Below, in pieces: positions 1-64,000 of a stretch of 64,000 nt of DNA (within the stretch, counting starts at the first letter, position 1; every line of letters begins with the position of its first letter). Location of the stretch: the IMG/VR virus record IMGVR_UViG_3300031521_001337, positions 62,001 through 126,000 of that record; one strand, 5' to 3'. The position numbers and the translations under genes were made by a program. Source of the DNA: a virus. The notes under the pieces were generated by a model. That model did not search any database, was not told the DNA's origin, and was given only the letters and a program-made list of their open reading frames with translations.

Positions 1-1
1 T

Positions 2-592
2 GACAAGGAATTTCTTGAACTTGTTTATAAAGGTAAGAGTCAGAAACGTAAGTTCGACTTAAATAAATTTAGTGGTAATTTGTCAATGTCTCATTATGCT
101 TCTAATTGTGATAAGATTTTTAAGAAATCTATGCCTGGAGCTAAAAAACAAACTCTTAATATGGCATTCCAAGTAGGTACCTTCGTTGGAGGTAACTATA
201 GTGGTTCGTTTACTAAGATTTTGAAAACCATTCTTATGTGTCAAGCAATGAACATAAGTGTTAACATTGATATGTTTGATTCAGATACACAAGCAATTGG
301 TAACAAAGCTTCTTACGTTATGGTAAATGTTGCTAAATCTTCTGAAAAATTAAACTTTCGGGAGATCTTAGCAGCATCTCATAGAGAATTCTTCAGAATG
401 ACATTATTCAATGGATATTCGGCATCTGGAGATCAAAGACGTATTGGAACATTCCTAGATCAAAGTAGAATTATCAGAGATTTAGGTACTATGTATGATG
501 TTATTGGTGGAAATATCTTGTTAGATCAAGCTGGACATCAAGAAGGATCACCTTTAGTAAGTAAAATATTAAAAATCGGCATGCTCCGTTAA
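2..592 (+). CDS. C-terminal part of an unrecognised protein (cut by window start)
   Basis: The reading frame is open from the first complete codon, so the gene begins upstream and the visible part is about 196 residues. I see no motif that fixes a function. The middle has a hydrophobic/Gly-rich stretch followed by a run that could be a Rossmann-like or VWA-like fold, but no metal-binding DxSxS is visible. It ends 12 bases before the next gene, in what looks like one operon with it. Confidence 0.75.
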   Translation, partial: DKEFLELVYKGKSQKRKFDLNKFSGNLSMSHYASNCDKIFKKSMPGAKKQTLNMAFQVGTFVGGNYSGSFTKILKTILMCQAMNISVNIDMFDSDTQAIGNKASYVMVNVAKSSEKLNFREILAASHREFFRMTLFNGYSASGDQRRIGTFLDQSRIIRDLGTMYDVIGGNILLDQAGHQEGSPLVSKILKIGMLR

Positions 593-604
593 CAAGTAAA
601 AATT

Positions 605-1030
605 ATGGAAGAAGAAGTTGTATATGACGCAGTTGAAACGTTTGATACGTTTCCTGCTGTCATAGTTCAAGATGATGGAATTGCTTTATCTGAAAGTGAA
701 GATGTTGTTGAAGAACAAGTAGAAGAAGTTATTGCTATTATCCCCCGTAAAATTACAATTACAAGAGACTATATTCATTTACCTGAGGAAGGAGACGGAC
801 AAGGTGATGGAGAAGGTGAAGGTACAGGTAAAGGTGGAGTTGGCGATATGTCAGAATTCTTGAGGAAAATTCAAGAAGCGCGTGAACAATTAGAAGGTCT
901 GAATGGGGGAGATCCTTATGACGACAGTAGTGAAGGTGATGCATCAGATAACACTGCTGCAGAAGCTCAACACACGTTAGCGTCTACTGATGGTGAACGT
1001 TTTAATGTGCGTAAAAAAGAACGTTTTTAA
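605..1030 (+). CDS. Acidic low-complexity protein
   Basis: A 141-residue protein, strongly Glu/Asp-rich in its N-terminal third, then a Gly-Asp-Glu-Lys low-complexity linker (about residues 60-80), a short helical part and a basic tail. It has no membrane segment or known domain. The composition suggests a flexible acidic adaptor or DNA mimic, but that is only inference. The start ATG follows the preceding stop by 12 bases. Confidence 0.7.
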   Translation: MEEEVVYDAVETFDTFPAVIVQDDGIALSESEDVVEEQVEEVIAIIPRKITITRDYIHLPEEGDGQGDGEGEGTGKGGVGDMSEFLRKIQEAREQLEGLNGGDPYDDSSEGDASDNTAAEAQHTLASTDGERFNVRKKERF

Positions 1031-1043
1031 AATTTAAAAAGTT

Positions 1044-1391
1044 ATGGGAGTATTTATGTTATTTGGATTTCCGTTTATCGCACTTATTTATTTTATTTGG
1101 TACGTAAGAGTACCCAAAGTTGCAGATGATTTTGATTATTATAGTCCAGATGAATTTAAACCTATAGGTTTAAAAGTTTGGACATTAATGTTAATTGTAA
1201 GCATATCAATTATACCTTTTGCCAATGTTGCTTGTATATTCGTTTCATTAATTTGGTTGGCTGTACAAATATCATTAGAAGGTTGGAGTGAAGTATTTGG
1301 TAAATTTGATAAACCGACTATATTTACTCCTATTGGTAAGTTTTTAAACAAAGAACTCGTTAAACCAAAAAAGAATGATTCCCGTAAATGA
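1044..1391 (+). CDS. Small membrane protein
   Basis: 115 residues with two clear hydrophobic segments (about 5-24 and 46-76) separated by a polar loop, and a basic C-terminal tail. It is the first of a run of small membrane proteins. Its 3' end overlaps the next gene by 17 bases, which suggests translational coupling. No family was recognised. Confidence 0.75.
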   Translation: MGVFMLFGFPFIALIYFIWYVRVPKVADDFDYYSPDEFKPIGLKVWTLMLIVSISIIPFANVACIFVSLIWLAVQISLEGWSEVFGKFDKPTIFTPIGKFLNKELVKPKKNDSRK

Positions 1392-1701
1392 TCAAATAGC
1401 AATATTTGAAGAAGCTAAAGCTAGGTATTTAATCTATCAGAATGCTTTGAATTTCTGTAGTATGTGTTGGAGTTTGAATATCACTCTTAAAGATAAGGGT
1501 TATAAATCCTCAATTTTTGAGATAGATGATTTTCTTCCAACATTTACTTATGAAAACGTGTGTAAATTAGCATCACAGTATAATTTCGAAGAACCTAAGT
1601 GTCAGTTAATAACTATCACTTATTGGTGGGATGTACATAATGCTAAACCACGTATTAGTGCTTTTGATGCATTAGTGAATCAATTAAAAAGAGGGATATA
1701 G
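1375..1701 (+). CDS. Hypothetical protein
   Basis: 108 residues, soluble, with several Cys and Trp residues but no paired zinc motif. It overlaps the previous gene. Its last codons (GGG ATA TAG) lie inside the 5' acceptor strand of the tRNA-like RNA at 1691, so the gene end and the RNA share 11 bases. Confidence 0.7.
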   Translation: MIPVNDQIAIFEEAKARYLIYQNALNFCSMCWSLNITLKDKGYKSSIFEIDDFLPTFTYENVCKLASQYNFEEPKCQLITITYWWDVHNAKPRISAFDALVNQLKRGI

Positions 1702-1751
1702 CTCAGCCGAAAAGAGCCTAGGGTCGGGAGTTTGAATCTCTCTATCCCTCC
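1691..1751 (+). tRNA. tRNA-like RNA lacking an anticodon arm
   Basis: The ends pair over 7-8 bp (GAGGGAT/ATCCCTC). A D-like hairpin (GCTC/GAGC) and a normal T arm (GGGAG, loop TTTGAAT, CTCTC) are present. Only eight bases (CTAGGGTC) separate the D stem from the T stem, so the whole anticodon arm is missing and total length is about 61 nt. It cannot decode a codon. It could be a decayed gene or a deliberate tRNA decoy. It lies 13 kb from the main tRNA island. Confidence 0.6.
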
Positions 1752-1759
1752 ATTTCATT

Positions 1760-1805
1760 TTGTTTTTGATTCCAATCCGTAGAAATACGGTGCGGAACAA
1801 AAATA
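1760..1805 (+). other. Stem-loop with GAAA tetraloop
   Basis: CCGTA-GAAA-TACGG forms a perfect 5-bp stem closed by a GNRA tetraloop. It sits inside a wider weak pairing of a T-rich left side with GGAACAAAAA on the right. It directly follows the tRNA-like RNA and may be its terminator or processing element. Confidence 0.5.
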
Positions 1806-1855
1806 ATTAAAAAACACATAGATAAAGATGAAAAAAATATTAAAGAGCGTAATAC

Positions 1856-2203
1856 GTGTTAAACAGAATTAAATTAATTGATGTAATTTTAGATAATCAA
1901 TCAGCAACTGATAATGATTTAATTACAGCATTAGAAAATTTTATTGCAAACAGCAAGCCTTATAATCATGAAGAAGATAGTTCATTGAGAGGGTGTGGAG
2001 TTGAAAAACCATCACCTGATAAGTTTGCAAAATTAAAAGATATAGATTGTTCAACATTGTCAGAAGAAACAGAGTTGATTGAATCTATCTTTAACAAAAG
2101 AGAATTAGCATACTTAGTAGTTAGTTCTAAAAAACAATTAATTGAATTACAGAAAGTATTAAAAGAAATTTATAAAGTAATTAAAGAAAAAGATGACGAA
2201 TAA
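1856..2203 (+). CDS. Hypothetical helical protein (GTG start)
   Basis: 115 residues, charged and mostly helical by composition, with no known domain. A stop codon lies two codons upstream and no ATG occurs early in the frame, so GTG at 1856 is the only reasonable start. The end overlaps the following gene by 11 bases. Confidence 0.65.
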   Translation: MLNRIKLIDVILDNQSATDNDLITALENFIANSKPYNHEEDSSLRGCGVEKPSPDKFAKLKDIDCSTLSEETELIESIFNKRELAYLVVSSKKQLIELQKVLKEIYKVIKEKDDE

Positions 2204-2468
2204 CGATAACGGAAAGACAATATTGATGGTAGCATCAACTATGTCTGTAGAAAAAATTATTGAATTGCTTGATGGTGCTCTAAATGGGTATAAAACAGCA
2301 ACCGATAAAGCACAAGCTTATAAAAGATTAGAAGTAGTATGTTCATTAGTCATGGCTAAAAACATTGCACCTAATCCAGAAACTGCTGTATTAATGACTA
2401 AAAAGATTGATGATCTTAAACGTATGGACGATCTTATTAATCCAAACGGAACTTCAAATTCAAACTAA
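2193..2468 (+). CDS. Hypothetical small soluble protein
   Basis: 91 residues, predicted helical, with no recognised domain. It overlaps the upstream gene by 11 bases and lies 10 bases before a membrane protein gene. Function unknown. Confidence 0.65.
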   Translation: MTNNDNGKTILMVASTMSVEKIIELLDGALNGYKTATDKAQAYKRLEVVCSLVMAKNIAPNPETAVLMTKKIDDLKRMDDLINPNGTSNSN

Positions 2469-2478
2469 ATTTAATTAT

Positions 2479-2745
2479 ATGTGGTTAATTTATTTTATTT
2501 CAATTCTTTTAATGATATATATAATGTATATCGTAAAAGTAAAACTTTATGAAGATCCTAATTATCTTGAAAAAGTTCAAGGTACAATAGGATTTTATGC
2601 ATTAGGAATGGTGATTACATTTATTCCTATTATAAATACTCTTGGAGTATGTTTTTTCATGTATATGCTGATAAGGTTATTACTTGATGAAGAAATCTAT
2701 TACAAGCCAGGTCGAATCCTTAAATTTTTAAACAAAAAATGGTAA
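2479..2745 (+). CDS. Small membrane protein
   Basis: 88 residues with two hydrophobic segments (about 2-20 and 42-70) and a Lys-rich tail. ATG 2479 is preferred because an earlier in-frame ATG at 2407 would run deep into the preceding gene. It resembles the 1044 protein in architecture (two TM segments, basic end) and overlaps the next gene by 7 bases. Confidence 0.7.
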   Translation: MWLIYFISILLMIYIMYIVKVKLYEDPNYLEKVQGTIGFYALGMVITFIPIINTLGVCFFMYMLIRLLLDEEIYYKPGRILKFLNKKW

Positions 2746-2951
2746 AATTAATTTTTATTTTCGTAGCAAAAATTATAGGGTATCTCCTTATTTTATTTGC
2801 GTGGTTCGGCATTGTCGCACCTTTTCTTGTGAGTTATCCAAGCAATACTTTGGTAGCTGTCGGTTTTATCGGCACAATCGCAGTAATGTTTTTTTGGCTA
2901 TATTCTATTATCAGAACAATTCAAAAATTCTCTAAACAATTTCTTAATTAA
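2739..2951 (+). CDS. Small membrane protein
   Basis: 70 residues, almost entirely hydrophobic with two transmembrane segments and a short basic C-terminus. It sits immediately before the SPFH lipoprotein and could be its membrane partner, though only proximity supports that. Confidence 0.65.
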   Translation: MVKLIFIFVAKIIGYLLILFAWFGIVAPFLVSYPSNTLVAVGFIGTIAVMFFWLYSIIRTIQKFSKQFLN

Positions 2952-2962
2952 AACAACAAAAA

Positions 2963-3838
2963 ATGAAAAACTTCAAGTTTTTAGCAATTTGCGTAATTGC
3001 TGTTCTCTCAATGTCTTTAACTTCTTGTATGCACACAACTGATCCGGGTTATGCCTCTGTAATTAATGAACGTTATGGTTCAGACAAAGGTGTTCAACCA
3101 GTTCCAGTAGGCCCCGGTACTTATTACTCTGGTTTTGGTCAGGATTATTTCGATTTTCCTACTTTCCAAGTAAACTGGACATTTACTCATGACAAATCTG
3201 AAGGCTCTGACACTAATGAAGAATTTACATTTCAAACCAAAGAAGGTATGGAATGTGGAGTAGATTTAGGTCTTGCTATGCACTTTGATATGGATAAATT
3301 GCCGAAAATGTATACAACTTATCGTAAAGGCGTAGAAGAAATTCGTGGTACTGTAGTTCGTAATGCCATTCGTGATGCTTTGAATAGAGTAGCTGGTAAT
3401 ATGCCGGTTGAATCTGTTTATGGTAACGGTAAAGGTTTACTAATTGACACAGTATCAAAACTTGTTAAAGCTCAACTCGCTCCTAATGGAATTGTAGTAG
3501 ATCGTCTATCTTTAATTGGATCAGTACGTATACCTCAATCTATTAAAGATGCGTTGAATTCTAAAGTTCAGATGACACAAGATGCGCAACGTGCGCAAAA
3601 TGAGGTTGTTAAAGCCGAAGCAGAAGCTAAAATTAAAGTAGCTAAAGCACAAGGTGATGCTGAAGCTATGCTTACTAATGCACGTGCAGAAGCTGAAGCT
3701 AATAAACTTAAGAATTCTACTTTAACTCCGTTGTTGGTTCAAATGCGTTGGATTGAAGCATGGCAAGAAGGTGGTTCACACGTTCCTACTTATGTTACTG
3801 GTGCTGCCGGTAATAGCTTCATGATGCAAATGAAGTAA
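2963..3838 (+). CDS. SPFH/prohibitin-like lipoprotein
   Basis: 291 residues. The N-terminus is a lipoprotein signal: a basic start, a hydrophobic core and a lipobox ending LTSC with the Cys near residue 22. The middle matches the SPFH (stomatin/prohibitin/flotillin/HflK) pattern, with a conserved region around TYRKGVEEIRGTVVRNAI and the segment before VRIPQSIKDAL. An Ala/Glu/Lys-rich coiled coil (about 195-250) follows. Known members form large membrane-bound cages and often regulate proteases; here the protein would be lipid-anchored. It is followed by a strong terminator. Role in infection unknown. Confidence 0.85.
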   Translation: MKNFKFLAICVIAVLSMSLTSCMHTTDPGYASVINERYGSDKGVQPVPVGPGTYYSGFGQDYFDFPTFQVNWTFTHDKSEGSDTNEEFTFQTKEGMECGVDLGLAMHFDMDKLPKMYTTYRKGVEEIRGTVVRNAIRDALNRVAGNMPVESVYGNGKGLLIDTVSKLVKAQLAPNGIVVDRLSLIGSVRIPQSIKDALNSKVQMTQDAQRAQNEVVKAEAEAKIKVAKAQGDAEAMLTNARAEAEANKLKNSTLTPLLVQMRWIEAWQEGGSHVPTYVTGAAGNSFMMQMK

Positions 3839-3858
3839 TAATAAATTGAAAAATTGTA

Positions 3859-3896
3859 AAGATCTGCTCTCCTATGTGTGAGAGCGGATCTTTTTT
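3859..3896 (+). terminator. Rho-independent terminator
   Basis: A 13-bp near-perfect stem (left arm AAGATCTGCTCTC) with an 8-base loop is followed by a run of T. It closes the transcript that ends with the SPFH gene. Confidence 0.9.
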
Positions 3897-3929
3897 AAAT
3901 CAAAAACAAAAACAAATAAAATATTAGAT

Positions 3930-4949
3930 ATGCCAATTATTCAAAATAATAAAGTCTATACTATAGGCAATATTACTGGTTCTCACGATAAATTACCCGT
4001 TGGTAATTATGCCTTACAATTTAATGAAAGTAATGAACAATTTTTCCTTACTCAACAAATTGATTTTAAATTACCTTCAAAACTTTATGGTGATTTCAAC
4101 TTTATTGATCGTTGGATTAAATCTTACGAACACAATAGTGCTAAAAATCTTGGTATTTTATTATCTGGTACAAAAGGAACAGGTAAAACAGTAGCTGCTC
4201 AGTTATTCTGTCAAAGAATGAACAAACCTGTTATTTTTATCACTGAAGCATACAATGGTCCCGGTTTTGAAGCATTCATTTCTGATCCACACTTTTCTGA
4301 TTCTATTATCTTTATTGATGAATTTGAGAAAGTATATCGTCGTGATGAAGAATCAAATTCATTATTGACATTAATGGATGGTATGTATCATACTAAATTG
4401 ATTTTCTTATTAACTGCAAACGATCCTTCTTCAATTAATAACAAATTGAAAAATCGTTTGAATCGTGTTAAATATCACAAAATTTACAGTAAACTTGATG
4501 CCGCTACAGTTGCTGAAATTGTTGATGATTTACTTAAAAAACCTGCATATCGTGATTCAGTTGACAAATTTGTTGAAACTGTTGATATGTTGACAATGGA
4601 TGTACTTACATCTATTATCCGGGAAGTAAATTTATTTGATGAATCTGCTCTTGAATGCGCCAAGTTCCTTAACTTGACCGCTGAACCTGAATATTTCAAT
4701 ATTACAGTTACTTATAAAGGAACTGATTATAAATGTGATGGTCAATTTGTAAATTATCGTAAGAACCCTGTAATTATTGCATATTATCAATCTGGTTATC
4801 CAAAAGAATTGACAAAATTATTGCCGGATTATACCAGTGTTAAATTATTCGAACGACCATATTCTATTATTGATGGTGTGGTTGTTTGTAAATATGCTGA
4901 AGGTGTTGAAATTAAACTTTCAAAAAGTTCTTACGCATTATCATTCTAA
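3930..4949 (+). CDS. AAA+ ATPase
   Basis: 339 residues. Walker A is GTKGTGKT (about residue 80), Walker B is IIFIDEFEK (about 129), and a sensor-1-like LLTANDPSS follows at about 160 with an Arg-rich segment (KNRLNR) after it. This is the order of AAA+ ATPases. The C-terminal third is not recognised. It could act as a protein-remodelling partner of neighbouring proteins. No protease domain is present. Confidence 0.85.
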   Translation: MPIIQNNKVYTIGNITGSHDKLPVGNYALQFNESNEQFFLTQQIDFKLPSKLYGDFNFIDRWIKSYEHNSAKNLGILLSGTKGTGKTVAAQLFCQRMNKPVIFITEAYNGPGFEAFISDPHFSDSIIFIDEFEKVYRRDEESNSLLTLMDGMYHTKLIFLLTANDPSSINNKLKNRLNRVKYHKIYSKLDAATVAEIVDDLLKKPAYRDSVDKFVETVDMLTMDVLTSIIREVNLFDESALECAKFLNLTAEPEYFNITVTYKGTDYKCDGQFVNYRKNPVIIAYYQSGYPKELTKLLPDYTSVKLFERPYSIIDGVVVCKYAEGVEIKLSKSSYALSF

Positions 4950-4968
4950 AAAATCAAAACAAAAAAAG

Positions 4969-5313
4969 ATGACTATTCAAGAAAAAGTAGCAGAAAAAAT
5001 TGCTGGAAGTAACGATACTATCTCAGCCGCAGTAATAGACAAAATGGCTAATACTGAAATTAACAAACGTGTTGATATTTTGTTTAAATCAATTGAAAAA
5101 CAAGATGCTGCTAAAGCCGCATTAAGTAAAATCAATTATGATGATATTACTGAATATGTTGATGGCGAGCCAAAGACTAAAATGTCAGAAGCTCGTTATA
5201 AAGAAATCAAAAAAGCTAAAGAAAGTTTGGAAAAACTTACTAAAGCTATTGAAATTGCTTTAGCAGCTAACACAGCTGACTCGTACAACAAACTTGCGGA
5301 AGCATCAAAGTAG
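4969..5313 (+). CDS. Hypothetical helical protein
   Basis: 114 residues, rich in Ala, Lys and Glu, likely all-helical with coiled-coil character. The start at 4969 lies 19 bases after the AAA+ gene; an earlier in-frame ATG would run far into that gene. No recognised domain. Confidence 0.7.
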   Translation: MTIQEKVAEKIAGSNDTISAAVIDKMANTEINKRVDILFKSIEKQDAAKAALSKINYDDITEYVDGEPKTKMSEARYKEIKKAKESLEKLTKAIEIALAANTADSYNKLAEASK

Positions 5314-5314
5314 T

Positions 5315-5611
5315 ATGAAACTGGCGACTTTACAACGAAAAGTAGATGCTATCGTTAAAAAATCGTCACAAGAAATAATTGTGGGCGTCTATCTGAAAAT
5401 GATAGATGCTCACAATGAATTTTGCGACTGTGATTATTGTGAATTGTTGAAAAAATACGTTAAAGCAAAAATATACATATGTAAAATTAAACGTCAGTAT
5501 TATTGGGGTGATGGAGAATCCCAAGATCTTTGGGATAATATTCAACGTCATAAAGAATTAATCAAGACGTTAAAATTACAAAAGGATACACTTAAATTAA
5601 AACTTCATTAA
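5315..5611 (+). CDS. Hypothetical protein with CxCxxC cluster
   Basis: 98 residues with a Cys cluster (CDCDYC, about residue 37) that could bind metal, followed by a Lys-rich helical tail. It starts two bases after the preceding stop. Function unknown. Confidence 0.65.
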   Translation: MKLATLQRKVDAIVKKSSQEIIVGVYLKMIDAHNEFCDCDYCELLKKYVKAKIYICKIKRQYYWGDGESQDLWDNIQRHKELIKTLKLQKDTLKLKLH

Positions 5612-5612
5612 A

Positions 5613-5900
5613 ATGAAAATGGGAACAATTATTACAATTATTTTAGCAGTTGCAGCATTAGTATTAATGTCTGAATTAAAAATATCATTTAAACCTTTTA
5701 GTGTTTCTGCACCAAACTGGTTAAATGTAATCGGATGGATAGTACTTTCTATTGCACTAGCTATTTTAGGTGTTAATGAGAATCTTAAAGGATATAAAGA
5801 AGGTTACAAAAAAGGTTCCGATGATACTATTGAACTTGTAAAACAAGTAAATAAAGAGAAACCTATTGAAACTATTACCATATCCAAAGAACATGAGTAA
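5613..5900 (+). CDS. Small membrane protein
   Basis: 95 residues with two hydrophobic segments (about 5-20 and 36-53) and a charged C-terminal cytoplasmic-type tail. One base separates it from the previous stop and it overlaps the next gene by 8 bases. No family recognised. Confidence 0.7.
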   Translation: MKMGTIITIILAVAALVLMSELKISFKPFSVSAPNWLNVIGWIVLSIALAILGVNENLKGYKEGYKKGSDDTIELVKQVNKEKPIETITISKEHE

Positions 5901-6138
5901 AGAAATTATATTACTCGAAGGTGTAGCAACAGCTAGTACTGTTGGACCTTATAGTCTAGAAGATAGAGATCGTATGAATTGGATAACTAAAGCTGGTAAA
6001 AAAGTTAAAGTTCCTGATTTAGACGATAAACACGTTAGTAACATTATTGCAGCAATGCAACGTGGTGATATTAAATGTGATAAAAGTCTTCAAGATTTTT
6101 TTGAATTAGAATTAGCACATAGAGAGAACAACCGATAG
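5893..6138 (+). CDS. Hypothetical protein
   Basis: 81 residues, soluble, no recognised domain. Start chosen at the ATG that overlaps the previous stop region. The stop codon lies inside the stem of the following terminator. Confidence 0.65.
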   Translation: MSKEIILLEGVATASTVGPYSLEDRDRMNWITKAGKKVKVPDLDDKHVSNIIAAMQRGDIKCDKSLQDFFELELAHRENNR

Positions 6139-6150
6139 GTTGTTCTTTTT
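6126..6150 (+). terminator. Rho-independent terminator before tmRNA
   Basis: GAACAACC-GATA-GGTTGTTC followed by TTTTT is a perfect 8-bp stem with a 4-base loop. It separates the upstream operon from the tmRNA gene ten bases downstream. Confidence 0.9.
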
Positions 6151-6159
6151 AAAATACTC

Positions 6160-6566
<407 letters not shown>

Positions 6567-6581
6567 TTAAATTGAAATTAA

Positions 6582-6950
6582 ATGGAAATAGTAGAAAATT
6601 TTAAGATGAAAGTTAGTAATCCTGATCAAATAAAAACTGTTCAGAGAATATTAAGTAGTATGGGTTTATTAGAGAAATTTTTATCTTCATTTTATTATGA
6701 AGGAATTTGTTATAGATATCATTCAAAACAAATGACTGGTTTTGGAAATACTAATGTACATTTTGATGATCATGAGCATAAAGAAATTACTTATGATGAA
6801 TTTATTGAAAAATATGATATTTTTAATGTTTCAACTAAAAATGTTATAATTACTACTGATATCATGTTTAAATTCATTGAATATTACATGGATCACCTTA
6901 ATGATGAAAAAACGCCACAAGAACTATTTAAAGATTGGAAAAATGATTGA
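6582..6950 (+). CDS. Tandem paralogue A1
   Basis: 122 residues, first of five consecutive related genes (6582-8437). Shared features are an N-terminal xNFKxxV pattern, a VQ-x-hydrophobic segment near residue 20, a central E-I/L-T-x-[DE]-x-F motif and a C-terminal helix YxMDHLNDE ending xxLFxxF/W. This copy lacks the central Trp-Gly region found in the others and is the most diverged. It begins 16 bases after tmRNA. No known domain is recognised. Confidence 0.75.
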   Translation: MEIVENFKMKVSNPDQIKTVQRILSSMGLLEKFLSSFYYEGICYRYHSKQMTGFGNTNVHFDDHEHKEITYDEFIEKYDIFNVSTKNVIITTDIMFKFIEYYMDHLNDEKTPQELFKDWKND

Positions 6951-7338
6951 AAGTTTTAAAATTAAAATTGCAGATGAAAGAGAACATAAAATAGTTCAAG
7001 AAACTTTGTTTTCTAATGGAGCTAAATGGAGAGAAGGTCAAGAAACAGTTTTATTTGGACCTAATCCAAATATAAATTGGAATGGACTTGAATATAATTC
7101 TGTAACTAAAAAAATTGGAGGATTTACTGATATAACTTCTACATCATCGTTTAATAGACATGATAAAAATGAAATATCATTTGCAGATTTTTGTAGTAAA
7201 TATGTAACTGACTCTATTCATTCAGAAAAAAATAAATATGTTTTGTTTGTACAATATTGTATGAACCATTTAAATGATGAAAAAACATTTGAAGAATTAT
7301 ATGATGAATATATATTAAATCTGAAAAATGATAAATGA
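6943..7338 (+). CDS. Tandem paralogue A2
   Basis: 131 residues, same architecture as its neighbours: xSFKIKI start, VQETLFSNGAKW, then a Gly/Asn-rich loop, EISFADF and a closing YCMNHLNDEKT helix. It overlaps the previous copy by 8 bases and the next by 11, so the five copies are probably translationally coupled. Confidence 0.75.
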   Translation: MIESFKIKIADEREHKIVQETLFSNGAKWREGQETVLFGPNPNINWNGLEYNSVTKKIGGFTDITSTSSFNRHDKNEISFADFCSKYVTDSIHSEKNKYVLFVQYCMNHLNDEKTFEELYDEYILNLKNDK

Positions 7339-7720
7339 GAATTTTAAAATAAGAGTAAATAATCCAGAAGAGTCCATATTTGTTCAAAAACTATTATTTC
7401 AAAATGGTTCAAAATGGAGAAATGGTAAATCAGAAGTTAATCTTGTTGATAGCCAAGGTAGTTCGTGGAAAGGGTTATATCATTATTTAAATAATACTAT
7501 AACTGGTGATGCAACTATTGGAGGATATTTTCATAATCATGATAATCCTGAAATAACATTAGAAGAATTTAAAATTAGATATTTTGGTAAAGGTGAAACA
7601 AGTAGACAAACTTGTATTGATTTTGCTAAATATTGTATGGATCATTTAAATGATGAATTAACAATAGAACAATTATTTGATAACTTTATAAAACCAAAAA
7701 ATGGAAATAAAACCTTTTAA
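7328..7720 (+). CDS. Tandem paralogue A3
   Basis: 130 residues. It is closest to copy A2 (ENFKIRV, VQKLLFQNGSKW, EITLEEF, YCMDHLNDE), indicating recent tandem duplication. It overlaps both neighbours. No enzymatic motif is apparent. Confidence 0.75.
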   Translation: MINENFKIRVNNPEESIFVQKLLFQNGSKWRNGKSEVNLVDSQGSSWKGLYHYLNNTITGDATIGGYFHNHDNPEITLEEFKIRYFGKGETSRQTCIDFAKYCMDHLNDELTIEQLFDNFIKPKNGNKTF

Positions 7721-8072
7721 AATATATCATCTTGATAATGAACAATCTAAAATTGTTCAAAATATGGTATTTCGCGATGGTGGTGGATGGGGAAGCAGCT
7801 TAGATAAAGATTTAAGAATGTTTAGTCCTAGTAATACTATTACTTTATGTATGACATCTAAAGGTATGTTAAGATCCGGTGTAGTAGTTACCCAAAGTAC
7901 ATTTGATGGTCTTGAAGGAGAAGAATTAACATATGATCAATTTAAAGAAAAATATGCTAATACTTTACGTATATCTAGAGAGAAAATCCTTGCATTTGCT
8001 GAATATTACACTAACAATATAGTTGGCGCATCATCTCCAGATGATGTATTAACTGACTTCTTAAAATTATGA
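7701..8072 (+). CDS. Tandem paralogue A4
   Basis: 123 residues. It keeps the VQNMVF...GGGW segment and ELTYDQF motif, but the C-terminal helix reads AEYYTNN instead of YCMDHLNDE, so A4 and A5 form a second subgroup. It ends TGA TAA and overlaps the next start by four bases. Confidence 0.75.
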   Translation: MEIKPFKIYHLDNEQSKIVQNMVFRDGGGWGSSLDKDLRMFSPSNTITLCMTSKGMLRSGVVVTQSTFDGLEGEELTYDQFKEKYANTLRISREKILAFAEYYTNNIVGASSPDDVLTDFLKL

Positions 8073-8437
8073 TAATCGAAAATTTTAAAATACATCATCT
8101 TACTAGGGATCAATTTAAATTTGTTCAAGAAATAATATTTAAAAATAATTGTTCATGGGTAGGATCACACACAACTAACATTAAAGAACATTCAGATAGT
8201 AATGATATTTCTATTGTAGTAAATAATCTTGAGGCGAGATCTGGATCAGATATTGTACAAGGTATATTTGATCAACTTAGAGGAGAAGAAATTACTTTTG
8301 AACAATTTAAAGAATTATATTTTATTAATATTCCTAAATTTACTAAACAACAAATGTTTGATTTTGCGGAATTTTATGCAAATAATTCAGACACAATATT
8401 AAATGATGAATTGCTAAAACAATTTTTAAATCCATAA
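8069..8437 (+). CDS. Tandem paralogue A5
   Basis: 122 residues, most similar to A4 (ENFKIHHL, VQEIIFKNN-SW, EITFEQF, FAEFYANN). It shares one base with the start of the NMN adenylyltransferase gene, so the paralogue array and the NAD genes appear to be one transcription unit. Confidence 0.75.
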   Translation: MIIENFKIHHLTRDQFKFVQEIIFKNNCSWVGSHTTNIKEHSDSNDISIVVNNLEARSGSDIVQGIFDQLRGEEITFEQFKELYFINIPKFTKQQMFDFAEFYANNSDTILNDELLKQFLNP

Positions 8438-9336
8438 TGAACGAAACTCAAACAGAAATTGGAGTTGTTATCGGGAGATTTCAGCTACACGAATTGCATA
8501 CTGAACATATCAAGTTAATTGAACATGTTCTTGCAAACCACGAAAAGGTAATTTTATTCTTAGGAACTACATCTGCAATGGGTACTCAAAGAAATCCATT
8601 GGATTTTATTACCCGTAAAGCTATGATCGAAGCACATTTTAGAAATAGAATATCTTCAATTGTACCACTTGCTGATTGTAAATCCAATGAAGTATGGTCT
8701 ACTCAAATTCGTACTAAAGTAAGAGATATTTTTCCATCTGGAACAGTTACTCTTTATGGAGGTAAAGATTCGTTTATTCCATATTATACTGGAAATTGGA
8801 AAACAACTGAACTTGAACCAGAAGTCTATATATCTGCAACAGATATTAGAAAGAAAGTTGCCGGACGTATATTAGCATCATCTGATTTCAGAGCTGGTAT
8901 AATTTATTCGGTTTTTTCACAATATCCCCGCTCATTTTCAACAGTTGATGTTGCAATCTTTAATGAAAAAGGTGAAATTCTATTAGGTCAAAAACCTGAT
9001 GAAAAAGAATGGTGTTTTGTTGGAGGATTTGTTGATGTTACTGATGAATCCGATGAAGCTGCTGCTCGTCGTGAAGGTAGAGAAGAAACAGGTCTTGAAC
9101 TTGCTGACTTTGAATTCGTTTGTTCAAAACGTGTAGAAGATTGGCGATATAAGAATTCACATGATGCTAAAATTATGACGCATTTATACAAATGTAAATA
9201 TACTTTTGGTAGTCCACAACCTCAAGATGATATTGCTGCCTTAAAATGGTTCCCATACGGTCCTGAGCTAGACAAAATCTTGGTTGGAGAACATAAAAAG
9301 TTATTAGTTGACTTATTAAAAAATACTGAAAAATGA
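8437..9336 (+). CDS. nadM: Bifunctional NMN adenylyltransferase / Nudix hydrolase
   Basis: 299 residues in two domains. Residues 1-150 are a nucleotidyltransferase with GRFQ and the HxxH-type ATP site (LHELH) near the start and an ISATDIR motif near 135. This forms NAD+ from NMN and ATP. Residues 165-299 are a Nudix domain with a REGREETGL box (about 213) and one extra residue before the Glu. Known homologues join these activities, with the Nudix part acting on ADP-ribose. Together with the NAMPT gene at 10247 it makes a two-step nicotinamide-to-NAD+ route. It overlaps its neighbours by 1 and 4 bases. Confidence 0.93.
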   Translation: MNETQTEIGVVIGRFQLHELHTEHIKLIEHVLANHEKVILFLGTTSAMGTQRNPLDFITRKAMIEAHFRNRISSIVPLADCKSNEVWSTQIRTKVRDIFPSGTVTLYGGKDSFIPYYTGNWKTTELEPEVYISATDIRKKVAGRILASSDFRAGIIYSVFSQYPRSFSTVDVAIFNEKGEILLGQKPDEKEWCFVGGFVDVTDESDEAAARREGREETGLELADFEFVCSKRVEDWRYKNSHDAKIMTHLYKCKYTFGSPQPQDDIAALKWFPYGPELDKILVGEHKKLLVDLLKNTEK

Positions 9337-9671
9337 AAAAATACTACAGAGTATGTAACATAAATACCCATCAAGGTTTATGGTATGATTATAAAGGTAT
9401 TTTTACAGGATTAATTCATAATGATTTTAATTTTTGTTTAAATTCAAAACTTGAAATGGATTTTGATCCTAAATTAGTAGGCTGGTTATCAGTTACTGAA
9501 TCATTAGAGGGTTTATATCAATGGTTTCCTAAAGCAGATATTATTAAACTTCAAAAATTTGGATGGTTTGTTCATGAATTTGAAGCAGTTGATATTAAAT
9601 TTTATGAAAGATTTCAACACGATGTTATTAAACAAGACACTTCAAAATTTATTAAATTAATAAAACTATAA
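9333..9671 (+). CDS. Hypothetical protein
   Basis: 112 residues, aromatic-rich, soluble. It has a weak resemblance to small phage proteins that accompany NAD genes, but no defined domain. It overlaps nadM by four bases and the next small gene by one. Confidence 0.65.
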   Translation: MKKYYRVCNINTHQGLWYDYKGIFTGLIHNDFNFCLNSKLEMDFDPKLVGWLSVTESLEGLYQWFPKADIIKLQKFGWFVHEFEAVDIKFYERFQHDVIKQDTSKFIKLIKL

Positions 9672-9796
9672 TGGAAACGTACTTTAACGCAATTACTACA
9701 ATGAATTTACAAGAAGGTATAATTTTTACAGGTATTTGTATCGTTGTAATAATTGTATTAGGTACATTCATTAAAAACATTAACGATCATATTTAA
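9671..9796 (+). CDS. Single-pass membrane microprotein
   Basis: 41 residues with one strong hydrophobic segment (about 17-33) and a short polar C-terminus. It starts on the A of the preceding TAA and ends three bases before the next gene. The tight packing supports it being real. Confidence 0.6.
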   Translation: METYFNAITTMNLQEGIIFTGICIVVIIVLGTFIKNINDHI

Positions 9797-9799
9797 ACA

Positions 9800-10246
9800 A
9801 TGGTAATTAAAGCTCCAAATAATATAAATCAACGAGATATACATAAACCTTCTATGTTTTTAGCAGGTAGTATTGAAATGGGTCAAGCTGAAAATTGGCA
9901 AGATACTATGACAAAATATTTTGAAAAAGATTTTAATATATTTAATCCTCGTAGAGATAATTGGGATAGTTCTTGGGTTCAATCTTTTGATAATCCTGAA
10001 TTTTTTCAACAAGTTTCTTGGGAATTACACGCATTAGATTTTTCTGATATAATTATTATGTATTTTGATCCTAAAACTATGTCTCCAATTAGTTTATTAG
10101 AATTAGGTTTATATGCAACTTCTAAAAAGTTACATGTAATTTGTCCTGAAGGATTTTGGAGAAAAGGTAATATAGAAATTGTATGTTCTAAATATAATAT
10201 TCCTTTATACAATAGTATTGAAGAATTTAAAAATAAATTTAAATAA
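9800..10246 (+). CDS. Nucleoside 2-deoxyribosyltransferase-like protein
   Basis: 148 residues. FLAGSIEMG near residue 20, NPRR near 50, an acidic ALDFSDIIIMYF segment near 85 and SPISLLELGLY near 105 follow the order of the Nuc_deoxyrib_tr family, where the late Glu is catalytic. Related proteins also include ADP-ribose/nucleotide glycosidases. Its position directly between nadM and the NAMPT gene suggests a job in nucleoside or NAD-derivative turnover. Substrate is unknown. Confidence 0.75.
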   Translation: MVIKAPNNINQRDIHKPSMFLAGSIEMGQAENWQDTMTKYFEKDFNIFNPRRDNWDSSWVQSFDNPEFFQQVSWELHALDFSDIIIMYFDPKTMSPISLLELGLYATSKKLHVICPEGFWRKGNIEIVCSKYNIPLYNSIEEFKNKFK

Positions 10247-11677
10247 ATGCCAAAATTTCATCCAACAACCGCAACTGATGCATATAAATTTGTGCATTGG
10301 ACGCAACGTCCTTCGGGATTGACAAGACTTATGTCTTATGGAGAACCTCGTGTAGGAGGTCAACACTCTCATATTGTTTTCTATGGTATACAATATTTCA
10401 TAAAAGAATATTTTATGACTGTTGTCACTAATGAAGATATTGAACGTGGTGCTCGTAGAAGTTTAAATACTTTTGGTAACCCTGGTTATTTCCCTCAAGA
10501 AATTTGGGAAAAAGTTCGCGATTTAGGATATTATCCTTTAGAAATCAAAGCTGTAAAAGAAGGAACTGTTGTTCCAACTGGTAATGTTTGTTATACAATT
10601 GAAGCTACTGAAGAGTGGTTTGCACCAATGGTTAGTCACTTCGAACCTTGGTTAATGTGGAATTGGTATCCAGTTGCCGTTGCTACTCGTATGTATAATA
10701 TTCATAAAGGTATTACTCCATCATTCAAAATCTCTACTAACAACGCTATGTTGGATTATGTAGTTAATGATTTTGGATTAAGAGGTGCTCAAGGTCATGA
10801 AGCTGCTTGTTTAGGTGGTTCTGCTGCTTTAATCTTTTCTGATGGTTCTGATAATGTTCCAGCAATGGAATTTATTGAAGACTATTACGGAGATGCAACC
10901 GTAGGAAAATCTGTATGGGCAACTGAACACTCAGTAGCAACTGTATTTGGTCCTGGTCAGGGAGAATTTGATTATGTCAATGCTCAATTTGATCGCGCTG
11001 GTGACGATGCTATGGTATCAATTGTTATTGATTCTTATGATGATACTAATTTCATTAAAAATGTTATTGGTTCAGAAGCAATCAAACAACGTATTATCGC
11101 ACGTCCAGGTAGAACTATTTTACGTCCGGATTCTGGTGTTCCGTTAACAAATATGATTAAGTATTCTGAAATGCTTGGTAATATTTTTGGATATCACTTA
11201 AATGAAGTAGATTACAGAGTAATTAATCATAATGTAGGCTTAATTCAAGGAGATGGTATGAATGAAAATTCAATCGTTGATATTTATTCAGAATACATTA
11301 AAACTGGTTGGTCTTGTGAAAACTTTGCGGTTGGTTCAGGTGGTGGTTTGCTTGTTGAAGGATTGACCAGAGATACAGATCGTTGGGCAGTAAAATGCTG
11401 TTTCGCTGTAATTGATGGAGAATCAAAAGATATTCGTAAATCTCCTAAAGGAGATATGACTAAAGCTTCAAAAGCTGGTATTTTGAAACTTCATAAAGCC
11501 GGATCAGAATTCATTACTATCGAAAGTTCTAAAGAACAATATGGTATTAATAATGGATATGCTGATGAACTTGAAATAGTTTATCGTAATGGTAAATTAA
11601 TGAGAGATCAACATTGGACAGAAATTCGCACTATTGCTAAGAGTTATCTTGAAGCCGATTTAAAAACAAGTAAATAA
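10247..11677 (+). CDS. nadV: Nicotinamide phosphoribosyltransferase (NAMPT/NadV)
   Basis: 476 residues, the usual length of the family. Recognisable blocks are the RPDSG motif (about 288), GLIQGDGMN (about 332) and a GSGGGLL phosphate-binding loop (about 366). It joins nicotinamide and PRPP to give NMN, which nadM then converts to NAD+. This pair is the arrangement called NARP2 in work on phages that rebuild NAD+ after host defences deplete it. It starts at the ATG immediately after the previous stop and is followed by a terminator. Confidence 0.93.
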   Translation: MPKFHPTTATDAYKFVHWTQRPSGLTRLMSYGEPRVGGQHSHIVFYGIQYFIKEYFMTVVTNEDIERGARRSLNTFGNPGYFPQEIWEKVRDLGYYPLEIKAVKEGTVVPTGNVCYTIEATEEWFAPMVSHFEPWLMWNWYPVAVATRMYNIHKGITPSFKISTNNAMLDYVVNDFGLRGAQGHEAACLGGSAALIFSDGSDNVPAMEFIEDYYGDATVGKSVWATEHSVATVFGPGQGEFDYVNAQFDRAGDDAMVSIVIDSYDDTNFIKNVIGSEAIKQRIIARPGRTILRPDSGVPLTNMIKYSEMLGNIFGYHLNEVDYRVINHNVGLIQGDGMNENSIVDIYSEYIKTGWSCENFAVGSGGGLLVEGLTRDTDRWAVKCCFAVIDGESKDIRKSPKGDMTKASKAGILKLHKAGSEFITIESSKEQYGINNGYADELEIVYRNGKLMRDQHWTEIRTIAKSYLEADLKTSK

Positions 11678-11679
11678 CT

Positions 11680-11715
11680 AAATTACACTGGGATTAATTT
11701 CCCAGTGTAATTTTT
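11680..11715 (+). terminator. Rho-independent terminator after nadV
   Basis: A 14-bp stem (left arm AAATTACACTGGGA, right arm TCCCAGTGTAATTT) with a 6-base loop and a trailing T run closes the NAD operon. Confidence 0.9.
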
Positions 11716-11726
11716 ATACTAACATT

Positions 11727-11954
11727 ATGTTTATAACATTTTTAATCTGGTATTTTATCGGAGTAATATTATCAATATTCATGTTATCATTTGTTAATGA
11801 TTTGTGTGATCATGATTATGAAAAATGTGAAGTTGCCTGGGCTTTCATGAGTTGGATTGTTGTAATTTTTAGTATTTATTACATTATTACAATATCAAAA
11901 ATATTTAAATGGAAACCAAGTTTAAAAAACTTATGGAAAAAGAAAAAGCAGTAA
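11727..11954 (+). CDS. Small membrane protein
   Basis: 75 residues with two hydrophobic segments (about 1-24 and 38-58) and a Lys-rich C-terminus. Its last 46 bases overlap the HAD phosphatase frame if that gene starts at 11909, less if it starts at 11933. Confidence 0.65.
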   Translation: MFITFLIWYFIGVILSIFMLSFVNDLCDHDYEKCEVAWAFMSWIVVIFSIYYIITISKIFKWKPSLKNLWKKKKQ

Positions 11955-12409
11955 TCTTTGATTTAGATCTTACTACTTTGTATCATACTAACAGAAGTCC
12001 TTTTGATTGGAGTGATTTATCAGGTGACGTGCTTATTAAAAGTGTTGGTGAACTAATGCAATCACTAGCTATGCAAGGATATATGATTTTACTTGTTACA
12101 GGGAGACCTGAACGAGTAAGACCTCAAACCGAAGCATGGTTAATTGAAAAACTAGAAGACGGAGGACTTCTGTATGATGATGAATATAAATTATTCATGA
12201 AACAAGGTATAGACTATACTAAATCATATTTATCGAAAGAAGCTACTTTAAAGAAGCTTCAAGAAGAGTATGACATTCTTATGGCATTTGATGATGATAA
12301 TCGTTGTGCTGAGATGTATGTAAGAAATGGTATTATAACAATGATGCCAATGAACTATAAAGTTCCACCAAAAAAAGTTCAACAAGAACTAGAATTCCCT
12401 AAAGAATAG
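11909..12409 (+). CDS. HAD-family phosphatase (polynucleotide 3'-phosphatase-like)
   Basis: 166 residues. Motif I is FDLDLTTL (nucleophile Asp about residue 19), motif II is LLVTGRPE (about 60) and the acidic motif is AFDDDNRC (about 130). This pattern resembles the phosphatase half of phage polynucleotide kinases, without a kinase domain. It may act in RNA or tRNA repair or nucleotide metabolism. The start is uncertain: ATG 11909 overlaps the previous gene by 46 bases, ATG 11933 by 22. Confidence 0.8.
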   Translation: METKFKKLMEKEKAVIFDLDLTTLYHTNRSPFDWSDLSGDVLIKSVGELMQSLAMQGYMILLVTGRPERVRPQTEAWLIEKLEDGGLLYDDEYKLFMKQGIDYTKSYLSKEATLKKLQEEYDILMAFDDDNRCAEMYVRNGIITMMPMNYKVPPKKVQQELEFPKE

Positions 12410-12413
12410 AATA

Positions 12414-12821
12414 ATGACTGATATTGAGAAATATATAATAGGAGCGTTGATTACGAATCCTAAGAATGATAAGGATGTTGGATTTAATTCCGCATTAATC
12501 ACATTACTTAAAGGTATGGCTGCAGGAATTCCATTGGATTTAACTGAAGCTAATAATGCTAATAACACAGAACCTGAAGTTGACGCAGGTCTTGATGCTG
12601 TATTATCTTTACGTATTACAAAACGTTCTGCATTAAGAAAAGAAATCACAAAAGTCAATACTGATTTTGGTTATAGTGTTGATAATAAAGAACTTGATAG
12701 AATAATAACAGAATTTGATGCTGGTTCTAAACTTGCAGCTGTAAAGATTCTTAAAGAAATATCACGTTTTGGTTTAAAAGAAGCTGCTGATTGTGTGAGT
12801 ATATTACAAACAATTCATTAA
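12414..12821 (+). CDS. Small protein with ribosomal L7/L12 C-terminal-like motif
   Basis: 135 residues. The last 35 residues read KLAAVKILKEISRFGLKEA followed by a conserved Asp and Val. This follows the K-V-A-V-I-K...GLGLKEAKDLV signature of the L7/L12 C-terminal domain, the part that recruits translational GTPases. The N-terminal 95 residues are not L7/L12-like. Stand-alone motifs of this kind occur in phage proteins without known function. An effect on translation factors is inference. Confidence 0.6.
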   Translation: MTDIEKYIIGALITNPKNDKDVGFNSALITLLKGMAAGIPLDLTEANNANNTEPEVDAGLDAVLSLRITKRSALRKEITKVNTDFGYSVDNKELDRIITEFDAGSKLAAVKILKEISRFGLKEAADCVSILQTIH

Positions 12822-12834
12822 CAAATAAAATAAA

Positions 12835-13077
12835 ATGGTAAAAGCTGATTACGTATACACAAACGCCGATGGTATCATTAATATTGTCGACTTAAATTTA
12901 GGAAACATGTCTGTAACAAATGATGCAGAGAATGTTTTAACTGAAATAAATGATTCTGAGGAAATTACCGACATGCGTGTAGTTTACATAGACTCAGAAG
13001 AAGAGTTAAGTGAAATGATTCCTGTTTGGGAAAGTGGTAAATGTGTAAGCGTAACGTTTAAACCATTTGTACCATAA
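12835..13077 (+). CDS. Hypothetical acidic protein
   Basis: 80 residues, acidic, likely beta-rich at the start. No domain recognised. It begins 13 bases after the L7/L12-like gene. Confidence 0.65.
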   Translation: MVKADYVYTNADGIINIVDLNLGNMSVTNDAENVLTEINDSEEITDMRVVYIDSEEELSEMIPVWESGKCVSVTFKPFVP

Positions 13078-13084
13078 TAATCTT

Positions 13085-13216
13085 ATGCGAATTCGAATAG
13101 TAAATAGAAAATATCTAATTGGTGGTAAATGGTTCAGATTTGAAAAAATGATGAATATACAGTGTATTGGATATAAGTTTGCGATTGGTAAATTTGAAAT
13201 AAGACTTTATATATAA
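13085..13216 (+). CDS. Basic microprotein
   Basis: 43 residues, strongly basic (many Arg and Lys) and aromatic. It fits exactly between two other small genes with 7- and 3-base gaps, which supports it. It could bind nucleic acid, but there is no motif. Confidence 0.5.
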   Translation: MRIRIVNRKYLIGGKWFRFEKMMNIQCIGYKFAIGKFEIRLYI

Positions 13217-13219
13217 AAT

Positions 13220-13357
13220 ATGGAAGAAGAACTTTTAAAAATCTTTCGCAAATATAAAATAATTGCGACCGGTTCTGATCAAGTTATTATTGCTGAAATT
13301 ATTGAAGTATTTAATAATCATACTGAACCATATGAATTTCTAGATTCTGAAAAATGA
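13220..13357 (+). CDS. Microprotein, unknown
   Basis: 45 residues, amphipathic helical composition. It ends with TGA and is followed by about 115 bases with no gene. No domain. Confidence 0.5.
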   Translation: MEEELLKIFRKYKIIATGSDQVIIAEIIEVFNNHTEPYEFLDSEK

Positions 13358-13474
13358 TCTTTTGTGTGTTTGAGTGAACAATAGTAGCTCTAGATGAAAA
13401 CACATGTGCTTGACAGTATTAAGAACTGTAATTTGGCCACTAATTAAAATATCTCAAGGGCATGAGAAAACAAA

Positions 13475-13813
13475 ATGGGTTTAGGTGTATTATTAACCGT
13501 TAATCTTAAAGGAAACCTTATGGGTTTTCAAAAACATGTTGACAATCAAATTGTCACTGTTGACGTCTCAGAAGTTGGAGCAAAACATCCAAATTTCATT
13601 TCCAGAAAAATCAAACACTCTGATCGCTATCCTTCGGAATGCGTTCGTAAAGTGCGAATTTCTGAAGAAGTGGTAAATGAATGGAACAAACCGGACTGTC
13701 CACATTGGGAGAAACCTGCTCAATGGAAATCTATGTCGAAAGATCAAAGATTTAAATCTCATGTCAATCGATATGATGAAGGTTTCGGAGTTAAGTATGA
13801 CTTCGTTCAATAG
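13475..13813 (+). CDS. Hypothetical protein
   Basis: 112 residues if started at 13475, or 97 from the second ATG. It has a basic middle and a Cys-Pro-His-Trp segment (about residue 72) but no complete zinc site. The 117 bases upstream show no clear promoter of the TAnnTTTG type. Confidence 0.65.
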   Translation: MGLGVLLTVNLKGNLMGFQKHVDNQIVTVDVSEVGAKHPNFISRKIKHSDRYPSECVRKVRISEEVVNEWNKPDCPHWEKPAQWKSMSKDQRFKSHVNRYDEGFGVKYDFVQ

Positions 13814-13838
13814 TATTAACTTTTAAAAATTTAACAAA

Positions 13839-14078
13839 ATGTTTAAATTTATTACAAACTTGTTCAAGTCAGTTGATTTTGGTGCTAAACGTGCTAAAAT
13901 TATGGGAACTTTTACAAAAGCATTATCTGATGCTCAAAAACTCGACGCTGAATTAAAAGCAAGTATTGATGAAAAAGAAGCCAAACGCGCTGCTATTCTG
14001 AAAGAAATTGATGATCATTCATCTATTCAGGCTCAAAACACTCGATTTATCGAAAATCTTACTAAATTAGTTGAGTAA
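13839..14078 (+). CDS. Coiled-coil protein
   Basis: 79 residues. The second half (about 30-70) is a heptad-like Glu/Lys/Ala/Leu-rich stretch typical of a coiled coil. The stop codon overlaps the start of the next gene by one base. Confidence 0.65.
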   Translation: MFKFITNLFKSVDFGAKRAKIMGTFTKALSDAQKLDAELKASIDEKEAKRAAILKEIDDHSSIQAQNTRFIENLTKLVE

Positions 14079-14464
14079 TGAAAAGAATCTTGGTAATTAT
14101 TGCCTTATTGATATCACTATGTTCAGCTTCAGCAGAAATTAAACGGTTTAAAACTGAATTATTTAATGCTAAAGTTTTAAATGGAGAATGGGGTGGATGG
14201 CAAAAATCTAATGTTGTTCTAGTATGGGATAATGTTAGAGACAAGATTACGATTTATTCTACTGATATTCAGTATATTAGTTATAACCAATTAGAAATAA
14301 AAAAGTTTAATGAAAGTACTATATTTAGTGGAAAATTTATAAATCACCACAAAGAAGTTGGACAACTGACTATTACTATTTTAAATAATGGTGATATTTA
14401 TATGTCATTAACTTACCAAGATGCACAACTACTTTATAAGATATACGATATCGATGTGAAGTAA
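14078..14464 (+). CDS. Secreted or periplasmic hypothetical protein
   Basis: 128 residues with a Sec signal peptide: KR at the start, a hydrophobic core to about residue 16 and an Ala-Ser-Ala cleavage region near 19. The mature part is beta-rich with no known domain. It could act in the periplasm, for example in exclusion or envelope change. That is inference. Confidence 0.7.
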   Translation: MKRILVIIALLISLCSASAEIKRFKTELFNAKVLNGEWGGWQKSNVVLVWDNVRDKITIYSTDIQYISYNQLEIKKFNESTIFSGKFINHHKEVGQLTITILNNGDIYMSLTYQDAQLLYKIYDIDVK

Positions 14465-14481
14465 AATTTATTGAAAGATAT

Positions 14482-14553
14482 AACAATAAGAACAGTTAGA
14501 TCATTATTTTATCATAAATTGATAATTTATGGGTTTTTATTGTTCTTATTGTT
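14482..14553 (+). other. Long inverted repeat / terminator upstream of the RNA island
   Basis: AACAATAAGAACA at 14482 and its exact complement at 14541 form a 13-bp stem. The intervening loop contains a second hairpin (ATAAATT-GA-TAATTTAT). The right arm is immediately followed by a -7 box, so the structure may end the upstream transcript and also act as an operator. Confidence 0.65.
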
Positions 14554-14563
14554 GTACTTTTGT
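14533..14563 (+). promoter_or_regulatory. Bacteroidota-type promoter for the tRNA island
   Basis: TACTTTTG at 14555-14562 matches TAnnTTTG, with a TTTTTATTG segment about 20 bases upstream as a -33 element. The first tRNA begins 22 bases downstream. Confidence 0.65.
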
Positions 14564-14583
14564 AGTCCCAATAAAAAATATAT

Positions 14584-14655
14584 GTTCGGGTCTTATAGCG
14601 GCTAGTAATCTGGGTTTTCATCCCAGCAAGCGGGGTTCGATTCCCCGTCCGAATA
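14584..14655 (+). tRNA. tRNA-Glu(UUC)
   Basis: Acceptor GTTCGGG/TCCGAAT with terminal wobble pairs. The anticodon arm is CTGGG-TTTTCAT-CCCAG, giving UUC, and the T arm is CGGGG-TTCGATT-CCCCG. Discriminator A; CCA not encoded. First tRNA of the island. Confidence 0.9.
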
Positions 14656-14676
14656 CAAAATATTGATAAATTAATT

Positions 14677-14895
14677 ATGATAGAAAAAAAATATTATTTA
14701 CTTAGAATAAGTAATCGTGAAACACCAAGACTTATTTTTAAGTCTTCAAGCATATCAGATCTTAATAAAGTTTCAAGATATTTAAAAGATGCTATAGAAG
14801 ATCATGAAATATTTTTTATTACTGAAAATGATAGTAAAGATGTAATTGAAGAATGGATTTCTGAAGAATTAATTTGTGAAATATTCAATAATTAA
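14677..14895 (+). CDS. Hypothetical protein between tRNAs
   Basis: 72 residues, soluble, acidic C-terminal half, no recognised domain. It lies between tRNA-Glu and tRNA-Pro with short spacers, so it is probably on the same primary transcript as the tRNAs. Confidence 0.65.
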   Translation: MIEKKYYLLRISNRETPRLIFKSSSISDLNKVSRYLKDAIEDHEIFFITENDSKDVIEEWISEELICEIFNN

Positions 14896-14898
14896 AAT

Positions 14899-14971
14899 AT
14901 AGATGTGGCGCAGTTGGTAGCGTTCTTGCTTTGGGAGCAAGGGGTCGTGAGTTCGAGTCTCACCATCTATA
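14899..14971 (+). tRNA. tRNA-Pro(UGG)
   Basis: Acceptor ATAGATG/CATCTAT is perfect. The anticodon arm CTTGC-TTTGGGA-GCAAG gives UGG. T arm GTGAG-TTCGAGT-CTCAC. Discriminator A. Confidence 0.93.
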
Positions 14972-14981
14972 CAAAATATAT

Positions 14982-15054
14982 CGCGAAGTGGTAGCAGTGG
15001 TAGCTCGCAAGGCTCATAACCTTGAGGTCGGGGGTTCAATTCCCTCCTTCGCAA
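14982..15054 (+). tRNA. Initiator tRNA-fMet(CAU)
   Basis: Acceptor CGCGAAG/CTTCGCA has a C1-A72 mismatch, the hallmark that allows formylation and blocks elongation use. The D arm reads AGCAGTGGTAGCTC as in initiators, and the anticodon loop is CTCATAA. The anticodon stem CAAGG/CCTTG keeps only two of the usual three G-C pairs. Discriminator A. A formyltransferase gene lies 7 kb downstream. Confidence 0.92.
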
Positions 15055-15060
15055 CTAAAT

Positions 15061-15149
15061 ATCCTCAACTCTGTGACCATAAATCGGCAATTGATAATGG
15101 TTCAAACAAAGCACAAGACAGCCGAAACTTGATTGCGGCAGAGAGGGAT
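15061..15149 (+). ncRNA. Structured RNA A (89 nt)
   Basis: The ends pair: ATCCTCAACTCTG with CAGAGAGGGAT (CTCTG/CAGAG plus ATCCT/AGGGAT). An internal TCGGC/GCCGA stem encloses most of the centre. It begins six bases after the initiator tRNA. It contains no tRNA arms and no open reading frame of note. Confidence 0.5.
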
Positions 15150-15157
15150 GTTAAAAT

Positions 15158-15237
15158 AAAGGGTGGTAGATAGCAATTATGTGTAATTCATAAACGTATA
15201 AGTTGATTAAAGTTCTACTATATACCCAACCCTTTTT
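15158..15237 (+). ncRNA. Structured RNA A2 (80 nt)
   Basis: AAAGGGT at the 5' end pairs with ACCCTTT at the 3' end, extended by GGTA/TACC. An inner AATTA-TGTG-TAATT hairpin is present. The T run at the end could also terminate transcription. Confidence 0.45.
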
Positions 15238-15257
15238 AAAACTTAAACAAATAGATA

Positions 15258-15473
15258 ATGGATTGGATTTTAATGATTTTAAACTTATACGCTTATTATT
15301 TGATAAGTAATAAGAGAATAATTGGCTTCATACTTGGAGCAATTGGAAGTATTCTTGGAATAATATTATTCTGGAATATGATTTCAATAGTTATAATGTA
15401 TTTAGCATTTACAGTTTTAAATATTAGAGGATTTTTAAAATGGAATAAAAAATTAAAAGAAGAAACAGTCTAG
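15258..15473 (+). CDS. Small membrane protein, PnuC-fragment-like
   Basis: 71 residues with three hydrophobic segments. The pattern of NxYAYYLIS near the start and an NIRGFLKW ending resembles a short piece of PnuC-type vitamin/nicotinamide riboside transporters seen in phages. The likeness is weak and the protein is far too short for a full transporter. It might oligomerise. Confidence 0.6.
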   Translation: MDWILMILNLYAYYLISNKRIIGFILGAIGSILGIILFWNMISIVIMYLAFTVLNIRGFLKWNKKLKEETV

Positions 15474-15475
15474 GT

Positions 15476-15620
15476 CCAGAGGGCTCTAATTGTATATGAG
15501 GGAAGTGACTCTGGAATTCCTCCGTATTTAAAGTATTGGTGAATGTTATATCTAGAATGGTAATTTATTATCGTCGATGATGTTTCTATAATATACAATC
15601 GCAATTAGTATATCTTTTTT
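15476..15620 (+). ncRNA. Structured RNA B
   Basis: CTAATTG at 15486 pairs with CAATTAG at 15602, continued by TATAT/ATATA with a bulge. An alternative CCAGAG/CTCTGG pairing exists at the 5' side. No coding frame and no tRNA arms are seen. Confidence 0.45.
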
Positions 15621-15627
15621 AAAATAT

Positions 15628-15795
15628 AAAATATTGAAATGTTGGCTTGGAAGCAGCAATCATCTAAAGAGTGGGACGAGACTACGTTGATAAACCAATT
15701 CAAGTTGGAATTTAATGTGGTAAGGTAAGTTGGAGGTCACCCCGTAACTGGTAAGGACTGAAATCCCTTTGGCGTAATAGCACATCAATATTTTT
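15628..15795 (+). ncRNA. Structured RNA C: mimic of the 23S rRNA GTPase-associated centre
   Basis: A 168-nt RNA closed by a perfect 10-bp helix (AAAATATTGA at 15628, TCAATATTTT at 15785). Just inside, bases 15639-15670 read ATGTTGGCTTGGAAGCAGC then ATCATCTAAAGAGTG. This matches helix 43 of bacterial 23S rRNA (E. coli numbering about 1057-1086), and GCGTAATAGC at 15772 matches helix 44. About 100 bases are inserted between the two halves, at the natural H43/H44 junction. In rRNA this element binds L11 and contacts EF-G, EF-Tu and RelA. The rRNA comparison is from memory. Function of the phage RNA is inferred only. Confidence 0.75.
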
Positions 15796-15802
15796 AAAAA
15801 TT

Positions 15803-15960
15803 AAATGAGTAACATCCGAGAATGGTCGGTGAGTCAGGTAAGAGGGGAACCCAATGCTGACTTAGAATGAGGAATTAAGTCCAGATATCCCTAACGAAAA
15901 GATGTAGGTGTAGTCCCGTGGATAACATGCGTGTAATTGTCCCTCCCGTTACTCATTTTT
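15803..15960 (+). ncRNA. Structured RNA D (158 nt)
   Basis: The ends form an 11-bp perfect helix (AAATGAGTAAC/GTTACTCATTT) and a T run follows. The interior has GAGTCAG...CTGACTTA and GGGGAACCC pairing possibilities. It lies five bases before tRNA-Arg. A short stretch resembles 23S rRNA near E. coli 1690, too weakly to rely on. Confidence 0.6.
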
Positions 15961-15965
15961 AAAAT

Positions 15966-16038
15966 GCTCCAGTAGCTCAGTGGATAGAGCATCGGTTTTC
16001 TAAACCGAGGGTCGCTGGTTCAAGTCCAGCTTGGAGTA
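15966..16038 (+). tRNA. tRNA-Arg(UCU)
   Basis: Acceptor GCTCCAG/TTGGAGT with wobble ends. The anticodon arm TCGGT-TTTCTAA-ACCGA gives UCU, which reads AGA, the expected common Arg codon in this AT-rich genome. T arm GCTGG-TTCAAGT-CCAGC. Confidence 0.93.
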
Positions 16039-16044
16039 CAACTA

Positions 16045-16214
16045 GGTTTATTTATTATTAGCTACGATAGAATAAACCATCAAAGATGGGGTTGTAGTCT
16101 TAACTTATAAAGTTATTGCCCATACCAATTAACAAAACTAACTAGGGTCGAGCTACATTTTGCCACTGTTAGTATTAGACTTAGAGATCAGAGGTAGCCG
16201 TGACTACTCTAAGT
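16045..16214 (+). ncRNA. Hairpin-rich spacer E
   Basis: It contains an 8-bp hairpin GGTTTATT/AATAAACC (16045-16078) and, at its end, ACTTAGAG/CTCTAAGT (16179-16214) enclosing a GTAG/CTAC inner stem. The middle shows no clear fold and there is no gene. Possible processed RNA or processing signals. Confidence 0.4.
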
Positions 16215-16224
16215 TGAACAAATA

Positions 16225-16442
16225 AAATCTCTTTAATTGAAGCAAAACGGTAACCAGGGGGAGACACCCAACCCAATAAGGGGTAAGGACGAAAGTTGAG
16301 TACGTAGGTTATAAACCATAGCAGTGGTTGAATGTTTTGGTAAATGTAGTTATGATATGGTTAGTGTTCGCAGAAAAGCCTTCGTTATGACCTAAGTCAA
16401 TATAATTATTCCACTCTGCTTAAAGTGAATAAAGAGATTTTT
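16225..16442 (+). ncRNA. Structured RNA F (218 nt)
   Basis: A perfect 11-bp terminal helix (AAATCTCTTTA at 16225, TAAAGAGATTT at 16430) encloses about 195 bases without a gene. The segment GGTAAGGACGAAAG resembles GGTAAGGACTGAAA in the insert of RNA C, so the two RNAs may share a motif. Confidence 0.6.
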
Positions 16443-16445
16443 TAT

Positions 16446-16522
16446 GCCTACTTATACCCTCAAGCTTATATCTTGTTGAAAGGTTATTTGGTGACAGCCT
16501 GGTTCAATCCCAGGAGTAGGTA
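16446..16522 (+). tRNA. Atypical tRNA, possibly D-armless tRNA-Ile(UAU)
   Basis: Acceptor GCCTACT/AGTAGGT and T arm CCTGG-TTCAATC-CCAGG are normal. The best anticodon arm is CAAG-CTTATAT-CTTG (4 bp, U33, anticodon UAU). That leaves only eight bases for a D arm and a long variable region with a GTTA/TGAC hairpin. An alternative loop GTTGAAA (anticodon UGA) has a poor stem. An HNH gene starts five bases after it. AUA is a frequent codon here. Confidence 0.5.
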
Positions 16523-16526
16523 CAAT

Positions 16527-17006
16527 ATGGAAAGAAGTAAAAATGAATTATTAGCAATTGAAAAAGGATATAAAATAACTATAAATGGTGATATTTTAAA
16601 TCCTAAAGAAAAAATTTTAACAGGAACTATTTATAATAAAAATTATAAAAAATTTAATATTAGATTAAATGAAAAACATATTCCAGTTAAAGTACATAGA
16701 TTACAAGCATATCAAAAATTTGGAGAAATTATTTTTAACGAAGATATAGTAGTTAGACATTTAGATGGTAACGGATTAAATAATTCTTGGGATAATATTG
16801 AAATTGGATCATATAGTGATAATATGATGGATAAACCTAAAGAAGAAAGAATTAGAATTGCATCTAATGCTAATAAAAAATATTCTGATGAATTAGTTTT
16901 AGAAATTAAAGCATACCGAAATTTAGGGCATACTTATAAAGAAATTATGGAAAAATATAATATTAGTAGTAAAGGAACCATTAGTAATATTATTAATAAT
17001 AGATAA
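16527..17006 (+). CDS. HNH homing-type endonuclease with HTH tail
   Basis: 159 residues. The segment VRHLDGNGLNNSWDNIEIG (about 88-106) is the H...N...H-type core of the HNH_3 family. The C-terminal 45 residues (YRNLGHTYKEIMEKYNIS) form a helix-turn-helix used for target recognition. It lies exactly between two tRNA genes, a typical site for free-standing homing endonucleases. All Trp codons are TGG in this one. Confidence 0.85.
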   Translation: MERSKNELLAIEKGYKITINGDILNPKEKILTGTIYNKNYKKFNIRLNEKHIPVKVHRLQAYQKFGEIIFNEDIVVRHLDGNGLNNSWDNIEIGSYSDNMMDKPKEERIRIASNANKKYSDELVLEIKAYRNLGHTYKEIMEKYNISSKGTISNIINNR

Positions 17007-17079
17007 GCCCGTATGGTGAAGTGGTTAACATTCGATTCTGCAAAAATCGCACGCCCAAGTTCGAATCTTGGTATGGGCT
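17007..17079 (+). tRNA. tRNA-Cys(GCA)
   Basis: Acceptor GCCCGTA/TATGGGC. The anticodon arm CGATT-CTGCAAA-AATCG gives GCA. The discriminator is U, as required for Cys. T arm CCAAG-TTCGAAT-CTTGG. It starts on the base after the HNH stop codon. Confidence 0.93.
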
Positions 17080-17095
17080 CAAAATAAATAAAATT

Positions 17096-17311
17096 ATGAA
17101 ATCAGGAGATATAGTTAAAATGACTAAATCCTTTAAAAGAGGATTAATTGCAAATGATTGTAAAGATCATGTTGATGAATTTGGAAAGTGTATAGGTATA
17201 GTTGAAGATTTAGTATATCCTGATGGTGAAGGTGATGAATGGAATGTTAGATGGTTACCTTCTAAATTAAGATATGGTTATTCTCCAGAAGAACTTGAAA
17301 TAATTAAATAA
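17096..17311 (+). CDS. Hypothetical protein, KOW/SH3-like
   Basis: 71 residues beginning GDIVKMTKSFKRG and ending with YSPEELEII. This resembles small barrel proteins that contain a G-D-x-V-x-hydrophobic strand. Similar short proteins occur in many phages. No function is assigned. Confidence 0.65.
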   Translation: MKSGDIVKMTKSFKRGLIANDCKDHVDEFGKCIGIVEDLVYPDGEGDEWNVRWLPSKLRYGYSPEELEIIK

Positions 17312-17352
17312 AACCAGTAGGAACAACTGAACGTAGATTGAGAAGGCCTAGG

Positions 17353-17430
17353 AACTTAATAACGAAAGTTTGATAGTTTATGCATACTTGTCTCGCGCAT
17401 CGTATTTGGCGCATGGGTATTATTAAGTTT
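17353..17430 (+). ncRNA. Structured RNA G
   Basis: AACTTAATAA at 17353 pairs perfectly with TTATTAAGTT at 17420 (10 bp). GCGC repeats inside allow a second stem. It lies in a 165-base gene-free gap before tRNA-Ala. Confidence 0.5.
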
Positions 17431-17476
17431 TTACCAGTTTGGCATACAATCACCGTGGCACAAAAAACTTTAAATC

Positions 17477-17550
17477 GGGGTCTTAGCTCATTTGGCTAGA
17501 GCGATTGCTTTGCAAGCAATAGGTGGTGGGTTCGAAACCCACAGATTCCA
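17477..17550 (+). tRNA. tRNA-Ala(UGC)
   Basis: Acceptor GGGGTCT/AGATTCC. The anticodon arm ATTGC-TTTGCAA-GCAAT gives UGC. T arm GTGGG-TTCGAAA-CCCAC. Discriminator A. The G3-U70 wobble required by AlaRS is present. Confidence 0.93.
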
Positions 17551-17559
17551 CTCTTCGAA

Positions 17560-17640
17560 GAAGCTAATTGGTAAACAGCAATTAGTTATCATTGGAAAGC
17601 TATTAAGGATGTCGAAAGTCTAAGAATAGTTACTGTTTAA
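17560..17640 (+). ncRNA. Spacer RNA H with hairpin
   Basis: CTAATTG-GTAAACAG-CAATTAG forms a 7-bp stem in the 92-base spacer between tRNA-Ala and tRNA-Ile. No gene is present. It may be only a processing element. Confidence 0.35.
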
Positions 17641-17642
17641 CT

Positions 17643-17716
17643 GTTTGCGTAGCTCAGTTGGTTAGAGCACCAGCCTGATAAGTTGGGGGTCACAGGTTCA
17701 AGTCCTGTTGTGAACA
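17643..17716 (+). tRNA. tRNA-Ile(GAU)
   Basis: Acceptor GTTTGCG/TGTGAAC has several wobble pairs. The anticodon arm CCAGC-CTGATAA-GTTGG gives GAU. T arm ACAGG-TTCAAGT-CCTGT. Discriminator A. Confidence 0.9.
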
Positions 17717-17774
17717 CAAAGTAGATATAAAATTAGTATTGGTTCTACAAGATAGTACTGTCTACAATACAACC

Positions 17775-17846
17775 GAGAGCATAGTTCAGTGGTGGAACGC
17801 TTCCCTTACATGGAAGATGTCGGGAGTTCAATTCTCTCTGCTCTTA
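17775..17846 (+). tRNA. tRNA-Val(UAC)
   Basis: Acceptor GAGAGCA/TGCTCTT. The anticodon arm CTTCC-CTTACAT-GGAAG gives UAC. T arm GGGAG-TTCAATT-CTCTC. Discriminator A. Confidence 0.92.
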
Positions 17847-17899
17847 CAAATAAATTAGGTAAAATTGGGATGATTACCCAAGTTAAATGAAGATGGAAA

Positions 17900-18469
17900 A
17901 TGATTTTAAAACAAGGAATGAAGGTTTTATTAAAACCTAAAGAATGGTATGATGAGAAAAAAGCAGATTTCTTGCCAATATTGACTAATGATATGGAACA
18001 ATATTTTGGTAAAGAACATATTATAAAATCTGTAAAAATTGGAGGATCTCAATTAAGAGGTGTTGAATTATTTAATATTGAAAGTGATTCTAAAGGTTGG
18101 TATTTCTCAATAGATATGGTTGATAAGTATTATGATATGCCAATTACAACTAATGGATATGATAGATTAGTAAGTATGTATAATACCATAGGATCTAGTT
18201 TAACTTCAGGTACTTCAAGTATGTCAAGTGCTTTAAGTATGTATGAACAACTTTCATTACAAGAATTGAGAGGTAGAATGAGAGGTACTACTGATTTTAG
18301 TGGATTATTAGGTTTTTCAAACAGTCTTTCAATTCACGTTAAAGCATTTATACAATATGTTGAGAAGTTTGTTCCATTTGCTTATGATGGAGTTGTAACT
18401 TATACAGATAATGAAAATAATTCATTTACTTTAACACAGTTATATGAGAGATTCACTACCAACAGTTAA
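17900..18469 (+). CDS. Tandem paralogue B1
   Basis: 189 residues, first of four consecutive related genes. The shared pattern is K-V-x-L-K-x-x-x-WY/F near the start, DMxxxFG near residue 33, an S/NxDM motif, EKxxxPxxxDG, then a beta strand before DNxxSFTLxxLYERF. B1 has a Ser/Gly-rich insertion (about 95-150). No known domain; resembles small-barrel proteins of large phages. Confidence 0.75.
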   Translation: MILKQGMKVLLKPKEWYDEKKADFLPILTNDMEQYFGKEHIIKSVKIGGSQLRGVELFNIESDSKGWYFSIDMVDKYYDMPITTNGYDRLVSMYNTIGSSLTSGTSSMSSALSMYEQLSLQELRGRMRGTTDFSGLLGFSNSLSIHVKAFIQYVEKFVPFAYDGVVTYTDNENNSFTLTQLYERFTTNS

Positions 18470-18902
18470 GTATAAAGTAGGACAATGTGTACATTTGAAA
18501 TCTAAAGATTGGTTTGATGTACATGACGATAGAGGTGATGTTAGATTAGGTTTAGCTAGTGATATGAGACCTTATTTTGGAACAATTCAAGTTATTACTC
18601 ATGTTGATACAAATTATTGTGGATATGTTTTAGCAGGTTGCAGTGGTGGTAGTGATAATGAATATACGTATACTGATCAAATGATTGATAATATAAAAAC
18701 TTCTGAATTAATACATAGACATGAAAATATAATTGATCCTGATCAATATTCATGGGATGTTATTACTCCAAATAAATTTCCTGAACATCTTGAAAAGAAT
18801 TATACTCCATTTCTTGATGGTGAAACTTTAACATTTACTGATAAAGATAATAATTCATTTACTTTAAAAGAAATATTTGATGAGTTCTTTAAAGAAGTAT
18901 AA
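18444..18902 (+). CDS. Tandem paralogue B2
   Basis: 152 residues with the family pattern: KVGQCVHLKSKDWFD, DMRPYFG, EKNYTPFLDG and DNNSFTLKEIFDEFF. It overlaps B1 by 26 bases, so its N-terminus is encoded within the B1 C-terminus. The same tight overlap recurs at each junction in the array. Confidence 0.75.
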   Translation: MRDSLPTVKYKVGQCVHLKSKDWFDVHDDRGDVRLGLASDMRPYFGTIQVITHVDTNYCGYVLAGCSGGSDNEYTYTDQMIDNIKTSELIHRHENIIDPDQYSWDVITPNKFPEHLEKNYTPFLDGETLTFTDKDNNSFTLKEIFDEFFKEV

Positions 18903-19254
18903 AATTGGTGATGTTGTTAGACTAAAATCATTAGCTTGGTTTGATGAAATGATGGAAAATCATGTAGCTGTTGAAGGTGGATTAATTTATGATATGCGTC
19001 AGTTTTTTGGTAAAGAACAAGTAATTTCAAATAATGAAGCAGGTTATGCATATATACCTTTATATCACTTAGTAGATGATCCACGTCATTGGAATTTTAG
19101 TAATGATATGATTGAAGGAATAGCTTCATCTTTTCCTGAATATGTAGAAAAGAATTATACACCACTTATTGATGAAGGTGGATTGTATTTTATAAATGAT
19201 AATAATGATGCATATAGTTTAAAAGAAATATATGAGAGGTACAGAGCGATATAA
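18877..19254 (+). CDS. Tandem paralogue B3
   Basis: 125 residues, shortest copy, keeping KIGDVVRLKSLAWFDE, DMRQFFG, EKNYTPLIDEGG and the closing DNNDAYSLKEIYERY. It overlaps both neighbours by 23-26 bases. Confidence 0.75.
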   Translation: MMSSLKKYKIGDVVRLKSLAWFDEMMENHVAVEGGLIYDMRQFFGKEQVISNNEAGYAYIPLYHLVDDPRHWNFSNDMIEGIASSFPEYVEKNYTPLIDEGGLYFINDNNDAYSLKEIYERYRAI

Positions 19255-19768
19255 AGTAGGTGATAAAGTATTAATGCAGTCTTTAGAATGGTTTGAAGAT
19301 GCATTAAATGGACGAGGTCCAAGACCTCTTTTTGGAGTTGTTGAAAGCATGCGTAGATTGTTTGGAAAAGTTCAAACAATTACTATGAGTAGTCAATCTA
19401 TGAATGATGAGGATAAATATAAAATATCAGGAGCTAATGAATTTAATATCAGTAATGATATGATTAGAGGTTTACTTGAAGAATTTAGTCAAACAATAAC
19501 TCATGATGGTAGATCAGAATATGTTCATAATGATGTTCTTGCTAGTATGACACCATCGTCAGGAACTTATATCATTAATTATGGAGATGATCCAAGATTT
19601 GGGGGCACAGTAACAAGAACTAAATCATTTTTACAAGTATTAAAGGAGAATTACACTCCGACAATAATTGATGAAGAATTATTATTTGTTAATAAAGATA
19701 ATGAATCCTATACATTAGATGTTTTATATAATAAATTTCATAATACACCTTCAGGATTATTTGAATAA
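19232..19768 (+). CDS. Tandem paralogue B4
   Basis: 178 residues with KVGDKVLMQSLEWFED, SMRRLFG, KENYTPTIIDEE and DNESYTLDVLYNKF. A long insertion (about 75-135) is rich in polar residues. The array ends here with a terminator. Confidence 0.75.
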   Translation: MRGTERYKVGDKVLMQSLEWFEDALNGRGPRPLFGVVESMRRLFGKVQTITMSSQSMNDEDKYKISGANEFNISNDMIRGLLEEFSQTITHDGRSEYVHNDVLASMTPSSGTYIINYGDDPRFGGTVTRTKSFLQVLKENYTPTIIDEELLFVNKDNESYTLDVLYNKFHNTPSGLFE

Positions 19769-19787
19769 ACCACTTCGGTGGTTTCTT
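19767..19787 (+). terminator. Rho-independent terminator
   Basis: AAACCAC-TTCG-GTGGTTT is a perfect 7-bp stem with a UUCG loop and a short T-rich tail, right at the stop codon of paralogue B4. Confidence 0.85.
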
Positions 19788-19818
19788 TCTGCTATTAACA
19801 ATATTTAACTAAATATAT

Positions 19819-19850
19819 TTTGCACTTTCGAAAATTTTTTGTATCTTTGT
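19819..19850 (+). promoter_or_regulatory. Bacteroidota-type promoter
   Basis: TATCTTTG at 19842-19849 with a TTG at 19820-19822, spacing 19 bases, fits the -7/-33 consensus. It drives the HNH gene that begins at 19875. Confidence 0.8.
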
Positions 19851-19874
19851 ACTATTAATATAATAGTTCAATTT

Positions 19875-20618
19875 ATGGAAAACAAATATTCAAAAGAAAA
19901 TTTAGAAAAAATTGTAAAAGAAAGTTATTCTTTTGCAGATGTGTGTAGATATTATGGGTTGCCTTTAACTGCTGGTAATTATGAAACAATTCAAACTAAG
20001 ATAAAAAAACATCAAATTAGCACAATTCATTTTAAAAGAAATTCTTCAAATGAAACTAAGAATGTGTACACTTTAGATACAATCTTTTGTAAAGATTCAG
20101 CATATACACAAACAAGTAAGTTAAGAGATAAATTATTAAAAAATAATCTAAAAGAACATAAATGTGAATGTTGTGATAATACTAAATGAATGGGAGAACC
20201 TATTCCATTAGAAACACACCACATAGATGGTATTAAAACTAATAATGAATTAAATAATCTTAAATTATTATGTCCAAACTGTCATGCTTTTACTGATAAT
20301 TATAAAGGTAAAAATGTTAAAGATAAAGTTATAGATGCATTATATTGTAATTCTTGTGGTAATACTATAACAAGTTCTTCTGTAAGTGGTTTATGTTTAA
20401 GTTGTTCTGCTAAACGAATAGCTAATGATTTTTACGATGAACTTGGTATAACTCGTGAATATTTAAAAACTTTAGTTCGCACAGAAACATTTATTAATAT
20501 TGGTAAATTATACAATAGATCAGATAATGCTATTAGAAAATGGTGTAAACATTTTAATATACCTTCTTCAAAGAAAGAAATAAATAGTTTGTCTGATGAT
20601 GAATGGGATAAAATATAA
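19875..20618 (+). CDS. HNH endonuclease with in-frame TGA (read as Trp)
   Basis: 247 residues if TGA at 20187-20189 is read through. Before it, residues 95-104 end in CECCDNTK; after it the frame continues MGEPIPLETHHIDG, NNLKLLCPNCHAFTDNY. This is one unbroken HNH domain whose family has Trp exactly at the TGA (pattern C..C....W.G.P..L..HHIDG). The gene has its own promoter. A second zinc ribbon (CNSCG...CLSC, about 160) and a helix-turn-helix follow. Other Trp codons are TGG. Without readthrough a 104-residue inactive fragment results. Confidence 0.85.
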
Positions 20619-20623
20619 TTTAA

Positions 20624-20696
20624 GGACTCTAAGCTAATCTGGTGAAAGCGTATGCCTGAAGAGCATGAGAGGTTGGATCAAAACCAACAGAGTCCA
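20624..20696 (+). tRNA. tRNA-Phe(GAA)
   Basis: Acceptor GGACTCT/AGAGTCC is perfect. The anticodon arm TATGC-CTGAAGA-GCATG gives GAA. The T stem is GTTGG/CCAAC, but its loop reads ATCAAAA instead of TTCAAAT, so T54 is replaced. Discriminator A. Confidence 0.88.
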
Positions 20697-20699
20697 CTT

Positions 20700-20766
20700 A
20701 CGGTTTAGGACCGTTGTTGTTTCGGCAACAAACCACTTGGTAGTGTCGCTACAACCAAGTGGTTAT
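20700..20766 (+). ncRNA. Three consecutive hairpins (spacer J)
   Basis: ACGGT/ACCGT, then GTTGTTTCGGCAAC, then a perfect 10-bp AACCACTTGG/CCAAGTGGTT stem with an inner GTAG/CTAC. They fill the whole spacer between tRNA-Phe and tRNA-Lys. They may be a small structured RNA or a processing platform. Confidence 0.5.
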
Positions 20767-20772
20767 TTACAA

Positions 20773-20845
20773 GATCTGATAGCTCAACTGGTAGAGCATC
20801 GCCCTTTTAAGGCGGGGGTTCTGGGTTCAAATCCCAGTCAGATCA
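20773..20845 (+). tRNA. tRNA-Lys(UUU)
   Basis: Acceptor GATCTGA/TCAGATC perfect. The anticodon arm TCGCC-CTTTTAA-GGCGG gives UUU. T arm CTGGG-TTCAAAT-CCCAG. Discriminator A. Confidence 0.93.
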
Positions 20846-20861
20846 CAAAAAAAAAACAATC

Positions 20862-20950
20862 GGGGGTGTGGCGAAATTGGTAGCCGCAGCTAAATATAGG
20901 TTAGACCATAGCGGTCGTGAGACATGGGGGTTCGAAGCCCTCCGCCCCCA
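20862..20950 (+). tRNA. Leu-type tRNA-like RNA with abnormal anticodon arm
   Basis: Acceptor GGGGGTG/CGCCCCC, Leu-like D arm, long variable arm (GGTC-GTGA-GAC) and discriminator A point to a leucine tRNA. The anticodon region is about 24 bases instead of 17. The best fold is TATaGG/CCATA with a bulged A and a TTAGA loop, so a UAG anticodon is possible but not in a normal 7-base loop. A canonical Leu(UAG) lies at 21128. Confidence 0.55.
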
Positions 20951-20956
20951 CTAAAT

Positions 20957-21035
20957 TCCCCAATGGCGTAATTGGCAGACGCGTATTCTTCGGAATATGT
21001 CGAGAGACATGTGGGTTCGAGTCCTCCTTGGGGGA
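20957..21035 (+). tRNA. Leu-type tRNA-like RNA with UUCG loop in place of an anticodon
   Basis: Acceptor TCCCCAA/TTGGGGG, Leu-like D arm (TGGCGTAATTGGCAGACGC), variable arm (GTCGAGAGACATG) and discriminator A are present. The anticodon arm is GTATTC-TTCG-GAATAT, a stem capped by the very stable C(UUCG)G tetraloop. No anticodon is exposed. LeuRS of most bacteria does not read the anticodon, so charging with Leu remains conceivable. The T stem has one mismatch. Confidence 0.6.
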
Positions 21036-21041
21036 GCAAAT

Positions 21042-21122
21042 ATGTCAGTATACAAGCGGTTAAAGTAGTTAGTCTCCAAAACTAATCCGAAAGGTTCGTG
21101 GGTTCAAATCCTACCTGATGTG
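21042..21122 (+). tRNA. tRNA-Trp(CCA) with long variable arm
   Basis: The anticodon arm TTAGT-CTCCAAA-ACTAA gives CCA. A1-U72 and discriminator G are the Trp identity elements. The acceptor ATGTCAG/CTGATGT has two wobble pairs. Unlike ordinary Trp tRNA, it has a Ser/Leu-like D arm (TACAAGCGGTTAAAGTA) and an extended variable region with a TCC-GAAA-GGT hairpin. It is the only Trp tRNA seen and the best candidate to read UGA as well as UGG. Confidence 0.8.
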
Positions 21123-21127
21123 CAAAT

Positions 21128-21210
21128 GCTTGAGTGGCGAAATGGTTAATACGCGTATGCCTTAGGAGCATATGTCGAAAGATGTGTCGGTTCGAGTCCG
21201 ACCTCGAGTA
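21128..21210 (+). tRNA. tRNA-Leu(UAG)
   Basis: Acceptor GCTTGAG/CTCGAGT. The anticodon arm TATGC-CTTAGGA-GCATA gives UAG. Variable arm TGTCGAAAGATGTG and T arm GTCGG-TTCGAGT-CCGAC are normal. Discriminator A. Confidence 0.92.
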
Positions 21211-21230
21211 CAAATATAAAAATAGATAAA

Positions 21231-21665
21231 ATGAAATGTTTAGATTATTTAAAAAGAATAGGAGTTAAATTAAATGGCCCTAATGTTCATAAAACTGCAA
21301 TGATTCAACTTTCAGTATGTGAAAGATATGACAAACGATGGAATAGTAAGAATTATTATAATCCTTACACTTTTCAATATGGTCGACGTAAAGAACATTC
21401 AGCTAAAAGTTGGAATCAGATTATAACTCCTCCGATTTTTCCTGATAAACCTAAATATAATTTTGAACGTAAAGAAATAGAAGTTGAAGGATTTAGATTT
21501 TTACAACCCGAGAGTTATATAGATGGTAAAACTTATTTTAAATATGAAGAAACTTCTTTTGTAAGAAAGAATTGGAGACATATTGAAAATGAATGTAAAT
21601 CATATTCTAAAAAATGTGAAGATTATTGGTATTTAAAAGGAATATTTGACGAAAATAACAATTAA
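21231..21665 (+). CDS. Hypothetical protein in tRNA island
   Basis: 144 residues, basic and aromatic (many Lys, Tyr, Trp, Phe), no recognised domain. Composition would suit an RNA-binding protein, but no motif confirms it. It lies between tRNA-Leu and a small zinc-type protein. Confidence 0.65.
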   Translation: MKCLDYLKRIGVKLNGPNVHKTAMIQLSVCERYDKRWNSKNYYNPYTFQYGRRKEHSAKSWNQIITPPIFPDKPKYNFERKEIEVEGFRFLQPESYIDGKTYFKYEETSFVRKNWRHIENECKSYSKKCEDYWYLKGIFDENNN

Positions 21666-21666
21666 G

Positions 21667-21846
21667 ATGGCAGCTAAATGTGTAAAATTAGGATGTGTTC
21701 CTAGAATTAATAATTGGGGAATTAGTTGGTGTACCGAATGTGGTAAATTATTTCCTTTTAATCTAAATCACAAACCGATTAATAAGAATTTTCTTACAGA
21801 AGAATCTAAACTTATTTATGAGAATTATTTAAAATCAAATCAATAA
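21667..21846 (+). CDS. Small Cys-containing protein
   Basis: 59 residues with CVKLGC and CTEC near the start (about residues 5-25), a possible four-Cys zinc site. The ATG at 21667 is one base after the previous stop and is preferred to an in-frame TTG at 21646. Function unknown. Confidence 0.6.
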   Translation: MAAKCVKLGCVPRINNWGISWCTECGKLFPFNLNHKPINKNFLTEESKLIYENYLKSNQ

Positions 21847-21853
21847 ATTAAAT

Positions 21854-21943
21854 GGAAGAGTACTCAAGTGCTTTAAGAGGACGGTCTTGAAAATCGTTAG
21901 ATCGTGTAAAAGCGGTGCGTGGGTCGGAATCCCACTTCTTCCA
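21854..21943 (+). tRNA. tRNA-Ser(UGA)
   Basis: Acceptor GGAAGAG/TTCTTCC. The anticodon arm ACGGT-CTTGAAA-ATCGT gives UGA. A long variable arm is present. The T stem GTGGG/CCCAC is normal but its loop is TCGGAAT rather than TTCGAAT, and the discriminator is A instead of the usual G for Ser. Confidence 0.85.
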
Positions 21944-21956
21944 CAATAATTAAACT

Positions 21957-22042
21957 GGAAATAGTAACTTACGAGAAGTAAGGCTTGCCTGCTAAGCAAA
22001 GCGTTCGTTTAGGCGAATAGGAGTTGGAATCCTACATTTCCG
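21957..22042 (+). tRNA. tRNA-Ser(GCU)
   Basis: Acceptor GGAAAT/ATTTCC with discriminator G. The anticodon loop CTGCTAA gives GCU on a short TTGC/GCAA stem. Variable arm GCGTTCGTTTAGGCG. The T arm is TAGGA/TCCTA with loop GTTGGAA, again lacking TTC, like the neighbouring Ser tRNA. Confidence 0.82.
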
Positions 22043-22061
22043 CAAATTAAAACATAAACAG

Positions 22062-23006
22062 ATGAAGATATTATTTATTGGTAATGGAATTTTTGGAGTT
22101 CCAGCATTAAAAAAATTACATGAAATTTATCAAGTTACAGTTATAACAACACCACCACGACGTTTCGGTAGAGTAGTACAAAATACACCTATTTATATTG
22201 CTGGTAAAGCTTTAGGTTGTTTAGTATATACTGCTAATGATATTAATGAACTTGAACATCGTATAATTAGTACTGATTTTGATTTAATTGTTGTTGCATC
22301 TTATGGACAAATAATTAAAATGAAAATACTTGATTCTGCTAAATATGGTGCAATTAATATTCATGGTTCATTATTACCGAAGTATAGAGGTGCTTCTTGT
22401 ATTCAAGCTGCTATTTTGAATAGAGATTCTGAAACAGGAGTTACATTTATTAAAATGAATGCTGCTGTAGATGCTGGAAGTATTATTACTCAACGTAAAA
22501 TGTATCTACCTGTAGGAATGGGATATATTATGCTTCTTGATCAATTATCAAACTTAGCTGCTGAAAATATTCTTCTAACAATCACTAAATATACTCGTGG
22601 AGTTATTTTAAGACCACAGATAGAAAGTGAAGCTACATATTGTTGTAAAATAACTAAAGATGATTGTTTACTTGATTTTAATAAAAATGTTGATGATGTA
22701 TATGCAAAAATGAAGGCATATGAATCGAATCACGGAGTATTCTTTTATTTACCAGATAACAATACTGAAGTTAAAATTAAAGATGCATGTATGTATACTG
22801 GACGTGTTAAAGGTGATTTCTTAGATGGAGAATTAATTTGTGTTGAAAATAATAAACTTTTTATAAATTGTAATAAAAGTAGTCTTCAGATTGTTTCATT
22901 ACAATTACCTAATAAAAAGGTTATGTCAGCTAGAGATTTTATTAATGGTCATAAGAAGTTAATCACACAATTTGCTGATTTACAAATAATTGTACATAAT
23001 GTATGA
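22062..23006 (+). CDS. fmt: Methionyl-tRNA formyltransferase
   Basis: 314 residues, the normal length for Fmt. The catalytic core shows NIHGSLLPKYRGA (about 107-119, with the Asn and His of the active site) and VDAGSII (about 144) supplying the Asp. A C-terminal OB-like domain starts near 205. The enzyme formylates Met on initiator tRNA using 10-formyl-THF. The phage also carries the initiator tRNA at 14982, so both parts of formyl-Met initiation are present. No peptide deformylase was found in this window. Other formyltransferases (PurN, ArnA-like) are less likely given the HGSLLPxYRGA form and length. Confidence 0.9.
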   Translation: MKILFIGNGIFGVPALKKLHEIYQVTVITTPPRRFGRVVQNTPIYIAGKALGCLVYTANDINELEHRIISTDFDLIVVASYGQIIKMKILDSAKYGAINIHGSLLPKYRGASCIQAAILNRDSETGVTFIKMNAAVDAGSIITQRKMYLPVGMGYIMLLDQLSNLAAENILLTITKYTRGVILRPQIESEATYCCKITKDDCLLDFNKNVDDVYAKMKAYESNHGVFFYLPDNNTEVKIKDACMYTGRVKGDFLDGELICVENNKLFINCNKSSLQIVSLQLPNKKVMSARDFINGHKKLITQFADLQIIVHNV

Positions 23007-23011
23007 AAAAT

Positions 23012-23095
23012 GGGATGTTATACCGTAGCTTATAGCGGGCCTGACTGTAACTTAGGTGTCTTCGGACTCGGGTGGTTTGACTCCACCACATCCCA
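23012..23095 (+). tRNA. tRNA-Tyr(GUA)
   Basis: Acceptor GGGATGT/ACATCCC perfect, discriminator A. The anticodon arm CCTGA-CTGTAAC-TTAGG gives GUA. The long variable arm expected for bacterial Tyr (GTC-TTC-GGAC) is present. T arm GGTGG-TTTGACT-CCACC. Confidence 0.92.
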
Positions 23096-23097
23096 CT

Positions 23098-23168
23098 AAA
23101 GTATTAGTCTTTAGACAATAAGCAAGATAAAAATAAGGAGTGGCACTTGCGTTCACCAATAATACTTT
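23098..23168 (+). ncRNA. Structured RNA K (71 nt)
   Basis: AAAGTATTA at 23098 pairs perfectly with TAATACTTT at 23160 (9 bp). A small GTC/GAC hairpin sits just inside. It fills the spacer between tRNA-Tyr and tRNA-Met. Confidence 0.5.
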
Positions 23169-23171
23169 TCA

Positions 23172-23244
23172 CACGATGTAGCTCAGTTGGTAGAGTAGTC
23201 CTTTCATGCAGGACGGGTCAGGAGTTCAAATCTCTTCATCGTGA
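23172..23244 (+). tRNA. tRNA-Met(CAU), elongator or Ile2
   Basis: Acceptor CACGATG/CATCGTG perfect. The anticodon arm GTCCT-TTCATGC-AGGAC gives CAU. T arm AGGAG-TTCAAAT-CTCTT. Discriminator A. It could be the elongator Met tRNA or an Ile tRNA whose CAU is lysidine-modified to read AUA; sequence alone does not decide. Confidence 0.88.
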
Positions 23245-23262
23245 CAAACTAAACAAAATAAA

Positions 23263-23460
23263 ATGGATAAATTATTATTAGTACTTTCAATTCTTACATT
23301 ACCTGGAACATTGTTACTTATTACAGGTTTAGCAGATCTTTCTACTGTTAAAGAAGAGAAGGATAAAATAACGTATAATATTGCAGTATTTCTTAGATTT
23401 ACATCAATATTAACATTAGCATTAGCTATATTTGGAATTATTGCTTACATTTTAAATTAA
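23263..23460 (+). CDS. Small membrane protein
   Basis: 65 residues with two transmembrane segments (about 4-24 and 43-64) and a short charged loop. It has its own spacer after tRNA-Met and is followed by another small membrane protein after four bases. Confidence 0.65.
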   Translation: MDKLLLVLSILTLPGTLLLITGLADLSTVKEEKDKITYNIAVFLRFTSILTLALAIFGIIAYILN

Positions 23461-23464
23461 AATT

Positions 23465-23629
23465 ATGACTCTGTATAAAAAACTAAAGTGGACGTTCTTT
23501 GCAACACCACGACATGCAACTGAATGGGCTGAACAAAATGAAATGAGAATAACAGCTGCATTAGGAGTTGTTTTTGTAACATTTTTAATATTATTATTAT
23601 TTGGTCAACTTCCAACATGGGCTGGATAA
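23465..23629 (+). CDS. Small single-pass membrane protein
   Basis: 54 residues. A basic aromatic N-terminal half is followed by one hydrophobic segment (about 29-46). It is likely co-translated with the preceding membrane protein. No family known. Confidence 0.6.
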   Translation: MTLYKKLKWTFFATPRHATEWAEQNEMRITAALGVVFVTFLILLLFGQLPTWAG

Positions 23630-23644
23630 ATGACGCTGCTCGAT

Positions 23645-23730
23645 GAGTAGATGTCCTGGTGGGTCGCATTACCGAAATTGCGATAGTAGAACATGGGATA
23701 GCACTACTTAAAAAAGAGCCCTCCCACCAC
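23645..23730 (+). ncRNA. Structured RNA L
   Basis: TGGTGGG at 23657 pairs with CCCACCA at 23723. Two inner stems (TCGCA/TGCGA and AGTAG/CTACT) make a plausible three-way junction. Only one base separates its 3' end from tRNA-Thr. Confidence 0.5.
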
Positions 23731-23802
23731 GCCCGAGTAGCTCAGTGATAGAGCAATGGTATTGTAAACCATTTGTCGTCGGTTTGACCCCGACCTTGGG
23801 CT
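23731..23802 (+). tRNA. tRNA-Thr(UGU)
   Basis: Acceptor GCCCGAG/CTTGGGC. The anticodon arm ATGGT-ATTGTAA-ACCAT gives UGU. T arm GTCGG-TTTGACC-CCGAC. The discriminator is U, not the usual A for Thr. Confidence 0.88.
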
Positions 23803-23820
23803 CTATTAAAAATAAAGAGA

Positions 23821-24200
23821 TGATTAAAAACATTATTAAAAGTTGGAAACATATTCCATATACATTGAAACATTATATAGCTTTTTTAAAACTTGAAAAG
23901 AAGTTATTAGGTTATTATAAGTATAAGTTTCATGATTTGGATAAAGTGTTAATGTATCTATTCATTCCTTTTATAGGAACACATCGAATTAAAATGATAC
24001 ATCGTAAGATTAATAGACATCATATTACATTTTATAAAACGAATTGTAATTATGAAGAAGCTATTATTGATTGGGAATGTTCAAGGTTTACAAAAGCTGA
24101 TAAACCTAGAACAGCAAGAGAAATTGTTAATGATAGACCTGATAAAAATTCAAGACACTATTATGAACTAGTAAGACAATTAAATAAATTTAATTTATAA
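23821..24200 (+). CDS. DUF5662-like protein
   Basis: 126 residues. The order HDLDKVLMY, RHHITFY, IDWECSRFTKADKPRTA with paired His, Asp and Glu residues resembles the DUF5662 family of phage and bacterial proteins, proposed to be metal-dependent. The exact reaction is unknown. It starts 18 bases after tRNA-Thr. Confidence 0.7.
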
Positions 24201-24202
24201 TT

Positions 24203-24466
24203 ATGGATAAAAATCAAAGTGATAATATTTGTCCTAATTGTGGGGCTATATTAAATGCAAATACAGCGTGTACAGATGGTACTAAAGCTGGACCTGGTGA
24301 TATTTCAATATGTTTGTATTGTCAATCAGTTAATATATTATCAGAACATATGACAACTCTTAAACTTTCACAAGAAGAATATGACGCTCTAGATGCTGAT
24401 ATAAGAGCTAAAATTGAAAAAGTCATAGAAGTAGCTAAGGCAATGAACATTAAATACAAAGAATAA
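24203..24466 (+). CDS. Zinc-ribbon protein
   Basis: 87 residues. CPNCG (about 10-14) and CLYC (about 37-40) form a likely four-Cys zinc ribbon, followed by a helical C-terminal half. It shares its last base with the start of the next gene. Confidence 0.65.
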   Translation: MDKNQSDNICPNCGAILNANTACTDGTKAGPGDISICLYCQSVNILSEHMTTLKLSQEEYDALDADIRAKIEKVIEVAKAMNIKYKE

Positions 24467-24765
24467 TGACAGTAAGAGAATTATATGAGTATTTAGGAGG
24501 ATTACCTTATAATAGTCAACATTGGGATGATGAAGTTGTTATTCCTTTAGACTATCCTTCTATGGGTAGTCGTATATCAGAACCTATTCTTCGAACTAAT
24601 TTTGGTTTTGATTGGGATTCTAGTAAATGTTTTATAGTAACAGAAGCCAAACTTGTAAAGAGTTTTAAAGCTCCTGGAACAGGTGAACCTTTAGAAGTAA
24701 TTGAATTAAAGAATTTGACTAAACCGTCGAATCCTAAAGATAAAAGTGTTGGAGAAACTTCGTAA
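24466..24765 (+). CDS. Hypothetical protein
   Basis: 99 residues starting TVRELYEYLGGLP. Many small phage and plasmid proteins begin this way and carry a short beta-sheet domain of unknown function. It is followed by a spacer with a GGTAGG/CCTACC hairpin and then tRNA-Gly. Confidence 0.65.
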   Translation: MTVRELYEYLGGLPYNSQHWDDEVVIPLDYPSMGSRISEPILRTNFGFDWDSSKCFIVTEAKLVKSFKAPGTGEPLEVIELKNLTKPSNPKDKSVGETS

Positions 24766-24818
24766 GAAGACTGATCTAGTCTCGGTAGGCACGTGCACAG
24801 TGATCCTACCCGTACCAT

Positions 24819-24892
24819 GCAGTAATAGCTCAGTTGATCAGAGCACTCGCCTTCCAAGCCTGGGGTCGTGGGTTTGAACCCCACTTACTGCT
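24819..24892 (+). tRNA. tRNA-Gly(UCC)
   Basis: Acceptor GCAGTAA/TTACTGC perfect with discriminator U, as for Gly. The anticodon loop CTTCCAA gives UCC. The anticodon stem CTCGC/GCCTG has two mismatches in the middle (T-T, C-C), so it may be weak. T arm GTGGG-TTTGAAC-CCCAC. Confidence 0.85.
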
Positions 24893-24900
24893 CTTACATG

Positions 24901-24973
24901 GTGACATTAGCTCAATTGGTAGAGCGCTGGTTTGTGGTGCCGGTCGTTGCGGGTTCGATCCCCGTGTGTCACA
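24901..24973 (+). tRNA. tRNA-His(GUG)
   Basis: Acceptor GTGACAT/GTGTCAC. The anticodon arm CTGGT-TTGTGGT-GCCGG gives GUG. The base before is G (24900), which could serve as the G-1 required by HisRS, but the opposing discriminator is A rather than C. T arm GCGGG-TTCGATC-CCCGT. Confidence 0.88.
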
Positions 24974-24996
24974 CAAGAACAATTAAATTTTAAATT

Positions 24997-25362
24997 ATGT
25001 ATTACAAAGCAATTAAAAGAAATTCAGATGGTCGTGAATTGTATTCAGAAGTATTATGTCTTATTAAAGTAAAAGATTATGTGAAAGCAACACGTAATTA
25101 TACAGAAGTTATTCCAATTATTCCAGAAGTAATTGAAATTGTACCTGAAACAATGCGACAAATGGGTTGGAGGAGACAATCATTTTATTTAGATGATACT
25201 CAAGGAAATCAACACAATTTTTTCAATTGTGATAATTTTAGTCATTTAGCACAAATCTTTCGAGATAAAAAAGTTTTTGTGTATCATTCTCGTAGAGGTG
25301 GAGAAATCCGTCGCTCTATAGTTGGTACAATTGATGAAACCAATACAGAACATTGGTTTTAA
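24997..25362 (+). CDS. Hypothetical protein
   Basis: 121 residues, soluble, mixed beta/alpha composition, no recognised domain. It lies between tRNA-His and a broken tRNA/HNH region. Confidence 0.65.
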   Translation: MYYKAIKRNSDGRELYSEVLCLIKVKDYVKATRNYTEVIPIIPEVIEIVPETMRQMGWRRQSFYLDDTQGNQHNFFNCDNFSHLAQIFRDKKVFVYHSRRGGEIRRSIVGTIDETNTEHWF

Positions 25363-25372
25363 CATGGTATAA

Positions 25373-25394
25373 AGGTTCGTAGCTCAGTGGTTAG
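25373..25394 (+). pseudogene. 5' fragment of a tRNA gene
   Basis: GGTTCGTAGCTCAGTGGTTAG is a typical tRNA 5' half (acceptor plus D arm), but no anticodon arm, T arm or 3' acceptor follows. The sequence instead enters the decayed HNH gene. It looks like a tRNA broken during homing endonuclease insertion or loss. Confidence 0.5.
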
Positions 25395-25417
25395 TAAACA
25401 AGTAAAAATTAGTAAAA

Positions 25418-25595
25418 ATGGATGAAATGAGAGTGTGTAAAACACATGGTGAAACAACATTTAGATCCAAATGAAAAAGATTTTGGAATATCAGCAAAAG
25501 GATATACTAGAGCATGAGAAAAAGTTAAAGAAGAATTAGATAAATGTATTATGGTCTGTGCTAATTGTCACAGAGAAATACATTCAGAAGAATAA
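25418..25595 (+). pseudogene. Decayed HNH endonuclease with in-frame TGA at a Trp position
   Basis: The first part (from ATG 25418) encodes RVCKTHGETTF, the N-terminal start of a common phage HNH family. The frame then shifts: from 25458 another frame encodes HLDPNEKDFGISAKGYTRA, a TGA at 25515-25517, then EKVKEELDKCIMVCANCHREIHSEE. In the family the residue at the TGA is Trp (xxRxWEKVKEELDKC). The central zinc-finger part is deleted, so the gene is a relic. The TGA still shows how the parent was decoded. Confidence 0.75.
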
Positions 25596-25596
25596 T

Positions 25597-25683
25597 GTAC
25601 ACGTTGCCTTAGTTGGTCGACAGGTCCAGGCTGTTAACCTGGTGAATAATATTCCACCGCAGGTTCGAATCCTGCCGTGTACG
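25597..25683 (+). tRNA. tRNA-Asn(GUU) with long variable arm
   Basis: Acceptor GTACACG/CGTGTAC perfect with discriminator G, as for Asn. The anticodon arm CCAGG-CTGTTAA-CCTGG gives GUU. T arm GCAGG-TTCGAAT-CCTGC. The variable region contains a GAATA-AT-ATTC hairpin, making this an 87-nt type II tRNA, unlike normal bacterial tRNA-Asn. Confidence 0.88.
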
Positions 25684-25692
25684 CTTCTATAT

Positions 25693-25763
25693 TGACCGAT
25701 GGTGTAATGGTAGCACACATCCCTTTGACGGATGTCGCCCAGGTTCGAGTCCTGGTTGGTCAA
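25693..25763 (+). tRNA. tRNA-Gln(UUG)
   Basis: Acceptor TGACCGA/TTGGTCA. The anticodon arm CATCC-CTTTGAC-GGATG gives UUG. T arm CCAGG-TTCGAGT-CCTGG. Discriminator A. It starts with a weak U1-A72 pair, as Gln tRNAs do. Confidence 0.92.
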
Positions 25764-25785
25764 CTAAATTATAAATTATAAAATA

Positions 25786-26064
25786 ATGAATGAATACGGT
25801 GAAGATTCAGAGTATAAATGGTATTTCTTTACAGGTTGTCTTATGGAATGTGCTAATGCAAGTTGTTGTCTTTATGGTGGTAATATTGGCTATGATAAAT
25901 TTAGTTTTAGTGATATGATAAAAGTAAATGGAACAAGAGGTTATCCTGGACAATGTTCAGCAACTGTTGGACTACTTATTATTGATGAACATTTAGATCA
26001 TCCTAAATTTATAGAATGGATGAATAACTTACCTGATGAAATAAGAAATAATTTACCTTTTTAA
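25786..26064 (+). CDS. Hypothetical protein, intact relative of the next gene
   Basis: 92 residues with KWYFFTGC near the start, several Cys residues and the ending LPDEIRNNLPF. The gene at 26075 shares the early W-[YW]-F-[FW]-T-x-C block, a Cys-Tyr/Leu-Tyr-Gly segment and the closing IRxxLxxxLPF. It provides the internal reference showing that the TGA in that gene sits where an aromatic residue belongs. Confidence 0.7.
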   Translation: MNEYGEDSEYKWYFFTGCLMECANASCCLYGGNIGYDKFSFSDMIKVNGTRGYPGQCSATVGLLIIDEHLDHPKFIEWMNNLPDEIRNNLPF

Positions 26065-26074
26065 AAATAGAATA

Positions 26075-26422
26075 ATGAGATTAGTAACAGTAAATTTAGA
26101 TATAGATCCTGAATCTGGACTTGAAGAAGAATTTGATGATGTACCACAATCAGAATGGTGATTTTGGACATGTTATTACAAAAGTGAACCCGATGGACTT
26201 TGTTGTGTATATGGTTATCAAGATCCAGATCAACCACATCAGTTAATATATAGTCAACAAATTGAAGTTTGTGGTCGATATGTTAGAGGTTTTGGTTCAT
26301 GTTGTTATGATCATGAATTATTTGCATTAACTAATAATACAGATAATTACGAATTTATATGTTGGTTTGAAAAACTAAGTTATGAAATTAGAAAAGAATT
26401 AATGATAATATTACCTTTTTAA
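26075..26422 (+). CDS. Hypothetical protein with in-frame TGA (read as Trp)
   Basis: 115 residues if TGA at 26159-26161 (codon 29) is read. The frame is open on both sides: it starts with ATG 26075 ten bases after the previous stop and ends TAA at 26420 with ELMIILPF, parallel to the LPF ending of the 25786 gene. Around the TGA the sequence reads SEW-x-FWTC against KWYFFTGC in the relative, so x aligns with Tyr and Trp fits. Terminating at the TGA would leave a 28-residue stub. Confidence 0.75.
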
Positions 26423-26429
26423 TAAAAAT

Positions 26430-26570
26430 ATGATTAAAAAATTAATTAAATGGTTTAAGAAACCAAAGAAACAAAAGACTTGTTTTGCTGATGCAGATGG
26501 TATGTCACATGCAGGATGTGCTTCTATGCCTTCTTGTGATAAATGTTCTTGTTACAGATATAAACTGTAG
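26430..26570 (+). CDS. Small basic Cys-rich protein
   Basis: 46 residues. A Lys-rich first third is followed by CFADADGMSHAGC and a CDKCSC ending, five Cys in all, likely metal-binding. It lies seven bases after the TGA-containing gene and six before tRNA-Leu. Confidence 0.55.
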   Translation: MIKKLIKWFKKPKKQKTCFADADGMSHAGCASMPSCDKCSCYRYKL

Positions 26571-26576
26571 TAAAAT

Positions 26577-26668
26577 GTCTAAGTGGCGAAGTTTGGCTGA
26601 AACGCATAAGACTTAAAATCTTATACCCTTTGTGGTGAACACCGTGGGTTCGATCCCCACCTTAGATA
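26577..26668 (+). tRNA. tRNA-Leu(UAA)
   Basis: Acceptor GTCTAAG/CTTAGAT. The anticodon arm TAAGA-CTTAAAA-TCTTA gives UAA. The variable arm is long and the T arm is GTGGG-TTCGATC-CCCAC. Discriminator A. Confidence 0.92.
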
Positions 26669-26735
26669 CTTAAAAATACTAGTAAATCTTAATTTATTTA
26701 AGTTGGCTTCGTGGGTTAAAAGGAATCCACACTAT

Positions 26736-26809
26736 AGCTTGTTAGTTCAGTTGATTAGAATGCCGCCCTGTCACGGCGGAGGTCGCCGGTTTGAGCCCGG
26801 TACAAGCTG
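26736..26809 (+). tRNA. tRNA-Asp(GUC)
   Basis: Acceptor AGCTTGT/ACAAGCT perfect with discriminator G. The anticodon arm CCGCC-CTGTCAC-GGCGG gives GUC. T arm GCCGG-TTTGAGC-CCGGT. Last tRNA of the island. Confidence 0.93.
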
Positions 26810-26814
26810 CTTAG

Positions 26815-26842
26815 AAGGAGATCTATTAGGTCTCCTTTTTTA
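26815..26842 (+). terminator. Rho-independent terminator ending the RNA island
   Basis: AAGGAGA/TCTCCTT stem with a short loop followed by TTTTTT, five bases after tRNA-Asp. It marks the 3' end of the 12-kb tRNA/ncRNA region. Confidence 0.9.
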
Positions 26843-26856
26843 ATTTAAAAAATATT

Positions 26857-27162
26857 ATGAGGAAATTAAAACGGATATATTGGGAAATAGCTGAAGAAAA
26901 AGAAATTAAAGGTACTTATAAGATATCTGAAGATTATATTATCGAATATATAATTTTTGATAATAATTCTGTTCGTAAAATGAAAACTTTAATCGTATGT
27001 GAAAACAATAGATGTAATCATGTATCAGGTGATGAATCTATAAATAAACTTAGACAACATGCTGAACGAGATTTAGATCGTCGTATAAAACTTTATAATA
27101 TGAATGACGACTCACATGAAATCAATATATGGTTTCATGAATATAAACATAAACACAAATAA
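26857..27162 (+). CDS. Hypothetical basic protein
   Basis: 101 residues, rich in Lys, Arg and His, no recognised domain. It follows the island terminator by 15 bases, without a clear promoter. Confidence 0.65.
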   Translation: MRKLKRIYWEIAEEKEIKGTYKISEDYIIEYIIFDNNSVRKMKTLIVCENNRCNHVSGDESINKLRQHAERDLDRRIKLYNMNDDSHEINIWFHEYKHKHK

Positions 27163-27170
27163 AATAGATT

Positions 27171-27608
27171 ATGCAGAAAAAAACTTTAACACTTAAAGAT
27201 TTTGACGGTAAGGTATTAGTATCTTACTTAAAGGAAGATGATCGATTGCAATCAGCAATTGATTATAGATGCGAAGGTGGCCCAAAAGCTATCCTCGAAG
27301 TAGTAAAAGGTGAAAGAATCGGAGTAGTTGTTGCACTTGGTGCAGGAGTATTCGGATGGTCACTTTGTAACAAAAAGGATCAATTGGTTCCAGTTGCTGA
27401 AACATCTGGAGAAATTGTAGTTATTTCTGTACCTGGTGATACGTTTGACAAAGCAATTGGTTTAGACAAAGCACTTCAACGTGCAAAAATTGCTCAATCA
27501 TTGGATGCTGAAAACCGTGTGAGTTTCTACAAAAAAGTTCCGTACACTCTTTCAAACTTGTTTGAACAAATGACGGAGCGTGCTGAAATCTACTACGCAA
27601 ATAAGTAA
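27171..27608 (+). CDS. Hypothetical protein
   Basis: 145 residues. Codon use is more GC-balanced than in its neighbours, with a Gly/Val-rich middle (about 50-75). No motif was recognised. Such codon use in this genome usually marks well-expressed genes, but that is inference. Confidence 0.7.
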   Translation: MQKKTLTLKDFDGKVLVSYLKEDDRLQSAIDYRCEGGPKAILEVVKGERIGVVVALGAGVFGWSLCNKKDQLVPVAETSGEIVVISVPGDTFDKAIGLDKALQRAKIAQSLDAENRVSFYKKVPYTLSNLFEQMTERAEIYYANK

Positions 27609-27609
27609 G

Positions 27610-27921
27610 ATGATTGTAATTAAAGGTAAAGAATTCGAAATGGTTCAGTCAAATACGACTGGACCATTTTTTGATTTAAGTTTACTTGTAAAAGTAAATG
27701 AGGGCAAGGACACTGAACGTACAGAAATGAAATTAGTAGCTCACGGATTACCTTTTGAAGTATGTATGCAGAAGATTGTAGGAATTAAAATGGCTGACAA
27801 AGATGGAGTTTATACTGTTGCTGAATTTATTGCAAAGTATAAAACTGTAGTTGATGAAGTTGCTAAATTAATTACTAATGAAGAGAAACCTAAAAAAGTA
27901 AAAGAAGATTCAGATGAATGA
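27610..27921 (+). CDS. Hypothetical protein
   Basis: 103 residues, beta-rich first half and an acidic, Lys-rich tail. The ATG at 27610 lies one base after the previous stop. An earlier in-frame ATG at 27580 would overlap. It ends with TGA inside the next gene's start region. Confidence 0.65.
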   Translation: MIVIKGKEFEMVQSNTTGPFFDLSLLVKVNEGKDTERTEMKLVAHGLPFEVCMQKIVGIKMADKDGVYTVAEFIAKYKTVVDEVAKLITNEEKPKKVKEDSDE

Positions 27922-28288
27922 TTCTATATTAATAATTAACGAAGAAGATCTATTACAAGATATTACTCTTGATCGTATAAATGATTGGATGGTTGAAGCA
28001 GGTGAAGATTTCCTAGATTATTGTGGAGATATAAATCATGAAAAATTTGCATATCAATTTATGGGTTTTGCTTTAGCAAGACACCCTGAATGGGGTCCAG
28101 AATTAATAGATTCTTGTAATGGAGATCATATTTATACACAATTAGTAGCACAAGTATATTATGATAAGTATGAACATTCTGGAGATGCTGGCGATTTATT
28201 TTATCAAGATTTATGTGATTTTATTAATCATACAACATATACTAAAAAGAAAGTTAATCAATTTTTAATTGAAGAAATAGATGGATAA
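27914..28288 (+). CDS. Hypothetical acidic protein
   Basis: 124 residues, acidic and aromatic, mostly helical. It overlaps both neighbours by 8 bases. No recognised domain. Confidence 0.65.
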   Translation: MNDSILIINEEDLLQDITLDRINDWMVEAGEDFLDYCGDINHEKFAYQFMGFALARHPEWGPELIDSCNGDHIYTQLVAQVYYDKYEHSGDAGDLFYQDLCDFINHTTYTKKKVNQFLIEEIDG

Positions 28289-28571
28289 TATAACCTGGAA
28301 TAAATTAGGACAAGATGTTAATGCAAAACCAGTAGAAACTACTGAAGAAAAAAAAGTTGTATTAACACACGATGAAATTAAAATACAAGTTGGAAAACTT
28401 ATTGAACAATGCGATGCATTAGTAGCTTCGGCAAATACTTTATATAGTGAATTCATTAATAAAGAATTATATGATTCATTAGTAATGCTTGAATCAGGAC
28501 AGAAATCATTGAAAAAAGTATACATTAAAGAACCAATGGTCGATAAAGTATTAGAAAAAGCAGAAGCATGA
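28281..28571 (+). CDS. Hypothetical helical protein
   Basis: 96 residues, helical and coiled-coil-like after residue 30. It ends TGA TAA and overlaps the next microprotein start by four bases. Confidence 0.65.
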   Translation: MDNITWNKLGQDVNAKPVETTEEKKVVLTHDEIKIQVGKLIEQCDALVASANTLYSEFINKELYDSLVMLESGQKSLKKVYIKEPMVDKVLEKAEA

Positions 28572-28639
28572 TAAAAATAATATTAATTGCATTAATTATT
28601 TTAATAGGATTATTTGCAATTTTAATTGATAAAGATTAA
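28568..28639 (+). CDS. Transmembrane microprotein (23 aa)
   Basis: M-I-K followed by about 16 hydrophobic residues and a charged DKD end, a minimal single-pass membrane peptide. The start overlaps the previous stop (ATGATAA) and the stop overlaps the next start (TAATGG), which argues that it is translated. Confidence 0.45.
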   Translation: MIKIILIALIILIGLFAILIDKD

Positions 28640-28920
28640 TGGAAAATCCAGAATTAAGGTATTGGAAATGTATGATTGGTCCTATAGAAAAAGATTCATT
28701 TATGGGATTATCTGATGGAGCATTACGTGATTCAATAAAAGGTAGGTTCTTTTCATTGTTTAGTAAACATGCTGATAATTGTGTATCAAGTTGGGGTGTT
28801 GATGAAGAAAAGTTTGAACTCATTAGAGAAATCGAAAGATATTCAGTTGATGATTTAAGACATGTAATAACAGAATTAAAAATGATGAAAGATGCTGAAA
28901 GAGCAAATAATAGAGCATAG
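28639..28920 (+). CDS. Hypothetical protein
   Basis: 93 residues, soluble, with one conserved-looking CVSSWGVDEEKFELI segment. No domain recognised. It overlaps the YqeY-like gene by 29 bases. Confidence 0.65.
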   Translation: MENPELRYWKCMIGPIEKDSFMGLSDGALRDSIKGRFFSLFSKHADNCVSSWGVDEEKFELIREIERYSVDDLRHVITELKMMKDAERANNRA

Positions 28921-29263
28921 GCTCACTAACCGAGAAACAAGAACACTTTTAGGAGTAGTTCTTGGAGAAATTGAAAGAATTGAAAAAGGTCCTAAGAAAG
29001 TAGCAGGTTACATTGCTACAGACGAGGAAGTTGTTTCAGTTCTTAAGAAGATGATAGCTAGTAACATTGAATGTAATACTAACTTAGAAGAAAATGTTAT
29101 ACTTGAACAATTCTTACCACAACAATTAAATGATTTAGATATTAAAGATATTCTAAATGAATATAAATTTAATTCAGTTGGAGAATGTATGAAACATTTT
29201 AAACAATATCACGCTGGTTTATATGATGGTAAACAAGTAAGTAAATTATTCACAAATAAATAG
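28892..29263 (+). CDS. YqeY/GatB-tail-like protein
   Basis: 123 residues. RTLLGVVLGEIERI near residue 17, TDEEVVSVLKKMI near 43, ILEQFLPQQL near 70 and a C-terminal helix bundle ending DGKQVSKLF follow the YqeY family order. This family is related to the tail domain of the GatB amidotransferase that binds tRNA. Its cellular role is unclear. In a phage rich in tRNA genes a tRNA-linked job is plausible. Typical YqeY is about 148 residues, so this copy is slightly short at the N-terminus. Confidence 0.75.
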   Translation: MLKEQIIEHRLTNRETRTLLGVVLGEIERIEKGPKKVAGYIATDEEVVSVLKKMIASNIECNTNLEENVILEQFLPQQLNDLDIKDILNEYKFNSVGECMKHFKQYHAGLYDGKQVSKLFTNK

Positions 29264-29271
29264 AAATAAAG

Positions 29272-29637
29272 ATGAAATTATCAAATGCGCAAGTAGGTGC
29301 TTTAGCATCAAAGATTAAAAAAGAATTAAAAGAAAAGTATCAAGATCCAATTTATGCTGCAAATGCTGCAATTAGAGAATCGGATGAATACAAAAATTTC
29401 TTCGAACTTAATGAAGATTGTATTATGTTACAAACGATTTCTGATAAATGGAAGGTTCGTTCATATCGTACAAACGATACTATGAATGAAATTCGTTCTG
29501 CATATTTTGAAACTATTCTTAAAGATGCTCCTAGTTTTAGTACAGAGGATATCGAAAATGAAATTCACTTGGCTACGATTGATGTTCAGAATATAGATGA
29601 ACTTATCAAAAAGGTTGCAAATAAATTTGCAGTCTAA
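29272..29637 (+). CDS. Hypothetical protein
   Basis: 121 residues, helical, charged, no recognised domain. It is followed by a terminator, closing the 26.8-29.6 kb operon. Confidence 0.65.
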   Translation: MKLSNAQVGALASKIKKELKEKYQDPIYAANAAIRESDEYKNFFELNEDCIMLQTISDKWKVRSYRTNDTMNEIRSAYFETILKDAPSFSTEDIENEIHLATIDVQNIDELIKKVANKFAV

Positions 29638-29644
29638 AAAATTC

Positions 29645-29672
29645 AGAGAGAGCTTAGGCTCTCTCTATTTTA
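29645..29672 (+). terminator. Rho-independent terminator
   Basis: AGAGAGAGC-TTAG-GCTCTCTCT is a perfect 9-bp stem with a T-rich tail. Confidence 0.9.
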
Positions 29673-29679
29673 ACTAACT

Positions 29680-29979
29680 ATGATTATAGAAGAAAAGGAT
29701 TTTAAAATAGTACATGAAGGTGGAAATTTTGTTTTGTATTCAACAACAGGATCAGAAACCAACAAATCAAAACCCGTAGGTTACTACTTACAATTAGAGA
29801 GTGCTCTAAGAGCAATAGTAACTATAAGAAAAGATAAAAAATATACTGGGGGTGAATCGTATACCCAGCTATCTCACGATTTAAGATCTTATACTAAAGC
29901 AAAGAGTGATTTTAATGCTGTAGTTTATTCAATTTATAATCCGATTTCAGACCTTAAAAAACAAGTCATAACTTATTAA
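29680..29979 (+). CDS. Hypothetical protein
   Basis: 99 residues. The layout (short beta strands, YLQLESALRAIVTIRK helix) resembles small phage proteins of unknown function that carry a central 'A-L-x-x-I' helix. No function assigned. Confidence 0.65.
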   Translation: MIIEEKDFKIVHEGGNFVLYSTTGSETNKSKPVGYYLQLESALRAIVTIRKDKKYTGGESYTQLSHDLRSYTKAKSDFNAVVYSIYNPISDLKKQVITY

Positions 29980-29989
29980 ACTTAAAATA

Positions 29990-30382
29990 ATGACACATGC
30001 TGAATATTTAGAGCAACAAGAATTAATAGAATATAGAAAACATACTCAAGCTAGTGCAAGAGATATGAATCTAGATTGTATTATTGGTGAAGACATCAAT
30101 ACAATTAATGATGAAGTAGGTGGACAAGATGGAATGTATAGTAACTTTCCAATTAGTAGAGTCTATAGAAATGCCGAATCTATTAGAGTTTATTGTTTAA
30201 CATCACAAGGTGGAGTTGCAATAATTCAAATAGACGGACGTCCTCAAGTAGTAACATTAGGTGAAGATGATGGATATTTCTTTCTTAATTCAGCTAGTTT
30301 ATATTGTGGTTTCTACGGAAATAAAACTAGTTTTGTTTGGGCTCTTTCTGAAGCGTTGTCATTATTCAATAATATAACTTAA
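29990..30382 (+). CDS. Hypothetical protein
   Basis: 130 residues, alpha/beta, no motif. It lies 10 bases after its upstream neighbour and one base before a membrane protein gene. Confidence 0.65.
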   Translation: MTHAEYLEQQELIEYRKHTQASARDMNLDCIIGEDINTINDEVGGQDGMYSNFPISRVYRNAESIRVYCLTSQGGVAIIQIDGRPQVVTLGEDDGYFFLNSASLYCGFYGNKTSFVWALSEALSLFNNIT

Positions 30383-30383
30383 T

Positions 30384-30770
30384 ATGATTAACATAATCGT
30401 TATTTACTTTATTCTTATTCTTCATTGGTTAGCAGATTTTGTTTTTCAAACTGATTATCAAGCAAAAAATAAGCATAAAAGTTTTAAAGCTTTATTAGCA
30501 CATGCAGCTATTTATTCGCTGATATTATATGTGCCTATGCAAATCCTACAAGAAGTAGGTTACTTCGGTGCACAGTATTGGTATACATCATTATTATTTG
30601 CTTTAATTCAGTTTGTAACGCATACTGCAATTGATGCAATAACTAGTAGAATTAACTCAATTCTATGGAATAACAAACAAGTACATGACTTCTTTGTAAG
30701 TATTGGATTTGATCAGTTTTTACATTTAAGTATTTTATTTGGAAGTTTTAATTTAGTTTATTATGGATAA
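30384..30770 (+). CDS. DUF3307-like membrane protein
   Basis: 128 residues with four hydrophobic segments. LHWLADFVFQTDYQAKNKHKSFKALLAHAAIY near the start and FVTHTAIDAITSR in the middle match the conserved HxxxDFxxQ and H-x-x-x-D pattern of the DUF3307 family. Members are found in phages and bacteria; function unknown. It overlaps the next gene by eight bases. Confidence 0.78.
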   Translation: MINIIVIYFILILHWLADFVFQTDYQAKNKHKSFKALLAHAAIYSLILYVPMQILQEVGYFGAQYWYTSLLFALIQFVTHTAIDAITSRINSILWNNKQVHDFFVSIGFDQFLHLSILFGSFNLVYYG

Positions 30771-31002
30771 TTTAAATTTTGATGAAACAGGTTGGCCTAT
30801 TTCAAATATTCCAGAATATACTGAAGAAGATAGACTTATTGAAGAAGCTGCATTTAAAAAATGTTGTGGTTCTTGTGAAAATTTTATAAATTATCATGGT
30901 GAAGCTGGATTTTGTAAGAATTCAAAACTTAAACCATGTGACCCGAAAGCTATGATTGATATGTTTAAACCTAAATGTAGAAAATGGAAAAACAATTTGT
31001 AA
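30763..31002 (+). CDS. Cys-rich zinc-type protein
   Basis: 79 residues with CCGSC (about 35), C near 49, C near 58 and C near 72. The spacing (CxxC ... C ... C) suggests a treble-clef or rubredoxin-like metal site. It overlaps the next gene by 19 bases. Confidence 0.65.
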   Translation: MDNLNFDETGWPISNIPEYTEEDRLIEEAAFKKCCGSCENFINYHGEAGFCKNSKLKPCDPKAMIDMFKPKCRKWKNNL

Positions 31003-31334
31003 CATATGAGATTGCTAAGCAATTAAAAAGATTAGGATTTGATGAAGAATGTTTAGGAATTTATTGTCCAGAACTTGATATTCATAATGTAGGAGTGAAT
31101 TGGAATACTAATAATATTAATGATATTAAAAAAGAATGGTATTCAGCACCTCTTTGGCAACAAGTAATTGATTGGTTAATTGAAAAACTTTTATTAAATG
31201 ATGATTATTTTGAATTAGAATTAAGATATTTTTCAGATTATTCTGGAGGAATTTATTTAAAGGATAAAGAAATAATTGATTTTGATAATAAGGAAATGTT
31301 AATCGAATCATTAATTCAATTATTAAACAAATAG
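30984..31334 (+). CDS. Hypothetical protein
   Basis: 116 residues. The run YEIAKQLKRLGFDEECLGIY and later WQQVIDWLIEKL is a pattern of a widespread phage protein family that looks like a small replication or DNA-binding accessory. No function is established. Confidence 0.7.
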   Translation: MEKQFVTYEIAKQLKRLGFDEECLGIYCPELDIHNVGVNWNTNNINDIKKEWYSAPLWQQVIDWLIEKLLLNDDYFELELRYFSDYSGGIYLKDKEIIDFDNKEMLIESLIQLLNK

Positions 31335-31338
31335 AATT

Positions 31339-31614
31339 ATGTCAGAAAGAAAAATAAATTTACAAAACATATTATCCGAAAAATTAGGTGATGAAAAATT
31401 ATCTATTAATGAAGTTGTAATTGAAGCAATGAAAGAAGTATGTAAACAACTCCTTGAATTAGCTGCTGAAAATGCTTATATAGAACGATATGAAACCGGT
31501 TTTGGTGGTTCACATTATAATGAATGTAAATCTAAAACATTTGAAGTTGGACAAGAAGAATTTGTATCAATTGACAAACAATCAATTTTAGACACAATTA
31601 ATCAAGTAGAATAA
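31339..31614 (+). CDS. Hypothetical protein with DKQSIL ending
   Basis: 91 residues, helical. Near the C-terminus it reads SIDKQSILDTI. The 31991 gene carries LDRQSILKL at its end, so these neighbours are distant relatives. Function unknown. Confidence 0.65.
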   Translation: MSERKINLQNILSEKLGDEKLSINEVVIEAMKEVCKQLLELAAENAYIERYETGFGGSHYNECKSKTFEVGQEEFVSIDKQSILDTINQVE

Positions 31615-31775
31615 TGCCACCTTGTAGAGTAAGATCGTGTCATTGTGAACAATGTCGATATTCAAAAAATAAACATAGTAAACGTAGACTTAAAAAAGTT
31701 ATAAAACGATTACTAAATAAGAGAAGAAGAAATCCGCAATTTGACGGAACAGTGTTTAACCATTATTGGGCTTAA
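31614..31775 (+). CDS. Highly basic small protein with CxC/CxxC
   Basis: 53 residues, starting with C-R-V-R-S-C-H-C-E-Q-C and then a run rich in Lys and Arg. It is likely metal-binding and nucleic-acid-binding. The start shares a base with the previous stop and the next gene starts two bases after its end. Confidence 0.55.
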   Translation: MPPCRVRSCHCEQCRYSKNKHSKRRLKKVIKRLLNKRRRNPQFDGTVFNHYWA

Positions 31776-31776
31776 T

Positions 31777-32040
31777 ATGAAAACACCAGAAGAATTAGAA
31801 GAACATTATATGAATTCTAATAAAGGTAAAGGAAATTATTTACCATTTACAGACTTTATAAAACAAATTCAAGATGATGCATATTTACAAGGTCTTAAAG
31901 ATGCTGAAATGGGATTTAGATTTATGAGTGACATGAGTACTAAAACTCAAGGATTTCATAATTTACAAGAACGAATTAAAAAATTAGAAGATGATAAATC
32001 CGGAGAAGTATGTTTTGACGAAAATAGTGAAATCGACTAA
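31777..32040 (+). CDS. Hypothetical protein
   Basis: 87 residues. Its middle (FIKQIQDDAYLQGLKDAE) resembles IEEIQKDAYNQAIEDAV in the following gene, so the two are related. The start at 31777 avoids overlap with the basic small protein. Confidence 0.65.
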   Translation: MKTPEELEEHYMNSNKGKGNYLPFTDFIKQIQDDAYLQGLKDAEMGFRFMSDMSTKTQGFHNLQERIKKLEDDKSGEVCFDENSEID

Positions 32041-32206
32041 AGATTACACTTATAATGATTATGTAAAAGCAATTGAAGAAATTCAAAAAGATGCATATAA
32101 TCAAGCAATTGAAGATGCTGTTAATGATGCTGAATGTTATGATCCTCCTCATGAAGATAAACAATATGCACTTGATAGACAATCAATTTTAAAATTAAAG
32201 AAATGA
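31991..32206 (+). CDS. Hypothetical protein
   Basis: 71 residues from ATG 31991, overlapping the previous gene by 50 bases. A GTG at 32027 would shorten the overlap and is a reasonable alternative start. It shares a helix and the QSIL ending with its neighbours. Confidence 0.6.
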   Translation: MINPEKYVLTKIVKSTKDYTYNDYVKAIEEIQKDAYNQAIEDAVNDAECYDPPHEDKQYALDRQSILKLKK

Positions 32207-32940
32207 AATTAAAAGTAATGGCGATGAGTGATTTGCATGGTAATTTACCAGAAGTCATAGAATCCGCAAACATAGCAATAATTGCAGGAGATATATCACC
32301 ATTAGAAATTCAATTTAATAAACCTGCTATGAAAGTATGGTTAGAAACTGAATTTGCAGGATGGGTGAAATCTTTACCTGTTGATAGAGTATTTTTGGTT
32401 GCTGGTAACCATGATGCTTATTTTGAAAGTGCCAGTAGAGCTAATATATTAGCATTCACTCAAGCATGTGGTAAACTCACATACTTAAAAAATGAAACCA
32501 CTCATTATTATGATGATTGGGGTCAATTATGGTCTATATTTGGAACACCTTATTGTCATATATTTGGTACTTGGCCATTTATGAGAACAGAAGAATTTAT
32601 GACCGATAAATTTAAAGAAATACCTGATAAAGTTGATATTATTATAACACATGATCCAGCATTTGGAGTAGGTGATACTGATGTTATTTTAGAAGGTCCT
32701 ATACATCGTTCACAACGAATGTTTCAACACTTAGGTAATGAACCGTTAAGAGCACGAATAACTGATGTAGAATATAAATTATTAATTTGTGGACACATTC
32801 ACGGTGGTGATCATATTTATAATGAAGGATGGAAAGCAGTAAATGTAAGTCATTTAAATGAATTTTACAAACCTGTTTATACGCCATTTTATATTGAATT
32901 AGAACACGATAGTGTAACAGAACCAGAAACCGAAGCCTAA
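32203..32940 (+). CDS. Calcineurin-like metallophosphoesterase
   Basis: 245 residues. All metal-site motifs are visible: SDLHG (about 8), GDIS (about 29), GNHDA (about 68), a His-Asp (THDP, about 150) and GHIHGG (about 197). Members cleave phosphomono- or diesters. Phage copies may act on nucleotides, RNA ends or cyclic nucleotide signals. The ATG at 32218 is an alternative start. One of three such enzymes in the window. Confidence 0.88.
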   Translation: MKLKVMAMSDLHGNLPEVIESANIAIIAGDISPLEIQFNKPAMKVWLETEFAGWVKSLPVDRVFLVAGNHDAYFESASRANILAFTQACGKLTYLKNETTHYYDDWGQLWSIFGTPYCHIFGTWPFMRTEEFMTDKFKEIPDKVDIIITHDPAFGVGDTDVILEGPIHRSQRMFQHLGNEPLRARITDVEYKLLICGHIHGGDHIYNEGWKAVNVSHLNEFYKPVYTPFYIELEHDSVTEPETEA

Positions 32941-33206
32941 TGGAAGAAGACAAAGAATTACAAGACATCATTGAAATGGAATTTGAGTATAAAAAATCTT
33001 GTGAATTACATGAACAGTTTACAAGTAAAGTAATACATAGAAGATTGGCGTTTCAAAATAGTTGTTCACATGTTGAAACTTATATAAAGGATTATATTAA
33101 TCCATTAAATAGTAAAGCATTTCATACATATTACTGTAAACGTTGTAATAAATATTTATATAAAAAGAGAAATAATGAAAGTAATAAATCCAATATTATT
33201 AAATAA
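32940..33206 (+). CDS. Hypothetical protein with zinc-finger-like end
   Basis: 88 residues. CSHVETY... and HTYYCKRCNKYLYKK form a C/H-rich C-terminal region that may bind one metal. It overlaps the next gene by 32 bases. Confidence 0.6.
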   Translation: MEEDKELQDIIEMEFEYKKSCELHEQFTSKVIHRRLAFQNSCSHVETYIKDYINPLNSKAFHTYYCKRCNKYLYKKRNNESNKSNIIK

Positions 33207-33522
33207 AGAGAAATTTATTGAGATTATGAGTATAATTTATGAACAATTTGAACATGATCGAAAAGTAAATAAATTACTTGAAGAAATATTTGAAGATGGT
33301 CAAGGATATCCTAAAAATAATGGCATAATCTGCGCATTAACAGATTTATTAAAAATTTTATTATTTGATGAAGAAGATATTGAGTATTTTATGTATGATT
33401 TAGATTTCGGAAAAGAGTGGCAGCCTGGAATGATTAAGTGTTTGAATAAAGATACTGGAGAAGAAGATGATATTAATTTATCTACCGCAGAAAAATTGTA
33501 CGATTATTTAATTAGTAAATAA
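33175..33522 (+). CDS. Hypothetical protein
   Basis: 115 residues, acidic, helical, no recognised domain. It lies 10 bases before the second metallophosphoesterase. Confidence 0.65.
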   Translation: MKVINPILLNKEKFIEIMSIIYEQFEHDRKVNKLLEEIFEDGQGYPKNNGIICALTDLLKILLFDEEDIEYFMYDLDFGKEWQPGMIKCLNKDTGEEDDINLSTAEKLYDYLISK

Positions 33523-33532
33523 AAGAAATAAG

Positions 33533-34219
33533 ATGATTTGGTTTACAAGCGATACACATGCGTATCATAAGAATATAACAAAAGGTGTCTCTACTTGGGA
33601 CGATAAAGACATTAGTTGTCGTGATTTTCCAACACTTGAAGAAATGACGGATGCCGTAGTTAACTCAATTAACAAATATGTTATGGAGGATGATGAATTG
33701 TATCACGATGGTGATGTAAGTTTTGGAGGAATTGAAAACATTTGGAATTTTCGTAAGAGAATCAAATGTAAAAATTTTCATTTAATTCTCGGAAATCACG
33801 ATGACCATATCAAGAAAAATAAAATTCTTCCTAATTGTCATTGGGTTACTAAAGTTGTAAAAATAGATGGGTGTGATACTATACAAAATGATTATATTGA
33901 AGATGCAACTTTTATAGATCCACTTAATCCTGTTAGAGCTCAAGATTTATTTACTTCTGTAGATAAATATCTTGAATTAAAAATTGAAAAGAAAACTATA
34001 ATCTTATCCCACTATGCTTTTGAAGAATGGTATGAGATGGATCTTACAGGATCATATCATTTACATGGTCACAATCATCATAGATTTGATGATAAAGAAT
34101 TAAATACTAAATATCGTAGAATGGATATTGGTATAGATTGGGAAGAATTTCGTCCATATTCTTGGGATGAAATCAAAGAGATAATGAAAAATAGAAAAAT
34201 TAAAAAACACAATTCATAA
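33533..34219 (+). CDS. Metallophosphoesterase
   Basis: 228 residues. SDTHAYHKNI (about 5), HDGDVSFGG (about 59), LGNHDDH (about 84), LSHYAFEEW (about 156) and GHNHHRF (about 175) give a full set of metal ligands in the usual order. It resembles phage YfcE/'phosphoesterase or phosphohydrolase' proteins with the THAYHKNI start. Substrate unknown. Confidence 0.88.
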   Translation: MIWFTSDTHAYHKNITKGVSTWDDKDISCRDFPTLEEMTDAVVNSINKYVMEDDELYHDGDVSFGGIENIWNFRKRIKCKNFHLILGNHDDHIKKNKILPNCHWVTKVVKIDGCDTIQNDYIEDATFIDPLNPVRAQDLFTSVDKYLELKIEKKTIILSHYAFEEWYEMDLTGSYHLHGHNHHRFDDKELNTKYRRMDIGIDWEEFRPYSWDEIKEIMKNRKIKKHNS

Positions 34220-34220
34220 A

Positions 34221-34310
34221 ATGAAAAACTTTAAACTAAACATAGAAAATCCAAATACTGATACCGATATTGATCCAAATCCAGTACCTCCAATAACTCC
34301 TGTTAATTAA
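34221..34310 (+). CDS. Microprotein, Asp/Pro-rich tail
   Basis: 29 residues with a basic first third and a disordered Asp/Asn/Pro tail. It fits exactly between two genes (1-base gap before, 1-base overlap after). Confidence 0.45.
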   Translation: MKNFKLNIENPNTDTDIDPNPVPPITPVN

Positions 34311-34684
34311 TGGATAATAAATTTAAGTTTTGTATTAATTTAGTAAGATGTATTCCAATTCTTTCAACATTTTGTATAATAATTTCACTCATTTTTGCAT
34401 TATTTGAAATTAATATAGTAAAAATATTTTATCCATTTTCAAGTTCTATCATTACGGGAATTTTATTATATTCTCTTTCAAAGATATTTAAATTTTGTTT
34501 ATGGCATAGAGTATTAATAATTAACTTATTATTGGTTGCAAGTTTTACTTGGATTAATACTTTATTTAAATTAACATCAAATTTAATGACAATACGGATG
34601 ATGTTACTAATTACTAGTTTATCATCTATATTAGCATTAATAATTTTTATAAAAAATGGGAGTATTAGAAAAACTTCTTGTTGA
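34310..34684 (+). CDS. Multi-pass membrane protein
   Basis: 124 residues with four hydrophobic segments and very few charges inside them. Its last 29 bases overlap the HTH gene. No transporter motif is seen. Confidence 0.68.
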   Translation: MDNKFKFCINLVRCIPILSTFCIIISLIFALFEINIVKIFYPFSSSIITGILLYSLSKIFKFCLWHRVLIINLLLVASFTWINTLFKLTSNLMTIRMMLLITSLSSILALIIFIKNGSIRKTSC

Positions 34685-34958
34685 AGCATTAACCATGTGT
34701 AGAAGTGGTAATTGTGATAACATAACACCACAAGAATTGGAAATGTTATCTGAAATGATTCATAAACCTGAAACTGTTGGACGAGAAGATGCAGCAAAAT
34801 TTTTAGGAGTGTCACTAACTAAATTTCATGAATTAAAAGATTCTGGAGTAATTAAAGAACCAAGAAAGCGAAAAGGTTTTAAAGAAAAAGAATACTATTT
34901 ATCAGATTTACGTAAGTCATTGGAAATCATCAAGTTAAATGATGAAAAAATTCATTAA
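34656..34958 (+). CDS. Helix-turn-helix DNA-binding protein
   Basis: 100 residues. GREDAAKFLGVSLTKFHELKDSGVI (about 42-66) is a winged HTH of the excisionase/MerR-like type, followed by a basic stretch (PRKRKGFKEKEYYL) fitting a wing. It is a likely small transcription regulator and lies immediately upstream of the promoter at 34955. Confidence 0.75.
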   Translation: MGVLEKLLVEALTMCRSGNCDNITPQELEMLSEMIHKPETVGREDAAKFLGVSLTKFHELKDSGVIKEPRKRKGFKEKEYYLSDLRKSLEIIKLNDEKIH

Positions 34959-34987
34959 TATTTATCATTAAAAAATATTATTTTTGT
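34955..34987 (+). promoter_or_regulatory. Bacteroidota-type promoter
   Basis: TATTTTTG at 34979-34986 matches TAnnTTTG. No clear -33 TTG is seen at the right distance. It precedes the Gly-rich protein gene at 35041 with a 54-base leader. Confidence 0.6.
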
Positions 34988-35040
34988 ATTGAAGTTCTAG
35001 CTAGATTTCAGTTTTACAAACAATTTAATATTTTTTTATT

Positions 35041-35826
35041 ATGGCACTTACATTAGATGGCACAACTCCGATGCCTAATTTCGGAGGAGGATCTGGCGCA
35101 GGTTTAGGCGTTGGAGGTGGAGTTCTTGGTGGACTTTTAGCTGGTGGTCTTGGTGGAGCATTAGCAGGTGGTTTATTCGGCAATCGTGGTGGTTGGGGTG
35201 GTAATGGATACGGAGCAGCTCCTGCAGCAACAGCTGTAGCAACTGACGTTGTTCTTAATCCTGCTTTTCAATCATTACAAACACAAATTACTAATTTAGG
35301 ATCTCAAGTTGCTTCTGGTGACTTAAATAGTATCTTGAATAGTGAATTTCGTAGAGTTAACAGCGCTATAGATAATAGTTCTGCTGACATTTTAAATTCG
35401 GTAGCTAATCTTTCTACAGCACAAGCTACATCAGCATTTACTACTTTGCAAGGAATTAACGATTTAGGTCGTGATATTACTGCACAAAGTAATCAAGGTC
35501 AGTTACAACAATTAAATTCATTTAATAATTTAACAACTACAACATTACAAGGTTTTAATGGAGCAGCAATGCAAAATCAAAACGCTACAAATCAAATTAT
35601 ATCACAAGGTACAGCTAATGCAATGGCAATGGCTCAATGCTGTTGTGAAATAAAATCAGCAATTGCTGCTGATGGTGGAGCAACTCGTGCATTAATTAAT
35701 GATTTGAATGTTCAAAGTTTACGTGATCAACTTGCTACTGCAAACGGTAAAGTAAGTAATAACGAACAAAATCAATATCTATTAAGTACGATTTTAGCTC
35801 ACTTTACTCCTACTGCTGTTGTTTAA
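35041..35826 (+). CDS. Gly-rich phage protein with CCCEIK motif
   Basis: 261 residues. An N-terminal Gly-rich region (about 12-62) is followed by a Gln/Asn/Ala-rich helical part and the motif AQCCCEIKSAI (about 198), then ALINDLNVQSLRDQLA near 220. This C-terminal pattern occurs in many gut phages and prophages, usually near structural or lysis genes. The role is not established; a virion or membrane-associated helper is possible. It has its own promoter and sharper codon use, suggesting high expression. Confidence 0.75.
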   Translation: MALTLDGTTPMPNFGGGSGAGLGVGGGVLGGLLAGGLGGALAGGLFGNRGGWGGNGYGAAPAATAVATDVVLNPAFQSLQTQITNLGSQVASGDLNSILNSEFRRVNSAIDNSSADILNSVANLSTAQATSAFTTLQGINDLGRDITAQSNQGQLQQLNSFNNLTTTTLQGFNGAAMQNQNATNQIISQGTANAMAMAQCCCEIKSAIAADGGATRALINDLNVQSLRDQLATANGKVSNNEQNQYLLSTILAHFTPTAVV

Positions 35827-35851
35827 AATAATTTTAAAAAAAATTAAAATT

Positions 35852-36145
35852 ATGGCAAGCCCAATTACAATAGGAACTACTGCTACAATTGTAGTCGAAA
35901 AAAATAGAAAAAGAGTTAATGTTAGATTTCAAAATACCAGTCCGAATATAATTTATTTGAAGAAAATTCCTTTAAAAGGAGCTTATTCTATTGTATCTCC
36001 AACTGATTATGAAGTTCAATTATTTCCAGCATCATCATCTCAAGAAGGTGGTGAAGCTTTTGAAACAAACTCTATTTCATCTTTTATGGCAATTTCAGCT
36101 GCAGCAGGAAGTACGTTAGCAATTTATGAAACGTATAAAATTTAA
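35852..36145 (+). CDS. Small beta-rich protein
   Basis: 97 residues, beta-rich, with VNVRFQNTSPNIIYLKK and a Ser-rich loop. This pattern is common in small phage decoration-type proteins. The start ATG 35852 lies 25 bases after the previous stop; an in-frame upstream start would overlap. Confidence 0.65.
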   Translation: MASPITIGTTATIVVEKNRKRVNVRFQNTSPNIIYLKKIPLKGAYSIVSPTDYEVQLFPASSSQEGGEAFETNSISSFMAISAAAGSTLAIYETYKI

Positions 36146-36329
36146 TAATATGACTGAAGACTATGTAAAAATTCCTTTAGTAAAAGTTATTGAATTAATA
36201 CTTATGGAAGAACGAAATAAAATAAGAAAACATTATCTCGAAACTTTAGGTAAGCCTACAAGTGATGTGATGGATACTTATGTTATTGAAGACTGTGAGA
36301 TTTTAAAAATCTTGAAATGTGAAAATTAA
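36126..36329 (+). CDS. Hypothetical protein
   Basis: 67 residues from ATG 36126, or 59 from ATG 36150, which avoids the 20-base overlap. Short, charged, helical, with no domain. Confidence 0.6.
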   Translation: MKRIKFNNMTEDYVKIPLVKVIELILMEERNKIRKHYLETLGKPTSDVMDTYVIEDCEILKILKCEN

Positions 36330-36338
36330 AAATTATTT

Positions 36339-36367
36339 AAGGAAGGGGTAATACTCCTTCCTTTTTT
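36339..36367 (+). terminator. Rho-independent terminator
   Basis: AAGGAAGG/CCTTCCTT stem with a nine-base loop and TTTTTT tail. Confidence 0.9.
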
Positions 36368-36378
36368 ATTAAAAAATT

Positions 36379-36681
36379 ATGGATGAGAATACAAATATAA
36401 ATACAGACGGGATTCAATTACCCGTTGCAAAAATACCTGCATCAGAAGCAATTCAAGGTACAGGAACTTTAAAACCTATAACATATCCTATGGTTGAAGA
36501 GTTAACTTTTAGAGCAGTTATTAAAAGTGAAGCAGAAGGATATGCTTTATTACGAGCAGTTCAAATAATTGTAAATGAATTTGGAGCAGAATCTTTAATA
36601 ACCGTAATGGCTACTATGGAAAAGAAACCTGAATTATTACAAAAAGCAAAACAATATTTACCTTATATAAATATATTATAA
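36379..36681 (+). CDS. Hypothetical protein
   Basis: 100 residues with a disordered start and a helical second half. No recognised domain. It is joined end to start with the next gene. Confidence 0.65.
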   Translation: MDENTNINTDGIQLPVAKIPASEAIQGTGTLKPITYPMVEELTFRAVIKSEAEGYALLRAVQIIVNEFGAESLITVMATMEKKPELLQKAKQYLPYINIL

Positions 36682-37164
36682 ATGTTTGAAATAAAAATAC
36701 ACAGTGCAGTTGATCTTATTACTAATTCATCAACTACAATATATACATTTCATGATGGATGTATTGGACCTTTGAAAGAATTAATAAATGAGATGTTATC
36801 AGTACTTAATCATGGTGAAAAATTTGATGATATAATGATTGCCGGAGTCTTTTTAGATTCTTACAGATATATTGATACTTTTGAAGATCATAATGAAATA
36901 GGTGAATTTACTTATGAGGAATGTATAAATATTCCTAGAGGTACATTGACTCCTTATGATTATGTAAAAGCTATCATTGAAGATATATTACATAATCGAG
37001 TTGATAAACCTGAATGGATGACTAGAGTTGAAGAATATGTTAGAGATGATAGTTATGCTGATTCTAACTTATATATTGTGGCTAAAGATCCTATTTACCA
37101 ACCATTGTGTGATAAATTATTACGTTTTTTAAACAGTTCTGAATCAGCTGAACATTATGATTAA
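36682..37164 (+). CDS. Hypothetical protein with DLITNSSTT motif
   Basis: 160 residues. The motif AVDLITNSSTTIYT near residue 9 is shared by a family of phage proteins of unknown function. Later parts are acidic. It overlaps the radical SAM gene by eight bases, so the two may work together. Confidence 0.68.
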   Translation: MFEIKIHSAVDLITNSSTTIYTFHDGCIGPLKELINEMLSVLNHGEKFDDIMIAGVFLDSYRYIDTFEDHNEIGEFTYEECINIPRGTLTPYDYVKAIIEDILHNRVDKPEWMTRVEEYVRDDSYADSNLYIVAKDPIYQPLCDKLLRFLNSSESAEHYD

Positions 37165-38017
37165 AAGAAGAAAAGAAGAAGATGCTAATTATAGAGCTAT
37201 TTGGTGTAATGGTAAAACAATTCGTTTTGCAATTGATCCAAGTAAACCTATTACTGAGTTGAAGTATCCAGAATTTTATGATGTAAAAGTTACTGGAAAT
37301 TGTGAGGGTGAATGTCCGTGGTGTTATATGGATAGTAAGAAAGAAACTCATTATGAGAATATTGTTGATAAATTTAAAACTTTCTTCAGTAATGTTTCAA
37401 AAGAACAATTACCTTTTCAAATAGCATTTGGTGGTGGAGAACCAACTTCACATCCTGATTTTGTTGAATTGATGAGAGTTTGTAAGGAAGAGTTTGATAT
37501 TACTCCAAATTATACTACTAATGGTATGTGGTATCATTTAGATGAATTTAATCCTCAAGAACAAGCAAATTTATTAAATGCTACAAAACAATATTGTGGA
37601 GGAGTTGCTATAAGTTGTCATCCACATTTGAAAAAATATTGGGATAATGCAGCAAAACTTTATGTGGGAAATGGAATTAAACTTAATTTTCATCATATAA
37701 TTTCTGATAAACAATCAATTGATGATTTTGTTAAAATTTATAATGAGTGGAAAGATAAAGTTGATTACTTTGTACTTCTTCCTTATGGTAATGTAGGACG
37801 TGCTCCTCATAAAGAAATTGATTGGGATTATCTTGTAACTCAGTTACCAGAAGACGCGAGTAAAATAGCATTTGGTGCAAATTTCTATCCTTATCTTAAA
37901 GATGGTGATCACAATATAAAGATAAGTTTATATGAACCCGAAATTATGAGTAAATTCTTAGATCTTAAAGATATGAGTATTTATCCAAGTAGTTTCAGTA
38001 ATGAAAAAATTAATTAA
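37157..38017 (+). CDS. Radical SAM protein
   Basis: 286 residues. CEGECPWC (about 49-56) is the CxxxCxxC motif that binds the 4Fe-4S cluster, and FGGGEPTSHPDF (about 93) is the GGEP motif that holds SAM. A TIM-barrel-like order follows. No SPASM Cys cluster is seen at the C-terminus. The substrate is unknown. Such enzymes could modify a nucleotide, peptide or cofactor. The DLITNSS gene directly upstream is a candidate partner. Confidence 0.85.
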   Translation: MIKRRKEEDANYRAIWCNGKTIRFAIDPSKPITELKYPEFYDVKVTGNCEGECPWCYMDSKKETHYENIVDKFKTFFSNVSKEQLPFQIAFGGGEPTSHPDFVELMRVCKEEFDITPNYTTNGMWYHLDEFNPQEQANLLNATKQYCGGVAISCHPHLKKYWDNAAKLYVGNGIKLNFHHIISDKQSIDDFVKIYNEWKDKVDYFVLLPYGNVGRAPHKEIDWDYLVTQLPEDASKIAFGANFYPYLKDGDHNIKISLYEPEIMSKFLDLKDMSIYPSSFSNEKIN

Positions 38018-38018
38018 T

Positions 38019-38105
38019 ATGGGATTATTACTAACATTTATAGGTGGAGTATTCACAGGAGTTATTTTAGGACTTGTGTGGTTACTTTCACAAGCTGACA
38101 GATAG
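38019..38105 (+). CDS. Transmembrane microprotein (28 aa)
   Basis: A single hydrophobic segment rich in Gly and Leu with a short polar end. It begins one base after the radical SAM stop and ends two bases before the next gene. Confidence 0.45.
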   Translation: MGLLLTFIGGVFTGVILGLVWLLSQADR

Positions 38106-38107
38106 TT

Positions 38108-38422
38108 ATGGAAGATGAAGAATTTTTAATGGAAGAAGAGCCAATAAGTTTTGAAACTGCTGTATTGGCTAAAGAAAAAGGATTTTTTGATCCATATCAT
38201 CCTACATTAGTGTATGATGATGCACCTCAATCTCTTTTACAAAGATGGTTAAGAGAAAAACATAAAATACATATTACAATTTATTCTTGTTCTCAAGAAT
38301 CTTGGATGTATAATATAACAACACCTCACCAACAATTACCTGATGGTATATATGGAGAAGACTTTGAAGATTATGAAGATGCATTAGAAGATGCTTTACA
38401 AGAATCTTTAAAAACAATTTAG
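38108..38422 (+). CDS. Conserved phage hypothetical protein
   Basis: 104 residues. PISFETAVLAKEKGF, APQSLLQRWLREKHKIHI and a closing acidic YEDALEDALQESL match a widespread family in phages and Bacteroidota mobile elements. Function unknown. Confidence 0.72.
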   Translation: MEDEEFLMEEEPISFETAVLAKEKGFFDPYHPTLVYDDAPQSLLQRWLREKHKIHITIYSCSQESWMYNITTPHQQLPDGIYGEDFEDYEDALEDALQESLKTI

Positions 38423-38423
38423 C

Positions 38424-38816
38424 ATGTTAAGATACGAAACAAAGAAAATAATTAATTCATATGATCTTGATAGATTAATTAGAGAAACTTACGGAAAACC
38501 TTATATGTTTCAACAACAAGATGGTTGTAAAAGTAGAGGAGTAGATTATATAACAATACCTGTAAGAGAACCCGATTATTATGAAAATACTTCATTAGAA
38601 TTTGAAATAAATGGTGATGAAATGGGTGTTTCTTTTGATACTTGGTTAAATACTACAGTTGAAGAAATAAATGAACTTCATCCTGAATCTTATAAAGGTC
38701 AAAATGATTTATGGTGGGAAAGAAACTTTTATCCACATATTGAAACAATTGTAAACGATCTTTATGAAAGAGGGTTAATTGAAGCGGGTGAGTATATGAT
38801 TAATATTGATTGGTAA
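38424..38816 (+). CDS. Hypothetical protein
   Basis: 130 residues, acidic and aromatic, no recognised domain. One base separates it from the previous stop. Confidence 0.65.
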   Translation: MLRYETKKIINSYDLDRLIRETYGKPYMFQQQDGCKSRGVDYITIPVREPDYYENTSLEFEINGDEMGVSFDTWLNTTVEEINELHPESYKGQNDLWWERNFYPHIETIVNDLYERGLIEAGEYMINIDW

Positions 38817-38819
38817 TTG

Positions 38820-39227
38820 ATGAGTAAAATATTGGTATATGCTGACGGAGCTTATTCTTCTGCAAGAAATCAAGGAGGATGGGCATTTGTTGTTGTAAAA
38901 GACGAAATTAAAATTCATTCAGCATTTTTTCCTATAACAGGAGGAACTAATAATGTTGCTGAAATAATGGCTGCATTAGAAGCTTGTTTATGGTGTAAAA
39001 GTGTTGGATATACTGAAATAACTATGTTATGTGATTCTATGTATGTTATCGGTGCTATTAGTTTAGGTAATAAACGAAATAAAAACAAAGAACTATTAGC
39101 AGAATTGGATAAAGCTGTTGAAGGAATGAATATTACATGGTCCCATGTTAAAGGGCACGAAGGAAATAAATATAATGAACTTTGTGATGTACTCGCTGTA
39201 GAGGCATCACATTTTAAAGAAGATTAG
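38820..39227 (+). CDS. rnhA: Ribonuclease H (type 1-like)
   Basis: 135 residues. YADGAY (about 6) carries the first catalytic Asp, NVAEIMAALEA (about 45) the Glu, MLCDSMYV (about 68) the second Asp, and the C-terminal NELCDVLA region the last Asp, with a preceding WSHVKGHEGN loop. It cuts RNA in RNA-DNA hybrids, for example primers on the lagging strand. ATG 38820 is preferred to a TTG three bases earlier. Confidence 0.9.
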   Translation: MSKILVYADGAYSSARNQGGWAFVVVKDEIKIHSAFFPITGGTNNVAEIMAALEACLWCKSVGYTEITMLCDSMYVIGAISLGNKRNKNKELLAELDKAVEGMNITWSHVKGHEGNKYNELCDVLAVEASHFKED

Positions 39228-39232
39228 AAAAA

Positions 39233-39805
39233 ATGAGAGGAAGTGGGATTAGAACAATTGTAGAGGAAAGACCTAAGAACGTAGCAGTAATGGATGTATT
39301 TTCAAAATTGGTACAAGAAAGAATTATTTTTATTGATGGGGTTATTGATGAAGACTTAGCAAATGGCATTATTGCTCAAATGTTATACCTTGATTCATTA
39401 GACAAGGTAAAACCAATTAATATTTATATTAATACTTATGGTGGAAGTGTATATGATGGATTAGGTATATATGATATTGCTGAAAAAATTTCAGCTCCTA
39501 TTAGAACTGTAGCTATGGGTAAATGTTGTTCTATGGGAGTTCCATTAGTACTTATGGGTACAGAACGTTGTGCTACTAAACGTACAAGATTTATGATTCA
39601 TCAACCATCTGGTGGTGCTGATGGTCAAGTATCTGATATCAAAATTACACTTGAAGAAATGTTATTACTTAAGACAGAATTATATAATATTATTTCTGAA
39701 AGAACGGGACAAACTTACGAACAAGTTGAAAAAGATTGTGATCGTGACAAATGGATGAGTGCTGAAGAAGCACTAGCATACGGAATTATCACAAAAATTC
39801 TTTAA
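39233..39805 (+). CDS. clpP: ClpP-like serine protease
   Basis: 190 residues, normal ClpP length. GKCCSMG (about 96) holds the catalytic Ser, MIHQPSGG (about 121) the His, and the later DCDRDKWMSAEEA (about 170) the Asp. An N-terminal NTYGGSV loop fits the fold. ClpP forms barrels fed by AAA+ unfoldases. Phage ClpP is often linked to capsid maturation, but no capsid gene is adjacent here, and two AAA+ proteins are encoded in this window. Confidence 0.9.
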   Translation: MRGSGIRTIVEERPKNVAVMDVFSKLVQERIIFIDGVIDEDLANGIIAQMLYLDSLDKVKPINIYINTYGGSVYDGLGIYDIAEKISAPIRTVAMGKCCSMGVPLVLMGTERCATKRTRFMIHQPSGGADGQVSDIKITLEEMLLLKTELYNIISERTGQTYEQVEKDCDRDKWMSAEEALAYGIITKIL

Positions 39806-40149
39806 TGAAAAAGTCTATTGAATATGTAACTTATATAAAGGATGATTTAACTATTTTGGTTGAACCATCTGGGTTATTTGTTTATGAATCAAGTGTATAT
39901 CTTTATCATAAAGATTACTTTGCACTTTGTAATCAAAAATATTTCTCTAACCCTAGAGAAATTAATGGAGTAGTTGAATCTTTTTGGAAGACTCCACATA
40001 TTCAAATTTGTTCGGAACTATTTGCGGCTCCTGAACAATGGCTAATAGATAATGGTTTTACAAGATATACCAAACCTAAAAAAGATGAGAAAGTTACAAA
40101 CAATGTAAAGGTTAAAGGTAATGCCAAACAGAAAACTAAGTCTGATTAG
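39805..40149 (+). CDS. Hypothetical protein
   Basis: 114 residues, basic C-terminal tail, no recognised domain. It shares one base with the ClpP stop and overlaps the ferritin gene by 29 bases. Confidence 0.65.
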   Translation: MKKSIEYVTYIKDDLTILVEPSGLFVYESSVYLYHKDYFALCNQKYFSNPREINGVVESFWKTPHIQICSELFAAPEQWLIDNGFTRYTKPKKDEKVTNNVKVKGNAKQKTKSD

Positions 40150-40624
40150 CGATACCCTCGGTACATTATTAATAAAGCAAGTAGCTCATGAATTGAAAAA
40201 TTTCAATTTATATATGAGTTTTGCTAATTATTTTAGTGTAGAAGGTGTTACTGATTTAGAAGAATATTATAGAAAACGTGCAGCTGAAGAAAAAAATCAC
40301 CACCAATGGATAATGGATTATCTGTCAGAAGCTGATTATAAATTCACATATCCTGCTGTAGAACTAAACACTGAGAAATTTGAATCTTATGAAGTACCAT
40401 TTTCACAAACTGTTGATAGAGAAATCTTGACTACACAACTGATTTATGCTATTTATGAAGCTGCGTTAGCTGAAAAAGATTTTATGACTGCTTCATGGTT
40501 ATATGATAAATTGATCAAAGAACAAATTGAAGAAGAAAACGTTTCAAGAATGGCTAAAACCATTATTGAAGAAAAAGCCGATATCTACGTCCGTGCTGAG
40601 AAGATTCTTGAACTTTTAGATTAA
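40121..40624 (+). CDS. ftn: Ferritin-like protein
   Basis: 167 residues, the usual length of bacterial non-haem ferritin. NLYMSFANYF (about 31), RAAEEKNHHQWIMDYL (about 52), LAEKDFMTASWLYD (about 113) and KEQIEEENVSRM (about 130) give the Glu/His ligands of the ferroxidase site in a four-helix bundle. It would store iron or detoxify it. The role in a phage may be protection from oxidative damage or host iron supply. A host-derived gene is likely. Confidence 0.88.
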   Translation: MPNRKLSLISDTLGTLLIKQVAHELKNFNLYMSFANYFSVEGVTDLEEYYRKRAAEEKNHHQWIMDYLSEADYKFTYPAVELNTEKFESYEVPFSQTVDREILTTQLIYAIYEAALAEKDFMTASWLYDKLIKEQIEEENVSRMAKTIIEEKADIYVRAEKILELLD

Positions 40625-40626
40625 AT

Positions 40627-40806
40627 ATGAACTATTTAGTATTAAATGAAGAAGAGGAACTACTCGATGTACTTAATTTTAATTCTGATAAAGAATTAAA
40701 TGACTATAAAACTGCAAACCCTACTCACATTATTAAAGAAGAAAAAGATCTAATTATTGATGAAGATGACTTTTTTTACGATGATGATGATGAAGCAGTG
40801 TGGTAG
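40627..40806 (+). CDS. Small acidic protein
   Basis: 59 residues, highly acidic with an Asp run near the C-terminus. It overlaps the next gene by 7 bases. No domain. Confidence 0.55.
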   Translation: MNYLVLNEEEELLDVLNFNSDKELNDYKTANPTHIIKEEKDLIIDEDDFFYDDDDEAVW

Positions 40807-41096
40807 AACAAGTAAAGTATGTTGAATTAGTAGCAGTTAGAGAGGGTACATATACAACATATGTTTTTAAAGATTTTAAATCTCATGAATATATTATGTG
40901 TGCAAAACCCCCTAACTGGCAAGTTCCAGAAATAAGTGTTGGGGATAAAGGCTTTGTTAATTATCAAGTTGTTGAGGCGGGTGATGAATATGTTACTCCG
41001 GAAGGAGAACGAATGGTTTATAAATACTCCAGTATTTATTTCTTGAATTTTGTAAATAAAACAGATGTTTTAAAAAATAAAGAAATAATATTGTAA
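40800..41096 (+). CDS. Hypothetical protein (GTG start)
   Basis: 98 residues, predicted beta-rich (small-barrel-like: VGDKGFVNYQVV). GTG at 40800 is the start; no ATG occurs early. It lies just ahead of the replication block. Confidence 0.6.
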   Translation: MVEQVKYVELVAVREGTYTTYVFKDFKSHEYIMCAKPPNWQVPEISVGDKGFVNYQVVEAGDEYVTPEGERMVYKYSSIYFLNFVNKTDVLKNKEIIL

Positions 41097-41099
41097 GAT

Positions 41100-41951
41100 A
41101 TGAGTACATTGATAGAAGAAAAAATGAAAGAAGCGATTGGTAAAAAACAAGTAGACATTAATACGTTTATTTGGAAAGGTAATAAAGTTCTTGATGAACA
41201 GGGAAAATACAAACAAACCGAAAAGAAATTAACGGCTATGATTGAATATGAACTGAATGAATGTTATGACCATTGTAAAACTATGCTATTTAACAAGGAT
41301 ATTCAAAATCCTGGTAGATATGTAGTTTTAGAAACAATTGCAGACCAGAAAGATAAGTGTGGAGCTGAACTGTTTTTGAGATATGTTGATCAAAAAAATA
41401 ATTTAAGTCGTTTTACACTATTAGGATCAATAAATGAATTCCTAAAAAACAACAAAGAAGCCTTTAAGAATTACAAACCTGTGGTAGGCGATGTATTTTC
41501 GGGTGTACCTAATGAATTTACAAAAATTCCATTGAGTATGATTATAGACGGATGTCTTGATCGATTAGGTACTTTTAATAAAAAACACATAACTAGAACA
41601 TTCATCCTTAAACAAGGAATCTGGTTGACTCCCTCTGAATCTAAAGAACTTGCAGAATCTGAAGCTGGTGAAACTAGAGATCGATTAGAAGTTATTAGAG
41701 AACGTTTGAATATTAAAGACATTGAGAAATTGTATATTAACTCTAAAGGTTTGAACTATACACAAATGCGAGCAATGCTTAATATTAAACCTAATAAAAA
41801 ATATATGGATCTAACAACTCATCAATTGGAAACTTTAAGATATAGAATCTTATTTAGCCTTGAAGAAACTGTTAAAGATCATATTTCAGCATGGGAAAAA
41901 AGAATGGAGGAAATCGAATCAGTAGCTGAGTTTAAAGGATTTAAATTATAA
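41100..41951 (+). CDS. Hypothetical protein ahead of the replication block
   Basis: 283 residues, highly charged and helical throughout, with no recognised domain. A central part (about 170-215) has the look of a helical DNA- or protein-interaction region. Its size and position beside the polymerase suggest a replication accessory, by context only. Confidence 0.72.
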   Translation: MSTLIEEKMKEAIGKKQVDINTFIWKGNKVLDEQGKYKQTEKKLTAMIEYELNECYDHCKTMLFNKDIQNPGRYVVLETIADQKDKCGAELFLRYVDQKNNLSRFTLLGSINEFLKNNKEAFKNYKPVVGDVFSGVPNEFTKIPLSMIIDGCLDRLGTFNKKHITRTFILKQGIWLTPSESKELAESEAGETRDRLEVIRERLNIKDIEKLYINSKGLNYTQMRAMLNIKPNKKYMDLTTHQLETLRYRILFSLEETVKDHISAWEKRMEEIESVAEFKGFKL

Positions 41952-41954
41952 AAA

Positions 41955-42194
41955 ATGGAAAGAGCAATTGTATTACCAGAAGCAACTAATAGTCATATTT
42001 ATCCAAATCTTATTGAACCTGGACCTAATAAAATGATTATTGTATATCTTGATAATAACATGGTTGGATTTATTGAATATATAGATTGTGATTGGTCTTT
42101 AATAATTGGAACAGAATGGAAAGATTCTGATTCTAGTTTAGAAACTCTTATTAGAGATAATCCTCAATATACTTATAGACTAATTGAATCATGA
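41955..42194 (+). CDS. Hypothetical protein
   Basis: 79 residues. It shares the pattern N-x-V-[GI]-F-[IV]-[EY]-[YH] with the following gene, so the pair are probably paralogues. It overlaps the next by four bases. Confidence 0.6.
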   Translation: MERAIVLPEATNSHIYPNLIEPGPNKMIIVYLDNNMVGFIEYIDCDWSLIIGTEWKDSDSSLETLIRDNPQYTYRLIES

Positions 42195-42439
42195 CAAGTA
42201 GAATCATAACTAAAGAGTTAGTGGATGATGTTCAAAAAGGAGAGTTCTACGGAATTCTCCTTATTTTGAATGAAAGCAATGACGTTATAGGATTTGTTTA
42301 CCACTATGAAGAAAAAGAAGTTTGGGTTATTGAAACTGTAGATTTTTTATCTGATGATTTCGGTACATTTAATGAATTATGGGATTATTGGGAAGTTAGC
42401 CCAGATTTCGATGATTTTAAAATGATTGTGAGAGAATGA
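42191..42439 (+). CDS. Hypothetical protein, relative of preceding gene
   Basis: 82 residues with NDVIGFVYHYEEKEVWVIE, resembling NNMVGFIEYIDCDWSLIIG in the gene before it. Acidic tail. It ends TGA TAA four bases into the polymerase gene. Confidence 0.6.
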   Translation: MTSRIITKELVDDVQKGEFYGILLILNESNDVIGFVYHYEEKEVWVIETVDFLSDDFGTFNELWDYWEVSPDFDDFKMIVRE

Positions 42440-44355
42440 TAAGTGAAGTGTATGATATCGAATGTTTAAGTAATTTATTTACTTATACAGGTTACTGTAG
42501 ACAAACAAAAGATTATCATCAATTCGTAATTCATAGTTCTCGTAATGATTACATTGCTTTTATAGCACATCTTCGTCGTGAGAAAGATATGATAATGATT
42601 GGATTTAATAACGATAGTTATGATTATCCAATTCTTCATCATCTCATTAATCACTACGATGAGTATCAATTTTTAAGTGGTTATGAATTATCTCAAAAGA
42701 TATATACAAAATCACAAGAAATAATTGCTACTCAATTTTCAGCTGTAGCTGAATGGAATAAACATATCAAACAAATTGATTTGTTTAAAATATGGCATTT
42801 TGATAATGTCGCCAAAGCAACTTCACTGAAAAATCTTGAAGTAGCTATGAATTTACCCTTAGTCGCCGATATGCCATTTGAACATACTGAATGGATTGAT
42901 GCAAGTCAAATTGCAGCAGTTCTAGAGTATAATAAAAATGACGTGTATGCGACTAACGTATTTTTGGACATAACTCAAGGAGATACTGAACTTAGTAACT
43001 ATAAAGGAAAAAATAAATTGTATCTAAGATATTTGATTAAACACAAATATGGAATTGATTGTATTAATTACAACGATATTAAATTAGGTACTGAATTAAT
43101 TTTAAAACTTTATTGTGATAAATTTGGTTTCAATATGAAAGAAGTTCGAAAAGCTAGAAGTTACAGACCTCTAATTAAATTAGATGATTGTATTCCAGCT
43201 TGGTGTGACCTACGAACTAAACCTTTCTTAGGATTGGTTGAAAAGTTTCGATCAACACATATTCATGATGCTATTTTAAAAGGTGTATTTGCACATAGTG
43301 TCATATATAATCAAACAAAAATAGATTTTGGTGCAGGAGGAGCTCATGCTTCAATTAAAGCTGGAGTTTATAATGCAGATGATTATTATATGATACTTGA
43401 TGTAGATGTTGATGCAATGTATCCAATGTTAGGTATTTCACAAAGAGTATTTCCTGAGCATTTAGGATCTGAATTTGTGGATATCTACGATGGAGAAATC
43501 GTTTCTAAACGTTTAGCTGAAAAGAAGAAACCGAAAAAGGAACGAGATTTTGTAATTGTTGAAGGATTTAAACTTGCTGCCAATGGAAGTTACGGTAAAA
43601 CTAATTCTGAAGACAGTTGGTTATATGATCCGTTGTATACCTTAACAACGACCATTAGTGGTCAAATATTCATCTCAATGTGGATGGAGAAAGTATGTGA
43701 AAAATTTGATGATGTTACAATTATTCAAGTAAATACTGATGGTTGGACTATGCGTATTCCAAGAAAACATCATGAAGGTATTTTGCAGTTGTCTACTGAA
43801 TTATGTGAATCTGTAGGATTAAGTTATGAAGCTAACTATTATAATAAAATGGTAATTAGAGATGTTAACAACTATTCTGCTAGATATATTGATGGAAAAA
43901 TTAAAGCTAAAGGCGATTTTGAAATTGATAGAGAATTACATAAAGATCCATCAATGAAAGTTGTACGTATTGCATTAGAGAAGTATTTCTTTGATGGAAT
44001 ACCTGTAGAAACTACTATTAGAAGTCACACCAATATTTATGATTTTGGAATGAGATTAAGAACTAATAGAGATTCTACTGCACAGTATAAATATATTGAT
44101 GAAGAAGCTCAACAAATAAAAGTAATGGATTTAAGTAGAACTACCCGATATTATATCTCCAATCACGGAGGATCATTAAGAAAGAATTTTAATAATGGTA
44201 AGATATCTGGAGTGAATATAGGATTTATAGTTACGATATTCAACACCTATGTTGAAAAACCTATGGGTGAATATGATATAAATTATGATTTCTATATACT
44301 TGAAGCCAAGAAAATTATTAATCAAATTGAATCAACTCAGTTATCATTATTCTAA
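42436..44355 (+). CDS. DNA polymerase, family B
   Basis: 639 residues. The exonuclease part has DIECL (about 7), GFNNDSYDYPIL (about 55) and YNKNDVYATNVFL (about 155). The polymerase part has motif A DVDVDAMYPML (about 318), motif B KLAANGSYGKTN (about 378) and motif C VNTDGWT (about 436), where the first Asp of DTD is replaced by Asn. It is short for a replicative B polymerase. It is the probable replicative enzyme of this phage, followed by a promoter. Confidence 0.92.
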   Translation: MISEVYDIECLSNLFTYTGYCRQTKDYHQFVIHSSRNDYIAFIAHLRREKDMIMIGFNNDSYDYPILHHLINHYDEYQFLSGYELSQKIYTKSQEIIATQFSAVAEWNKHIKQIDLFKIWHFDNVAKATSLKNLEVAMNLPLVADMPFEHTEWIDASQIAAVLEYNKNDVYATNVFLDITQGDTELSNYKGKNKLYLRYLIKHKYGIDCINYNDIKLGTELILKLYCDKFGFNMKEVRKARSYRPLIKLDDCIPAWCDLRTKPFLGLVEKFRSTHIHDAILKGVFAHSVIYNQTKIDFGAGGAHASIKAGVYNADDYYMILDVDVDAMYPMLGISQRVFPEHLGSEFVDIYDGEIVSKRLAEKKKPKKERDFVIVEGFKLAANGSYGKTNSEDSWLYDPLYTLTTTISGQIFISMWMEKVCEKFDDVTIIQVNTDGWTMRIPRKHHEGILQLSTELCESVGLSYEANYYNKMVIRDVNNYSARYIDGKIKAKGDFEIDRELHKDPSMKVVRIALEKYFFDGIPVETTIRSHTNIYDFGMRLRTNRDSTAQYKYIDEEAQQIKVMDLSRTTRYYISNHGGSLRKNFNNGKISGVNIGFIVTIFNTYVEKPMGEYDINYDFYILEAKKIINQIESTQLSLF

Positions 44356-44370
44356 ATATATGTTAATTTA

Positions 44371-44403
44371 GTTGTATATGTCAAGATTTTTTTGTATCTT
44401 TGT
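44371..44403 (+). promoter_or_regulatory. Bacteroidota-type promoter
   Basis: TTG at 44372-44374 and TATCTTTG at 44395-44402, spacing 20 bases. The 56-base leader is AT-rich. It drives the SF2 helicase and probably the genes after it. Confidence 0.8.
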
Positions 44404-44458
44404 GTAGATAAATTTTTAATCAACCAAGTACTTAAAAGTATGATAATAAATTTTTTAA

Positions 44459-45691
44459 ATGACACTTGATAGAACCGAGCGTCAAAAAGAAGGAGTTAGA
44501 AAGTGGATGGCGAATGGCTGTAGAGGTAGTTGGATGTATTGTACCGGATTCGGGAAAACATTTAGTGCCATTATGGCTATCAAAGCATTTCTAACTAAAA
44601 ACAAAGATCGAGTTATTGTGGTTGTTGTACCTACTGAACATTTAAAAATTCAGTGGATTCAAGAACTATCGAAACACAATCTTCTTTATGCAGTATCTGT
44701 TGAGATAATTAATACTGCTGCAAAAATAAAATCCGAAGTTGATTTTATTTTATTAGATGAATGTCATAGATATGCATCTGATACTTTTTATAATATATTT
44801 CAAAATAGACAACCGAAAATAGTATTAGGTTTGTCAGCAACTTTTAGTAGACTTGATGGTAGACACGAATTACTTGAGCGTTATTGCCCAGTATGTGATA
44901 CAGTTACTGTTAAAGAAGCTATTGAAAACAAATGGTTATCCCCTTACGTTGAGTATAAGATAATTATTGAACCTGATGATATTGAAATATATAAAAAGGC
45001 AAATAGAGAATTCAATGAAGCGTTCGCTGTATTTGATTTCGACTTTAAGTTAGCTATGGATTGTATGACTAACATAATTGCCCGTAGAATATATGGAAAG
45101 AAAATGGGTATGGCTGTTGCAGAATTAGATGCAGTTGTTTTTACTTGGGGAAGAGCTTTACGTGCTCGTAAGAAATACGTAATGGAACATCCTAAGAAAA
45201 TAGAAATTGCTCGTAAAATTTTAGCTGCCAGACCAAATGAAAAGGCAATTACGTTTTCGTCAACAATAGCACAAGCTGAAAAGATTGGTGGAGGATTTGT
45301 TGTCCATTCTGGTAACACTAAAAAGAAGAACAGAATAACAATGGAAGATTTCGCTAAACTATCAACAGGTGTTGTACATACTGCGAAAAGTTTGGATGAA
45401 GGTGCTGATGTTAAAGGTTTAAGTGTTGCAGTTGTATTATCTAATACATCCTCACAAACTCAGAAAACTCAACGAGTTGGAAGAGTTATACGGTATGAAG
45501 AAGGTAAGAAAGCTGAAATATTTACACTTGTTATCAAGGGAACTATGGAAGAGGGATGGTTTAGTACATCATCAGCAGGTAAAAGTTATATAGAAATAAC
45601 TGAAGCTGAATTAGATGAAATACTAGACTTCAATGAGTCTGAAAATTTGGTTCATGAAGCCAAAGAAGTAGGTCAAATGTTTAGATTTTAG
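44459..45691 (+). CDS. Superfamily II DEAD/DEAH-type helicase
   Basis: 410 residues. Walker A TGFGKTF (about 29), motif II LLDECHR (about 99), motif III LSATFSR (about 130), motif V and motif VI QRVGRVIR (about 343) are all present. The compact size resembles phage UvsW-type helicases, which remodel forks and recombination junctions. It could alternatively act on RNA. Confidence 0.9.
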   Translation: MTLDRTERQKEGVRKWMANGCRGSWMYCTGFGKTFSAIMAIKAFLTKNKDRVIVVVVPTEHLKIQWIQELSKHNLLYAVSVEIINTAAKIKSEVDFILLDECHRYASDTFYNIFQNRQPKIVLGLSATFSRLDGRHELLERYCPVCDTVTVKEAIENKWLSPYVEYKIIIEPDDIEIYKKANREFNEAFAVFDFDFKLAMDCMTNIIARRIYGKKMGMAVAELDAVVFTWGRALRARKKYVMEHPKKIEIARKILAARPNEKAITFSSTIAQAEKIGGGFVVHSGNTKKKNRITMEDFAKLSTGVVHTAKSLDEGADVKGLSVAVVLSNTSSQTQKTQRVGRVIRYEEGKKAEIFTLVIKGTMEEGWFSTSSAGKSYIEITEAELDEILDFNESENLVHEAKEVGQMFRF

Positions 45692-45694
45692 AAT

Positions 45695-45982
45695 ATGAAT
45701 GGAATGTATATTTTAGACGGAAAAACACCTGTTAAATGTGATGATTTAACAGAGTGGTCGATACAGATGTCAACAATGAACAGAATAGTCGCAAAGACTG
45801 TTATTGGTTGTGCTGAAGTTTCAACAGTATTTTTAGCTATAGATCATCAATTTGGTGACGGTGTTCCGTTATTATTTGAAACAATGATCTTTGGTGGAGA
45901 ATACGATATGTATCAAGATCGATATTCAACATGGGAAGAAGCCTTAATTGGTCATGACTGTGCTTGTGATATGATTAGATAA
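45695..45982 (+). CDS. Hypothetical protein
   Basis: 95 residues, mixed alpha/beta, no recognised domain. It is followed by an unusual 94-base gap before the next annotated ATG. Confidence 0.65.
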   Translation: MNGMYILDGKTPVKCDDLTEWSIQMSTMNRIVAKTVIGCAEVSTVFLAIDHQFGDGVPLLFETMIFGGEYDMYQDRYSTWEEALIGHDCACDMIR

Positions 45983-46076
45983 GTTTTTTATAAACCCACA
46001 ACTTACCAAAAACCCATTATTACAATCCCTTAAAGGATATTACAGGAAAGGAAAGCGTAGTTTTAAACTACAATTA

Positions 46077-46691
46077 ATGCAACAATTTGAACTTTCTTCG
46101 AAAGAAGAAATCAATATTTATATAAATAGCGGGTTAACACCTACAGAACTATTTATATTACGATTACTATTTTTAGCAATTGATGGTGACTCTAGCCAAT
46201 TAATAAATTATTTGTCAAACGTTCAAGACGGAAAACAATTATTTAGACAGGTTTTAGTTTCACTAAAAGAGAAGAAAGTAATACTATCAACATTTAAAGT
46301 ACCCTGTGAAGGAGAATCGTTGAACTATCAAAATATACCTTTTAATAAGAATTTTATTAAAATGTATGCTCGAGAATCTAATGAGATTGGAAAAGAGTTA
46401 TTTGATGCTTACCCACCTTTTATCAATATTAATGGTAAAATGTGTAGCATTAAAAACTTTACCAAAGCTGGTTTGTACTCGTTTGATGAGTTTTGTTTAT
46501 ATTATTCGAAGGCGATAAAGGCTGCTGGAGTAACTCATGAAAGAGTTATGAATGCCCTTGAATATGGAAAAGAGCATAATTTAATTGCTTATTCTATCAT
46601 TGAATACATCGCATCTCATAAATGGGTTGAGATTGAATATATAAGAGATAGTGGTAATGTGAATGGCTACAATAATTCAGAACTATTGTAA
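46077..46691 (+). CDS. Hypothetical replication-block protein
   Basis: 204 residues from ATG 46077, helical, no recognised domain. It overlaps the DnaB-like helicase by one base, so a helicase loader or partner is possible by context. The frame is open upstream to 45975 and the extra 34 codons read like protein (basic, LTKNPLLQSLKGYYRKGKRS), so the true start may lie upstream; see findings. Confidence 0.68.
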   Translation: MQQFELSSKEEINIYINSGLTPTELFILRLLFLAIDGDSSQLINYLSNVQDGKQLFRQVLVSLKEKKVILSTFKVPCEGESLNYQNIPFNKNFIKMYARESNEIGKELFDAYPPFININGKMCSIKNFTKAGLYSFDEFCLYYSKAIKAAGVTHERVMNALEYGKEHNLIAYSIIEYIASHKWVEIEYIRDSGNVNGYNNSELL

Positions 46692-47761
46692 TGGGTGTAG
46701 CTAAATTATATAAAAACGTAAAGAGGGGTCAACAAGGTAAAAATATTGGAATTTCAACTGGAATTCCTAAATTGGATAAAGTAATTTATGGAATCCAAAA
46801 GAAATATCTTTATACCATTGGGGCTGATACCTCGGGAGGTAAGACATCATTCGCGCTTGATGTCTTTATTTATAATCTTATTAAGAATGCAGGAAATACT
46901 CCCATTTCCATTTTATACTATTCTTTTGAAATGGCTGCCGATGTGCTATATGCCAAATTGTTATCGCGTCATATATGGGATGCATATGGAGAAATTGTAA
47001 CCTATGAGGATATTTTATCTCTTACATCACCAATATCTGACCGTCACATGGAGCTTGTGCGCAGGTCCGAAGGATGGTTATTAGGATTAGAGAAACATCT
47101 TGTTATCTATGACAAAGCATTAACACCTAATGGAATTTATGTAACTTGTAGAAATTGGCTAAGTCAATTCGGCGAATTCATTCAAGTTGATGAACACACT
47201 GAGGACTATAAGGATAGTGATCCTAGTCGTTATAAGGTTGTTCTCATAGATCACGTTGGTCTTATAAGTGGTACTGACTCTAAAAAAGTTAGGATTGATA
47301 CAGTAGTTGATACTATGATTTATTTAAGAAATAAATGTGGTTTAACTGGCGTATTTGTTCAACAATTAAATAGAGGTGCTAAGTCAATGGAGAGAAAAAA
47401 CTCCGGTTATGAACTTATCCAATTGGATGATTTCAAAGACACTTCTGGAACTACTGATGGTTCTGAGGTTGTTATAGGTCTATACTTCCCTCATAGAGAA
47501 AAAATTGCTAGATGCGAGGGTTATCCAATACAAAACATACTAAAGAAACGCTTTAGGTTATGTCAGATTCTTAAGAATCGTTATGGACAGTCTGATGTTA
47601 ATTTAGGATTAGGTTTTTATGGAGAAATAGGAATGTTTAGAGAATTACCTAAACCAGAGGAAATTGGCGATTATGAGCCATACTTAACGTTAAATCATAG
47701 TACACAGATAAATACGAAACCAGATGAAGAAATTGATGAAAAAAACGTATTTAAATTTTAA
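46691..47761 (+). CDS. DnaB-like replicative helicase
   Basis: 356 residues, matching the RecA-like C-terminal domain of DnaB without a full N-terminal domain. Walker A is ADTSGGKTSFA (about 45), a SFEM motif is near 78, Walker B VVLIDHVGLI is near 178 and QQLNRG is near 214. It should unwind DNA at the fork and pair with the TOPRIM primase at 49800. Confidence 0.9.
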   Translation: MGVAKLYKNVKRGQQGKNIGISTGIPKLDKVIYGIQKKYLYTIGADTSGGKTSFALDVFIYNLIKNAGNTPISILYYSFEMAADVLYAKLLSRHIWDAYGEIVTYEDILSLTSPISDRHMELVRRSEGWLLGLEKHLVIYDKALTPNGIYVTCRNWLSQFGEFIQVDEHTEDYKDSDPSRYKVVLIDHVGLISGTDSKKVRIDTVVDTMIYLRNKCGLTGVFVQQLNRGAKSMERKNSGYELIQLDDFKDTSGTTDGSEVVIGLYFPHREKIARCEGYPIQNILKKRFRLCQILKNRYGQSDVNLGLGFYGEIGMFRELPKPEEIGDYEPYLTLNHSTQINTKPDEEIDEKNVFKF

Positions 47762-47763
47762 AA

Positions 47764-48462
47764 ATGGCAGAATTAGGCGCAATCGTTGGAGGTAGTGGTT
47801 CAGGAAAATCAACCTCTCTTAGAAACTTAGACCCAACAAAAACATTTGTGATAAATGTAGCAAACAAACCCCTTCCGATCAGAGGGTTTAGAAAGAATTA
47901 TAAAGCATTAACCCCAGCTCCTGATGGACGTGGTTATGTTGGAAATCTTTATAACACGTCAAGTGTTGAAAAAATCGGACAAATTTTAAAAGTGATAAAC
48001 ATGACAATGCCACACATTGAACAAGTTATTATTGACGATAGTCAATATTTAATGAGTTTTGAAGCGATGGATAGAGCCTCTGAAAAGGGGTTTGACAAGT
48101 TTACACAAATTGCTCAGCACTTTTATTCGGTATTAAAAGAAGGTATGAATATGAGGGATGATTTAAAAGTATTTATACTTACTCATTCTGAAAATATTGG
48201 TGATGCTTTGAATCCTAGTTTCAAGATTAAAACTATGGGTAAAATGATTGACAACATGATTACTGTTGAAGGTTTATTTACTTATGTAATTTTTACTTGT
48301 AATACTAAAGATGATGAAGGTAACATGCAGTATAAATTTATGACTCAAACAGATGGAACAACTACAGCCAAAACTCCTATGGGATGTTTTGATGAATTGT
48401 ATATCGACAACGATTTACAACTTGTATTTGATAAAATCAACGAATATAATAACGCAGAGTAA
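47764..48462 (+). CDS. RecA-like P-loop ATPase (Sak4-type)
   Basis: 232 residues. Walker A is GGSGSGKST (about 9) and a Walker B-type VIIDDSQYL is near 95. It has the size and layout of Sak4-family phage recombinases and AAA ATPases. It sits beside the helicase and an SSB-like protein, the usual neighbourhood for such a recombinase. Confidence 0.82.
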   Translation: MAELGAIVGGSGSGKSTSLRNLDPTKTFVINVANKPLPIRGFRKNYKALTPAPDGRGYVGNLYNTSSVEKIGQILKVINMTMPHIEQVIIDDSQYLMSFEAMDRASEKGFDKFTQIAQHFYSVLKEGMNMRDDLKVFILTHSENIGDALNPSFKIKTMGKMIDNMITVEGLFTYVIFTCNTKDDEGNMQYKFMTQTDGTTTAKTPMGCFDELYIDNDLQLVFDKINEYNNAE

Positions 48463-49031
48463 TGATCAAACAAATTGCAATAACATTTGATTTTAATACA
48501 GAGACTGAAGAAGTTACGAATATTAAAACCGTAGGTAGTGAAGTAAAAGCTAAAAAAACTACTACCACTAAGAAATTAAAAGAAGCTGTCGAAGAAATGG
48601 CAAGCGAGTCCTTAATCACCCTAGAATCTAATAAATTAGTATTCAATAATAAAGCTGTTGCCGATATGGAACTAGAATACGAACAGCGTATTGTGATTGA
48701 ATATAAAAAATCAGGTAGAGTAATGTCCCCTATTATTCGTAAAGATGAAGAAGCTGGTAACAAAGTAACTAAATCTAATACGGTAACATATAAAGGTAAG
48801 GCAAATACAGTATTAGCTGAATTTGGTTCTGAATTTACTTTGGAACCATTATCCGAAGGTGTATGGAAATTAGTTTCCAAAACACCTAAAAAAGAAGTGA
48901 GCAACGAGCAATCGCCAACTCCTTCGTTCTCATTAGAGGACGTTATCTCACAAGCAGAGGCTACTGAGCCTGACTTGTTAGTTGAATCAGATGAAACTAC
49001 CCAAATAGATGAATTCACATTTAAATTGTAA
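48462..49031 (+). CDS. Hypothetical protein
   Basis: 189 residues, Lys/Glu-rich, helical first half and beta-rich second half, acidic C-terminus. No recognised domain. It starts on the last base of the ATPase stop. Confidence 0.68.
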   Translation: MIKQIAITFDFNTETEEVTNIKTVGSEVKAKKTTTTKKLKEAVEEMASESLITLESNKLVFNNKAVADMELEYEQRIVIEYKKSGRVMSPIIRKDEEAGNKVTKSNTVTYKGKANTVLAEFGSEFTLEPLSEGVWKLVSKTPKKEVSNEQSPTPSFSLEDVISQAEATEPDLLVESDETTQIDEFTFKL

Positions 49032-49043
49032 TTATAATAAATA

Positions 49044-49760
49044 ATGAGTGCATTTTCATTTAATACAACAGCAGGTGCTTCACAAAGTGCTGCAAAATCG
49101 AGATTAACAGGTAATGATATCTATACTGTAAAATTTGACGGTTGTGAAATCGTTGATATCAAAGGTGTTAAAGATCCATCTATGACGTATAAAGTTTTGA
49201 AATTGAAATTTTCTAACGAAGATGGAACTTTTGAACATACTATTTTTGAACCAAAGCAAGCGGATTTTAGCAGAACAGAGACTGAGTTCACTAAAGACGG
49301 TAAGACTGAAAAAATTCCACAAGCATCTGGAGTAGAAAATATGATGTTATTGTTTAAACATGCGATTGATGCTATTGCACCAAAAGTAGGTAAACAAATC
49401 GATGATGGTTCTAAAAACCTTGGAGCACCAGATTGGAATGGATTGAGACTTTTAGTTTCACAAATTCTTGATTCAGGTAAAGGTACTGAAACTAAAATCA
49501 AATTAATGATTAATAATAAAGGAGAAGCACAGTTTCCAGGATTCTTCTCAGGCGTGAGTAGAGAAGGTAAAGCGTATATCAGAAATAACTTCATGGGTGA
49601 AAAACTAGCGTTTAGTACTTATGAACTTACTCGTATTAATAACGCAGCTACCGCAAGACCAACTCCAATGGCTAATACGGCACGTACTAATACTCCAATT
49701 AATATAACAACAACCCAGAGCGATCCTTTAGATTTCTCATTTGAAATGCCAAATTTGTAA
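49044..49760 (+). CDS. Probable single-stranded DNA-binding protein
   Basis: 238 residues. The first 185 residues are beta-rich, compatible with an OB fold. The last 55 form a disordered Thr/Asn/Pro linker ending in an acidic DPLDFSFEMPNL tail, like the C-terminal tip by which SSBs bind partners. Its place between the RecA-like ATPase and primase supports this. No OB signature is strong enough to be certain. Confidence 0.7.
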   Translation: MSAFSFNTTAGASQSAAKSRLTGNDIYTVKFDGCEIVDIKGVKDPSMTYKVLKLKFSNEDGTFEHTIFEPKQADFSRTETEFTKDGKTEKIPQASGVENMMLLFKHAIDAIAPKVGKQIDDGSKNLGAPDWNGLRLLVSQILDSGKGTETKIKLMINNKGEAQFPGFFSGVSREGKAYIRNNFMGEKLAFSTYELTRINNAATARPTPMANTARTNTPINITTTQSDPLDFSFEMPNL

Positions 49761-49780
49761 AAACTTTTGATTATCTTTGT
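49752..49780 (+). promoter_or_regulatory. Bacteroidota-type promoter
   Basis: TATCTTTG at 49772-49779 matches the -7 box. A TTG occurs at 49755, spacing 14, shorter than usual. Start of the primase operon 20 bases downstream. Confidence 0.7.
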
Positions 49781-49799
49781 GACTTAAACAATTAATACT

Positions 49800-50813
49800 A
49801 TGTACGAATTAGATATAGCACCAAAGATAACTAAAGAACTTTTACTCACAAAATACTCCCAAGAAACGTTCATGGAACATTACTTGGGAGTATCTATTAA
49901 AAAAGGACTATTCAAGAGTCCACCCACTTTGAGGGTTGATCATACACCAACATGTAGCTTTTATAAGGATAAAAAAGGTACTCTATTTTTTAAAGACTTT
50001 GCTGGACCAAGTTTCGACTTTCTCGGCGCAGTAATGCATATTTTTCAATGTAATTATTATAAAGCTTTAAGAATTATTGCTAATGATTTTGGAATTATAA
50101 AAGTAGATAATATGCAAATGAATCCTCCACTTATACCATATTCAGGTTCAATCTTACAGGAAACTGAAAAGGCGAACATTCAAGTTGAAGTCAAGGACTT
50201 TAGCCGAAAAGAATTGGATTGGTGGAATTCATTTGGTGTATCAATCGTAACCCTTAAAAAGTATAAGGTGTTTTCTATAAAATCTGTTTTCTTAAATGGA
50301 GTTTATTTTTCATCTTCTACAGAATCTTGTCCTATTTATGGATATTATGGTGGAAATACTTCAGATGGTGATGAGTTGTGGCGATTATATATGCCAACTA
50401 AAAGAAACTATAGGTTTCTTAGCAATTGGAAATCAACGATGATTCAAGGTGCCAAACAACTATCAAAATCTGGAGATTTCATTGTAATAACTAAATCACT
50501 TAAAGACGTAATGGCTTTAGATGAATTTGGTATAACAGCAGTAGCCCCTAATAGTGAAAATATATTCTTAACTCAAGCTCAGTATGAAAAATTACAGCTT
50601 AAATTTAAAGATATTTATTTGTTATACGATAGGGATCTACCGGGTGTTAAAGCTGCCAATAAAATTAGGAAAGCCTTTCCAGGTGTAAAAGTACTCTTAG
50701 TTCCAAAAGTAAAAGACTTTACTGATTATGTCAAAAAGTATGGAACATTAAAAACATTTAATTTAATAGAAGAATGGCTAGAAAAAAGAAAGACGAATCT
50801 ACCACTTGAGTAG
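49800..50813 (+). CDS. DNA primase (TOPRIM)
   Basis: 337 residues. The N-terminal domain holds LRVDHTPTCSFYKDKKGTLFFKDFAG (about 38-63) as in the CHC2-type zinc region, but only one Cys is evident, so the zinc site is reduced. The TOPRIM core shows SLKDVMAL (about 229) and YDRDLPGVKAA (about 276). It makes RNA primers and should act with the DnaB-like helicase upst. It is a compact primase without a helicase domain. Confidence 0.85.
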   Translation: MYELDIAPKITKELLLTKYSQETFMEHYLGVSIKKGLFKSPPTLRVDHTPTCSFYKDKKGTLFFKDFAGPSFDFLGAVMHIFQCNYYKALRIIANDFGIIKVDNMQMNPPLIPYSGSILQETEKANIQVEVKDFSRKELDWWNSFGVSIVTLKKYKVFSIKSVFLNGVYFSSSTESCPIYGYYGGNTSDGDELWRLYMPTKRNYRFLSNWKSTMIQGAKQLSKSGDFIVITKSLKDVMALDEFGITAVAPNSENIFLTQAQYEKLQLKFKDIYLLYDRDLPGVKAANKIRKAFPGVKVLLVPKVKDFTDYVKKYGTLKTFNLIEEWLEKRKTNLPLE

Positions 50814-50821
50814 AAGGAGAG

Positions 50822-51223
50822 GTGACGGTTGAAAAACCGAAGAAGAAAAGGAGTTCGGGTTATTCCAAACAAAAAGGTAATACTTACGAAAGACAAATTG
50901 TAAATGAGCTAAAAGAATTAACAGGTAATGAGAACATATGTACTGCACGAAGTGAATCTAAGAAATTAGATGATATGAAAATTGATATTTCAGATCCCGA
51001 CAATGCTATTCCTTGTTATATTCAGACTAAGAAAACACAAAGTACCCCAAGCGTTAAGAAAATTAATGCAGAAGTTGGACTAAAGGATAAACCTTTGTGT
51101 ATTATATGGAATATACAGGAAAAGAAAGAAGGAAATACAAATATTACTTCAAACGGTGAGTACGCTATTATTCCAAAAGAATTTTTTTATGAATTATTAA
51201 AAAGTCATAATGATAAAAGGTAA
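50822..51223 (+). CDS. PD-(D/E)XK nuclease, Holliday-junction resolvase-like (GTG start)
   Basis: 133 residues. KGNTYERQIVNELKE (about 18), a D in KLDDMKIDIS (about 50) and YIQTKK (about 66) give the E-D-(E/Q)xK order of archaeal-type resolvases and VRR-NUC nucleases; here Gln replaces the usual Glu. A junction-resolving role fits the replication context. Start is GTG at 50822. Confidence 0.75.
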   Translation: MTVEKPKKKRSSGYSKQKGNTYERQIVNELKELTGNENICTARSESKKLDDMKIDISDPDNAIPCYIQTKKTQSTPSVKKINAEVGLKDKPLCIIWNIQEKKEGNTNITSNGEYAIIPKEFFYELLKSHNDKR

Positions 51224-51419
51224 GCTTTACAAATTAGGTACAGTTGTAATATTCTGTACTAAAACTGATATAAATCCAGATCGTAAATGTTACGAAGGAT
51301 TTATTATTAAAACAGAGGATTATTCAACTTTAGGATATTTTTCTACAGGTTGGAATAAAGAATCTTCTGAAGAATATATTGGTCAATTAAGTTTGAACAA
51401 TGTGTTGATAGAAAAATAG
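51210..51419 (+). CDS. Hypothetical protein
   Basis: 69 residues, beta-rich (YKLGTVVIFCTKTD), resembling small barrel proteins. It overlaps the nuclease gene by 14 bases. Confidence 0.6.
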   Translation: MIKGKLYKLGTVVIFCTKTDINPDRKCYEGFIIKTEDYSTLGYFSTGWNKESSEEYIGQLSLNNVLIEK

Positions 51420-51436
51420 ATAAATTAAAAAATAAA

Positions 51437-51943
51437 ATGAAGAATATGAATGTATATTTAGATATTGATGACGTTATTTTTGATTGGCATCGTGATTATG
51501 CTAAACGCTTTAATTGTGCGGTTCCTAGTAAATGGGATAAGACTAAGCGAATGGGTAAACGATTAAAAATTCTTTCTGATGAAAAGGATTTTTGGATGAA
51601 TTTGACAATTAAAAACAAACCGAACTTTATCCCAAGAGGTTTCGTAAGTGCACGAGGTATTAATAAAGATTGGACGATAGCGTCCTTGAGGAAACATAAT
51701 ATACCCGGAAGAAGCAATGTACACCAAGTACACTGGGGTCAGAGTAAAGTGGAGTTGTTGAAGAGTTTAGATTGTGACTTATTTATTGATGATAAATATG
51801 AAACATTTAAAGAATGTAATAAGAGCGGAATTTTCTGTTTACTTATGGATGCTCCTCACAATCAACACATAAACACTGAATATCGAATCTATACATTAGA
51901 TATCGAAACTATATTAAGTTTATGGCGCAAATTGCGGAAATAA
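51437..51943 (+). CDS. HAD-family 5'-nucleotidase
   Basis: 168 residues. YLDIDDVIFDW (about 6) is HAD motif I, SARG (about 72) is motif II and LFIDDKYETF (about 118) the acidic motif IV. This order is that of the phage 5'(3')-deoxyribonucleotidase family. It probably removes phosphate from nucleotides or dUMP. Overlaps the next gene by 22 bases. Confidence 0.82.
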   Translation: MKNMNVYLDIDDVIFDWHRDYAKRFNCAVPSKWDKTKRMGKRLKILSDEKDFWMNLTIKNKPNFIPRGFVSARGINKDWTIASLRKHNIPGRSNVHQVHWGQSKVELLKSLDCDLFIDDKYETFKECNKSGIFCLLMDAPHNQHINTEYRIYTLDIETILSLWRKLRK

Positions 51944-52944
51944 AAATAATTCCAGGCACTTTTACATTAATTAAAATTAGTGATGAAGAATATTTCAGTG
52001 CTGAATATAAAGACTATATTTCTAATTCTAGACTATCATTGATAGACCCTAGTGAAGGAGGATCTATGGAGAATTATATTAACGGATATTCAGGTGGATT
52101 TTCAAGTTCTTATGAACTAGGATCTGCTGTTCATGCTAGTGTATTACAACCAGAATTTTATACGATTTCTAATTTAGCTAAACCAAGTGGTAAACTTGGC
52201 TTATTTACTGAGGAAGTATATAAATTTCGAAAAGAAGGATACAGTATTAAAGATTCAATGAAGTTAGCTTCTGTATCGGCGGATTATTATTCTAGTCAAT
52301 TTACACAAACTAGAATCAGTACAGCTTTAAAAACTGCACTTCCTTTTTATATCAATCGTTTAAGAGCTAAAGAAATAATTGGAACACAAACATTATACTT
52401 ATCTCAAGCAACGCAAGATAAACATGATTTATGTATGAATGGTATTGCAGCTAATCCTGCAATTAAAAAAGTATTATATCCTGAAGGATTATTACAAACT
52501 CCTGAAGTTTTTAATGAATATGCAATATTTGTAGAAGTTGATGTAACAGTTGACGGAATTACTAAACGAGCTAAATTAAAAGCCAAACTTGATAATTTTA
52601 CAGTTAATCATGAAACTAAAGAACTTACACTAAATGATCTTAAAACAACAGGTAAACCAGTGAATTTCTTTATGGGAGGAAAATCTGTAAATGCAGAAGG
52701 AGATACTATTCAACACGAAGGATCTTTTCAAAAATTTCACTATTATAGACAAATGGCAATGTATGGTTGGTTAATGAGTTGCTTAATGCAATCATCAGGA
52801 ATCGATTATCAATGTAAAATGAATATGGTAGTTGTTGAAACTATTCCTACATATAAATCTAAAGTAATTCCTGTTACAAATGGTCACATTAAACAAGGTC
52901 TTGCTGAATTCAAAAAATTATTAATATTAGTTACACATGGATAG
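51922..52944 (+). CDS. PD-(D/E)XK exonuclease (RecE/YqaJ-like)
   Basis: 340 residues. GSAVHASVLQPE (about 69), a KAKLDNF segment (about 217) and LNDLKTTG (about 236) are the typical motifs of phage RecE-like exonucleases, with D and DxK as catalytic residues. It would chew DNA ends for recombination with the RecA-like ATPase at 47764. The usual 5' exonuclease role is inferred. Confidence 0.82.
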   Translation: MAQIAEIKIIPGTFTLIKISDEEYFSAEYKDYISNSRLSLIDPSEGGSMENYINGYSGGFSSSYELGSAVHASVLQPEFYTISNLAKPSGKLGLFTEEVYKFRKEGYSIKDSMKLASVSADYYSSQFTQTRISTALKTALPFYINRLRAKEIIGTQTLYLSQATQDKHDLCMNGIAANPAIKKVLYPEGLLQTPEVFNEYAIFVEVDVTVDGITKRAKLKAKLDNFTVNHETKELTLNDLKTTGKPVNFFMGGKSVNAEGDTIQHEGSFQKFHYYRQMAMYGWLMSCLMQSSGIDYQCKMNMVVVETIPTYKSKVIPVTNGHIKQGLAEFKKLLILVTHG

Positions 52945-53323
52945 ACATTCAGTAGAATCTACTGTTATTACTTTAAATGGGTTAGTTTGTGATGATAAAA
53001 GAAGTGTTTACCATAAAGTTTTTTCATTAGGCAATTTTGAGTCTGGTGATATGAATGATAAGTTGATGCTAATTTCATTAGTTGCTTTAGCCTATAGAAA
53101 GATGAAAGAAAAAGATGTGGAAATGACACCTTTAAAACTGCTGATGAAACTTACAAGAGAAGAAAAGAGTAATTCTGGTTTTTATCAGTTCTTAGAAGCT
53201 CTTGCAATTCTTGTTGAAGATTTATCCTATGGGTGCACAAAGATTGACACTTGTGGTATGAAAACCTCACAAGAGATTATTAACAAAATTAAAGAAATTT
53301 TATCACAATGGCTTCCATTTTAG
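52937..53323 (+). CDS. Hypothetical protein
   Basis: 128 residues, helical. The pattern MDRHSVESTVITLNGLVCDDKRSVYHKVFS and a central LLMKLTREEKSN suggest a small phage protein of unknown role. It overlaps the AAA+ gene by 16 bases. Confidence 0.65.
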   Translation: MDRHSVESTVITLNGLVCDDKRSVYHKVFSLGNFESGDMNDKLMLISLVALAYRKMKEKDVEMTPLKLLMKLTREEKSNSGFYQFLEALAILVEDLSYGCTKIDTCGMKTSQEIINKIKEILSQWLPF

Positions 53324-54255
53324 ACCCAGACGTACCACAATTATTTGTATTAGAAGATTTTATAGAAATGCATAGAGAAAATAGTAGAGAAGAAGATGAC
53401 GAAGAAAACAAAGTATCAATATGGGTTAAAACCGGAGATATTATTCGTGCGTCAATTGATGAAGAAAAATTTGAAAAACTAGAACCAGGTGTTTATACAG
53501 TTGATTATTCTAGAGAAGCAGGTTTATTTATAAAACAAATGGATGTAAAGTCTGATGAATTATTTGTATTTAGTGATTCAATTACAACAAAACTAATGGA
53601 AGAAATTAACATGTTTTGGGATAAAGCGGATCGTTATAAAGAAAACAAATTAATTCACAAACGTGGTATTCTTTTAGAAGGATATCCTGGAACTGGTAAA
53701 AGTTCAATCATTTCAATCTTATCGAAAGAAATTATGAACAGAGGTGGTGTTGTATTTAAAATTACAGGTTATCGTAATTTAGATCATTATGTAGAATTTC
53801 TACGTACATGTTTTAGAAAAGTACAACCAGATACTCCGGTTATAACAATTCTTGAAGATTTGGATCAGTATGAAGATGTTGAGATGGAATTATTAGATTT
53901 TTTAGATGGTAAAACCCATTTAGATCATCATGTTGTTATTGCAACAACAAATAATACTCAAGTAATTCCTGATACTTTCTTAAGACCAAGTCGTATAGAC
54001 TTAAAAATAGAAATACCTTTACCTTGTGAAAACACACGTAAAGAATATTTTGAACATAAAAATGTTCCTAGTGCTGATATTGCCGAGCTTGTAGAAAAGT
54101 CGGATAAGTTTTCATTAGCTGATCTGAAAGAATTATATATTAGTATATATCTATTGGATTACTCTGTGGATGAAGCAATTGCAAAAATTGATTCTCCGAG
54201 AGATAAAAAAAGTTATATGGAATCTCCTATACACAAAACAGTATTGGGAATTTAA
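53308..54255 (+). CDS. AAA+ ATPase (clamp-loader or remodeller type)
   Basis: 315 residues. Walker A EGYPGTGKSS (about 129), Walker B TILEDLDQYE (about 187), sensor-1 IATTNNTQ (about 210) and an arginine-containing PSRIDLKIEIPLP segment (about 225) follow the BCS1/FtsH-type AAA order. The N-terminal 110 residues are acidic and unique. It probably remodels a replication complex or protein partner. Confidence 0.88.
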   Translation: MASILDPDVPQLFVLEDFIEMHRENSREEDDEENKVSIWVKTGDIIRASIDEEKFEKLEPGVYTVDYSREAGLFIKQMDVKSDELFVFSDSITTKLMEEINMFWDKADRYKENKLIHKRGILLEGYPGTGKSSIISILSKEIMNRGGVVFKITGYRNLDHYVEFLRTCFRKVQPDTPVITILEDLDQYEDVEMELLDFLDGKTHLDHHVVIATTNNTQVIPDTFLRPSRIDLKIEIPLPCENTRKEYFEHKNVPSADIAELVEKSDKFSLADLKELYISIYLLDYSVDEAIAKIDSPRDKKSYMESPIHKTVLGI

Positions 54256-54276
54256 CATTTTTTAACAAGGTGTATA

Positions 54277-54297
54277 GCTTTTATTCCAAATAAAAGC
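54277..54297 (+). promoter_or_regulatory. Palindromic operator in promoter spacer
   Basis: GCTTTTATT-CCA-AATAAAAGC is a perfect 9-bp inverted repeat lying between the -33 and -7 regions of the 54300 promoter. It could be bound by a repressor, for example the HTH protein at 34656, though nothing links them directly. Confidence 0.5.
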
Positions 54298-54308
54298 ATT
54301 ATCTTTGT
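54298..54308 (+). promoter_or_regulatory. Bacteroidota-type -7 box
   Basis: TATCTTTG at 54300-54307, directly after the palindrome, matches TAnnTTTG. The following gene starts 67 bases downstream, with an AT-rich leader. Confidence 0.75.
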
Positions 54309-54374
54309 ATTGTAATTAGATGAGGAAAACGCATAGATGAAAATTAAATTATTACAAAAAATGTAAAAGGACTT

Positions 54375-55061
54375 ATGAAAACAGTAGAAGTACAAGGGTA
54401 CAACAAACAAGCAGCTTTAGAAGCAACAGGATTAGACGTGAAATTAGAAATGTTGAAAAACGCTACACAAGCATGGAAAAAAGAAGGATCTCCAGTAAAT
54501 ACAAAAGATCTTAATCGTTTCATGGCTGATTATATCAAGAAAAATAAAGCAGTTGGTGCTTATTTAGTAGTTGATGCAGCGTCTGATGATACTCGTTTAC
54601 GTCCATATAGTGTGATTAATGAAACAACTATTGGAAAACGTAAAACTATCACAGTATACCAAATCAAAGAAGCTGAACTAGCAGTTAAATTTCATACTGA
54701 AAAGAAAACAGTAATTGATCCAGAAACAAAAGAAGAAAAAGAAGTAGAATTCCAATCTCCTTATCGTAAAGAAACAATTACAGTAGAATTCAAAAATGAG
54801 GATGGTGAATTAGAAACCAAAACTAAAGAAGTTGAAATTCCTGAAGTTAAAGTTATCGCTACCGGTGCTGTTGAAGCTCGTGCTGATAAAAAAGATTTAG
54901 CTCTTAAAATCATGAAAGAGTTGATCGAAGCAAACAAAAAAGACTACGTTATTGAAATCGTAAAAGAAGTAACTGACGGTCAAAAATATGCAGGTTATGG
55001 ACAATATACTCCATCAAAATCTGCAAAATTAGGTAAATTCTTGTTTTTCGTACAAGAGTAA
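54375..55061 (+). CDS. Hypothetical, highly expressed-type protein
   Basis: 228 residues, Lys/Glu-rich with alternating beta/coil. Its composition (many Lys, Glu, Thr, Val) and well-chosen codons resemble abundant phage structural or ssDNA-binding proteins, but there is no motif. It is a monocistronic unit between its own promoter and terminator. Confidence 0.7.
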   Translation: MKTVEVQGYNKQAALEATGLDVKLEMLKNATQAWKKEGSPVNTKDLNRFMADYIKKNKAVGAYLVVDAASDDTRLRPYSVINETTIGKRKTITVYQIKEAELAVKFHTEKKTVIDPETKEEKEVEFQSPYRKETITVEFKNEDGELETKTKEVEIPEVKVIATGAVEARADKKDLALKIMKELIEANKKDYVIEIVKEVTDGQKYAGYGQYTPSKSAKLGKFLFFVQE

Positions 55062-55110
55062 TCACTAGGGAATTAGCAACCCAGTCTTTAGACAAATAGC
55101 TAATATTTTT

Positions 55111-55146
55111 AAAAGGTCGATAGATTAATTTCTATCGGCCTTTTTC
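55111..55146 (+). terminator. Rho-independent terminator
   Basis: AAAAGGTCGATAGA paired with TCTATCGGCCTTTT, one wobble pair, six-base loop and T run. Confidence 0.9.
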
Positions 55147-55188
55147 ATTTTATAAACATAACGGCGTAACAGCACATACAAAAAATAA

Positions 55189-56571
55189 ATGGATAAAAAG
55201 AAAGTAGTAAAAAGCGATGCTTCAGTAGATGCCGCATTTGATGGAAGAACACTGATTTCAGTTGATAGAGATAATTCGCAATCAATTAAGATTGGTTCAG
55301 AAACAGTTGGCAAGATATCTGGATATAAGTTTAAGATCTTAGTTCGTAATAAACCAGCCATTGAAGGTGAATTTACCCGCGAAGAAGTTGACTTAATGTA
55401 CAGATTGTATTCTGCCGAAGGATCAAATTTAACTCAACGCACAATATCAAGATATTTCCCGAACTATACATTTCAGGATTTCAAAAAGATATTAAAAGCC
55501 TTTGGTGTTACCAAAGCCGCTTCTCCTATAGCACCGCATGTTATTGAGGAGAAATCAACAGATGAGTTAATCACATTAACTCTACAAAACAAAGAAAACG
55601 ATTTTCTAAGAAAATTAGAACAAGATAGAACTCGGTTAACTGAAACCAAACTAAGAGAAATGACTGGTAAGTATTATGACTTGAAACAACAAGTCGCAAA
55701 CTTTTCAGAATTTATTAGTTCATTAAACATCACTGGAACAGCTGTAGTAAATACTCCACTAGTAAAAAATGATGTTACACTTATGGTATATCTAAGTGAT
55801 ATGCATATTGGTGCCGAAGTTTCAGATTATTCTATATATGGAAACCGTTTTGATTATGATGTAGCAACAGAACGCTTATTCAAAATCTATGAAAAAGCAC
55901 GTTCATTAGCATTAGTAACCGGAGCTACAAATATAATTGTTTGTAATAATGGTGATGCCTTAGATGGTTATAATGCTGAAACAACTCGTGGAGGTCATAC
56001 TTTACCTCAAAATATGAATAATAAAGATCAATTTAAGAATTATGTAAAAATGATGACTAAATTTTTCTCTAATCTTTCTTCTTGTGGTCAATTCTCTAAC
56101 ATTAAATATGTTAGTGTTGAAGGTGGAAACCATGATGGAGATTTTGGATTTGTTGCAAATAAAGCTTTAGAAGCTGTATTAGAAGTAATCAATCCTAATA
56201 TTGAAGTTGAAATTTTTGAAAAATATATTCAACACTTTACAGTTGGTAATCATACTTTTGTATTATGTCATGGTAAAGATGCAAAGGATGTATTTAGAAA
56301 TATGCCACTTGTAATCAACGATAAGACCGAAAATCAAATCAGAGAATACTTGGATTATAATGAAATTACTGGTAAAAATGTTCACTTTATAAAAGGTGAT
56401 TTACATCAATCTGCAACTACTTATGCTAAAAAGTTCAGATATAAAGCAGTAGCTTCATTCTTTGGTTCTAGTGAATGGATTCATAAAAACTTTGGTAATA
56501 CACCAGCAGCTTGTGATTTCGATATTGTAGATGGTGATAGTATTTTAGAAACTCGTTTAGTATTAAGTTAA
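55189..56571 (+). CDS. Metallophosphoesterase with N-terminal extension
   Basis: 460 residues. The C-terminal 260 carry SDMHIGA (about 204), NGDALDG (about 262), GGNHDGD (about 315), a CHGKDAKD (about 364) and KGDLHQS (about 405), a complete calcineurin-like site. The N-terminal 130 residues hold a possible helix-turn-helix (LTQRTISRYFPNYTFQ). It is the largest of three phosphoesterases. A role on DNA or RNA ends is plausible. Confidence 0.85.
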   Translation: MDKKKVVKSDASVDAAFDGRTLISVDRDNSQSIKIGSETVGKISGYKFKILVRNKPAIEGEFTREEVDLMYRLYSAEGSNLTQRTISRYFPNYTFQDFKKILKAFGVTKAASPIAPHVIEEKSTDELITLTLQNKENDFLRKLEQDRTRLTETKLREMTGKYYDLKQQVANFSEFISSLNITGTAVVNTPLVKNDVTLMVYLSDMHIGAEVSDYSIYGNRFDYDVATERLFKIYEKARSLALVTGATNIIVCNNGDALDGYNAETTRGGHTLPQNMNNKDQFKNYVKMMTKFFSNLSSCGQFSNIKYVSVEGGNHDGDFGFVANKALEAVLEVINPNIEVEIFEKYIQHFTVGNHTFVLCHGKDAKDVFRNMPLVINDKTENQIREYLDYNEITGKNVHFIKGDLHQSATTYAKKFRYKAVASFFGSSEWIHKNFGNTPAACDFDIVDGDSILETRLVLS

Positions 56572-56572
56572 T

Positions 56573-56908
56573 ATGGAAGAAGAAAAAATATATCAACCTC
56601 ATGAATTGTATTTTTCAATTTATAAAGATCCAGAAGAAGATTCATCTGATTATTGGGCTGTAGGTTGGACAGTTTGTTTTACTACAATTGAATGGTTTAA
56701 TGAAGAACACTGTCAATCTGATGATTTAGGTGGACATAATGTAAATAACGAAGCTTTAATTAAAGCTGGATTATGTGATACTGAATTATTAGAATCAGTA
56801 TTTGAAGTAGAAATAGGTGATACAAAAGAAGAAATTCATCAAAATTTATTAGATGCTGGATTTATTTTTAATGTCGAATTTGATAATTTTATGAATCAAT
56901 ACAGTTAA
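56573..56908 (+). CDS. Hypothetical acidic protein
   Basis: 111 residues, acidic and aromatic, no recognised domain. One base separates it from each neighbour, so it belongs to the same operon. Confidence 0.65.
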   Translation: MEEEKIYQPHELYFSIYKDPEEDSSDYWAVGWTVCFTTIEWFNEEHCQSDDLGGHNVNNEALIKAGLCDTELLESVFEVEIGDTKEEIHQNLLDAGFIFNVEFDNFMNQYS

Positions 56909-56909
56909 T

Positions 56910-57491
56910 ATGAAAAGACTTCCTAGTGATTTTACAAAAGAATTATGGGGAAAGCAAATGTTAGAAGATTTCAGGCCTGCTTCGGCAGAACCTGAAATCG
57001 AAGACATTTACAAACATAATTATATGGTAGTGTCTAATATGAGAATGAAAACTCTTAAAAAGACTATACCATTTTCTAAATGTGCAACAGATGGATTGAT
57101 TGAATTTTCTTATGGAGGTAAAACTTTTATGGGAATTCAAGAAGTTAAGTTTAAAAAAGCTTATACAGATTGGCAATTAAAACAACAATTAGTTCAAGCT
57201 TTAATGTATGAATGGATGTTTGAACAAGCCGAAGTTGAATATAAACTTAGTGTTTTTATATTAAATAGCGAATCATATTTTGCTTATGTGTATAATGATG
57301 AAATTCAACAACTTAAAAAAACTTTGTGGTCAATTTTTCCTGAAATAACCGAAACTCCTTGTAAAGCCTATAAAAATAAGCTTATTCAGGATGTTATCCG
57401 AAAGAAAGTTATTCCAATTAATAAATCACAAATTACAGATAATTATTCAATGCACGGAACAATCCGTGATATATGTAAACACTGTTTATAA
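56910..57491 (+). CDS. PD-(D/E)XK nuclease-like protein
   Basis: 193 residues. CATDGLIEFSYGGKTFMGIQEVKFKK (about 69-94) has a D, then a beta hairpin and E-V-K, which matches the core of PD-(D/E)XK nucleases. A C-terminal CKHC pair might bind metal. The match is limited to this motif, so it is tentative. Confidence 0.65.
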   Translation: MKRLPSDFTKELWGKQMLEDFRPASAEPEIEDIYKHNYMVVSNMRMKTLKKTIPFSKCATDGLIEFSYGGKTFMGIQEVKFKKAYTDWQLKQQLVQALMYEWMFEQAEVEYKLSVFILNSESYFAYVYNDEIQQLKKTLWSIFPEITETPCKAYKNKLIQDVIRKKVIPINKSQITDNYSMHGTIRDICKHCL

Positions 57492-57862
57492 TGAAGTATT
57501 ATTTAATTAAAGAAACAACGTGGTTTTACGATCCCCACGGTACTCCAGATTTTGGAGGAGAAACAAAAGAAGTTATTGAGGATGATGAAGAATCAGGTAT
57601 AACAATTGATGGAACATATATTAGTGGATATCGTTATAATGATTATTTGGATTGTAAAGATGAAGAAATGGATTTATATTTTGATGATGATGATGAAACT
57701 GATTTTGAATATTATCTTAAACCTGATGATTATGACAAAGTTATGAAACTATCTGGTCAAGATGGTTATAATTGTGAAGAAACTGATTTTGAAATTAAAG
57801 AAATCTCCGAAGAACAATATAATAGATACAAAGAAATTATCAATGAATACAGTAAAATATAA
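57491..57862 (+). CDS. Hypothetical acidic protein
   Basis: 123 residues, extremely acidic with a run of Asp in the middle. No domain recognised. It overlaps both neighbours by one base. Such composition can indicate DNA mimicry, but this is not evidence of it. Confidence 0.65.
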   Translation: MKYYLIKETTWFYDPHGTPDFGGETKEVIEDDEESGITIDGTYISGYRYNDYLDCKDEEMDLYFDDDDETDFEYYLKPDDYDKVMKLSGQDGYNCEETDFEIKEISEEQYNRYKEIINEYSKI

Positions 57863-58626
57863 TGGATATTAGTGTATCGGAATTGTTGAAAGGAAAAGCA
57901 ACAATTATAAAAAATAAAGAATTTTTCCAAACTAAAAATTATGCAGAGCCTTTTTTGGAAAGAATGTCTGCATTTACAGATGATTTTCGTATTCAGGTTA
58001 AAATGCCTGATCAAATGACAGGTAGCAAAGATGCAACTGATTTAACTTATAATAGAGTTCTTATTCAAGCAGTGATGCCGAGAGAACATTCAATTGATGA
58101 CCATGATGAAGTTATCGGTTTTTTATATGGTATTGATGTTAAGAAACCTGTTGCTAAAATATATAGAGGGTATTTAAACCAAGCATGTACTAACTTGACA
58201 GTATTCAATCCTCAGTGGATGGATGTGCAAGAAATGACTCCTGGTGATCCCTTAAATTACAATGCTGTTAAACAATTGATGGAACAAACCAACGATTTTC
58301 AAACAACATTAAAGAAATTAAAAGCCACAACTATTAGTAGAAATTTGAGAAAACAATACTTAGGTGAGTGGGTTGACTATTCAATGCGTGAAAGTCAAGA
58401 CTATGGATATGGTAAAGTAAAAATTGCAGTATCCACCCCGATTGATGCTTATAAGCAATTATTCATTGATCAAGACAGTGCTTATTACATTCCAGAAGGA
58501 GTAGATCCGAATATGTTTGATGTATATAATGCATTTACTCAAATTATTACCGATGATAAAAAGGATATTGTTAATAAATTCGAAAAGTCAATTATAATAG
58601 GAAAAATGCTTGGAGTTGTATCCTAA
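57862..58626 (+). CDS. Hypothetical protein
   Basis: 254 residues, mixed alpha/beta, no recognised motif. It is the last gene of the replication block before the GIY-YIG gene. No transcription terminator is obvious at its end. Confidence 0.7.
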   Translation: MDISVSELLKGKATIIKNKEFFQTKNYAEPFLERMSAFTDDFRIQVKMPDQMTGSKDATDLTYNRVLIQAVMPREHSIDDHDEVIGFLYGIDVKKPVAKIYRGYLNQACTNLTVFNPQWMDVQEMTPGDPLNYNAVKQLMEQTNDFQTTLKKLKATTISRNLRKQYLGEWVDYSMRESQDYGYGKVKIAVSTPIDAYKQLFIDQDSAYYIPEGVDPNMFDVYNAFTQIITDDKKDIVNKFEKSIIIGKMLGVVS

Positions 58627-58655
58627 TCATTATATTTTATAGTTTTTACATAATA

Positions 58656-58690
58656 TAGTTTTTTCATAAAATTATTTTATTATTTTTGTA
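58656..58690 (+). promoter_or_regulatory. Bacteroidota-type promoter
   Basis: TATTTTTG at 58681-58688 matches TAnnTTTG, with TTTT about 20 bases upstream. It serves the GIY-YIG gene 22 bases downstream. Confidence 0.65.
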
Positions 58691-58711
58691 TAAACTAAAA
58701 AATTATAAAAT

Positions 58712-59602
58712 ATGGGTAAAACATTAACAACACAAGAATTTATTGAGAAAGCAAAATTAGTTCATAATGAAAAATACGATTATTCTAAAGTTGATTATAA
58801 AAAATCATCTAAGAAAGTAATAATTGTATGTAAAGAACATGGTGAATTTGAACAAACTCCGAATATTCATTTAGATAATCATGGGTGTCCAGCTTGTTCT
58901 AAATTAAAAAAGCGAAACGATATTTCAAAAATTCCAAATATAAAATTATCTAATTATATTGTTTCAAATCCGATTGAACTTTCAGGAAAATTAGAAATAA
59001 TAGGATCTATTTATTTATTTATAAATCCTATAAATAATAAAAAATATATTGGAAAAACAATTATGAAATTAAGTAGTAGATTTTCTGCACATTTAAATAA
59101 ATCAAAACATTCTGATTACTATTTTTATAGATCCATCCGTAAATATGGATGAAATGTATTTGAAAAACATGTATTATATCAAACAGAAATAGTTGATAAC
59201 AATAAAGAAAATAAAAAATTAATAGATTCTATTATTTGTGGAAAAGAAATAGAATTTATTAATTTATTTGAATCAAATAATCCTAAATTTGGATATAATG
59301 AAACAAATGGAGGTGAAGGAACAGCTGGATGTAAATTTTCTAATAAAGTTAAAGAAAAAATGAGTAATGCTAGAAAAGGTAAAGGAAATTCAATGTATGG
59401 AAAAACATTAGATAAAAATCCTAGATCTATTCCAATTTTACAATTAGATTCTAATAATAATATAATAAAAAGATGGAGCTGTGCTGTTGAAATACATCAA
59501 GAATTAGGATACTCTATTAGTAGAATTAGAGATTGTTACAATAATAAATGTGAGATATATAAAAAATATAAATGGATAAAAGAAGAAAATTATGGAAAAT
59601 AA
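58712..59602 (+). CDS. GIY-YIG homing-type endonuclease with in-frame TGA (read as Trp)
   Basis: 296 residues if TGA at 59150-59152 (codon 147) is read. The GIY-YIG core is GSIYLFINPINNKKYIGKT (about 98-116). The family continues with an arginine helix and then [AS]IRKYGW: the phage has SIRKYG-TGA-NVFE, so the TGA sits exactly on the conserved Trp, and the catalytic Glu region (CGKEIEFINLF) and NUMOD-like tail (KNPRSIPILQLD) follow in the same frame. The start has a zinc-like domain (CKEHGEFEQTP...GCPACSK). Other Trp are TGG. Own promoter. Confidence 0.85.
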
Positions 59603-59909
59603 AATAAGATGTCCAAAATGTAGTTCAGATAAATTAACAGCAAACAAGAAAGGATTTAGTGGAGGAAAAGCTGTAATAGGTGGATTATTAACTGGTGGTA
59701 TTGGATTAACTGCTGGTTTTATTGGTAGTAATAAGATACAAATAACATGTATAAATTGTGGTCATATGTTTAAACCTGGACAAGGTATTTCTGAAAATGA
59801 ATTAACTGATGAAGAAATATTATCATCTAATTCATCTAATCAAGGATGTATGTATACTATGATTGGTATATTTGCATTAATTGTATTTATAACAATATTA
59901 TTTTTATAA
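59592..59909 (+). CDS. Zinc-ribbon membrane protein
   Basis: 105 residues. CPKCSSD (about 7) and CINCGHMF (about 54) are zinc ligands, with a Gly-rich hydrophobic stretch between them and a C-terminal TM segment (about 85-104). It overlaps the GIY-YIG gene by 11 bases. Confidence 0.65.
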   Translation: MENKIRCPKCSSDKLTANKKGFSGGKAVIGGLLTGGIGLTAGFIGSNKIQITCINCGHMFKPGQGISENELTDEEILSSNSSNQGCMYTMIGIFALIVFITILFL

Positions 59910-59912
59910 AAT

Positions 59913-60083
59913 ATGGAACCAGAAGAATTAAAAACAGTTGATATTACAGTAATGTTGACAATGAGTGTAGAAGTACCTATTGATACAACTGATGATATAT
60001 TAAGAGAAGAAACTATGACTATATTAACTAGAGATTTACGTCATACAGATTTTGAAATTGAAGAAATATTAATTGAAGATTAA
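59913..60083 (+). CDS. Acidic small protein
   Basis: 56 residues, acidic, with a beta strand then helix (TVDITVMLTMSVEVPID). No function recognised. It shares one base with the next start. Confidence 0.55.
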   Translation: MEPEELKTVDITVMLTMSVEVPIDTTDDILREETMTILTRDLRHTDFEIEEILIED

Positions 60084-60352
60084 TGAAAGTAATTAAAGTA
60101 ATTTATAATAATGAGTGTGAATTCATTATGAAAATTGTTGCTGAAGTAACTGAACCTCATATCTTAGAGGAATATAACATCAGTTATCGTCAAGATAGAA
60201 AAAAAGCTCGTGAAATAATGGAAAGACACGGAACAAAAAAACTTCCGTTAATAGTATTGGAGGATGAGAATCTTGAAGAATACACTGCTATTTGGAGTGA
60301 ACAAAACCCAGATTGGAAAGTAGAATTAATTAAGAAAATGAGTGATGAGTAA
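60083..60352 (+). CDS. Thioredoxin/glutaredoxin-fold-like protein
   Basis: 89 residues. The region GTKKLPLIVLEDENLEE (about 50) has the cis-Pro pattern of thioredoxin-fold proteins, but the CxxC active site is missing. Small phage proteins of this type occur near dUTPase and ligase. It overlaps the next gene by eight bases. Confidence 0.55.
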   Translation: MKVIKVIYNNECEFIMKIVAEVTEPHILEEYNISYRQDRKKAREIMERHGTKKLPLIVLEDENLEEYTAIWSEQNPDWKVELIKKMSDE

Positions 60353-60515
60353 ATATAGAATATATGTAGACAATAATAATTTAGATAAAACGATTGAAAT
60401 AGAAGCACATGATGTATATGCACATTATCAAGCAGGTATAAACTTACTTAGAGATAAGAATAATAATACAATTGCATCTATTCCACTAGGTTTAATTATT
60501 ACTAAAATTGACTAA
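60345..60515 (+). CDS. Hypothetical small protein
   Basis: 56 residues, alpha/beta, YRIYVDNNNLDKTIEIEAHD then a helix. No family known. It lies directly before dUTPase. Confidence 0.55.
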   Translation: MSKYRIYVDNNNLDKTIEIEAHDVYAHYQAGINLLRDKNNNTIASIPLGLIITKID

Positions 60516-61001
60516 ATGAAAGTAAACGTAATAAATAAAAGTACAAATAAACTTCCTGAATATGCTAAACCAGGTGATGCTGGTATGGATTTAAGAGCTG
60601 ATTTCTCACGAGGAATTAGTGATGAATATATGTATGGTGCTGTTTATGATGAAGTAAGAGAAGTTGTATTAGTATACCCAGGTGGTAGATACTTAGTTCC
60701 TACTGGTCTATTTACTTCATTTCCACCAGGATATGAATTTCAAGTTAGACCTAGAAGTGGATTAGCTCTTAAAGAAGGTATAACTGTTCTAAATACTCCA
60801 GGAACAATAGATGCAGGTTATCGTAACGAATGGGGAGTAATCCTTATGAATTTAGGTGATGATGTATTTGAAATTCAACATGGTGATAGAATTGCACAAG
60901 GTGTACTTGGGAAAGTATGTTTGTGTGAATGGAATGAAGTTGAAACATTGGATGAATCAGATAGAGGAAAAACAGGATTTGGAGCAAGTGGGGTAAAATA
61001 A
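60516..61001 (+). CDS. dut: dUTPase (trimeric)
   Basis: 161 residues. All five motifs are in order: PGDAGMDLRA (about 18), RPRSGLA (about 75), GTIDAGYRNEWGVI (about 94), HGDRIAQGVL (about 123) and the C-terminal RGKTGFGASG. An insertion (about 30-50) before motif 2 is slightly longer than normal. It hydrolyses dUTP to dUMP and keeps uracil out of DNA. Confidence 0.95.
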   Translation: MKVNVINKSTNKLPEYAKPGDAGMDLRADFSRGISDEYMYGAVYDEVREVVLVYPGGRYLVPTGLFTSFPPGYEFQVRPRSGLALKEGITVLNTPGTIDAGYRNEWGVILMNLGDDVFEIQHGDRIAQGVLGKVCLCEWNEVETLDESDRGKTGFGASGVK

Positions 61002-61279
61002 TGAGTAAACTACAAACAATGAAAATTTTGGATGTCCAATGGGGTACTCCAAAAATGCCTGATGATGTTAGGAGATTCTTTTTTGATTATTATGACAATA
61101 TTGGTAATGATGTATGGGTTGATTATACCGTTGGAGATTCATCAGAATATGAATATAAAGAAGATGAAGATGGAAATGAAATCTGTGATATTAGCGAACT
61201 TAGTATTTTAGATAACTGGTTATGCTCTGAATGTGAGTTAGAACTAGGAGAAGAACTATTATTAAAACATTGGTGGTAA
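61001..61279 (+). CDS. Hypothetical acidic protein
   Basis: 92 residues, acidic, with a late C-x-x-C pair (LCSEC). No recognised domain. Its start shares a base with the dUTPase stop. Confidence 0.6.
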   Translation: MSKLQTMKILDVQWGTPKMPDDVRRFFFDYYDNIGNDVWVDYTVGDSSEYEYKEDEDGNEICDISELSILDNWLCSECELELGEELLLKHWW

Positions 61280-61446
61280 TGAAAATTAGAGTAACATACG
61301 ATCAAATATTTTATACAGAAGAACTAGGAATTATCAGTGATGATATGGAAGTTATTCAAGAAGCTATTAGAGATAGACTTTTTGAAGATGCAGATGAAGT
61401 AGTTTCGTTTTTACAATTGGAAAAATTAGAAGATGATAGTAAGTAA
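61279..61446 (+). CDS. Acidic small protein
   Basis: 55 residues, helical and acidic. One-base overlap with the previous gene and 14 bases with the DNA ligase. Function unknown. Confidence 0.55.
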   Translation: MKIRVTYDQIFYTEELGIISDDMEVIQEAIRDRLFEDADEVVSFLQLEKLEDDSK

Positions 61447-62629
61447 AATACATTTAGTAACAAGAAATGCAAGGGATAAAGTTCAAGTTGTAGTTGCTGA
61501 ATTAGAACAAAATGGTAATAGCTTTACTATTAAAAGGTCAACCGGACAATATCAAGGTAAAATGACAGAACAACCAGAAGTTACTATTGAAAGAGGTAAA
61601 GCTAAGAGGTCTGTTATTGAACAAGCTAATTTAGAGTTTAACAGTAAAATCAATAAATATCTTGATAAAGGATATAAACGATTAGACAGTTTAACAACTA
61701 AAAAGTTTGAGGAATTATCTGAGTCCGAAATCAATGATATTGTTCCAACACTTCGTTCTGATACTAATGGTAATCTTAAACCAATGCTTGCTAAAAAATC
61801 AGAAGACTGTCAAAATTCTGTGTTTAATAAACCACTTTATTGTTCAAGAAAACTTGATGGAGTAAGGTGTATGATTAAAATCAAATGGGATGAAGAACTT
61901 CAAAAAGTAGTTACAGTTTCAAGAGGTGGTAAAGACTATGATATAGCTGCTAGTAAAATTATGGCTCAACTTGAATCATTTTTAAAAGAACATCCAACTT
62001 ATGTATTTGATGGTGAATTATATCATCATGGAACACATTTACAAACTATATCAGGTGTTGCTCGACTTAAAACTTGGGAAGATCGTTGTGATATGTTAGA
62101 ATTTTGGATTTATGATTTAGCTATTCCTGATATGATATTTACGGATAGACTTTCAATTTTAGAAGAATTTGCATTTGAATGTGAAAAACCTGAATTTGAT
62201 AAAATTAAAGTAATTGAACATGTTTTAAGTTCTAGTTGGGATGATATTCAACGATTACATGATCGTTGGGTACTTGAAGGATTTGAAGGATTAGTTGCGC
62301 GTAAGCCTGATAAAATGTATGAATTTGGTAAACGTGGTTCAACTATGATTAAAGTTAAACAATATAAAGATGATGAATTTTTAATTGTTGATTATCAAGA
62401 TGGATTGAGACCAGAAGACTTCTGTTTTATTTGTGAAACTAAAGATGGTAAACCGTTTGCTGCGAAGCCAATTGGTGATAGAGAGTTGAAAGCTTGGTAT
62501 TTAGAAAATATTAATGATATTATTGGACATAAAGGTAAAGTTAAATACTTTAACTATTCTATTGATGGAATTCCTATCCAAACTATATTTCAAGCTGTTA
62601 GATATGATGAGGATATTGATAAAAAATAA
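61433..62629 (+). CDS. ATP-dependent DNA ligase with WGR-like N-terminus
   Basis: 398 residues. The ligase core has motif I SRKLDGVR with the nucleotidyl Lys near residue 139, motif III FDGELYHHG (about 194), motif IV EGFEGLVARK (about 284) and motif V MIKVK (about 305). An OB domain follows. The N-terminal 85 residues (STGQYQGKMTEQPEV) resemble a WGR domain, a DNA-binding module. It seals nicks during replication and repair. Confidence 0.9.
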   Translation: MIVSKIHLVTRNARDKVQVVVAELEQNGNSFTIKRSTGQYQGKMTEQPEVTIERGKAKRSVIEQANLEFNSKINKYLDKGYKRLDSLTTKKFEELSESEINDIVPTLRSDTNGNLKPMLAKKSEDCQNSVFNKPLYCSRKLDGVRCMIKIKWDEELQKVVTVSRGGKDYDIAASKIMAQLESFLKEHPTYVFDGELYHHGTHLQTISGVARLKTWEDRCDMLEFWIYDLAIPDMIFTDRLSILEEFAFECEKPEFDKIKVIEHVLSSSWDDIQRLHDRWVLEGFEGLVARKPDKMYEFGKRGSTMIKVKQYKDDEFLIVDYQDGLRPEDFCFICETKDGKPFAAKPIGDRELKAWYLENINDIIGHKGKVKYFNYSIDGIPIQTIFQAVRYDEDIDKK

Positions 62630-62632
62630 ACG

Positions 62633-62887
62633 ATGCGAAAACTAATTAAATTCGGAGCCGATTGGTGTGTTCCATGTAAAACTGTCGATAAAATTCTTAT
62701 CGAATTGAGAAAAGAAACTGATATTGTTATTGAACACATCGACATTGATGAAGACGATAATAATCTAGTAGGATATTACAATGTACGTAATATTCCAACA
62801 ATCATCTATTTTGTAGATGATCAACAAGTGGGTAAAACTGTAGGTTCAGTATCTAAAGAAAAGATACTAGAATCTTTTAATGTTTAA
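62633..62887 (+). CDS. trxA: Thioredoxin
   Basis: 84 residues. The active site is WCVPC (about 11) and the cis-Pro loop IPTIIYF (about 54) is present. It is shorter than host Trx but complete in core. It can reduce ribonucleotide reductase or serve as a polymerase partner, as in other phages. Confidence 0.88.
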   Translation: MRKLIKFGADWCVPCKTVDKILIELRKETDIVIEHIDIDEDDNNLVGYYNVRNIPTIIYFVDDQQVGKTVGSVSKEKILESFNV

Positions 62888-62898
62888 AAAATAAAATT

Positions 62899-63135
62899 AT
62901 GTATGCATTATATAAAGTAGAAGTGTGGATTAAAGCTGATTTAGAATCAAGAACTCCATTAGCTGAAATACTGCAACAAGCTGAAAATATTCCATCTGGT
63001 CAAGTTAACTTTATCGAAGATGAAAATTACAAAACAGCAACAGAGAAATTCATCACCCCAGTAGAGGGTGGTGAAGCTACTCTAAAAATATTCTCTGATA
63101 AAGGAGAAGAGTTATACACAAATGAAAAACGATAA
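62899..63135 (+). CDS. Hypothetical protein
   Basis: 78 residues, ferredoxin-like beta-alpha-beta composition, no recognised motif. It overlaps the next gene by 14 bases. Confidence 0.6.
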   Translation: MYALYKVEVWIKADLESRTPLAEILQQAENIPSGQVNFIEDENYKTATEKFITPVEGGEATLKIFSDKGEELYTNEKR

Positions 63136-63403
63136 AAGTAATTTAAAAAATAAAATATTATCCGATTTTAAAAAATTTATAAAAAATTCATCTTTTCATA
63201 AAATGAATTTTAATAATAAAATGGTTAATAAGAAAGTATCTGAATATATATATTTATATTTTAGTGATATAATTATAAAAAATGATTATGTATTAATTTG
63301 GAGTGATAATACATCACTACTTTCTGCAAAATCATTAGGAATTAAAGGATATTCGAATAAATATAAAAATTTTACTTATAGAGTAATAAATAAAATCAAT
63401 TAA
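63122..63403 (+). CDS. Hypothetical basic protein
   Basis: 93 residues, very Lys- and Asn-rich, with low-complexity AT-rich codons. No domain recognised. Could be a recent or fast-evolving gene. Confidence 0.6.
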   Translation: MKNDKSNLKNKILSDFKKFIKNSSFHKMNFNNKMVNKKVSEYIYLYFSDIIIKNDYVLIWSDNTSLLSAKSLGIKGYSNKYKNFTYRVINKIN

Positions 63404-63404
63404 A

Positions 63405-63551
63405 ATGGCTACAACAGTAAAACAATGTAACTGCACAGGACCTGCTGCAGAATTTCAAGACAAAACTTATGGTAAAGGAATGCGTTTGCATAACGAAAAA
63501 CTTGTAGGTAAAGGTGCTAAATGCACTGTGTGTGGAACAATTAAAAAATAG
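63405..63551 (+). CDS. Small zinc-type protein
   Basis: 48 residues with CNC (about 8) and CTVCG (about 41). These could form a single zinc site. Codon use is balanced and the product may be abundant. Two bases separate it from the next gene. Confidence 0.6.
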   Translation: MATTVKQCNCTGPAAEFQDKTYGKGMRLHNEKLVGKGAKCTVCGTIKK

Positions 63552-63553
63552 TA

Positions 63554-64000
63554 ATGATAGTTGATAATTTTGAACAAATTAAACAACTTTTAACTTTCAA
63601 ATCTGAGGATGAGTTTTATCATCTTCAGATTCTGAAAAGAAAGAAAGATTGTCCAGAGCATGAACGAGCTCGTAATAACAATGCTCGTTGTGTTAAGACC
63701 TACTATATAAAAAATATTGAGTATTTAGAGTCGAAGAAATCCGAAATTATTGGATTGTGTGAAATGTTTAATGCTCGTGCATACATAAATCTTAATACCA
63801 AAAGCTTTGAGAAAGCGGCTTTACAATTAACTAAAGAAACAGTTAATCGAATTATATTCAAACAATATGAGCATGTATATCGTGCTTATGAAACTGTAGT
63901 AGGTGCTAAAGAATCTAATGTTGGTGATAAACGATGGATTATTGATGTTGATGAAAAAAATATGGAACTTGTATCTAAAACAATTTATGAAATTACTAAA
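63554..64000 (+). CDS. N-terminal part of a hypothetical protein (cut by window end)
   Basis: At least 149 residues, open to the end of the window. CEMFNARAYINLNTKSFEKAAL and a later KRWIIDVDE are in the pattern of large-phage proteins related to primase-polymerase folds, but this is too short to decide. Role unknown. Confidence 0.65.
   Translation, partial: MIVDNFEQIKQLLTFKSEDEFYHLQILKRKKDCPEHERARNNNARCVKTYYIKNIEYLESKKSEIIGLCEMFNARAYINLNTKSFEKAALQLTKETVNRIIFKQYEHVYRAYETVVGAKESNVGDKRWIIDVDEKNMELVSKTIYEITK

Follow-up and report, generated by a model that had tools for sequence, protein, structure and literature searches.

The GTPase-associated center (GAC) of 23S rRNA is the binding site of protein L11 and an independently folding unit of 58 nucleotides near which thiostrepton acts (PMC4409310), and RelA is not activated by ribosomes lacking L11 or the L11 N-terminus (PMC4974054). 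A GAC-like sequence in a 213-kb virus record raises the question of whether the virus makes a GAC copy of its own and, if so, what that copy would do. An earlier note, made from the sequence alone, had proposed a phage RNA carrying such a copy. Here, we analyze the 64,000-nucleotide stretch of this record that contains the element (hereafter the window), and present comparative sequence evidence that the element is one case of a large and apparently undescribed family of phage RNAs, which we term the GAC mimic and which probably captures L11 or another host factor recognizing the GAC on behalf of the virus.

The element is a phage RNA of about 167 nt (positions 15628–15794 of the window) in which H42 closes a copy of the 23S helices H43 and H44 (Table 1; in E. 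coli 23S numbering, 15641 is G1059). GAC-like segments lie at 15628–15795 with the sequence and order that the earlier note had described. The 35 nt at 15639–15673, where it saw a near-perfect H43 match of about 32 bases, are ~91% identical to genuine 23S GACs, its H44 match GCGTAATAGC is present at 15772–15781, and the closing helix is indeed a perfect 10 bp. The note also described about 100 bases inserted at the H43/H44 junction; the insert exists and measures 93 nt, but its site is the 5’ strand of H44, after G1091. The insert is followed by C-UUUG and then by the H44 hairpin. The equivalent of position 1067 (15649) is G, as it is in some Bacteroidota 23S rRNAs. Tracking hosts by this position was rejected because mimics with G1067 are also found in contigs assigned to other phyla, for example L200 and L192.

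Table 1. Parts of the GAC mimic in the window and its nearest tRNA genes.
Feature	Position	Strand	Basis or remark
Nearest upstream tRNA, Met (CAT)	14982–15055	+	tRNA scan
H42 5’ strand, 10 bp	15628–15637	+	Perfect pairing with 15785–15794; ends at 1055 equivalent
H43 hairpin (E. coli 1057–1081)	15639–15663	+	Identity to 23S rRNAs; numbering
Hairpin-turn segment 1082–1086, CUAAA	15664–15668	+	23S numbering
H44 5’ strand GAGUG (1087–1091)	15669–15673	+	G15673 starts insert helix
Inserted domain, 93 nt	15674–15766	+	Base helix 15673–15676 with 15764–15767
Hairpin conserved in insert subfamily A, GUCACCCCGUAACUGGUAAGGAC	15736–15758	+	Subfamily A alignment and consensus fold
UUUG linker, conserved, between insert helix and H44 hairpin	15768–15771	+	Core comparison
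H44 terminal hairpin GCGUAAUAGC (1091–1100)	15772–15781	+	Core comparison, numbering
ACA (1101–1103)	15782–15784	+	A1101 in place of rRNA U1101; can pair with U1090
H42 3’ strand	15785–15794	+	Perfect pairing with 15628–15637
Nearest downstream tRNA, Arg (TCT)	15966–16039	+	tRNA scan

The 3’ 20-mer of the element is scarce in cellular DNA: across 257 Gb of bacterial and archaeal genomes it has only 31 occurrences (25 without the H43 half and six with it), a rarity at which ~6e-6 chance occurrences would be expected in 64 kb. Neither an Rfam gathering-threshold scan of the window nor a permissive scan around the element returned a family for it, and a single-sequence fold of the window element gave no signal (z = −0.65); the argument is therefore a comparative one. 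Specifically, the bacterial LSU rRNA model RF02541 has no match in the window, three relatives reached 21.8–25.3 bits against the bacterial and archaeal LSU rRNA models (threshold 50), and the ROOL, GOLLD and OLE models matched nothing in the window scans or in these three relatives. We built a covariance model from 12 very diverse cores, leaving out the window and its insert subfamily. Applied to the window, this model recovered the two halves of the element with E-values of 5.7e-7 and 2.3e-4 and gave no other hit of weight; the length of the insert splits the match in two. The model found each of 14 tested carrier records, including L005, which had contributed to it, and it also picks up real 23S rRNA at 36–50 bits, as expected from homology.

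The family is large. Well over 100 relatives are present in IMG/VR, and the mimic is carried by about 12 cultured phage lineages; the carriers include many unrelated bacterial viruses. The 3’ motif CTTTGGCGTARNAGCNCAYC occurs in 104 IMG/VR stretches, 95 of which have the H43 half upstream; of the remaining nine, four have a contig end no more than 180 nt away. A 5’ motif designed against ordinary 23S rRNA occurs in at least 119 stretches. As the 3’ motif is nearly absent from cellular genomes, the family is essentially viral. Among cultured phages, distant BLAST found both halves in Pseudomonas phages UNO-G1W1, pf16, Milchi and Astolliot and in Aeromonas phage 4_4572; several jumbo phages matched with the H43 half. 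Further carriers are Serratia BF, seven Erwinia phages, Pectobacterium CBB, Cronobacter GAP32, and Xanthomonas XbC2, XaC1 and XacN1. In complete cultured genomes of one lineage, the mimic occupies the same position.

A second copy is present in some phages. The second mimics of L044, L069 and Milchi (L004) stand in tandem with the first, that of Milchi (~2655–2970) being strongly decayed or diverged. A 409-kb phage record (G189, the record of L017) has three covariance-model hits within ~1.2 kb, which suggests that it, too, carries more than one mimic. Paenibacillus phage Pd_22F (L210, MZ092003.1) was rejected as a carrier: the matching part of its record is genuine 23S rRNA and probably host DNA.

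We examined the fold in 162 loci with both halves, which gave 122 distinct standard cores and, below 85% identity, 116. Members were found and sorted by patterns, so that the constancy of GCAGC, UAA.GAGUG and CUUUGGCGUA is partly by construction, and GAGUG and UUUG were partly selection criteria for cores. Our covariation claims therefore rest on H42 and on positions 1058, 1080, 1082, 1086 and 1101, which are free of the search patterns. Across the 116 cores, the H42 pairs from 1050–1109 to 1055–1104 are paired in fractions of 0.86–0.99 with all pair types represented and changing, whereas shuffling gives ~0.4 for those of the pairs that vary. For 1058–1080 the fraction is 0.99 (0.44 in shuffles), and for 1082–1086, a pair of the GAC hairpin turn, it is 0.91 with three types (0.52 in shuffles). 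The 12 diverse cores behind the covariance model, again without the window’s insert subfamily, gave a covariation score of 0.632, as against 0.179 when shuffled and at most 0.176 when slid.

Tertiary features are kept as well. U1060 and A1088, which are tertiary partners in the known GAC structure, are invariant in the 116 cores (for A1088 partly by construction), and 1056·1103 is purine·A in 113 of them. The pair at 1082–1086 is C·A in the window and covaries among U-A, C-G and A-U across the family. By comparison of sequences, then, the mimic has the GAC fold, with H42, H43 and H44 in order, covarying pairs and the tertiary contacts (U1060 with A1088, 1082–1086 and 1056·1103) retained in the family. 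H44 is interrupted in all standard members by the insertion after G1091. This G is paired with the C preceding UUUG in 0.99 of cores, and the next insert pairs form in 0.95, 0.88 and 0.65. For the window’s insert subfamily, RNAalifold instead pairs the last U and the G of the linker with A1103 and C1102, replacing G1087–C1102, an arrangement that may hold, as these columns hardly vary.

How the mimic departs from 23S rRNA bears on its origin. A1101 is found in 118 of 122 cores and U in 34 of 34 sampled 23S rRNAs, at a position that was N in the search patterns; the last linker position is G in 107 cores and A in 15. The common graft point, the UUUG linker and A1101 point to a single origin. 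Pair types absent from the sampled 23S rRNAs, namely A-U at 1058–1080 and C-G and A-U at 1082–1086, argue that the fold is maintained by selection on the mimic RNA itself. Relative to this small reference (34 pattern-picked sequences from three phyla, which understates 23S variation), positions 1061, 1067–1070 and 1095–1097 are looser and the tertiary core hardly varies. The tips contacted by factors and thiopeptides (1067–1070 and 1095–1096) are somewhat relaxed, and the factor-contacting tips are still 73–93% conserved.

The inserts are the variable part of the RNA. Their lengths run from 22 to ~363 nt (a listed 555-nt insert was rejected as a mispairing in L003), and by BLAST they form 80 unrelated groups among 116, the largest of which has 23 members and includes the window’s insert. 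Within this subfamily the consensus fold has 15 of 32 pairs compensated.

Phages are known to carry tRNAs and occasionally ribosomal proteins, and the mimic lies among the tRNA genes. Its neighbors in the window are tRNA-Met and tRNA-Arg, one on either side, within a cluster that exceeds 20 tRNAs; a tmRNA is located further upstream. A tRNA occurs within 3 kb at 114 of 168 loci, and the tRNAs are on the same strand as the mimic in a ratio of 756:0 (strand detection was checked with reversed input). Within 500 nt of the mimic there are 1.65 tRNAs per kb, compared with 0.34 per kb at 6–8 kb, and the spacing to a tRNA is often 2–20 nt. The 54 loci with no tRNA within 3 kb include many short pieces. 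Protein-coding neighbors show no such association: no protein family recurs beside the mimic (the largest cluster covers 12 of 168 loci), there is no conserved downstream gene, and the mimic does not lie directly upstream of a ribosomal-protein gene as a leader RNA would. Searches of 24 carrier records, run alongside positive controls, detected no L11 or RelA/SpoT domain gene, so the partner should be the host’s.

Other features of the window’s tRNA region were recorded. The stretch that directly follows the mimic, 15798–15962, stops 3 nt short of tRNA-Arg and is another candidate structured RNA (z = −1.73). An 11-bp stem without mismatches closes it (AAATGAGTAAC/GTTACTCATTT), and its relatives were found only in identical records. 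The ~400 nt at 16040–16445 contain no evident gene, segments able to pair (AATCTCTTTA/TAAAGAGATT) and a GGTAAGGACGAAA stretch resembling the insert motif of the mimic. Neither these two candidates nor a third at 15474–15605 has relatives in the analyzed set, and cultured-phage matches to 15798–16525 are limited to the tRNA. A tRNA-like segment at 16445–16522 (GCCTACTTATACC...GGTTCAATCCCAGGAGTAGGTA) received no ARAGORN or Rfam call, and the tRNA at 20956–21037 has an unassigned, two-base anticodon call from ARAGORN. Inside the tRNA cluster, 22062–23006 is a gene that by eye resembles methionyl-tRNA formyltransferase. Elsewhere in the window, a probable NMN adenylyltransferase/nudix gene (8437–9336) and a probable nicotinamide phosphoribosyltransferase (NAMPT) gene (10247–11677) form a NAD salvage pair; relatives of the NAMPT indicated no host.

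Position and covariation suggest that the mimic is a stand-alone RNA product. A free GAC copy under selection for its fold should bind L11, and we consider such binding likely. Conservation favors L11, as the tertiary core is kept and the tips are somewhat relaxed, while the remaining conservation of the tips makes partners other than L11 possible. We envisage that an RNA gene co-directional with the phage tRNA genes would make a free RNA with the fold of an authentic GAC, including H42, H43, H44 and the tertiary core, and with a domain specific to the phage inserted in H44. This RNA would hold host L11, through its C-terminal domain, off the ribosome; ribosomes of the infected cell would then lack or lose L11 function, and the arrival of deacylated tRNA in their A site would not activate RelA. 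The phage tRNA genes would address tRNA shortage, and the decoy would silence the alarm arising from that shortage. The variable insert may tune stability, localization or a second partner.

We put this forward tentatively. That the free RNA acts as a decoy, binding L11 off the ribosome and lowering L11 function and RelA activation, seems to us close to an even call, if slightly short of one, and we would say much the same of an action on RelA or on other L11-dependent functions taken separately. L11 already on ribosomes may exchange slowly, and a decoy might then need to be very abundant; L11 binding alone also does not account for the large, diverse inserts. Among 67 phages on P. putida without (p)ppGpp, about half did better and the rest worse (PMC12814882), so the benefit of lost (p)ppGpp to a phage varies. 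As to history, we somewhat favor a long-ago phage capture of a piece of 23S rRNA that became a free RNA gene and spread with tRNA arrays, its constant GAC half capturing L11 or a GAC-reading factor and its rapidly replaced insert adapting the decoy to each host. The interpretation in the earlier note is partly supported: a phage RNA with a folded GAC copy has strong support from a family found in well over 100 phage contigs, and titrating L11, blunting the stringent response or baiting a ribosome-targeting defense are reasonable as putative actions.

Baiting would mean that a host defense enzyme or toxin that recognizes, cuts or modifies the GAC hits the phage RNA and the ribosome is spared. 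The site among phage tRNA genes and the two copies in some phages fit this account, and partly variable tips with very variable inserts would suit an arms race. However, the strongest constraint falls on the buried tertiary core and not on an exposed target loop, and we know of no defense nuclease aimed at H43/H44; we regard baiting as unlikely. Rather unlikely, too, is a docking scaffold, in which the GAC half would bring in L11 or translational GTPases, or seat the RNA on ribosome-related machinery, and the insert would act there. The constant GAC frame, the precisely fixed graft point and the 80 unrelated insert groups among 116 speak for it, as does the reported binding of GOLLD RNA to ribosomes in pull-downs (PMC12286853), but intact ribosomes already have the L11 site occupied by rRNA, and no insert motif is common to the whole family, hence no shared cargo function is indicated.

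Strict co-orientation with tRNAs, often only 2–20 nt away, would also be expected of a cis-acting or processing element of the tRNA transcript, serving for example stability or maturation with L11 borrowed as a chaperone. We find this improbable given the 54 of 168 loci at which no tRNA lies closer than 3 kb (short pieces in many cases), the lack of a conserved downstream gene, and an exact GAC core that a spacer would not need. Host 23S rRNA does occur in some phage records, as in Pd_22F, but a contaminating or recombined host piece, or chance, is refuted for the mimic by the graft point, UUUG linker and U1101A common to unrelated phages and absent from sampled 23S rRNA, by covariation of its own, and by complete cultured genomes carrying it at one place within a lineage.

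The claim in the earlier note that no phage GAC mimic was known agrees with Rfam 15, which has no family for it, and with our searches of open-access papers, which turned up neither an earlier report of the mimic nor a description of free RNAs that form a conserved family based on an rRNA domain. In a 2010 survey, extra rRNAs were sought and annotated by BLAST (PMC2864571), and we infer that the mimic may have been missed as RNA-discovery pipelines can set aside rRNA-like sequence. If capture of L11 or of a GAC-reading factor by the mimic holds true, it would give viruses a direct handle on the ribosome’s GTPase and stringent-response switch. It would also be, to our knowledge, the first viral decoy of an rRNA domain. 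The mimic is widespread, its carriers include cultured phages with tractable hosts, and it makes a clear prediction: L11 binding and loss of RelA activation.

Among known RNAs, the mimic is closest to the 23S GAC (H42–H44), which it equals in helices, order, tertiary-core residues and covarying pairs. In contrast to the 23S GAC, it would be a free RNA with an arbitrary closing helix of at least 10 bp, a domain of 22 to ~363 nt after G1091, the UUUG linker, U1101A, and extra pair types at 1058–1080 and 1082–1086. ROOL and GOLLD are likewise phage or prophage RNAs, often near tRNA islands and of unknown function (PMC12286853), but they are ~660 and >800 nt long and form cages, and their Rfam models have no match here. 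OLE RNA offers a precedent as a non-ribosomal RNA with a protein pocket resembling an rRNA site and a proposed sequestration of RpsU (PMC12286853), although it is a different RNA without a GAC and involves a different ribosomal protein. Ribosomal-protein leader RNAs imitate rRNA and bind a ribosomal protein for autoregulation, as the mimic is predicted to bind one, but they precede ribosomal-protein genes, whereas no L11 gene was found in the 24 carrier records and no conserved gene lies downstream of the mimic. In its setting, the mimic resembles the RNA genes of phage tRNA arrays, lying as they do within or beside tRNA genes and on the same strand.

Follow-up and report, generated by a model that had tools for sequence, protein, structure and literature searches.

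An in-frame UGA codon in a GIY-YIG/NUMOD3 homing endonuclease gene of a crAss-like phage that probably reads UGA as tryptophan in its late genes

The window is a stretch of 64,000 nucleotides comprising bases 62001-126000 of a 213,486-base IMG/VR record (G000); its principal features are collected in Table 1. Toward its 3' end lies a free-standing homing endonuclease gene that, under translation table 11, yields 146 amino acids before a single stop, a TGA, followed by 149 open codons up to a TAA. With TGA read as tryptophan (Trp), the product has 296 amino acids. Pfam places GIY-YIG upstream and NUMOD3 downstream of the TGA in one frame, and the domain score above the curated cut-off, together with the NUMOD motif, assigns the product to the GIY-YIG endonucleases. 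With a codon-usage score whose training set was the window's early genes, this frame ranks clearly first on either side of the TGA (0.243 and 0.284 bits per codon). Translation, Pfam, and codon usage thus confirm what an earlier note on this DNA had proposed, namely that the reading frame is broken by this TGA alone. The N-terminal region of the protein includes a zinc-finger-like stretch with a weak match to DUF4379. By inspection, the sequence 5' of the gene holds a host-like -7 box, which might indicate early transcription, and a weak -33 box. Three further IMG/VR contigs, possibly from related samples, carry the same TGA in copies identical across all 891 bases. Viral contigs searched for divergent relatives yielded identical copies and matches to the N-terminal repeat only, so that no relative shows TGG at this codon.

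Table 1. Coding features of the early region, in window positions unless marked as record positions
Feature	Position	Strand	Remarks
Standard-coded early region	1-64000	+	fills the window
HNH endonuclease	16425-17006	+	no TGA, two TGG; the exception among early endonucleases
HNH homing endonuclease	19875-20618	+	one in-frame TGA; the other case of the earlier note
In-frame TGA of that HNH gene	20187-20189	+	Trp conserved in 4/4 relatives
GIY-YIG/NUMOD3 homing endonuclease gene, free-standing	58712-59602	+	296 codons with TGA as Trp
GIY-YIG catalytic domain match	59003-59161	+	residues 98-150; Pfam 25.5 bits, cut-off 22.6
In-frame TGA of the GIY-YIG gene	59150-59152	+	codon 147, read as Trp
NUMOD3 DNA-binding motif	59333-59410	+	residues 208-233, 3' of the TGA; Pfam 31.8 bits
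NUMOD4-HNH endonuclease	record 45966-46376		one TGA, within the EIW motif (Trp site)

The phage that carries these genes is, judged from its sequence, crAss-like. The record encodes a crAss major capsid protein (PF23898, scoring 48 bits where the cut-off is 27; record 178083-179513) and a crAss-like terminase that matches crAssphages in tblastn searches at 27-30% identity, with E values down to 1e-51. The best terminase match in the searched phage collection reaches 44%, and a search of that collection for near matches with window 52-64 kb gave none. Two contigs from other samples, G002 (record 8054-82974) and G004 (70583-183007), together span 8054-183007 and overlap at about 100%, their agreement with the record having been checked at the ends and at middle points; this overlap places the suppressor tRNA described below, the window, and the recoded late genes in one phage. 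Joined via a shared repeat, the crAss-like genome would be 176.6 kb long and carries more than 20 tRNAs.

The record also holds a siphophage module (184826-211541; L006, L007) with a second terminase, a portal, a tape measure, and a serine integrase. The crAss capsid gene lies on one side of it and the crAss portal gene on the other, and it is bounded by two identical 1945-bp direct repeats (182881-184825 and 6236-8180) in tail-fibre genes. The assembly of other contigs branches at this repeat. The crAss-repeat-siphophage junction is resolved in G000, G001, and G003, and no contig was seen that resolves crAss-repeat-crAss. The module may be a real cointegrate of one phage within another or may have been bridged to the crAss-like genome by assembly; in either case the junction does not affect the finding, since the crAss-like part is covered by G002 and G004, from which the module is absent. 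Relatives of the siphophage terminase occur in Bacteroidales genomes (91% in a Paludibacter MAG). The module is also TGA-recoded, and ARAGORN found no UCA tRNA within it. Two relatives of its terminase, L070 and L109, have nine in-frame TAG codons each, and L070 is accompanied by a tRNA with a CTA anticodon, so the siphophage family seems to include amber-recoded members.

The crAss-like part is divided into a plus-strand early region at about 34.3-129.6 kb of the record and minus-strand late blocks on either side, "early" and "late" being assigned from strand and gene content rather than from expression data. Across the early sequence sampled (record 34.3-60 kb and 62-129.6 kb), 137 ORFs other than endonucleases use TGG 336 times and TGA never internally, and TGA is the terminal codon of 12, which indicates that UGA is a stop codon in early genes. 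The two late blocks present the opposite picture: 45 code-4 ORFs hold 116 TGA versus 78 TGG codons, 29 of the 45 contain TGA, and all 45 stop at TAA or TAG. Between 126 and 146 kb of the record, the longest ORF grows from 429 amino acids under table 11 to 2596 amino acids when TGA is read through, and a phage tail lysozyme gene (record 129708-130415) has two TGA and no TGG. The recoded late genes, with more than 100 in-frame TGAs, lie outside the window, and the concentration of recoding in late genes is that of code-4 phages. Within the window, other apparent TGA-containing ORFs were rejected, either because the first TGA falls in a 5' extension before the likely start (3753, 17789, 27481, 38078, 45948, 50774, and 56853) or because the ORF extends beyond a natural TGA stop (1044, 6877, 7701, 8437, 22062, and 34310). 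Matches to a host-like promoter consensus were barely more numerous than in a rough shuffle (50 versus 35), and a k-mer search for late promoters gave nothing clear. At the level of sequence, UGA is Trp across the late genes, and the code is split between early and late.

The identity of the encoded amino acid is seen in the terminases. In the siphophage-type terminase, all five TGAs align with TGG in relatives of 75% identity and less, the relatives compared being standard-code genes that use TGG only. In the crAss-like terminase, the majority of TGAs fall opposite Trp, encoded as TGG or TGA, in relatives at about 60% identity, and the remaining sites are mainly Phe or Tyr. Trp positions of relatives thus carry TGA in these hallmark genes, as in code-4 phages. 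Such phages commonly, if not universally, encode a UCA suppressor tRNA, and ARAGORN detects one tRNA with a UCA anticodon here, on the minus strand in a late cluster outside the window (record 30014-30087). Its size of 74 nt, A1-U72 acceptor pair, discriminator G, and CUUCAAA loop fit a Trp tRNA rather than SelC, and the molecule is predicted to be a tRNA-Trp suppressor that is presumably charged with Trp. UCA tRNAs also occur in the relatives L088, L089, and L092. The record was searched for a phage release factor and a Trp-tRNA synthetase, and neither was found; among the stretches read, ARAGORN detected no amber suppressor. A homing-endonuclease-like gene with a weak HNH_3 match (record 29430-30041) immediately follows the suppressor tRNA on its downstream side. 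As far as can be told from sequence, UGA stands for Trp in this phage.

The endonuclease codon itself contributes less to this conclusion. The earlier note had placed it on a conserved Trp of the GIY-YIG family, which does not hold: in 13 phage homologues the column contains Trp twice, Phe three times, Ile and Lys twice each, and Ala, Thr, Met, and Val once each, and the alignment to I-TevI (1mk0) has a gap at this position. Pfam scores hardly change whichever of W, Q, R, G, or C is placed at codon 147 and do not discriminate among them. Because the column varies across the family, the single-site argument is weaker than stated, and the proof that UGA is Trp lies elsewhere in the phage rather than at this site. 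The decoding proposed in the note is nevertheless supported by the Trp matches of the terminases, by the UCA tRNA, and by TGA at Trp sites in two more early endonucleases. Very probably, then, the endonuclease TGA is also read as Trp.

Three of the four endonuclease genes in the early region carry one TGA each, compared with none of the 137 other early ORFs. The second TGA reported in the note, in the HNH gene, does lie on a conserved Trp. If three TGA genes were distributed at random over the 141 genes of the early region, all of them would be endonucleases, of which there are four, with a probability of 4/457310 (about 9e-6), a figure that is weakened if the ORF at 26075-26422 of the window is a further early TGA gene. 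This small ORF, which lies among tRNA genes and has no Pfam match, has a TGA after a TGG (...QSEW-TGA-FWTCYY...) and is possibly another early gene in which TGA encodes Trp. Two readings fit the TGAs of the early endonucleases: recent arrival of these genes from a recoded context, or late expression or blockage until the suppressor is present.

With high confidence, the gene is regarded as encoding a mobile homing endonuclease of the GIY-YIG/NUMOD3 type, carried by a crAss-like Bacteroidota phage, which reads UGA as Trp in its late genes and supplies its own tRNA-Trp(UCA). If, as seems likely, the host uses the standard code, UGA would terminate the endonuclease at residue 146 until the suppressor accumulates. 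The 146-residue product would lack NUMOD3 and probably the catalytic Glu: the I-TevI alignment stops at chain residue 63, and the catalytic Glu75 lies further on. In the presence of the suppressor, UGA would instead be decoded as Trp, giving the complete enzyme of 296 residues; both this timing of readthrough and the activity of the gene are what we infer. A more speculative and rather doubtful extension is that UGA acts as a translational lock, keeping the endonucleases truncated and inactive until suppressor tRNA builds up. They are found among standard-coded early genes and would possibly be transcribed early, and DNA cutting and homing would then be limited to the stage at which phage genomes are plentiful.

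Homing endonucleases often decay, and this one could be decaying as well. The TGA would then be a chance nonsense mutation in a UGA-recoding phage, with an irrelevant product, a reading with which the variable column and the uniformly identical copies agree. It is nonetheless improbable, given that three of the four early endonucleases have TGA and none was seen with TAA, TAG, or a frameshift, that two of the three TGAs occupy Trp sites (in the HNH gene and in the EIW of NUMOD4), and that the coding signal 3' of the TGA equals that 5' of it. Still less probable is a host that is itself a code 4 bacterium reading UGA as Trp, so that nothing would be phage-specific; this would account for the free use of TGA in late genes, but conflicts with early ORFs that use TGG only in a phage of 30% GC, 12 of them ending in TGA, with the phage's own UCA tRNA, with the known association of the crAss-like family with Bacteroidota, and with the Bacteroidales genomes that house the companion siphophage's terminase relatives. 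Selenocysteine, suggested by the ARAGORN label tRNA-SeC for the UCA tRNA, was rejected as scarcely credible because this 74-nt tRNA lacks the long variable arm of SelC and the TGA sites align with Trp rather than Cys.

Recoding of this kind is already known, since Crassvirales with TGA-to-Trp reassignment, mostly in late genes, and with UGA suppressor tRNAs have been published, as have TGA codons within the ORFs of introns (Yutin et al. 2021, PMC7886860). The zeta crAss-like phages with opal recoding, among them phage Lera, are about 176-180 kb long and have more than 20 tRNAs (PMC12386605). The phage that carries the UGA-interrupted endonuclease resembles them in its mostly late TGA-to-Trp recoding, UCA suppressor tRNA, tRNA number, and several homing endonucleases, and its size, tRNA number, and opal recoding would fit a place in the zeta group. 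It differs in having only distant kin in the searched collection and in the lack of an amber suppressor among ARAGORN's predictions for the stretches read. In code-4 phages, according to a review citing Borges et al. 2022 (PMC10136315), late and lysis-type genes are recoded, early genes are standard, and the host code is presumed standard. The present phage agrees on each point, the tail lysozyme being its lysis-type example, and departs from code-4 phages in general in that early-region homing endonucleases also carry TGA. The GIY-YIG domain followed by NUMOD3 is shared with I-TevI and Seg-type endonucleases, from which this protein differs by its in-frame TGA and the extra N-terminal zinc-finger-like stretch. 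UGA in early endonucleases is the mildly unusual part. The finding adds a recoded crAss-like phage, one whose endonuclease genes are broken or missed by standard-code annotation, and the contrast of 3/4 with 0/137 opens two possibilities to testing: that recoding gates the activity of mobile elements, or that mobile genes simply import the late-gene code from other recoded contexts.

The record includes several other RNA features. A phage-encoded tmRNA at 6160-6568 of the window (Rfam RF00023, 107 bits) has the tag GNKTISFARTAFMAAA, ending in TAA TAG. Odd tRNAs occupy window positions 20862-21211: one of the Tyr-ATA type, an 82-nt Trp-CCA tRNA with a long variable arm, and one (20956-21037) whose short, UUCG-like anticodon loop has no readable anticodon. 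Near the late/early boundary are two RAGATH-1 hammerhead ribozymes, at record 37201-37278 and 39692-39760 (L009 17201-17278 and 19692-19760).
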